The position numbers and the translations under genes were made by a program. This document shows, in pieces, positions 1 to 24,928 of a DNA stretch of 24,928 bases (its first letter is position 1; every line of letters starts with the position of its first letter). Source of the DNA: a virus. The notes below the pieces were generated by a model that worked only from the letters and a program-made list of their open reading frames with translations, was not told where the DNA came from and ran no database searches. The stretch spans positions 1 through 24,928 of IMG/VR virus record IMGVR_UViG_3300050025_000018. One strand, 5' to 3'.

Positions 1-1
1 C

Positions 2-1423
2 TTGTCAAAGGGCGCGTGTAAAGAAAGAACAGAGCGCAAAATCAGCAGAACGCGCTATAATCGGCTCATGAGACAGAAACCAGAACATCTGCTGATTACA
101 AAAGACTTACAGAATAATCCCTGCGCGATCAATAAAAAGCTGGCTGATCTGATTCCTGATTCGCGCAATGCGAACAAAGGCAGCGAACGCGGTAATCAGA
201 TGATAGAGAACAGCTTACGGGAATATGGCGCGGGTCGTTCAATCCTTCTTGACAAGCATGGCGCGATCATCGCAGGCAACAAGACTGCTGAGAACGCTGG
301 CGCAATCGGCATAGACGATGTGATTGTGGTCCAAAGCGATGGAACGAAGCTGGTTGCTGTTCAGCGCACTGACTTGGACCTTGCTGATTCTCATACTCGG
401 CAGCTCGCTATTGCAGATAATCGTTCCGGCCAGGTATCGCTCGATTGGGATACGGACACGCTGAAGGAGCTTGCGCTAGATGGCGTGGACTTGGCTCCGT
501 TCTGGTCGGCGGATGAGTTGCAAGCAATGTGGCCGCAGACAGAGGAACTGCTCACAGACGAGGATGATGTGCCGCCTGTGCCGGTTGAGCCGGTCAGCAA
601 GTTGGGCGATCTGTATGTGCTAGGCGAGCATCGGCTGCTGTGCGGGGATAGCACCAGCGTGACGGACGTCGAGCGGTTGATGGGCGGACAGAAGGCGGAA
701 TATCTCTTCACGTCACCGCCTTATGCTGACATAAGAACATACGGACAGGCTGATGCCGATATGTCGGTCGCACATCTCAAAATGTTTATACGCTCATTTA
801 TGGAATTATGCTCGTATGTGACTATAAATCTAGGACTTAAACGTAAAGAGCATGAGGTCGTTCCATATTGGGATGAATACATAGCCGAGGCGAAGGACTG
901 CGGGTATAAATTCCTATCTTGGGGAGTGTGGGCCCGCCCATCAGCCGGTAGCGTTGGCAATCAGTCTGCATTCTTCCCATGTACGCACGAATGGATGTTC
1001 ACCTTCGGCAAGGCGTTCAAAGACATCAATCGTTGCGAGGATAGGCGCACCAAGCCTTACAAGAATGGCGCCACGCGCACGGTTCGTGAACCTGATGGCT
1101 CTATGAAGTGCACGAGTCGGGGAGAGCAGGGTGAGCGCAAAGAACTTGAAAGCGTTATATTCTTGAATCCAGAGCTAGGTGCTATACGCAAGGAACATCC
1201 GGCCACATTCCCCGTCGCGCTGCCAGAGAAGTTCATCAATGCGATTACATCGAGCGGGGAGAGCGTGGTTGACCCATTCGGCGGTTCCGGAAGCACCCTC
1301 ATCGCCTGCGAGAAGACAGGCCGCAGATGCTATATGATGGAACTGTCGCCCGCGTATTGCGACGTGATCGTGACGCGCTGGGAGCAGGCAACGGGGAAGA
1401 AGGCGATCTTGAATGCCGAATAG
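2..1423 (+). CDS. ParB-like domain fused to DNA methyltransferase (beta class, possibly N4-cytosine)
   Basis: Two domains are visible. Residues about 45-180 look like a ParB/Spo0J-type nuclease-fold domain, with a DLIPDSRNANKG stretch and then DSHTRQLAIADNRS. Residues about 200-470 are an S-adenosylmethionine-dependent DNA methyltransferase. The catalytic motif TSPPY (237-241) comes before the AdoMet-binding motif DPFGGSGST (424-432), which is the order of the beta class. A SPPY core is more usual in N4-cytosine than in N6-adenine enzymes, but this is not decisive. The reading frame is open from a TTG at base 2 and could extend upstream of the window; an in-frame ATG at 68 is another candidate start, and neither has a clear ribosome binding site. 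The gene overlaps the next by 11 bases, so it belongs to the packaging operon. Such fusions are common beside phage terminases. Protection of phage DNA from host restriction is a likely role, by inference. Confidence 0.85.
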   Translation: MSKGACKERTERKISRTRYNRLMRQKPEHLLITKDLQNNPCAINKKLADLIPDSRNANKGSERGNQMIENSLREYGAGRSILLDKHGAIIAGNKTAENAGAIGIDDVIVVQSDGTKLVAVQRTDLDLADSHTRQLAIADNRSGQVSLDWDTDTLKELALDGVDLAPFWSADELQAMWPQTEELLTDEDDVPPVPVEPVSKLGDLYVLGEHRLLCGDSTSVTDVERLMGGQKAEYLFTSPPYADIRTYGQADADMSVAHLKMFIRSFMELCSYVTINLGLKRKEHEVVPYWDEYIAEAKDCGYKFLSWGVWARPSAGSVGNQSAFFPCTHEWMFTFGKAFKDINRCEDRRTKPYKNGATRTVREPDGSMKCTSRGEQGERKELESVIFLNPELGAIRKEHPATFPVALPEKFINAITSSGESVVDPFGGSGSTLIACEKTGRRCYMMELSPAYCDVIVTRWEQATGKKAILNAE

Positions 1424-1742
1424 CAAAATGTCGCGCATTGACGAGGAGAAGCTGGTGAAGCTTGCCCAGATTGGCCTCACCACTGGAGAGATTGCCTCTG
1501 TCCTGGGTTGCTGCAAAAGAACATTAGAGACTAGGTTTAAAAAATCAATGGAGATAGGGCGCGAACATCGCAACGCCAGCGTTCGAAGGAAGCAGTTTGA
1601 ACTGGCGATGGCTGGTAACCCTACGATGCTGGTGTGGCTCGGCAAGCAGTATCTCGGCCAGCACGACAAGCTGGGCATCAGCGCGCCGGATGGCGGGCCG
1701 GTCAAGCTGGTCGTAGAGCACATCGGTTCGGACGGTGAATAA
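1413..1742 (+). CDS. terS: Terminase small subunit (putative)
   Basis: A 109-residue protein with a predicted helix-turn-helix near residues 12-45 (LAQIGLTTGEIASVLGC, then a basic KRTLETRFKK segment), followed by a helical part with a GNPTMLVWLGKQYLGQHDK stretch. This shape and size fit small terminase subunits, which bind the phage packaging site and hand DNA to the large subunit. The strongest argument is position: its stop (TAA 1740-1742) overlaps the ATG of the large terminase by one base, so the two are probably translationally coupled. The start at 1413 lies inside the end of the methyltransferase gene. An alternative ATG at 1428 would remove five residues. The Shine-Dalgarno (AAGGCGA) is moderate. 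Function is inferred from context plus the helix-turn-helix. Confidence 0.75.
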   Translation: MPNSKMSRIDEEKLVKLAQIGLTTGEIASVLGCCKRTLETRFKKSMEIGREHRNASVRRKQFELAMAGNPTMLVWLGKQYLGQHDKLGISAPDGGPVKLVVEHIGSDGE

Positions 1743-3346
1743 TGCCGGATGTTCGCATCTCGCTACAGCCTAAGCAGTCCGAAATGCTCCGCGAGATTAA
1801 GACAGGCAAGGCTCCTGTAATCGGTATTTATGGTGGACGCGGCTCTGCAAAGTCCAGCGGCGCTGATCGATGCGTTATCACGATCATGCATGAGTGGCAG
1901 GATTACACCATTTGTTTCGTGATGCGGACCTGGGTAAAGCAGATGGTCCCGTTCCATCTTGAGCCGATCCGGCGCGACTTTCCCTGGATAGCGAAGGACC
2001 TCAAAACCAGCCCGCCTGCCATGCTGCGAATTGGCAGCAATCGCCTCGACTTCAAGTACGCAGAGAATTACGACAGCGTTGTTGAGGCGTTCCGTTCCGG
2101 CAACTACGACCTGATCGTGATTGATCAGGCGGAGCAGTTCTCAGGCCGCGAGATTCGAGAGATTCGCAAGGCAAACCGTTCACGCGGTGGACGCACTGCA
2201 AAGATCGTGCTCGTATTCAATATGCGCGGCGCATCGATACAAGAGCTTCGTAAGTGGTTCTATTTACATGAGGTTAACAAGGATGAGGATGCATCTGATT
2301 ACACATCAATCAGGTTCAATCCATGGGATAACGTTGAATGGGTTCGGGCGGCTCTGAAGGATGACGGCTATAGCGTTCGGAATTACTACACATGGAAGGA
2401 CGAGCAGCGCAAGGCATACGCGGCCAAACGTGGGCCGTACACGCGGCAACTGGCAACTGACGATGAGGTAATCCGCAAGGCTGATTGGGAAGGTGACTGG
2501 GACTCGCTGGAGGGTGCCTACTTCGCCAATAGCTTTGACTTGGAGGCTGTGCGCTGCAACCGGGATATTGTCGAGACACTAAGAAAGCCGTGGTCGGTTC
2601 ATTGGTTCGCGCAGGACTGGGGCAAGGCACACTTCTGTGTGACGCTATGGGCTTTCCGGGTCGCGCTCAAGCCGTCCGAGGCGCTTGAGTATCTCGGATG
2701 GGAACTCGATAAAGCTATCAACATCACCGTGGTCTACCGCGAGATGGTCTGTAACGAGAAGGAAGCCCCGGAAGTGGCGCAGGATATTATCGACGTGACG
2801 CCGGAGCGTGAGCGCAAACTATTGAAATCATACTTCTTATCTCAAGAAGAGGTCACAGACGATGCAAATTGTATAGGGATTCAGCAATCACGCCGGTTGC
2901 GGTTGAGCGGGATGCCAGCCGCAGAGAAAGCAGACAATGACCGCAAGGGCGGTTATGCGCTGATGGGCGCTCTCTTTAAGGCAACTAAAGGGCGCGGATG
3001 GGGAGTAGACAAAGACGGCAACCGCTTCCAGTACGAAGATGCGATCTTAATTTCCAGCGAGTGTGTCGAGTTCCTAAACGCGATTCCAGCCCTCGTGCGT
3101 GACCCAAAGAACCTGGACGATGTGCTGAAAACTGACCTGAGTGCTGCTAAAATTGAACAGGATTGTGGCGACACGGGACGATACCTGCTAAAATCCATGC
3201 TGAGGCCGCGCGGCAAGACGCGGGATGAATTGCTAGCCGAGGACATCGCGGCGACGGTAGACCCGATGCAGCAGCACTTCAAGAGGCTGGCAGAGACAGA
3301 GCGGCGGCAGAGGGCAGCACAACCGCAGAACTGGTGGGAGACATGA
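1742..3346 (+). CDS. terL: Terminase large subunit (packaging ATPase and nuclease)
   Basis: A 534-residue protein with the two-domain layout of the large terminase, the motor that pumps DNA into the prohead and cuts it. Walker A is GGRGSAKS at residues 31-38. Walker B is LIVIDQAE at 124-131, where Gln129 replaces the Glu that usually follows the Asp. The nuclease domain begins near FAQDWG, with candidate metal ligand Asp292, and ends near the acidic LDDVLKTD segment at 458-465. Length is typical for the family. The start overlaps the terS stop by one base (TAATG), with only a weak upstream ribosome binding site, which fits coupled translation. Its own stop overlaps the ATG of the next small gene (ATGA at 3343-3346). 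The assignment is firm; the subfamily and packaging type are not determined. Confidence 0.95.
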   Translation: MPDVRISLQPKQSEMLREIKTGKAPVIGIYGGRGSAKSSGADRCVITIMHEWQDYTICFVMRTWVKQMVPFHLEPIRRDFPWIAKDLKTSPPAMLRIGSNRLDFKYAENYDSVVEAFRSGNYDLIVIDQAEQFSGREIREIRKANRSRGGRTAKIVLVFNMRGASIQELRKWFYLHEVNKDEDASDYTSIRFNPWDNVEWVRAALKDDGYSVRNYYTWKDEQRKAYAAKRGPYTRQLATDDEVIRKADWEGDWDSLEGAYFANSFDLEAVRCNRDIVETLRKPWSVHWFAQDWGKAHFCVTLWAFRVALKPSEALEYLGWELDKAINITVVYREMVCNEKEAPEVAQDIIDVTPERERKLLKSYFLSQEEVTDDANCIGIQQSRRLRLSGMPAAEKADNDRKGGYALMGALFKATKGRGWGVDKDGNRFQYEDAILISSECVEFLNAIPALVRDPKNLDDVLKTDLSAAKIEQDCGDTGRYLLKSMLRPRGKTRDELLAEDIAATVDPMQQHFKRLAETERRQRAAQPQNWWET

Positions 3347-3495
3347 ACAGACGGAATTGGTTACTACTTGGATTCATGGCGGCTGAATTTTCGCTTTGCG
3401 GCTTAATGGTTTACTCTTGGGGATGGAAGTCATTAGGTGTTGCCGTGGTTATGTGCGTCACTGTAGGGATTCGCCGGGAAGTAGAGAAGAGATAG
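3343..3495 (+). CDS. Small two-helix membrane protein (50 aa), unknown function
   Basis: A 50-codon gene starting in the ATGA that ends the large terminase gene, with a good Shine-Dalgarno (GGGAG, about 3 bases of spacing closer than ideal). The product starts MNRRNWLLLGFMAAE, continues as a hydrophobic run to about residue 26 (LCGLMVYSW), and has a second hydrophobic run at about 31-43 (LGVAVVMCVTVGI). It ends in the charged tail RREVEKR. This reads as a two-pass inner-membrane protein with positive charges at both ends. It could be a small holin-type, superinfection-exclusion or membrane-anchoring protein, but nothing in the sequence decides. It is the only obvious membrane protein between terminase and portal. 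I do not recognise a family. Confidence 0.6.
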   Translation: MNRRNWLLLGFMAAEFSLCGLMVYSWGWKSLGVAVVMCVTVGIRREVEKR

Positions 3496-3509
3496 AGAGG
3501 GAGTGAGAC

Positions 3510-3752
3510 ATGGTGAACTGGTTACGCAGCAGGCTACGCAAGTGGTTGGGTATTGAGGATTGCGTATCGTATACCCATATGGTCGGAGAATTGGGAGCGA
3601 TGCAGCAGCGGCTTGACAACTACTCCAAAGAGCTTGACGCCTTCAAATCAGCCCTGAAATCCAAGGCCGCCCAAGCTCCGCCGCGCCCGGTGTACACTGA
3701 TTACGAGAGCAGCCAGCAGGCAGTGCTGGCAGAGTTCGAGGAGAAAAAGTAA
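3510..3752 (+). CDS. Small helical/coiled-coil phage protein, unknown function
   Basis: An 80-residue protein with a clear ribosome binding site (GAGGGAG, 3497-3503). Residues 1-15 are basic and amphipathic (MVNWLRSRLRKWLG), so the N terminus might lie on a membrane or bind nucleic acid. Residues about 23-55 carry a heptad-like pattern typical of a short coiled coil (LGAMQQRLDNYSKELDAFKSAL). A Pro/Ala-rich linker and an acidic tail ending EEKK follow. Its stop codon overlaps the start of the next gene by one base (TAATG at 3750-3754). No family is recognised. It belongs to the cassette of tiny genes between terminase and portal. Confidence 0.65.
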   Translation: MVNWLRSRLRKWLGIEDCVSYTHMVGELGAMQQRLDNYSKELDAFKSALKSKAAQAPPRPVYTDYESSQQAVLAEFEEKK

Positions 3753-3895
3753 TGGACTGTGACGAGATTGAGGATGAGCAAGAGTTAAGCGACGAAACTG
3801 TCAAGGAAGAAATAGCTGAAAGCAGAAAAGACAAGGAATCTGACAAGGTTCGTCCGGCCACTGAAATACTCAACGAAATCAAGGGAGGAGTCTAA
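3752..3895 (+). CDS. Very small acidic protein (47 aa), unknown function
   Basis: A 47-residue gene held between two one-base TAATG overlaps, at 3750-3754 and 3893-3897. A GAGGAG Shine-Dalgarno lies about 8 bases upstream inside the previous gene. The product is strongly acidic, with 17 Asp/Glu against 7 Lys/Arg. It begins MDCDEIEDEQELSD and ends PATEILNEIKGGV, which looks like a flexible acidic head with a short C-terminal helix. Exact overlaps and good ribosome binding sites on both sides make it a real gene despite its size. Without it there would be a 142-base hole in an otherwise gapless run. Function is unknown. Confidence 0.6.
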   Translation: MDCDEIEDEQELSDETVKEEIAESRKDKESDKVRPATEILNEIKGGV

Positions 3896-4209
3896 TGGCA
3901 TTCCAAGCACGTGATGGCTCGAAACATACCAACATCGACAGCATGAAACACTCTGATGCGCGGCAGATGGCGAAGTCGCCGCAAGTTGCTCAACCGGAAC
4001 CGCAGCCCGATCAAGACGGTCAAGAGATTGACCCCAACGATAGGCCAGTTCATACCGAGCATCACGCCGAGGGCGGTCATACGACTCACCACACATCCGG
4101 CGCACAGAAGCACACCACGACCGCTGAGGAACTTGTCGAGCACCTGAAAACGCATTTACCCGAAGAGGAACAAGAGATTCAGGAAGGCCGGGAGCCGGAG
4201 GGGTACTGA
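3895..4209 (+). CDS. His-rich hydrophilic phage protein, unknown function
   Basis: A 104-residue, strongly hydrophilic protein that starts in a TAATG overlap behind an excellent Shine-Dalgarno (GGGAGGAG, 3884-3891). The middle is rich in Pro/Gln and acidic residues and looks disordered. Residues about 54-74 hold a histidine cluster (HTEHHAEGGHTTHHTSG). The end is acidic (LPEEEQEIQEGREPEGY). No hydrophobic core is visible, so it may fold only with a partner. The histidine cluster could bind metal, but this is speculation. The stop TGA overlaps the ATG of the next gene (4207-4211). Confidence 0.65.
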   Translation: MAFQARDGSKHTNIDSMKHSDARQMAKSPQVAQPEPQPDQDGQEIDPNDRPVHTEHHAEGGHTTHHTSGAQKHTTTAEELVEHLKTHLPEEEQEIQEGREPEGY

Positions 4210-4334
4210 TGCCCGAAATTGAGAGATTGCCGTGGTACAAAACGGTGCATCCTAACCGCAAGATATACAGCACCGATAAGCAATACGTTACGGCATGGCT
4301 TGCGATTCTTATACGGCAATGGGGTGAGAACTGA
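4209..4334 (+). CDS. Very small protein (41 aa), unknown function
   Basis: A 41-residue gene starting in a TGATG overlap at 4207-4211 and ending in another at 4332-4336. A GGAGGGG ribosome binding site sits about 7 bases before its ATG. The product begins MPEIERLPWYKTVHPN and ends with a short aromatic, mildly hydrophobic helix (VTAWLAILIRQWGEN). I do not recognise it. Support comes from the exact stop/start overlaps on both sides and the strong Shine-Dalgarno, the same architecture as its neighbours. Confidence 0.55.
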   Translation: MPEIERLPWYKTVHPNRKIYSTDKQYVTAWLAILIRQWGEN

Positions 4335-4660
4335 TGCCCTGGGTTTCAGCAGCGCAACGCAGGTGGGGCAATTCGCCAGCCGGTCATGCCGCATTGGGAG
4401 ATAATGGGGTAGCGGAGTGGAACGCGGCAAGCAAGGGCCAGCATCCACCGCAGAGGGCAGCTGTGAAGATGAGAACAAAGACGGTCGATCTGGGCAGCAA
4501 GGGCAGCTTCAAGGAGCATCCTGGAGCTTTGCATGAGGCGCTGGGGATTCCTCTCGGCGACAAGATTCCAGCCGGTGACAAGGAACCAAAACCGGGCGAT
4601 AGCCCACGGCTTCGGCGAATGAAAGCTAGCGCCAAAGGATTCGCGGGGATGAGGCACTAA
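4334..4660 (+). CDS. Small conserved-looking phage protein, unknown function
   Basis: A 108-residue basic protein. Two segments resemble motifs I associate with small phage proteins encoded near portal genes: the N terminus MPWVSAAQRRWGNS followed by VAEWNAASKG, and the C-terminal half with HPGALHEALGIPLGDKIP and a tail ending SAKGFAGMRH. These resemblances are from memory and name no activity. The start lies in a TGATG overlap with a GGGGTGAG ribosome binding site upstream, and the stop overlaps the next ATG (TAATG at 4658-4662). It may be a virion-associated or DNA-binding accessory protein given its charge, but this is unproven. Confidence 0.65.
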   Translation: MPWVSAAQRRWGNSPAGHAALGDNGVAEWNAASKGQHPPQRAAVKMRTKTVDLGSKGSFKEHPGALHEALGIPLGDKIPAGDKEPKPGDSPRLRRMKASAKGFAGMRH

Positions 4661-4911
4661 TGGACTTCGAGCGCCAAAAGCCGGTGACGGATGAGTACCG
4701 CGAGGGGTACGAACGCCTTTATGGGGTTCAAGATGAACGCAAGGAATGGGAGAAAGAAAACGAGGTTGGTAGAATAGCGATAACGACGCATAATGGAGAA
4801 GCAAATGGATTTATGGTTATATCGGAGTCGGATTTCGATAAGGGAACAGTCAGGTACGATTTCTACGAAAACGGATGCCTGATTCTCACCGAGGAGCGCG
4901 TAGATGGCTGA
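4660..4911 (+). CDS. Small hypothetical phage protein
   Basis: An 83-residue protein. The N-terminal half is charged and helical (DEYREGYERLYGVQDERKEWEKE). The C-terminal half has short beta-type segments (RIAITTHNGEANGFMVI, then TVRYDFYENGCLILTEE), so a small alpha/beta fold is likely. It starts in a one-base overlap behind GGGGATGAGG and ends eight bases inside the portal gene. No family is recognised. It is the last member of the small-gene cassette and is probably translationally coupled to the portal. Confidence 0.65.
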   Translation: MDFERQKPVTDEYREGYERLYGVQDERKEWEKENEVGRIAITTHNGEANGFMVISESDFDKGTVRYDFYENGCLILTEERVDG

Positions 4912-7420
4912 CGACACCGCAACTCCGCAGCAACCCATCCCAACGCTCACCCCGCTCCAACCTCCTCAAGACTGGGTTCCCGGAAAATACGCATCCTTCC
5001 CCGTATCACCGGAGCCAATGTTTGGGCCGGATGAATTAGGTGAGTACAAGTCTGCAATCGATGACATGGATGAGACGGTAACGAGGGCGGACTCGGCAGC
5101 GCGTATCTTCGAAGTCATGCAGGCGGCAGAGGCGCAACTATTCAGCCGAGGATACCACTTCCTTAATTCTTCGCGTAACGGATGGGGATTGTATGGCGGC
5201 GTGAATGGGTCGCGGGCTAGCGGACAAGAGATTCTACAGAGCCATAATGCAGGTAAACTGTTTCCTTGTAATGTTTATGCGGCACGGCAGGATAAGGTCA
5301 ATTCGGTTCTTGCAGTCGATGTACCGGGCCTTACGTTCGTTCCAAAGCGCGATGCTGACCCGATGGATCAGACGGCAGCGGACGAGGCCAAGAAATACCT
5401 CAAGGTGTGGCTAAATGATGCTGGAATCAAAGAAGTTGTGGGAGAAATTGCCGACCTCTTCTATACCGACGACCGCGCTGTGCTCTACACCAGGTCAGTG
5501 GCGGATGAGCAGGAATGGGATACTGAGACCCCGGACGCGCCCCAAGTTACCGCAGGAGCGCCTAAGCAAGAGGGTATGGTTCCTGAGACGGAAAGCCAGC
5601 CGGAGCCGGTAAGCTCTGATGTTCCGGCAGTGCGTGAGATTACGACAACGCATGGGAAGCTGGAAGCCAAGGTGCCCATTGCTGCAAATAATCAGCGTGA
5701 GATGCCCTGGATTCGGCTTATGTCCGAGCAGAACTCCAATACGCTGAAAGAGCGGTATCCGTGGATTGCTGACAAGATCAAAGGCGGAGGCACTACCGGA
5801 AAGGATCAGATTGACCGCCAGATGAGGATTCTGGTACGGCTTACGGTGCAGACCTCATCTAGCTCCGGAGAAAGTTGGCAGCAGGACGCGACAGAGACTT
5901 TTACATGGTACAGGCCGAGCCAATACCATTCGATAAAAAAGGACGATGTACGCAAGGTTTTCAGGGACAACTTCCCCGATGGTTTGCTGGTCGTCCATGC
6001 TGGCGGAGAGTTTGCTTTTTGCCGCAATGAATCCCTAAATAAGCATTTGAAGGTCATCCACGCCAAAAAGGGTCCAGGACAGAATCGACGGGCCATAGGC
6101 ACGAATTACCTGCCGATGCAAAAGATTTTAAACGCCGAAATCTCTCTGGTTGACCGAATGTTCCGGTCTGCAATTGCGCGGCGCTTCCACGATGCAGAGG
6201 CGATCAACTCTGAGGCGCTAAACGGACAGATCAACGACCCGGCGAAGAGCACACCTGTACTTCGCAAGGCTGGCGAGGCCATTCAGAACTATACCGGGCT
6301 TGAGGCTGTTCCTGCCCCTAATACTTCGCTGATGGAGTTCGTCCAGTGGCTCATTCAGGGAGCGCCAGAGGTCATGGACGGTGGCGAACCTGCCATGTTC
6401 GGCGCACAGACCGGAGAGAATGACCAAGGCGTTTACCAGACAGCCAAACTCAAGAAAGACGCAGCGAGGGGCATATATTCTGCCCCGTGGTCTCAGATTT
6501 GCCTAGGATTGGCGAAATCGGCTGAACAGGCGGTTCAATGCGCAGCCAAGAATCGCGTGACTTCGATTCGGTCAAACATTCCCGGGCAGGGAAAATTAGA
6601 AATTGAGATTGGGAAGCTACAGGGAAATGTGCTGTGCTATCCGGAGTCGATGGACATTCCGCAGACGATAGCCGAGCAAGAGGCGCAGATGGCTACGCTG
6701 CTCGAAAACGGGCAGAACGTAGCGATTTATCAGGCGATTGCAACTGACCCGCGCAATTTGACCGTGTTCGCCAACTTCCCATCGCTCTCTGGTTTGGAAA
6801 TTCCCGGCCTTGATGCGGTTGAGCAACAACAGGGAGAATTTGAGCTTTTGCTCCATTCTGGGCCGCTTGATAATCCTCAGTTGGCCGCGATTCAGGAGCA
6901 TATTCAAAAAGGCCAGACTGATCCAGAGGCGCAGACACCTGAAGGCCAGCAAGCCATGCAGCAGTTGCTACAGGCAGCACAGCAGATGCCACCGAAGGTG
7001 TCGAGCGTACCTGTAGCGCAGGATGGCAGCGAGAACCACCAGATTCATGCTGTTATTGTGCTAGGCATGATTACTTCCCCAGAGGGCCGCAAGCTCAAGA
7101 ACGGCAATCCAGAGCAGCAAGCGGTCTATCAGAATCTCATGCTGCATTGGCAGGAGCATTGCCAGATGAGCGAGAAACTTACTCCGCCTAAGGAGATGGA
7201 CTTCAAGGGCAGTATGACGGTTGATCCGAGCAAGTACGGGCCGGAGATTCAGTCGAAGATATTCCAGGCTGCCGGTTTACAAGTCAGCCCAGAAGAGGCC
7301 AGCGATACGCATGAACTCGTACCGCGAGAGGTAACGACTGAAAAAGAAGGTGTAAGTAGCGAAGGTGTACCGATCAAACAAAAAATCAGCATGGTGAATC
7401 CATCTGGTAGATTGCCATAA
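4904..7420 (+). CDS. Portal protein
   Basis: An 838-residue protein in the portal position, after terminase and before scaffold and capsid. Portals form the dodecameric ring through which DNA enters and leaves the head. The N-terminal region (about 40-200) is mixed alpha/beta and includes IADLFYTDDRAVLYTRSVAD. An acidic Pro-rich insert follows at about 206-245. A central part contains KGPGQNRRAIGTNYLPMQKI and EVMDGGEPAMFGAQTGENDQ. The last third is Gln/Ala-rich and helical (QQAMQQLLQAAQQMPPKV), as expected for wing or barrel helices. It is long for a portal, in the range of large podovirus-type portals. A GAGGAG site lies about 7 bases before the ATG, which overlaps the preceding gene by eight bases. 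The assignment rests on context and overall character; there is no catalytic signature to check. Confidence 0.8.
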   Translation: MADDTATPQQPIPTLTPLQPPQDWVPGKYASFPVSPEPMFGPDELGEYKSAIDDMDETVTRADSAARIFEVMQAAEAQLFSRGYHFLNSSRNGWGLYGGVNGSRASGQEILQSHNAGKLFPCNVYAARQDKVNSVLAVDVPGLTFVPKRDADPMDQTAADEAKKYLKVWLNDAGIKEVVGEIADLFYTDDRAVLYTRSVADEQEWDTETPDAPQVTAGAPKQEGMVPETESQPEPVSSDVPAVREITTTHGKLEAKVPIAANNQREMPWIRLMSEQNSNTLKERYPWIADKIKGGGTTGKDQIDRQMRILVRLTVQTSSSSGESWQQDATETFTWYRPSQYHSIKKDDVRKVFRDNFPDGLLVVHAGGEFAFCRNESLNKHLKVIHAKKGPGQNRRAIGTNYLPMQKILNAEISLVDRMFRSAIARRFHDAEAINSEALNGQINDPAKSTPVLRKAGEAIQNYTGLEAVPAPNTSLMEFVQWLIQGAPEVMDGGEPAMFGAQTGENDQGVYQTAKLKKDAARGIYSAPWSQICLGLAKSAEQAVQCAAKNRVTSIRSNIPGQGKLEIEIGKLQGNVLCYPESMDIPQTIAEQEAQMATLLENGQNVAIYQAIATDPRNLTVFANFPSLSGLEIPGLDAVEQQQGEFELLLHSGPLDNPQLAAIQEHIQKGQTDPEAQTPEGQQAMQQLLQAAQQMPPKVSSVPVAQDGSENHQIHAVIVLGMITSPEGRKLKNGNPEQQAVYQNLMLHWQEHCQMSEKLTPPKEMDFKGSMTVDPSKYGPEIQSKIFQAAGLQVSPEEASDTHELVPREVTTEKEGVSSEGVPIKQKISMVNPSGRLP

Positions 7421-7433
7421 GGCGCGAGAGCGC
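7421..7433 (+). promoter_or_regulatory. GNRA-type hairpin before the scaffold gene
   Basis: GGCGCGAGAGCGC directly follows the portal stop codon. It forms a four-base-pair GCGC/GCGC stem (7422-7425 with 7430-7433) closed by a GAGA tetraloop. The scaffold Shine-Dalgarno (GAGGAG) follows within 15 bases. There is no U tract, so it is unlikely to be a terminator. The same motif with a GAAA loop occurs before the capsid gene. Confidence 0.45.
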
Positions 7434-7447
7434 GGAAGTGAGGAGAC

Positions 7448-8794
7448 ATGGACGTTGACGGCGCAGTAATGGACGCGGTTGAGGTTGACAGTGCCGGCGC
7501 GCAGGATGGCGCCGAAGAGACGCAAGTCGAAGAAACTACACAGCAAGACGGCGGCGCGCAGAATCAACAAGAGGACGGAAAAGCCGCCGATTCCAAAGAC
7601 CCCTACACGACGCAATTCTCCCGCGACTACCGGGCGGCGATGAAGGCGCTCGAAGCGCAGCACCCGGAGCAAGCAAAGTTTCTCAGACAGGCCCGTGACA
7701 ATCATGCGCGGCTATTTGCCTTGACTCAGCTTGAGCCAAAAGGAATAGATGGTGTGCGCGAACGCTACGCCATGCTGGACGGGCTGGTGCGCGGTGACTT
7801 CAAGGGTCCAGAGGCGCTAACCGCGATTCAGGAAGAATTAGCCGGTGTAGAGGAAGTCGATAACCTACTGATTTCTGGCGATCCCAAGGCATTTGACGCG
7901 CTGGGTGAGGATTTCAACGCAGGGCTGGCGAAACTCGCGCCGGCGTACCTTGAGCGCATTGCCAAGAACGATCCTGCGGCATTTGAGGCGGCAGTGCTGC
8001 CGCATTTCGTCTCCACGCTGGCCGGGAGCGATCTGGTCAAGGAATTTAACGCTCTCGTGGACGTGCTCAACTCCAAGGATGACCCGCGTTTTGACGATGC
8101 GACTAAAATGAAGTTCGCCATGACGCAACTCGGCAAGATGGGCCAATGGTTGAATGGGTTGCAGGCGAAAGCTGGGGAAATCAAGCCTGCGGGCGCGACG
8201 GCGGACGGTGGGAAGAACAGTATCGCCGAGGAGCGCGCGCAACTTGAGCAGGAACGCCAAACAATTCATTGGGATACGAAAATCAAGCCCGGAATAGTGG
8301 CGCATGAAAATAAGACATTCGACACGCTGTTTGACCCCTACCAGAAGCGGCTCAAGCTGGACCAGGGAGCCAAGGAAGATTTGCAGCAGGCATTCAAGGC
8401 GGGATTGACCAAGGCCGGGAACTCCGATGCTGAATATCTGCGCCAGATGAAGATTTACCGGGCACAGAAGAATCCCGACCCGGTAGCAGTGGCGAATTTC
8501 GTCAGAAATGCGATCAACAAGCACTCCAAGCCGGTGATGGAGGCGCTGATTAAGGCGCGGTATTCGCCATTCTTGGCCGGGAAGCCCAAGCCGATAGTGC
8601 AGGCAGGAAATAACGGCAACGGCACAAAACCCGGCCCGGTATCGCCGAACGTGGAGGTCCGTACCGTGATGCCTCCGCGCAACGAGATTGATTTCCAAGG
8701 CACTCCGGTGGACTGGATGGCCAGCACGCGACCGGGCGGCAAGCAGTACCGGCTCTACAGCGGCAAGGTGATTCAGGTTCGACCGGGTACATAA
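7448..8794 (+). CDS. Scaffold-like head assembly protein (putative)
   Basis: A 448-residue protein between portal and major capsid, the usual place for a scaffolding protein that guides prohead assembly and is then lost. The first 50 residues are very acidic and Gln-rich and look disordered. Residues about 55-370 are mostly helical (FSRDYRAAMKALEAQHPEQA) with a heptad-like segment near 258-275 (SIAEERAQLEQERQTIHWD). The C-terminal 60 residues are Pro/Gly-rich and basic (MPPRNEIDFQGTPVDWMAST). An acidic head, long helices and a basic tail suit a scaffold that binds capsid subunits electrostatically. I see no protease motif. The ATG at 7448 has a GAGGAG site 5 bases upstream. Assignment is by position and composition. 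Confidence 0.6.
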   Translation: MDVDGAVMDAVEVDSAGAQDGAEETQVEETTQQDGGAQNQQEDGKAADSKDPYTTQFSRDYRAAMKALEAQHPEQAKFLRQARDNHARLFALTQLEPKGIDGVRERYAMLDGLVRGDFKGPEALTAIQEELAGVEEVDNLLISGDPKAFDALGEDFNAGLAKLAPAYLERIAKNDPAAFEAAVLPHFVSTLAGSDLVKEFNALVDVLNSKDDPRFDDATKMKFAMTQLGKMGQWLNGLQAKAGEIKPAGATADGGKNSIAEERAQLEQERQTIHWDTKIKPGIVAHENKTFDTLFDPYQKRLKLDQGAKEDLQQAFKAGLTKAGNSDAEYLRQMKIYRAQKNPDPVAVANFVRNAINKHSKPVMEALIKARYSPFLAGKPKPIVQAGNNGNGTKPGPVSPNVEVRTVMPPRNEIDFQGTPVDWMASTRPGGKQYRLYSGKVIQVRPGT

Positions 8795-8829
8795 TACTGG
8801 CTTCATCAATCCAACTTAGGAGAATCATC

Positions 8830-9144
8830 ATGTACCCAACTACCCAATCCGTTCCATCTTCGATCCTTGCAGGAGTAGCGCAAGGATATTCGTCCCAACT
8901 CTGTCAAGCAGAACAACCTTCGTCGGGAATCGCATCGAGGGTTGGGGAACTCCAAAAAGCCGTTGCAGAAATCTGCGAAGCCGCATACAACATTCGTGGA
9001 GCTTTAGGTATTTTGGTTCCTACTGAGGTCGGCAAGAATGCGGTCGCTCCATCATCGCTTACTGAATTGCTTCTCAGTCTGCGCCACCAATTAACCCAGG
9101 CAAACTCTGAATTGCGGGATGTTTTGACGCATATCAACTCTTAG
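8830..9144 (+). CDS. Small helical head-region protein, unknown function
   Basis: A 104-residue protein between the scaffold-like gene and the capsid leader. A TAGGAG ribosome binding site lies 8 bases before the ATG, in an otherwise plain 35-base gap. The first 35 residues are Ser/Gln-rich and probably flexible. The rest appears as two helices (VGELQKAVAEICEAAYNIRG and LTELLLSLRHQLTQANSELR). It could be a minor head, decoration or assembly factor given its place; nothing identifies it. It ends at the start of a terminator-like hairpin region, so it may be the last gene of one transcript. Confidence 0.6.
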   Translation: MYPTTQSVPSSILAGVAQGYSSQLCQAEQPSSGIASRVGELQKAVAEICEAAYNIRGALGILVPTEVGKNAVAPSSLTELLLSLRHQLTQANSELRDVLTHINS

Positions 9145-9153
9145 CCTACCGGC

Positions 9154-9179
9154 GCAATAGCACTTGTGCTATGCTTTTT
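9154..9179 (+). terminator. Terminator-like hairpin upstream of the capsid gene
   Basis: ATAGCA and TGCTAT arms flank a CTTG loop. The helix extends by GCA/TGC with one bulged A (left arm 9154-9163, right arm 9166-9174), and five T follow (9175-9179). This is the shape of an intrinsic terminator. CTACC (9146-9150) could also pair with GGTAG (9180-9184) around it. I found no convincing promoter between it and the capsid gene, so partial termination or phage antitermination would be needed. A purely structural role is possible. Confidence 0.4.
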
Positions 9180-9184
9180 GGTAG

Positions 9185-9309
9185 AGATTGACGTTCGATA
9201 GGAGTTGCGCCCTTGAGAAGCTGACTTGCCTCAGCAAATTAGCATGGCAGGCCGGAAAGACGGCCATTAAGTTCAGGCCCGTTCTCAGCCGGGTTTCTAA
9301 AGAGTAAGC
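9185..9309 (+). other. Non-coding stretch ahead of the capsid leader
   Basis: No gene is visible here. The stretch holds several short hairpins: GCTGA/TCAGC (9220-9224 with 9231-9235, CTTGCC loop), GGCCG/CGGCC (9250-9254 with 9261-9265) and a weak CCCG/CGGG pair (9279-9282 with 9289-9292). A TTCAGG at 9272-9277 could compete for the left arm of the capsid leader helix. A nine-codon open frame (9244-9270) lacks a ribosome binding site. No good promoter was found. Confidence 0.4.
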
Positions 9310-9384
9310 CCTGAATGAAGCAGTTGATGGGACATCAACGCCGGGGCGCGAAAGCGCAGCCGAGCTTTATTCAGGAGCATTATC
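9310..9384 (+). promoter_or_regulatory. Structured three-way-junction leader of the capsid gene
   Basis: The 75 bases before the capsid ATG fold on paper into a compact junction. P1 pairs 9310-9320 with 9365-9375 (11 pairs, one G-U). P2 pairs 9323-9329 with 9333-9339 (7 pairs, GGA loop). P3 pairs 9342-9344 with 9360-9362, then after a small internal loop 9346-9349 with 9354-9357 around a GAAA tetraloop. Each junction strand is only two bases. P1 covers CAGG of the capsid Shine-Dalgarno AGGAG (9373-9377). The pairing is seen directly; a regulatory role is inferred. Confidence 0.55.
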
Positions 9385-10749
9385 ATGGGCGTACCGATGG
9401 TAGAACTGGCCGCAGAGGCCATTGAACTGGATGCGTGGGTACAGGAAATTCCTGATTATCAAGCGCATTTTGACCGTTTTCTCACCCGCCTCGAAAAATC
9501 CGCACACAAAATGGACATTTCCAACTACACGACTGGCGGCGGCCAGAGCCGTCAGCCGATGCGTGTTCCGTTCCGTGGGCAGGGCGGCGCTGCAATCCAA
9601 CAGGCAACCGCCGACACCTCCAGCGCAATCTTTATCTGGAATCGCGGCACCGGCTCGAACTATGGTGGCTTCACCGCTGCCCCTGTTCGTCTGGTCAACA
9701 CCTGCGAAATCTCCAACCTCACCCAGCAGGCAACCGACGGCAAGGACCGTGGCCTGGTCAAGATCAAGCGCGAAGAGCTTCAGAACTCGCTCAAGGTGTT
9801 TGACAACGGCGTGGAAGCACTTCTACACCGCGACGGCTCCGGCACCATTGGAGTTATCGGACCTCTCGGAACCATCAACAGCACGACCGGCGGCGGAATC
9901 TCTGGCAGCGCAACCTATTCCAGCATCACCGGCATCGACAACGCGACTGCTTTTCAAGATCAGCAGACCGTTACTGCGCTGTCGGCGGTTGGTGGCACCA
10001 GTCATGGCTCCTTCACCATCTCCTTCATTGACCATGTGGCCAATATCCTCTACTGCACCTCTGCATTGCCTTCAACGGCTGGCGGACCGGCAGTAGGCGA
10101 CATTCTGGTTGTGCAGGGCGGAACCGGCGCGGCTGCATCGTCCATTCTCGGCAAGGATTATTGGCTCCAGAATGGCAATGTGGGCACCATCGGCGGCGTG
10201 AGCAAGGCTGATTGGCCCGGACGGCTTTCGACCCCCACCATCAACTTTGGCGGGACTGGAACCATCGTTCCGCAGACCGCACAGCGCGTAGAAGCCATTC
10301 GTATGCGTGCAATGGGCGACGACTACGACGCGAACGAGAAGGGCTTCTGGCTGGCGAATCCCGCGCAGGGCGTGGCACTCTCCAACCAGTTCTACGGCCC
10401 CGGCTACACCCGTCTGGATGAGGGCAACCGCGAGAATGTTCCCGATTTGGCCCGCAAGATGATGCAGAAAACCGTGCTGGGTGATGATGTGGTCTGGGCA
10501 TCGACCGCAGAAGCTACCCGCATGGATTACATCATCCCCGACACATGGTACTTCGGCGAACTGTTCCCGACGCGGCTGCACGAATGGACCCCCGGAAACA
10601 CTGTTGCTGCTGTCCCGGCCATCGCCGGTTCTGCTAGTCAGACGTATTATGACAGCACTATGTTTGCATACGAGAGGGGATTTCAGCTCGTTTGTAATGA
10701 CCCGAAACGTAACTTCTATCTGCAAGGATTGCCGGTAGTGCAGCTTTAA
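9385..10749 (+). CDS. Major capsid protein (HK97-fold, putative)
   Basis: A 454-residue protein in the capsid position after portal and scaffold. The N terminus is helical (VELAAEAIELDAWVQEIPDYQ). A flexible segment (TGGGQSRQPMRVPFRGQGG) and an FIWNRGTGSNYGG segment follow. Residues about 160-270 are Gly/Ser/Thr-rich and beta-like and look like a surface domain inserted in the core. The C-terminal part (SQTYYDSTMFAYERGFQLVCNDPKRNFYLQG) resembles the closing strands of capsid P-domains. Codon choice is cleaner and richer in C-ending codons than in neighbouring genes, as expected for the most abundant protein. The start is fixed by AGGAG 7 bases upstream; the ATG at 9397 has no such site. The HK97 fold is inferred. 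Confidence 0.8.
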   Translation: MGVPMVELAAEAIELDAWVQEIPDYQAHFDRFLTRLEKSAHKMDISNYTTGGGQSRQPMRVPFRGQGGAAIQQATADTSSAIFIWNRGTGSNYGGFTAAPVRLVNTCEISNLTQQATDGKDRGLVKIKREELQNSLKVFDNGVEALLHRDGSGTIGVIGPLGTINSTTGGGISGSATYSSITGIDNATAFQDQQTVTALSAVGGTSHGSFTISFIDHVANILYCTSALPSTAGGPAVGDILVVQGGTGAAASSILGKDYWLQNGNVGTIGGVSKADWPGRLSTPTINFGGTGTIVPQTAQRVEAIRMRAMGDDYDANEKGFWLANPAQGVALSNQFYGPGYTRLDEGNRENVPDLARKMMQKTVLGDDVVWASTAEATRMDYIIPDTWYFGELFPTRLHEWTPGNTVAAVPAIAGSASQTYYDSTMFAYERGFQLVCNDPKRNFYLQGLPVVQL

Positions 10750-10754
10750 CCCAT

Positions 10755-10802
10755 CGGCTGATGATAAGCCGTAACCGCTTAGGGGGTGAGCGCATCACCC
10801 CC
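10755..10802 (+). promoter_or_regulatory. Double hairpin between capsid and co-chaperonin genes
   Basis: Two hairpins fill the 65-base gap. CGGCT/AGCCG (10755-10759 with 10767-10771, 7-base loop) comes first. A strong eight-pair stem GGGGGTGA/TCACCCCC (10782-10789 with 10795-10802, GCGCA loop) comes second. The second ends at the base before the GGAG ribosome binding site (10803-10806) of the next gene. No U tract follows, so it is not a standard terminator. It may protect the 3' end of capsid mRNA or reduce downstream translation. Confidence 0.5.
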
Positions 10803-10814
10803 GGAGACAGAGAC

Positions 10815-11171
10815 ATGAAGCTGAACGAGACAGTTCCGATTGAGACATTCCTCGATGTGCTGTTGATCGAGGAGATTCCGGTAGAGAACGCGACCGATAC
10901 CGGAATTGTGACGGCGGACGGAGCACAGATTATTCGCTCTGCCAAAGCAGTGCGTAAACCGATGACCGGCAAGGTGCTTTCGTGCGGTGAACGGTTTCCA
11001 ATGTCGGGCGTATGGGTGGACAATCCCTATCGCCCTGGTGATGTAGTGAGGACCAATGAGTTTGGACGCGACTACATTGTGCTTAACCCCGATGACGAAT
11101 TCAGGCCGGACGCGGTGAAGTATTACCTGATCCGGTATGAGGACGTGATAGGCAAGGTAGCAAATGCGTAG
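10815..11171 (+). CDS. GroES-like co-chaperonin (putative)
   Basis: A 118-residue protein resembling the Cpn10/GroES family, the lid of the GroEL folding chamber. An N-terminal strand (FLDVLLIEEIP) is followed by a segment in the mobile-loop position (NATDTGIVTADGAQII), where a hydrophobic GIV or QII could be the GroEL-binding tip. Then come KPMTGKVLSCGERF and YRPGDVVRTNEFG, matching GroES-type turns (G-V-V-A-G, then V-G-D-x-V), and a final strand pair ending YYLIRYEDVIGKV, like the GroES C terminus. Length is slightly above the usual 95-100. I chose the ATG at 10815 because GGAG sits 8 bases upstream; an in-frame ATG at 10761 would translate through both hairpins. It follows the capsid gene directly, as expected for a capsid-folding helper such as T4 gp31. 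A homology search is needed to confirm. Confidence 0.65.
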   Translation: MKLNETVPIETFLDVLLIEEIPVENATDTGIVTADGAQIIRSAKAVRKPMTGKVLSCGERFPMSGVWVDNPYRPGDVVRTNEFGRDYIVLNPDDEFRPDAVKYYLIRYEDVIGKVANA

Positions 11172-11808
11172 GCATTGCCCCACGTGGTTTCAGGACCGGC
11201 TCTCTCGCGTTGGCGGTCATAACCCGCACGGCGATCCGCGTTTTAAGCTCGTCTGGGGCGAATCGGAAACCATGCGTGACGGCGGCTACTTCACTAAGGA
11301 CGGTTACGAGGGATACCGTGATGTACCGGCGCTTGGAGGCGATGCGGCATGGTGCCTGATGATGTGGGAACCTGCCTTCATGCACGGTTCGTCCTATCGC
11401 TGGTACAAGGACCACACCGACGAGAACACCGGCCTCGTGACGCTTGGACAGTATCCCTATCATGGGCGCTATCGGCTCATAAAAAAGCTGGTTCACCGTG
11501 AACTGATTGATGGTAATTGCCACACATGGCGCATGGAGCCGACGCATTTCATTTTGGATGTGATGGTGCCGCTCATCATTGGTTGGAACAAGCTCACGAA
11601 CGAGCAACGGCTTGCAGTGATTTACGAGGAGCAGGCCAAAGAGGAGAAAGAGGCAGACCGCATCTTGGACGATTCAATGACGGCCTGCCGGATTAGCCGT
11701 GGATCACCGATGGTGCAGAAGCGGCTTGAGTTGATGGAGCGAACAATGGGGCAGGCAATGGCAATCGCTGCTTCGACACAACGCGGTATTCACCAGATTG
11801 GAGTCTGA
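11164..11808 (+). CDS. Hypothetical virion-region protein
   Basis: A 214-residue protein that starts eight bases inside the co-chaperonin gene. It is rich in Trp, Tyr and Gly in its first 110 residues (RFKLVWGESETMRDGGYF, YRWYKDH, LGQYPYHGRYRLIKKLVH). A helical, charged second half follows (LAVIYEEQAKEEKEADRI). The style suggests a compact globular domain with a helical tail. I do not recognise a named family. Its place between capsid and connector genes suggests a head-completion or assembly role. The ribosome binding site is weak (AAGG), which fits coupling to the upstream gene. Confidence 0.65.
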   Translation: MRRHCPTWFQDRLSRVGGHNPHGDPRFKLVWGESETMRDGGYFTKDGYEGYRDVPALGGDAAWCLMMWEPAFMHGSSYRWYKDHTDENTGLVTLGQYPYHGRYRLIKKLVHRELIDGNCHTWRMEPTHFILDVMVPLIIGWNKLTNEQRLAVIYEEQAKEEKEADRILDDSMTACRISRGSPMVQKRLELMERTMGQAMAIAASTQRGIHQIGV

Positions 11809-11809
11809 C

Positions 11810-12652
11810 ATGGCAGAGATCAAGCAAATTCACGGCTTTACCGATCCACTTTCCGTATCGCAGATGCGAACGCAGAACCCGGACCTTTTCGAGACGAAGC
11901 TTCCCCGTATGTTCCCGATTCACCGGCACATCTACATCTTCTCGACAGCGCGGCGCGACTTTCCCAAGAAACACGTCTATTGGGCACAGGGCGTATTGCG
12001 CGGCTGTCACAAGGGCGAACGGTACGTCTGTTGCGGGTCTATTGCTGACCCTCCGCAGCAACTTTCCGTTGATCCAGATCGTGGCGGCTTGCGCGTGGAT
12101 GTTGAGCCGCGAGACGAGGCCGGATGGCGGGTTGCGATTGACATTCTCAATCCCAACAATCCGAGTCTGGACCCGTATATCCACCTCAACAGCCAGCAAG
12201 CGGCGCTCTATGCTACCGGCCAGAATGTTGACCTGATTCGCTACGGCCTGTTCCCTTCGCTGAACGAGACTCCGACCGATGCGGAGTTGGAAAAGGCGGA
12301 AGCAGTACGGAATGACAGCTATCAAAAACTGGTCGATGAGGCGTTTCAGGAGCAGGCATCAAACCCGCAAGGTTTCAGGATGTGGCTGCGGAACAATCCA
12401 GACGTAAACACGGCTATGGAAGCGTTGGGCATCACCGCCGATTGGCATACCAAGGCTGAAATCAAGGCAACCTGCCCGAATTGCGGCGACACGATCAAGG
12501 CCGGTATCGCGTTCCACAAGTCCAGCGCCGGTGTGCTTTGCATTATCGACCCTGAGCGCGCGGCAAAGGCAGGCGTCAGGGTTGAGCAGGATGAGGATGA
12601 GCCGCAGAGACGTGGGCCTGGGCGTCCACGTAAGGACTCAGTAGCGGCCTAA
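11810..12652 (+). CDS. Protein with Cys/His cluster and AT-hook-like C terminus, unknown function
   Basis: A 280-residue protein. The ATG at 11810 is preferred because TTGGAG lies 6 bases upstream; the frame is also open from a TTG at 11798, which would overlap that site. Residues 1-150 are a globular domain with aromatic and basic stretches (RHIYIFSTARRDFPKKHVYW). Cys222, Cys225, His236 and Cys244 form a C-x2-C-x10-H-x7-C pattern that could bind zinc (CPNCGDTIKAGIAFH). The C terminus ends RRGPGRPRKDS, close to the AT-hook core GRP that grips the minor groove of A/T-rich DNA. Similar tails also occur by chance in basic proteins. The combination suggests a nucleic-acid-binding head protein. 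The gene overlaps nothing downstream and is followed by a large hairpin. Confidence 0.65.
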   Translation: MAEIKQIHGFTDPLSVSQMRTQNPDLFETKLPRMFPIHRHIYIFSTARRDFPKKHVYWAQGVLRGCHKGERYVCCGSIADPPQQLSVDPDRGGLRVDVEPRDEAGWRVAIDILNPNNPSLDPYIHLNSQQAALYATGQNVDLIRYGLFPSLNETPTDAELEKAEAVRNDSYQKLVDEAFQEQASNPQGFRMWLRNNPDVNTAMEALGITADWHTKAEIKATCPNCGDTIKAGIAFHKSSAGVLCIIDPERAAKAGVRVEQDEDEPQRRGPGRPRKDSVAA

Positions 12653-12655
12653 CAG

Positions 12656-12727
12656 CTTGGGCGGAGGGCTGTGATGTTTGATTCGGTGCCATGTCTCCAT
12701 CGGGTTTGCAGCGCGGCACCGCCCAAG
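12656..12727 (+). promoter_or_regulatory. Large hairpin element in the 96-base gap
   Basis: CTTGGGCGG (12656-12664) pairs perfectly with CCGCCCAAG (12719-12727), enclosing 54 bases. A second perfect repeat, GGTGCC (12685-12690) with GGCACC (12715-12720), shares two bases with the first. The two helices either stack with slight trimming or exclude each other. No U tract follows. The next gene's AAGGGGG ribosome binding site lies just downstream (12736-12742). An mRNA-structure role is inferred. Confidence 0.5.
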
Positions 12728-12748
12728 TAAGACTGAAGGGGGTTTGTG

Positions 12749-13570
12749 ATGGCCGAAGCGGTAATTGGTGGAAATATCCGGTATCCGTCGCTACAATCCA
12801 TCGCTAATCTCTTTCGTGCGTCTATCAACGATTCCTTCGCCGGGGCAACGAATACCCCCGGCGAGGGTCTGGTGATGGTGAACCTAAATCCCGACTTGCT
12901 CACCTTCATGGCAAGCGCAATCAGCGATGTTTACTCTGATCTTCGGAACGTGGGAGACCCGGCGCTGATTCTCGACAACTACATCCTTCTCGGAATCCCC
13001 CCGCTGGCGCAGATAGATTCCTCCGTGCAGGTGTGTCTTTCCTACGCTGGATATTTCAACGGTTTTATGTGGAGCAATCAGTGGGCTTTGCCGATTAGCT
13101 GTCAGACCGTTGAACGAGTTTGGGAGAGGAATAGTTCTACATCCCCAGTCGGTTCCTTTATACCAATGACTCCCGCTCCGTTTGGGCTTGCACCTTGTGC
13201 TCAAGGTTATTGCATGGGGCAATGGGAGATGCGCCAAAACGCGCTTTGGATGCCAGGAGCGATGCTCCCTGTTGATTTGCGTCTGCGCTGCCGCATCACA
13301 TTTCCCGAAGTTCTGGACCCTACAAATGTTGACTTCAACACGGCCTACGTTCCGATCCTGGGATGTAAAAACGCGGTTGTGGCGAAAATGCTGGTTCAAT
13401 ATGCGCGTCGTTTCGCTCCCGAACAATATGGGATGGCATCGCAGGAGGATACGAAGTTCATGGACAAGTTGAAACTGGAAGTAGTGCGCCAGATGCAGAA
13501 CACCGAATATCAGCGCATTGAATACGGGGAAGAGGCCACTGCCGGATTCGGTATATGGTCGCAACTCTAA
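12749..13570 (+). CDS. Structural protein, possible head-tail adaptor
   Basis: A 273-residue protein placed between head genes and the tail nozzle candidate, where podoviruses encode the adaptor ring under the portal. The start at 12749 is chosen for the AAGGGGG site 6 bases upstream; GTG at 12746 would add one residue. The N-terminal part is helical (YPSLQSIANLFRASINDSFA; LTFMASAISDVYSDLRNVGD). The middle is Trp/Pro/Cys-rich (MWSNQWALPIS, PCAQGYCMGQWEMRQNA). The end contains YVPILGCKNAVVAKMLVQYA and a helical tail (LKLEVVRQMQNTEYQRIEYG). Six cysteines are unusual among these proteins. The adaptor role comes from position only; a minor capsid protein is the main alternative. Confidence 0.6.
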   Translation: MAEAVIGGNIRYPSLQSIANLFRASINDSFAGATNTPGEGLVMVNLNPDLLTFMASAISDVYSDLRNVGDPALILDNYILLGIPPLAQIDSSVQVCLSYAGYFNGFMWSNQWALPISCQTVERVWERNSSTSPVGSFIPMTPAPFGLAPCAQGYCMGQWEMRQNALWMPGAMLPVDLRLRCRITFPEVLDPTNVDFNTAYVPILGCKNAVVAKMLVQYARRFAPEQYGMASQEDTKFMDKLKLEVVRQMQNTEYQRIEYGEEATAGFGIWSQL

Positions 13571-13571
13571 C

Positions 13572-13618
13572 GGCGCGAGGAGCGTCCGCAACCGCAACAA
13601 TGCGCTGAGGAGGCGCAT
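13572..13618 (+). promoter_or_regulatory. Hairpin leader with Shine-Dalgarno in a loop
   Basis: Two hairpins fill this 54-base gap. GGCGC (13572-13576) pairs with GCGTCC (13582-13587, one bulged T) around GAGGA. ATGCGC (13600-13605) pairs perfectly with GCGCAT (13613-13618) around the loop TGAGGAG, which contains the GAGGAG ribosome binding site. The ATG follows at 13625. The site is therefore exposed in a loop, with six paired bases between it and the start codon, a layout that would shorten the effective spacing when folded. Confidence 0.5.
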
Positions 13619-13624
13619 AAAACC

Positions 13625-14683
13625 ATGTCGAACCAACTGCTCATCAACCCTTATCCTCTTGGAGTTTGCGACCATCAGATTTATCAGGAATTGAATGGTT
13701 CCATTCAACTTGCAGGAAGTGCCGTAACCACTGGAGAACCGATCAACTGGAATGACCTCATTTCCGGTGTCGGCTACAACGAAATCAACTATCTCGGTAA
13801 CGGCGTTCACGGAAACGGGACCGCTCTTGTCACTACCCTATCCGGCGACGGTACGACAGTTACAGCAACTGCCGCGAACAATTTCAGCATCGGGGAGAAG
13901 ATTCGCTTTAAGAACTGCACGACTGCAATGGGGCTGCTTCTGAATGGTGTGAGCGTGACCATTGCAACAGCAAGTTCATCGCAGTTCACATTCCTTAATG
14001 CTTCCAACACCACAGGCAGCGGAGAAGTTGGAATGGCGATTGTCGATAAGACTGTCAATCCCTTGCTTGTAGGTCCGACACAGCCGCAGACGGTAACTGT
14101 GACCGCCGTATCAGCTTCAGGGTCGATTGCGACTATCACGGCGGCTAATAACCTTCTCCCCGGCGCATCAGTGACATTCGGAACCTTTACAACCGGCACA
14201 CTTGGTCCGCTGCTTGTGGCCGCTGGCCCATTGCCAGTTATCCGTTCTACCACTTCCGCGTTTACTGTCCAGATGCCCTCGGCGCTTTCTGGCACTACAG
14301 GTGCCTGCACAGCGATTGGGGTTAATCCTCCGCAGCCGTTCTCGGTTCTATTCTGGTCTGGGTCGGGCAGTGGTTACGAGTACACATATTCCAGTCAGAC
14401 TGGGGTACTGTATGCGCAAACTGTTGCTGGCTTCACTCCTGCTGGAACAATCGCCATTCCGGTTGATACCAATGTTGGCACGACCGGACCTGTTTACGCC
14501 GATACGGTCGCCAACCATCTCAGCACTACCGGCGCTGCAACCTCAATCACCAATGCGGCCTTCACAGGCACGGCAGTTACGGCGGCTGGGCTGGCTGCCC
14601 TTGCTGCGGCTGCTTATCCTGCTGGAGTTCTCGGCGATCTGATTAAGTTCACTGCGAAGTTCCCAAAAATGGTGCAGTTCTAG
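13625..14683 (+). CDS. Beta-rich virion structural protein with repeated domains
   Basis: A 352-residue protein. A 60-residue N-terminal part (LLINPYPLGVCDHQIYQELN) is followed by two related Gly/Ser/Thr-rich modules at about 67-142 and 155-235. Each runs as a strand with TVTATAANNFSIGEKI or ATITAANNLLPGASVTF, a turn, and a closing strand such as SSQFTFLNAS or TSAFTVQMPS. This is the pattern of Ig-like or small beta-sandwich domains that decorate tails and heads. The C terminus is Ala-rich. Related modules appear in the genes at 14693 and 23469, so this is probably a virion surface or tail protein. No enzymatic motif is visible. The exact particle position is unknown. Confidence 0.7.
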   Translation: MSNQLLINPYPLGVCDHQIYQELNGSIQLAGSAVTTGEPINWNDLISGVGYNEINYLGNGVHGNGTALVTTLSGDGTTVTATAANNFSIGEKIRFKNCTTAMGLLLNGVSVTIATASSSQFTFLNASNTTGSGEVGMAIVDKTVNPLLVGPTQPQTVTVTAVSASGSIATITAANNLLPGASVTFGTFTTGTLGPLLVAAGPLPVIRSTTSAFTVQMPSALSGTTGACTAIGVNPPQPFSVLFWSGSGSGYEYTYSSQTGVLYAQTVAGFTPAGTIAIPVDTNVGTTGPVYADTVANHLSTTGAATSITNAAFTGTAVTAAGLAALAAAAYPAGVLGDLIKFTAKFPKMVQF

Positions 14684-14692
14684 GGAGATAAG

Positions 14693-17600
14693 ATGCACGG
14701 AAGCTCCGCAGGGTCAACCGTACCTCTAATCACGCTGGGAGGGCTTGTCACGTTGGCAAGCCCCGACAGTTTGCCGGAAGGCGCGTCTCCGCGCTGCTAT
14801 GACAATGATTACATCGTAGGCCAGACCGCAACACGGGACGGTCTAACAAGCCAATACCAGCCTATTGGGATTGAACCTATTGGGCCGAACGCTCCAACTA
14901 TTGCCACATCTGATTCGTGGTCTAATCCTTACAATATATTGCTCGATGATGGGAATTTCGCTTCTGTTGCAGCTAGTCCAGAGTCGGGGCAGTTGTATGC
15001 AACAGGATTTACTTATAATCTGTCCACGACAACTAATCCTCACTCATTTCAGGTAGCATTGAAGGGATGGAGTGATTCATATGTTCAAGTCAGTGTTAGC
15101 CTTTTGTTAAATGGAATAGCTATAGGGACACCTCGCACAGCGATCTTGCCGTACAGCGATGCGGTTGTTACTCTCGGTTCTTTAACGGATGGATGGGATG
15201 CAACGCTGGCATATTCGCAGGTTAACAACCCCACATTTGGACTGGCAATTAGTGTATCGTCAGATTTCTCGTTGGCGCAAGCATATCTTGATTACGTGAC
15301 TATAATTGTAGGCGCAAATGAGGCAAACGAAAACTTCGATTTCATCACCACTTTTACGACGCAAAATGGAGTGGTAAAGAATCTTTCCCTCGATGCTGCC
15401 GGGAATTTCTATGTAGAGGATGTGGCAAATAACCCCGGAGTACAGGTGCTAGCGATGGAGGGTATTTCTCCTAATTCGTTTTCGGTTGGAGTGAATGGTC
15501 CAGATGTTGAGTATCTAGCGTTCAATGACCTTACGACTGGCTCTGATATGCCACGCCAGTATACGCCTGACTGGATTGACCGCATAACGCAAGTTGGCCC
15601 CGGTTTTGCGCCAACATTTTCAGCTAAATTGGCTTCGGCTGATACATATGCAATATCGACAATATCTCAGCCAGCGCAGCAGTCTAGATATGGCGTCTAC
15701 TTTCTTCAGTCGCAGGGTCCGGGGAATACCACAGCCGGGAATGTAGTCACAATGTACTATGGCGACTCAACCAATCCTAGTAATGGAATAGACAACGATC
15801 TAATTGCGGCCTTCAATTCTGGGAACGCGGTATATTTGTGGATCACGCTATCGGGATTCCCATCTTCACTCGGTCCATATTGCGTACAAGTTACATCCGT
15901 TGGAGAACAGTCGCCTCCTGGTCAACCTCGCCTGTTCTACTATTTCACGTATCAGGTTCCATCCTCTGCTTATACCTACTACGAGGGTTCTGGGCATACG
16001 GGATATGTGATTACTTATCAGCGCACACTTGCGACCATGACTACATCGGTTGCGGTGCCCGGTCTAGTCATTCCTAATAATGTGACAATCTCCGGCAACA
16101 CGGCAACTGGTTATAACAATGTTTGGCCGATTTCGCAGACCTTAGATTCTGGCGCAATGGTGATTACGGAAACGTCAGTCGTGTCAGGTATAGCAACCTA
16201 CACGTATGCCCTATCGAGCGGCGTTGCTCCCGCTGCTGGTCATCTGGTGACGATCACTGGAACCTCGAACGCCAACGGGAAATTAAATCTGGTGAACGCA
16301 AGCATAGCCACGGCGACTGGAGGCAGTTCGGGCAGCTTTACCGTGCTGGTATCTATCCCGGATTTCCCAACAGTTGCAGAAGGCGGACAGGCTACCACAG
16401 CAGGTACAATCTTCGCATTCGATCCCGGCCTTCCCGTTCTTACTACAGCGACAAGTCCGATTTACGGAACAGGAACCGGCGGAACGCTTACCTTTGGCGG
16501 CGCATCGGGGCAATTTATCGGCGTTGGAACGCGGAAGGGGTCTGTAATCTTCATCACGCGCAATGGCTACTGGACCGCTCCAGGCCCGCCGGTTACATTT
16601 ACCTGCCCATCGAACACGACCGCGATTGTAGCAAGTCTTATCCCGATAGGGCCGCCCAACGTGATAGCTCGTGGGATCATCTTCACAGAGCCTGGACAGA
16701 ATGGCGTACCGGGGGGGAACTTCTTTACCATTCCAAATCCAGTAGATTACTGGGTACAGAACGTGAAATATACCGCCGATGCGCTGATCATCAATGACAA
16801 CACGAGTACCAGCGCAACATTCTTCTTTACGGATTATGTACTTTTGAATGCGCTAGCCGTAGATGTACAGGGGTTCAACTTGTTCAACCAAATTGAGATT
16901 GGCGACCCTGGGTGGATTAAGCAGTATGATTCGCGCAACTTCTATGGATTGTGCCGGAATAAGATTCAGAACTTCACTAATCTTAGCTTTGATGGGGGAT
17001 ACCTACCGGCAAGCACACTTGTACCGCTTGGATGGAGTACGCCGGATGCCTATGGGAGTCTGATAGTTTCGCCTACTTTTGGAAACTCGTACTACATCAA
17101 CAATACGAGCGTTGGAACGCTGGCGGTTGCCGGGTTAATTTCGCAGACAGCCTATCAGGATGCTTACCAGCAGCCTATCATCAACGCAAATACCGCCTAT
17201 TCCGTGCGAGTGAGCGCCCGGTGTCCCTCCAGCAACGTAAATGGAACGCTGGTTATTTCCCTCACGTCCAACGGGGCTGTTTTGGGGTCGTATTCTCTTC
17301 CGTTCGCCAGCATGACAAGTAGCCTAGCGACGTACTCTGGAACGCTGCTGATTACCCAACTGCCAACCGTCCCGGAGGCGCTGATGCTAAATCTTTCGGC
17401 TACTGGGCTTGGAGCCGGGGCAGACGTAGAGGTTGACCGCTTTGACGTGTTCCCAACCGCGATACCGATTCTTGCGACAACAGTTTACGGTTCCTATGCG
17501 AATGATGTAGAGCAAGTGGACGGAGTGACCGGCAAAGGGATGTACCAATCCGAGAATCAAGAGCCGGTGAACGGCGCAGTTGTAATGTATGACACGTTCT

Positions 17601-18583
17601 ACGCGCTGAAAGACTCTTCAATGTACTCATGGCGCAGTTCGCCGAATCTGGAACCGTCGCAATGGGAAGAGCCGGAAGTGGCACAGAAGGCGGGAGCTTG
17701 CGGAATCAACGCCTATGACTTCGGTGAGCAGTGGCTTGTTGAGGCTTGCGAAAACGGAGCTTACCTCTATGAGGGCGGCCAGCCCGGAAAGATTATGCAG
17801 GAAATCTACCAGGTTTGGAAGGCAATTAACTGGCAGCAGAAAAAGTGCATTTGGGTACGGAATGATGTGGTCGGGCGCAGACTCTTTTTCGGCGTTCCGA
17901 TGCCTACGCCTAACTTCTGGTTGCCTGATGCCCCAGTTAACGCGAATCCGACAACCCCTAATGTCATTCTGATGTGCAACTATCAAGGACTCGACACTGC
18001 CTCAGATATAAAGGCCATGCCGGGGATGCACGTTACGATGTTTGGCACTTTGAACGCGCTCGATATGAGGCGTAAGTGGTCTATCTGGCAGATTCCTTCG
18101 CCTTATGCGTCCTTTGTCCAGACGGCGGAGGGGCAAAAGTTCTATATCTGCAACGGGGTGGGGAACTCCAAAATCTACGCGCTGGACCCTAATGCTTCCG
18201 ATGATGATGGAACGCCGATAGATTCTCTGTACACAACCTACGGATTCCCTGATGCCTCGACAGTGCAGAAGTTTCCCGCGCTCGGCATGGGGAATGTCCG
18301 TATCGGCTACATGAATTTCACAGGCGACGTGGAAAAACATTTGGACGTGAGGTTCCTTCCGAATCAACTTATCGGGCCGGGGGATTCAACGGTCGGATAC
18401 AACCCTTGGACAGTTCCGGGTGGATTCGACCCGATAGCGGGGAGCAACTGGAATCGCAAGGCTACCGTAAACTTCTTTGCCAACCGTGCCTACGTTGAGT
18501 TTAGAGGCGCGGGATTCCGGCTCAGTGCGTTAGCGTTGACAATGACTAAAGATTCATGGAACGCGCCATGGGGGCCAAAATGA
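14693..18583 (+). CDS. Large tail protein, nozzle-like (tail tubular protein B analogue, putative)
   Basis: A 1296-residue protein, the longest in the window, with GGGAG 5 bases before its ATG. The N terminus contains LPEGASPRCYDNDYIVGQTA and TRDGL, like proteins that open with a reference to named solution variables in short-tail nozzles. Residues about 85-230 and 450-580 hold beta-rich modules. The last 370 residues are dense in Trp/Tyr/Gly (IMQEIYQVWKAINWQQKK; MHVTMFGTLNALDMRRKWSI) and look like beta-propeller or nozzle blades. The gene follows the presumed adaptor, the order seen for gp11 and gp12 in T7-like phages. No enzyme motif is found. A receptor-binding or baseplate role is the main alternative. 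There is no tape-measure candidate nearby, which supports a short tail. Confidence 0.65.
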   Translation: MHGSSAGSTVPLITLGGLVTLASPDSLPEGASPRCYDNDYIVGQTATRDGLTSQYQPIGIEPIGPNAPTIATSDSWSNPYNILLDDGNFASVAASPESGQLYATGFTYNLSTTTNPHSFQVALKGWSDSYVQVSVSLLLNGIAIGTPRTAILPYSDAVVTLGSLTDGWDATLAYSQVNNPTFGLAISVSSDFSLAQAYLDYVTIIVGANEANENFDFITTFTTQNGVVKNLSLDAAGNFYVEDVANNPGVQVLAMEGISPNSFSVGVNGPDVEYLAFNDLTTGSDMPRQYTPDWIDRITQVGPGFAPTFSAKLASADTYAISTISQPAQQSRYGVYFLQSQGPGNTTAGNVVTMYYGDSTNPSNGIDNDLIAAFNSGNAVYLWITLSGFPSSLGPYCVQVTSVGEQSPPGQPRLFYYFTYQVPSSAYTYYEGSGHTGYVITYQRTLATMTTSVAVPGLVIPNNVTISGNTATGYNNVWPISQTLDSGAMVITETSVVSGIATYTYALSSGVAPAAGHLVTITGTSNANGKLNLVNASIATATGGSSGSFTVLVSIPDFPTVAEGGQATTAGTIFAFDPGLPVLTTATSPIYGTGTGGTLTFGGASGQFIGVGTRKGSVIFITRNGYWTAPGPPVTFTCPSNTTAIVASLIPIGPPNVIARGIIFTEPGQNGVPGGNFFTIPNPVDYWVQNVKYTADALIINDNTSTSATFFFTDYVLLNALAVDVQGFNLFNQIEIGDPGWIKQYDSRNFYGLCRNKIQNFTNLSFDGGYLPASTLVPLGWSTPDAYGSLIVSPTFGNSYYINNTSVGTLAVAGLISQTAYQDAYQQPIINANTAYSVRVSARCPSSNVNGTLVISLTSNGAVLGSYSLPFASMTSSLATYSGTLLITQLPTVPEALMLNLSATGLGAGADVEVDRFDVFPTAIPILATTVYGSYANDVEQVDGVTGKGMYQSENQEPVNGAVVMYDTFYALKDSSMYSWRSSPNLEPSQWEEPEVAQKAGACGINAYDFGEQWLVEACENGAYLYEGGQPGKIMQEIYQVWKAINWQQKKCIWVRNDVVGRRLFFGVPMPTPNFWLPDAPVNANPTTPNVILMCNYQGLDTASDIKAMPGMHVTMFGTLNALDMRRKWSIWQIPSPYASFVQTAEGQKFYICNGVGNSKIYALDPNASDDDGTPIDSLYTTYGFPDASTVQKFPALGMGNVRIGYMNFTGDVEKHLDVRFLPNQLIGPGDSTVGYNPWTVPGGFDPIAGSNWNRKATVNFFANRAYVEFRGAGFRLSALALTMTKDSWNAPWGPK

Positions 18584-19158
18584 GTATCGGCGGCGATGAT
18601 CTTTTGACGCAGATCGAGAACGACAATCCGAAGCTAGGCCAGTTTCTACGCTCCCACGTGGTCAAGGCCATCGAAACCCTTGCAACCAATACCGGAGCAT
18701 CGGCAACCGGCTTTGTACCCGCGCCAGACCCTCCAGAGGGCATCACCGTCAACCCTGTCAGCCCAGAGCACATCCAGGTGACGATTCAACATAATGCTCC
18801 GGTAAATAAGGGGATCGAGTATTTCACGGAGGTTGCTACTAATCCGGCGTTCACGAATCCCCGCGTGGAGCATCATGGAGCAAGTCGTTCTCCGGTCAAT
18901 CCGATTTTCCTGCCCACGAAGGACAGCGGCGGGACGGCGCACAGCTATTATCTGCGGAGTTATGCACAACAGCCGGGTTCCCCACCTTCAACACCGCACG
19001 TCTACGCGGGAAACCCTATTACCATGACCGGCACGACGCAGGCTGACCTTACGGCCTCAACTGGCAGCGGCACGGCGGCGGCGAATGGGTCACAGGGCGG
19101 AAGCGGGTGGGGAAAGGTTTTGCAGCGGCCAGCAGTCGCGCCGAAGCGGCAGGTTTGA
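18580..19158 (+). CDS. Fibronectin type III-like virion protein (putative)
   Basis: A 192-residue protein. The ATG at 18580 lies in an ATGA overlap with the previous stop, and GGGGG is suitably placed upstream. The in-frame ATG at 18556 has no ribosome binding site. Residues 1-40 are helical (DDLLTQIENDNPKLGQFLRS). Residues about 50-145 have the strand pattern and Pro-rich edges of an Fn3-type domain: PEGITVNPVSPEHIQVTIQH, later SYYLRSYAQQPGSPPS. The last 45 residues are Gly/Ser/Thr-rich and disordered, ending in basic residues. Such domains commonly sit on phage tails and bind surfaces or partners. The fold is inferred from pattern only. Confidence 0.65.
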   Translation: MSIGGDDLLTQIENDNPKLGQFLRSHVVKAIETLATNTGASATGFVPAPDPPEGITVNPVSPEHIQVTIQHNAPVNKGIEYFTEVATNPAFTNPRVEHHGASRSPVNPIFLPTKDSGGTAHSYYLRSYAQQPGSPPSTPHVYAGNPITMTGTTQADLTASTGSGTAAANGSQGGSGWGKVLQRPAVAPKRQV

Positions 19159-19185
19159 GGATAATTGTGATGGAAAGGAGAAGAT

Positions 19186-19440
19186 ATGGATACCGTGACA
19201 GGGCAGTTTGCAAAAGTGATCAGAAAATCAGAAGAAACATTTGAATTTAACCTTCCCATTCATCGCGAGGCGGATGCGCAGATGAATAGACAAGATGAAC
19301 CTTGTAATGGCGCTAAATCCACGAGAGGAGGCGACATGGGTGCTGATATAAGGCACCAGGGAATTTCCTGTCCGGTTTATCAGGCCGAATTGCGAACTCT
19401 TCCCCCGACACGCCGCCCCAAAGAAATAATAGCAGAATGA
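19186..19440 (+). CDS. Small hypothetical protein with two possible starts
   Basis: An 84-residue frame with a strong AAGGAG site upstream of its ATG. A second in-frame ATG at 19336 has an equally strong AGAGGAGG site 5-6 bases before it, and would give a 34-residue product starting MGADIRHQGISCPVYQ. The long form adds a charged N-terminal half (FAKVIRKSEETFEFNLPIHR). No family is recognised. The stop overlaps the next gene's start (ATGA at 19437-19440). Whether one or both starts are used cannot be told. Confidence 0.55.
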   Translation: MDTVTGQFAKVIRKSEETFEFNLPIHREADAQMNRQDEPCNGAKSTRGGDMGADIRHQGISCPVYQAELRTLPPTRRPKEIIAE

Positions 19441-19826
19441 TAAGAGATTACCAACCCGGCGACAAAGCGGCTCTGGAGGCCATCCATGAGGCGCAGGGCA
19501 TTGATTACCAATTCCCTGACATTGATGGACCGCTCTTTTTTATTAAAAAGGTACTGGTTGACGAAAGTGGTAAGATAGTGGCAGCAGGAGTTTTACGCAT
19601 CTGCGCTGAGACAATGCTCCTCATAAAACCGGAGCAAGAGCCGCAGGAAAAGTTGACGGAGATTCAAGACCTCCAGTCTTCGGTTCTAAAAGAAGCCTAC
19701 AAGCAGGGGTTGGATGATATTCACGCCATGGTGCCCCCTATAGGCTTTGACAAGCGGTTAGTCCAGTTGGGATGGGAAGAGGGTCGCCCAGGCTGGAAGA
19801 GTTGGGAGATAAAAACTCATGCGTGA
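19437..19826 (+). CDS. GNAT acetyltransferase-like protein (putative, possibly inactive)
   Basis: A 129-residue protein that opens MIRDYQPGDKAALEAIHEAQ, a typical first strand and helix of the GNAT N-acetyltransferase fold. Strands DGPLFFIKKVLVDESG and IVAAGVLRICAETML follow, then a helix (LQSSVLKEAYKQGLDDI) and a strand leading to the end GWKSWEIKTHA. GNAT enzymes move acetyl from acetyl-CoA to an amine. The usual acetyl-CoA loop, R/Q-x-x-G-x-G/A, is not evident at its expected place between strand 4 and helix 3, so the protein may lack activity or serve a structural role. It starts in an ATGA overlap and runs eight bases into the next gene. Its place among virion genes is odd for an enzyme. 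Confidence 0.6.
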   Translation: MIRDYQPGDKAALEAIHEAQGIDYQFPDIDGPLFFIKKVLVDESGKIVAAGVLRICAETMLLIKPEQEPQEKLTEIQDLQSSVLKEAYKQGLDDIHAMVPPIGFDKRLVQLGWEEGRPGWKSWEIKTHA

Positions 19827-20379
19827 TGCGGTCAATAGGGCAAAACAAGCCGAAACGCAGGCGGGTCAAACTAGCGATCAGTTGGGGGCGCAAGCTCAGG
19901 GAATTTCGTCCAATCTGACTCCGTTCCTGACCTCGGAACTTGAACATCCCCAAGGCTATTCTCAACAGGACACATCGGCCATGCTTGCCGCTGGACTCGG
20001 CGGGGCTGGCGGGGCTGCATCTGGGATTACCGGGATAGCCGACAAGCAAGCTGCTACCTCTCGCAACGCTGGCGGGTTCCAATCCGCGCTTGACGATGCC
20101 GCCAGAGAGCGTATGAAGGGCGCTGCTGCGACTTCTGAAGGGTTGGCAGGGCAGAACGCCAACCTCAAGGTTACGCAGCAGCAGGATGCCGCCAAGGGCT
20201 TGCAGGGGATGTACGGCACGGACACTAGCGGGATGCTTGAAGCATCTGGGCAGCAGGCAAGTGACATAAACGCCGAATCAAATGCGAACAATACCGGATG
20301 GTTGCAGAACGCTAAAATGTGGTCAGAGATCGCTGCAAATGGGGCTAAGGCGTATGCAGCAGTTAAGGGAGGCCATTAA
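19819..20379 (+). CDS. Ala/Gln-rich internal virion-type protein (putative)
   Basis: A 186-residue protein, very rich in Ala, Gln, Gly and Ser. It begins MRDAVNRAKQAETQAGQTSD, passes a Gly/Ala run near 55-70 that could contact membranes (MLAAGLGGAGGAASG), and ends with a helix (WLQNAKMWSEIAANGAKAYA). This composition is typical of small internal or ejected virion proteins that leave the head with the DNA in short-tailed phages. The GGGAG site is about 11 bases from the ATG, somewhat far, but the eight-base overlap with the previous gene suggests coupling. Function is inferred from composition and position. Confidence 0.6.
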   Translation: MRDAVNRAKQAETQAGQTSDQLGAQAQGISSNLTPFLTSELEHPQGYSQQDTSAMLAAGLGGAGGAASGITGIADKQAATSRNAGGFQSALDDAARERMKGAAATSEGLAGQNANLKVTQQQDAAKGLQGMYGTDTSGMLEASGQQASDINAESNANNTGWLQNAKMWSEIAANGAKAYAAVKGGH

Positions 20380-20384
20380 AAGCA

Positions 20385-21920
20385 ATGGCTCTGCTGGCAA
20401 AACAACTTGACCCTAACGCTAACGGGCTGAATGTGGCTCCCGCTCCGCCGGATAATGCCCCTATACCGTATGCGATGCAGCCGGATCAGGGGATACACAT
20501 TGTCCAGCAATATCCCCGCGTACAAGGGCCGGATGAAGGCCAGCAGATGATTAACAGCGACATGGCTCGGCTGGAGAGGGTTCGAGAGGCAAAAGCGCGG
20601 CCTTGGGGGTTTGCAGGTGCTGGGCCAAGCGCAGAGTTCCCGAACGGCCTAGCGCCGAATCATCCCGGCAAGATGGGCCATGTCCTTCATGCTCTTTCGG
20701 TCGCTGGGAATATCGCTGGAGACATATTCGCTCCGGGGCAAATGGCCATGATTCCCGGAACGCAGTTGAACCGCGAGGTGCAGGAAGAGGGTCTGACGCA
20801 TCGGGTAAATCAGGAAATTGGAGACGAAGCGACGAACCAGCAGAAAAACGCTACTACCGCGCATACGCAGGAAGAAACTGCGGAGATGCCTGCTGAGGCG
20901 GAGAGCCGTGAAGGGTTGCAAGGGGCGCAACAAAACAATCTTGAAAATCCAGCGTTGGAGCATCTTGAAACCGATCAGGGAATCTTTGCGCACAATCCAA
21001 AAACTAATGAATTGATGCCTTTGACGTTCCAAGGGAAGCCGTTGATGCCCAAGCCGCCAACCGCGAAGAGTCAAGAGCATATTACCCTACAGGGTCCGGG
21101 TGGAAAGCCTATCGCTGCGAACTATCACCCCGATACAGGGAAGTATACCGATGCAGCGGGAAACGAGATTGCCAATCCTCAGCCTTACGAAAAGCCAAAT
21201 GTGACGAATGTAAATATGGGGAATAATGCAAAACTCAATGACCGGCAGCAAGCGACGGCAACCGCAATACTTGAAGGAAGGATGACTCCGCCTTCTAGTT
21301 TCGCTCTCAAGACTCCTTATTGGCAGGATGTCATGGGGTCAGTGTTTGAGCAAGACCCACAATTCAGCGAACAGCGGGCGCAACTCCGCAAAAACTTCGC
21401 CACTGGTTCAGGCGCGGTGCAAATCAACGCCATCAACACCGCATTGGGACACGTTGGGGTGCTCGGTGATGCTATCGACGCGCTAAATAATGGGGACATC
21501 AAAGCATTGAACAATATCGCCAATCGGTTAGGCGTGGAGACTGGCAACGATGCTCCCACGACATATAACACCATCGTTCATCGTCTTGGTCCTGAGATTA
21601 CTAAAGCCTATGTTGGGGCTGGTGGTACTGAGGGCGACCGTGGAACAAACGAGAAAGACTTTGAATATTCATTGGGGCCAAAACAATTAAAGAGCAATGT
21701 CGGGGTTACTGCAAAACTCTTTCGTTCCAAGATTAGTTCCCTTGAGAATCAATGGAACCAGAACAAATCGGCTGCAATGCCAGATTTCCAAGGCCGCTTT
21801 CTTATGCCGCAAGCACAGCAAACACTACAAAAATATGCGCCGGAGGGCGGCAACCAGCCAGAGCAAGGCGGAGCACCGCCTCCGGGAGCGAAGGTCATTA
21901 AATGGGAGGACGTGAAGTAA
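20385..21920 (+). CDS. Internal virion-type structural protein (putative)
   Basis: A 511-residue hydrophilic protein. The N-terminal 100 residues are Pro-rich. A helical Glu/Gln-rich stretch covers about 125-190 (LNREVQEEGLTHRVNQEIGD). A small beta segment follows (ITLQGPGGKPIAANYHPDTG). A longer helical domain covers about 280-480 (IDALNNGDIKALNNIANRLG). The tail is Pro/Gly-rich (GGNQPEQGGAPPPGAK). It has no membrane segment or catalytic motif that I can name. Its place after the small Ala/Gln protein and before another large disordered protein fits the set of ejected head proteins. The AGGGAGG ribosome binding site lies about 12 bases from the ATG. Confidence 0.6.
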   Translation: MALLAKQLDPNANGLNVAPAPPDNAPIPYAMQPDQGIHIVQQYPRVQGPDEGQQMINSDMARLERVREAKARPWGFAGAGPSAEFPNGLAPNHPGKMGHVLHALSVAGNIAGDIFAPGQMAMIPGTQLNREVQEEGLTHRVNQEIGDEATNQQKNATTAHTQEETAEMPAEAESREGLQGAQQNNLENPALEHLETDQGIFAHNPKTNELMPLTFQGKPLMPKPPTAKSQEHITLQGPGGKPIAANYHPDTGKYTDAAGNEIANPQPYEKPNVTNVNMGNNAKLNDRQQATATAILEGRMTPPSSFALKTPYWQDVMGSVFEQDPQFSEQRAQLRKNFATGSGAVQINAINTALGHVGVLGDAIDALNNGDIKALNNIANRLGVETGNDAPTTYNTIVHRLGPEITKAYVGAGGTEGDRGTNEKDFEYSLGPKQLKSNVGVTAKLFRSKISSLENQWNQNKSAAMPDFQGRFLMPQAQQTLQKYAPEGGNQPEQGGAPPPGAKVIKWEDVK

Positions 21921-23464
21921 TGGCGACAAACGCACAACCCGTTCCCCAAGCGCAGTCCCGCTATGTGGCTCTCCCAAACGGCTCCTATATGGAGTGGCCG
22001 CAGGGCGTGTCTGCGGAAGAATTCAAGGCGAAGGCTGCGAAAGTTGGCGGCGCTCCTCCTGCTCCGTCTACCGACCCTAGCGGACGCACGCCAACAGGAG
22101 AACCGGCCAAAGGAGATTCTCGAAACTTCATTCAACGCGCTCTCGATAATCTCGTAACTCCAGACCCGCGCCGCGAGGAATGGCAGAATCCAGTACGAAG
22201 TGGAGTCGATGATTTTGCTCAGCATGTCGCCGCGCCAGTCGTATCTACGATTGCCCATCCGCTTAAATCTGCTGGCGGACTTCTGAAGATGGTTGCTAAT
22301 AGCGGCGGGACCCCTGAAGGTATGGCCCGCGAAATGGCCACTCCGCTTATCACAAAAGCGGTAGAGGATTATCAGGAGCATGGTCCTATTCGCGGCACGA
22401 CAGACCTTCTTGGAACAGGAACAGGATTATGGGCAAGTGGAGAAATGGGTGGAGCGGCTACAAGAGTGGCGATCCCTAAAGTTATGCAAGCCGGGAGCGC
22501 ATTAAGAACAGCGGCAATCGGCGATCCTGATGTGGCTTTGGCGCGTGGACTTGGAATTACGAAGTCTACCCGCAGCGGCGCAAATGCGCTTGCCTCTGTC
22601 GGTGATGCAGAAGTAGATGCTCCCGCTTTGGACGAAGCGCAAGGGGCGCGGCCCTTCGGTAAGGGCGCAACCAGCCGTGCAGATTTAGAGGGAAAGTTGA
22701 CAGGAGCGCGATCAGAGATTAACCAACCGCTCAATCAAGCCCATGACCTTGTGGCCAATAAGCGCGTGTCTGGCCCAGATGGCCCTACGACAGTTGCAGA
22801 GCTTGAGCGTGAACGCGCCGAACTGTCGCCGCAGCTTGACGCGCTGAGGAGAAATCCAGCCGAAGCAAATAGGATGCTGCAAAACGGAAAGACGGCTCTC
22901 GCGGCGGCAAAGGAACGCTACGACGCGCTTACCAATGCAATGACTCCGCACCTGGACGAAACGGGGATTGACTCACGCGCAATCAGAACCCAGGACGCGC
23001 AAGTTGCAAGCACGCTTGGACGCATCAAAGGAAAAACCACGTTGCCGGAAGAGCCGCAGCCTTATGGGTTCGGGAAGATAGCGAATATTAGTCTTGAACA
23101 TCCGTTCCAAGCTCCAGCACAGATAGGTTCGGGTATCCGTGATCTTGTAGCAGGACGACCAGCATGGAGCGGACGGCCCACTGACGTGAATATTCGTGAT
23201 GCGTTCTACAACGCAGGACCAAAGCCCACGTTTTCTTCGCCTAATCCTGGTTTTGCTAAGATTCCTACAGGTGCAGAATTTGGTGCGCCCGCAGGGTTGC
23301 AGGTTCCAGAAATTCCTCACGCTTTCGCAGATGTGACGCCAAAAGCAGAACCGCGCAGTTTGTTTGCGCCAGACCAAGGACGCATCATTCCTGCTACCCC
23401 TCACGCTTTCGCAGATACAATCCGTCCACGTAAAATAAACGTGTGGACCGGACATAAGGAGTAA
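21920..23464 (+). CDS. Internal virion-type structural protein (putative)
   Basis: A 514-residue protein starting in a TAATG overlap (21918-21922), with GGGAGGA 9 bases upstream. The open frame also reaches an ATG at 21902, but that ATG precedes the ribosome binding site. The N terminus has YVALPNGSYMEWPQGVSAEE, a short motif of the type 'value, then P/D-G, then W/F-P' often found at the start of large phage structural proteins. A likely coiled coil spans about 289-340 (TVAELERERAELSPQLDALR). The C-terminal 70 residues are Pro-rich and carry two copies of PHAFAD 28 residues apart. No enzyme motif is seen. Role inferred from position. Confidence 0.6.
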   Translation: MATNAQPVPQAQSRYVALPNGSYMEWPQGVSAEEFKAKAAKVGGAPPAPSTDPSGRTPTGEPAKGDSRNFIQRALDNLVTPDPRREEWQNPVRSGVDDFAQHVAAPVVSTIAHPLKSAGGLLKMVANSGGTPEGMAREMATPLITKAVEDYQEHGPIRGTTDLLGTGTGLWASGEMGGAATRVAIPKVMQAGSALRTAAIGDPDVALARGLGITKSTRSGANALASVGDAEVDAPALDEAQGARPFGKGATSRADLEGKLTGARSEINQPLNQAHDLVANKRVSGPDGPTTVAELERERAELSPQLDALRRNPAEANRMLQNGKTALAAAKERYDALTNAMTPHLDETGIDSRAIRTQDAQVASTLGRIKGKTTLPEEPQPYGFGKIANISLEHPFQAPAQIGSGIRDLVAGRPAWSGRPTDVNIRDAFYNAGPKPTFSSPNPGFAKIPTGAEFGAPAGLQVPEIPHAFADVTPKAEPRSLFAPDQGRIIPATPHAFADTIRPRKINVWTGHKE

Positions 23465-23468
23465 CACC

Positions 23469-24149
23469 ATGCCCCCATACGTGAACAATCCAACTCAAGG
23501 TTCGATCCTGCTCCAAAAGGGTGTAGCAACCTACCTTTTCGGCAGCTTCAACTACAAGCAGTCCAACACGCAGATGTACGTAACGAATATCGTGGGCAAC
23601 GGCACGACTGCCACACTCACTGTACAAGTCTACGGCGGTGAAATTCCTGTCGTTGGCAACCTTGTATCTGTGGCTCAGACTGCTACCTCTTCCGGCGCAT
23701 TTAACGTGAATCGCGTAGCTTTGACTGGAGTCACGCTCAATGCAACCGGCGCGGGAACGATTACATTCCTATCGGCTACCACGGTAGCATCCACGGCTGA
23801 TGCTGGGGTTGCGATTGCGGAGGTAGCGGAAATTCCTGAGACTCTTGCGGCTGTGAAGTCGATTGCCGTATGTCTCGAATCTCCCGAATGTGACAGCCAG
23901 AAAACTGTCCCGTTTGTGGCTTTATTTACCACGCTTCCAACTGCCGTTACGGTCACTCTTCAGGTTGCACTCAGAAACGTTGATGCGGAGTTCACGAATA
24001 CTACCACGGCTGTGACGGTAGCGGCTGGAGCGTATACGGCTGGACCTGTAGTACAGGCGACATTACAGCGCGGGTACTTCTATCGCGCAATCGTCTCTGG
24101 ATTGACTTTGGGTTCCGGTGCGGGTCTGATCGTAAAAATTGGCGGGTGA
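23469..24149 (+). CDS. Beta-domain virion protein, tail-associated (putative)
   Basis: A 226-residue protein with an AAGGAG site 7 bases before its ATG. Residues about 35-125 form a beta module (TATLTVQVYGGEIPVVGNLV, then GTITFLSATTV) related to modules in the genes at 13625 and 14693. The second half is another beta-type domain (AVTVTLQVALRNVDAEFTNT; YFYRAIVSGLTLGSGAGLIV). It lacks transmembrane or enzymatic signals. It lies directly before the fibre genes, so an attachment or decoration role on the tail is likely. Confidence 0.65.
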   Translation: MPPYVNNPTQGSILLQKGVATYLFGSFNYKQSNTQMYVTNIVGNGTTATLTVQVYGGEIPVVGNLVSVAQTATSSGAFNVNRVALTGVTLNATGAGTITFLSATTVASTADAGVAIAEVAEIPETLAAVKSIAVCLESPECDSQKTVPFVALFTTLPTAVTVTLQVALRNVDAEFTNTTTAVTVAAGAYTAGPVVQATLQRGYFYRAIVSGLTLGSGAGLIVKIGG

Positions 24150-24152
24150 TAA

Positions 24153-24692
24153 ATGACCATTGCGCGGCGTGACGACTATTTGACGGATGCACAGGGCAGG
24201 GCGCTTGCTGGCGCTCTCGTCTACTACTGCACACAGCCAGCCAGCACAGGGATACCCCCAAGCCCTTTAGCTACTGTCTACACGGACATGGCGGGAGATG
24301 TTGGCGTGAACCCTGTTGTTACAGATGGGTTCGGTCACGCTGTAGCATACTTAACGGCGGGGATTCTCTACACCATTGAGTTTGTCCATCCGTTGTTTGG
24401 CTCTAATCCGGTAATCCTAAAGGATCAGCAGGTAGAAGGTTCTGGAGGAACTGGATATACGCCATTTTCAGGAGTGCCTAGCGGAACAATCAACGGGATA
24501 AATCGCGTATTCACTTTAACCAATGGGGGCATTGCAATTCCAAACACAACCCCAGTGCAGATCATCGCATGGATGAATTTCCCCTTGATTCAAGGTCTTG
24601 GATTCACTGTTTCAGGGAATCAACTTACATTTGCAGTTGCACCTCAATCTGGTACGACAGGAGATGTCATTTATGCGTCAGGTCTTTATTAG
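24153..24692 (+). CDS. Tail-fibre N-terminal/collar protein (putative)
   Basis: A 179-residue protein. The first 95 residues resemble the beta-sandwich head common at the base of tail fibres: TIARRDDYLTDAQGRALAGA, then LATVYTDMAGDVGVNPVVTD and GHAVAYLTAGILYTIEF, a pattern also seen in carboxypeptidase-regulatory or Cna-B-type domains. A glycine-rich linker leads to a second beta domain (SGTINGINRVFTLTNGG). It ends 20 bases inside the next gene, so the two products may assemble into one fibre. The ribosome binding site is weak (GGCGGGTGA). Confidence 0.65.
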   Translation: MTIARRDDYLTDAQGRALAGALVYYCTQPASTGIPPSPLATVYTDMAGDVGVNPVVTDGFGHAVAYLTAGILYTIEFVHPLFGSNPVILKDQQVEGSGGTGYTPFSGVPSGTINGINRVFTLTNGGIAIPNTTPVQIIAWMNFPLIQGLGFTVSGNQLTFAVAPQSGTTGDVIYASGLY

Positions 24693-24928
24693 TCTCTTTA
24701 TCGTTTGCTCAAGTGTCATGTGTGCCCAAGTAGTGCAGATTCATCAAGGTGGCACAGGCTCAACCTCGGCAGCAGGCGCAATGTCGAACTTGGGCGGCGC
24801 GTCTCTCTCCGGCGCAGCGTTTACCGGGCCGATCTCTGCGCCGTACATCGACAACACCTGCATGGCCGACCAGCAGGCGGGCGCGGATATGGGCGCGAAG
24901 ATCGAGGCTTGCAATACAGCGATTCTGG
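24673..24928 (+). CDS. Tail-spike or fibre protein with signal peptide, truncated by the window end
   Basis: The start of a longer gene; 85 codons are visible. AGGAG lies 9 bases upstream of the ATG, inside the previous gene. The product begins MRQVFISLFIVCSSVMCAQV, a good secretion signal: one Arg, a hydrophobic core, and a likely cleavage after CA. Next come QIHQGGTGSTSAAGAMSNLG, the classic tail-fibre linker pattern, and then DNTCMADQQAGADMGAKIEA, which resembles the opening of right-handed beta-helix (pectate-lyase-like) spike domains. A secretion signal on a virion tail protein is unexpected. The C-terminal domain, needed to judge enzymatic activity, lies outside the window. Confidence 0.7.
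   Translation, partial: MRQVFISLFIVCSSVMCAQVVQIHQGGTGSTSAAGAMSNLGGASLSGAAFTGPISAPYIDNTCMADQQAGADMGAKIEACNTAIL

Follow-up and report, generated by a model that had tools for sequence, protein, structure and literature searches.

A pseudoknotted leader before an HK97-fold capsid gene is a candidate two-state RNA switch in a lineage of tailed phages

The DNA analysed here (the window) is a 24,928-nucleotide stretch of the IMG/VR virus record IMGVR_UViG_3300050025_000018. Judged by its modelled fold, the gene at 9385-10749 encodes an HK97-fold major capsid protein. The AlphaFold2 model is of moderate confidence (pLDDT 62). Its matches in the PDB are HK97-fold phage capsids (SU10, E 4e-9), and its matches in BFVD are major capsid proteins (E 2e-15). 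No family match to the protein was found in Pfam or PHROGs, and none of the cultured phage genomes searched from GenBank encodes a recognisable relative. Relatives are present on IMG/VR contigs and on contigs of Acidobacteria metagenome-assembled genomes (MAGs). On the basis of five MAG contigs, the host of the phage group is apparently Acidobacteria.

A GroES-like co-chaperonin gene is located directly 3’ of the capsid gene (10761-11171, plus strand; PHROG 3188, E 8.5e-9; Pfam Cpn10 at threshold). Some phages carry such co-chaperonins for capsid folding. Together with a weak terminase match in a gene well upstream, the capsid and co-chaperonin genes identify the window as a tailed-phage cluster of late structural genes. 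Between a scaffold-like gene and the capsid leader is a 104-residue open reading frame with a good Shine-Dalgarno sequence and without a family match (8830-9144, plus strand). This reading frame was not seen in the closest relatives, L001 and L002, in which the leader is directly 3’ of the scaffold-like gene. By appearance, a long open reading frame at 2-1423 (plus strand) may encode a ParB-like/DNA methylase fusion. No tRNA genes were found in the window. One of the four divergent relatives scanned, L033, carries a tRNA-Thr (CGU) gene immediately 5’ of its capsid leader (2215-2289). Features of the capsid gene and its leader are listed in Table 1.

Table 1. Coordinates of the capsid gene and of the leader features in the window.
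Feature	Position	Strand	Basis
Extended -10-like promoter motif TGCTATGCT; predicted transcript start ~9182	9167-9175	+	Sequence reading
Small upstream hairpin GGCCGGAAAGACGGCC, common to closest relatives L001 and L002	9250-9265	+	Fold, comparison
Arm A (anti-sequestor), GUUCAGG	9271-9277	+	Native A-B pairs better than swapped; covariation in relatives
Hairpin S1 (CCCG/CGGG); loop CUC 9284-9286 can pair with GAG 9302-9304	9278-9293	+	Covarying pseudoknot in relatives
A-rich linker UUUCUAAA, pseudoknot strand GAG (9302-9304) and conserved U(A/U)AG	9294-9309	+	Comparison of leaders
Arm B, 5’ strand of P1; partner is arm A or arm C (Shine-Dalgarno)	9310-9321	+	Folding, pairing tests, relatives
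P2 hairpin; loop and 3’ strand bear conserved motif GRGACAUC	9323-9339	+	Relatives, motif count
P3 hairpin, GAAA tetraloop	9342-9362	+	Fold, alignment, relatives
Arm C, 3’ strand of P1, overlapping Shine-Dalgarno AGGAG (9373-9377)	9364-9375	+	Fold, pairing tests, relatives
Major capsid protein gene, HK97 fold, 454 aa; the putatively regulated gene	9385-10749	+	AlphaFold2 model and structure matches

The first-pass annotation had drawn three helices in the leader, P1 (9310-9320/9365-9375), P2 and P3, and all of them were found at these positions. P1 extends to 12 pairs (9310-9321/9364-9375), one of them G-U. P2 (9323-9329/9333-9339) forms 7 pairs, or 6 with a 5-nt loop. P3 is composed of 9342-9344/9360-9362 and 9346-9349/9354-9357, closed by the GAAA loop. 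The pairing exceeds chance, as had been claimed. The minimum free energy of 9300-9400 is -44.2 kcal/mol, compared with -27.0 ± 3.1 kcal/mol for dinucleotide shuffles (z -5.48), and 0 of 200 shuffles were as good. In the computed fold, two further GC pairs form, as does a short distal stem between 9304-9309 and 9377-9383. With these additions most of the Shine-Dalgarno AGGAG is paired, so that the earlier description of P1 as tying up CAGG was correct and understated.

The element is also larger than the 66 nt assigned to it at first. It spans about 113 nt (9271-9383) and includes, at 9271-9309, a competing upstream arm and a pseudoknot domain that the earlier description lacked. Arm A (GUUCAGG) is a near copy of the Shine-Dalgarno-containing arm C (...UUCAGG), and arm B is complementary to each of them. 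Since arm B is shared, the A-B and B-C pairings are mutually exclusive. In the window the arms are A GUUCAGG, B CCUGAAUG... and C UAUUCAGG. The equivalent arms are A GAUUCGUA, B UACGAAUCCUGAG and C CUUAGGAUUC in L025, A AAUUCGA, B UCGAAUUC and C GAAUUCG in L022, and A GGGAUUC, B GAAUCCCAAGCG and C CGUUUGGG in L037.

Removal of near-duplicates and three later additions gave about 34 distinct leaders, 24 of the window’s broad type and 10 divergent (sub3). In window-type relatives, P1, P2 and P3 are kept through compensating base changes. P1 is found as CCUGAAUGAAGC/GCUUUAUUCAGG, CCUGAGUGAAU/AUUCAUUCAGG, CCCUUGAG/UUUGAGGG and CCUCUGAG/UUUAGAGG, and P2 as GUUGAU/AUCAAC, GCGA/UCGC and CGUUGA/UCAACG. 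The 3’ strand of P1 is the Shine-Dalgarno sequence in all but a few leaders. A gapless test found no clear Shine-Dalgarno helix in L044, and by reading, the Shine-Dalgarno sequence of the sub3 leaders L035 and L036 is paired only with a bulge. The first-pass annotation had named homologous capsid genes without conserved pairing as evidence that would count against the structure. Examination of the homologues found the pairing conserved and covarying, and with it the sequestration of the Shine-Dalgarno sequence.

The leaders share a conserved sequence motif. Of 31 leaders, 28 contain GAGACA, a rate about seven times that of the background, and the motif is usually located 50-60 nt upstream of the start codon. 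The version in the window is GGGACA (9329-9334). More distant relatives lack the P2 hairpin and retain its GAGACA within an internal loop. Most of sub3 contain several copies. In L033, L034, L038 and L047, for example, two to four copies are found within about 200 nt, 5’ of the helix that hides the Shine-Dalgarno sequence, and some sub3 copies are in the context GAGACAUAGCAGCACCGCAAC. The extra copies may be additional binding sites.

The domain between arms A and B contains a hairpin of the CCGG/CCGG type, a linker rich in A and the motif U(A/U)AG. The loop of this hairpin can, in most leaders, pair with a strand 3’ of the linker, and the two strands of the resulting pseudoknot covary (CGAG/CUCG, ACCG/CGGU, CCAG/CUGG, UCCC/GGGG, GCUG/CAGC, CCAC/GUGG and UCUCGGU/ACCGAGG). 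With hairpin boundaries set by eye in the same sequences, permutation p values were 0.001-0.004 when five leaders without the pseudoknot were excluded and 0.016 when they were included. In these five leaders a local hairpin takes its place, giving a two-hairpin form. The pairing test found no pseudoknot in L013, and that of the window would be only three pairs (CUC/GAG).

Support for the two competing pairings came from exchanging arms between phages in 21 distinct leaders, with anchors and arm regions set by eye in the same sequences tested. The mean energy of A-B is -10.2 kcal/mol for native and -7.2 kcal/mol for swapped arms, and that of B-C is -11.9 and -8.5 kcal/mol, respectively (p 5e-5 for each, in permutations that ignore phylogeny). 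For either pairing, 0 of 20,000 swapped-arm permutations were as good as native. The A-B signal emerged with anchoring on the bases that pair with the Shine-Dalgarno sequence; an unanchored automatic three-arm search picked wrong arms, and its A-B signal was not significant (Fisher p 0.11). In 13 leaders aligned by MAFFT alone, pairing in the A-B helix reaches 93%, and 4 of its 7 pairs show double changes, a count that likewise ignores phylogeny. Slid-partner controls on this alignment, which retain relatedness, reached at most 45%.

Additional comparisons were made on other alignments. B-C, the inner helix P1b and P3 were above controls on the covariance-model alignment, which leans to its own structure. 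RNAalifold predicted no structure on a plain MAFFT alignment of 21 leaders, because the leader lengths are too different. The leaders found later, L119, L133 and L134, have matching arms A, B and C by inspection. In the window’s subtype, support for arm A is weaker (single-sequence p 0.05-0.34), and L014 of this subtype has no clear A arm. The competitor arm is conserved and covaries across the leaders, which therefore contain two mutually exclusive conserved pairings, one of them hiding the Shine-Dalgarno sequence, as expected of a translational riboswitch; for the window’s own A-B pairing this is weak.

The element is strictly linked to this capsid gene. A covariance model built on 12 leaders of another subtype than the window’s gave strong matches (E below 1e-3) once per phage and only upstream of this gene. 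Weaker matches elsewhere (E 0.01-5) look like chance. The window, its closest relatives and most of sub3 were not recovered by the model because it was built on the other subtype, and the evidence for these leaders is their anatomy and the pairing tests. Motif pattern scans of IMG/VR viral contigs, made independently of the capsid, returned capsid leaders together with matches that the covariance model rejected; these non-capsid matches are chance-like and were discarded as further elements. A search for a host-encoded version in 247 Acidobacteriota genomes returned only an already known phage-like contig.

That the RNA matches no named class was borne out by Rfam searches. Rfam 15 gave no gathering-level match in the window, and the segment 9100-9450 had no match even with E values of up to 5 allowed. 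In ten relatives there were three weak matches, all of them unrelated and far below gathering scores. Literature searches found neither a description of the element nor an RNA switch on a dsDNA-phage capsid gene. The element thus matches no Rfam family and looks like a new RNA class.

We propose that the capsid mRNA leader is a bistable translational switch, a reading of the sequences to which we give a probability of about two in three. In the off state, arm B would pair with arm C and the capsid Shine-Dalgarno sequence would be buried. In the on state, arm B would pair with arm A, which would close the small domain of hairpin and pseudoknot and leave the Shine-Dalgarno sequence free. Translation would be controlled by the exchange between these states. 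Computed folds suggest that the switch is off by default. Arms A and B are transcribed before C, and in many relatives the on-form could fold first. It would then have to be stabilised, or be captured by ribosomes, before arm A loses its partner to C.

The conserved loops may bind a trigger. Recognition probably takes place at GAGACA in the B-C domain and at the A-rich linker and U(A/U)AG of the A-B domain. Both the repetition of GAGACA and the strict association with the capsid gene suggest that a phage late protein (capsid, scaffold or other assembly factor) is the most plausible putative trigger, which would provide feedback on shell production. A metabolite or a purely kinetic timer is possible in this role. 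The first proposal that the RNA controls capsid translation holds in that a structured RNA is placed to tie up the Shine-Dalgarno sequence; the mechanisms listed for it need correction. Among mechanisms a switch fits best, whether operated by a protein or a ligand, or kinetic.

The folding energies bear on this proposal. In a nested model that ignores the pseudoknot, B-C, which hides the Shine-Dalgarno sequence, is more stable than A-B in every leader, by 0.6-13 kcal/mol, and by the same model A-B of the window is 12 kcal/mol less stable than B-C. For L019, L020, L021, L022, L025, L037 and L041, the prediction is that A-B pairs while C is still untranscribed and gives way to B-C in the full leader. 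For the window, the predicted probability P(AB) is at most 0.05 throughout, and at no stage would A-B be the predominant pairing. On these computed folds, it is chiefly this weak A-B pairing that counts against a switch in the window itself.

The higher stability of B-C throughout, and the weak A-B energetics in the window’s own subtype, would also be compatible with a static protein operator. In such an operator the B-C three-way junction would be a fixed repressor site for capsid or scaffold feedback, of the kind exerted by RNA-phage coat protein or ribosomal proteins, and arm A would be incidental or only a folding intermediate. No other part is as conserved as GAGACA, and one subtype carries it several times, as multi-site protein targets often do; the linkage to the capsid gene only is suggestive of an operator autoregulated by protein. 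However, a static operator has no need of the strong A-B covariation observed in relatives, and we consider it unlikely.

A strict ligand riboswitch is slightly less likely again. This reading narrows the switch proposed above to one triggered by a metabolite. The aptamer would be either the pseudoknot domain of A-B or the internal loop of B-C, and the small molecule bound would be one whose level rises in late infection. The layout of sequestor and anti-sequestor, the pseudoknot and the conserved loop nucleotides resemble riboswitch anatomy. However, the element is found only before one structural gene and never before metabolic or transport genes, and it matches no Rfam riboswitch. The occurrence of the A-B domain in both pseudoknot and two-hairpin forms would be unusual for a tight aptamer.

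Promoter-like motifs 5’ of the element are suggestive. Many relatives have TGnTATGAT or TTGACA-17-TTTAAT-like sites upstream of the leaders or arm A (combined p 5e-4), and in several the predicted transcript start is within about 10 nt of arm A. A promoter scan of the window preferred another, non-significant site over that at 9167-9175. An in-frame or conserved leader peptide was considered and, by sequence reading, appears not to be encoded: the ATG at 9315, within arm B, is not in the capsid reading frame, and lengths vary among relatives. Two features would suit an mRNA processing or stability element, for example an RNase III site or a protective 5’ structure as in T7, with the Shine-Dalgarno pairing a by-product removed by cleavage: the long stable helix just 5’ of a presumably highly expressed gene and, in several relatives, promoter-like sites close to the 5’ boundary of the element. 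The covarying third arm and the conserved loops are left unexplained by processing. It is a weaker rival since it does not need arm A, and we regard it as improbable. The thermosensor suggested in the first-pass annotation is very improbable: an RNA thermometer would have its Shine-Dalgarno sequence within a helix, as here, but the stacking energy of P1 in the window is by itself -20.5 kcal/mol, which would make the helix difficult to melt at ordinary temperatures, and the conserved loops, pseudoknot and competing arm argue against it as well.

The proposed switch shares features with several known systems. As in translational riboswitches, mutually exclusive helices hide or free the Shine-Dalgarno sequence and the upstream domain bears a pseudoknot. 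Unlike them, the capsid leader has no known aptamer or ligand and no Rfam match, and the gene controlled is a phage structural gene. The autoregulatory leaders of ribosomal proteins and of T4 gene 32 are bound by a known protein product. They are likewise structured leaders that contain a pseudoknot and cover the start site of an abundant protein that binds nucleic acid or acts in assembly, whereas the capsid leader has a third competing arm and no known binder. The MS2/Qbeta coat-protein operator is a single hairpin of the replicase gene. It also overlaps a translation start and is linked to a capsid protein; the element described here is larger and precedes the HK97-fold capsid gene of a dsDNA phage. 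The T7 gene 10 (capsid) leader, with its RNase III sites, has a stable stem-loop 5’ of the capsid message, as in our leaders, and its Shine-Dalgarno sequence is free. To our knowledge, no alternative pairing has been described for it.

The fuller form of the switch reading, which we regard as about evenly balanced, is a new class of RNA switch restricted to one lineage of tailed phages, apparently infecting Acidobacteria. In it, an assembly protein or a metabolite of late infection would be sensed by the pseudoknotted leader, which would thereby time the synthesis of the major capsid protein or place it under feedback. For dsDNA phages, both the amount and the timing of capsid production have to be right. 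The leader is compact, is conserved in about 34 distinct leaders and makes clear mutational predictions, so that control of the capsid at the RNA level is directly testable. A capsid switch of this kind would also be a new family among the catalogued structured RNAs.
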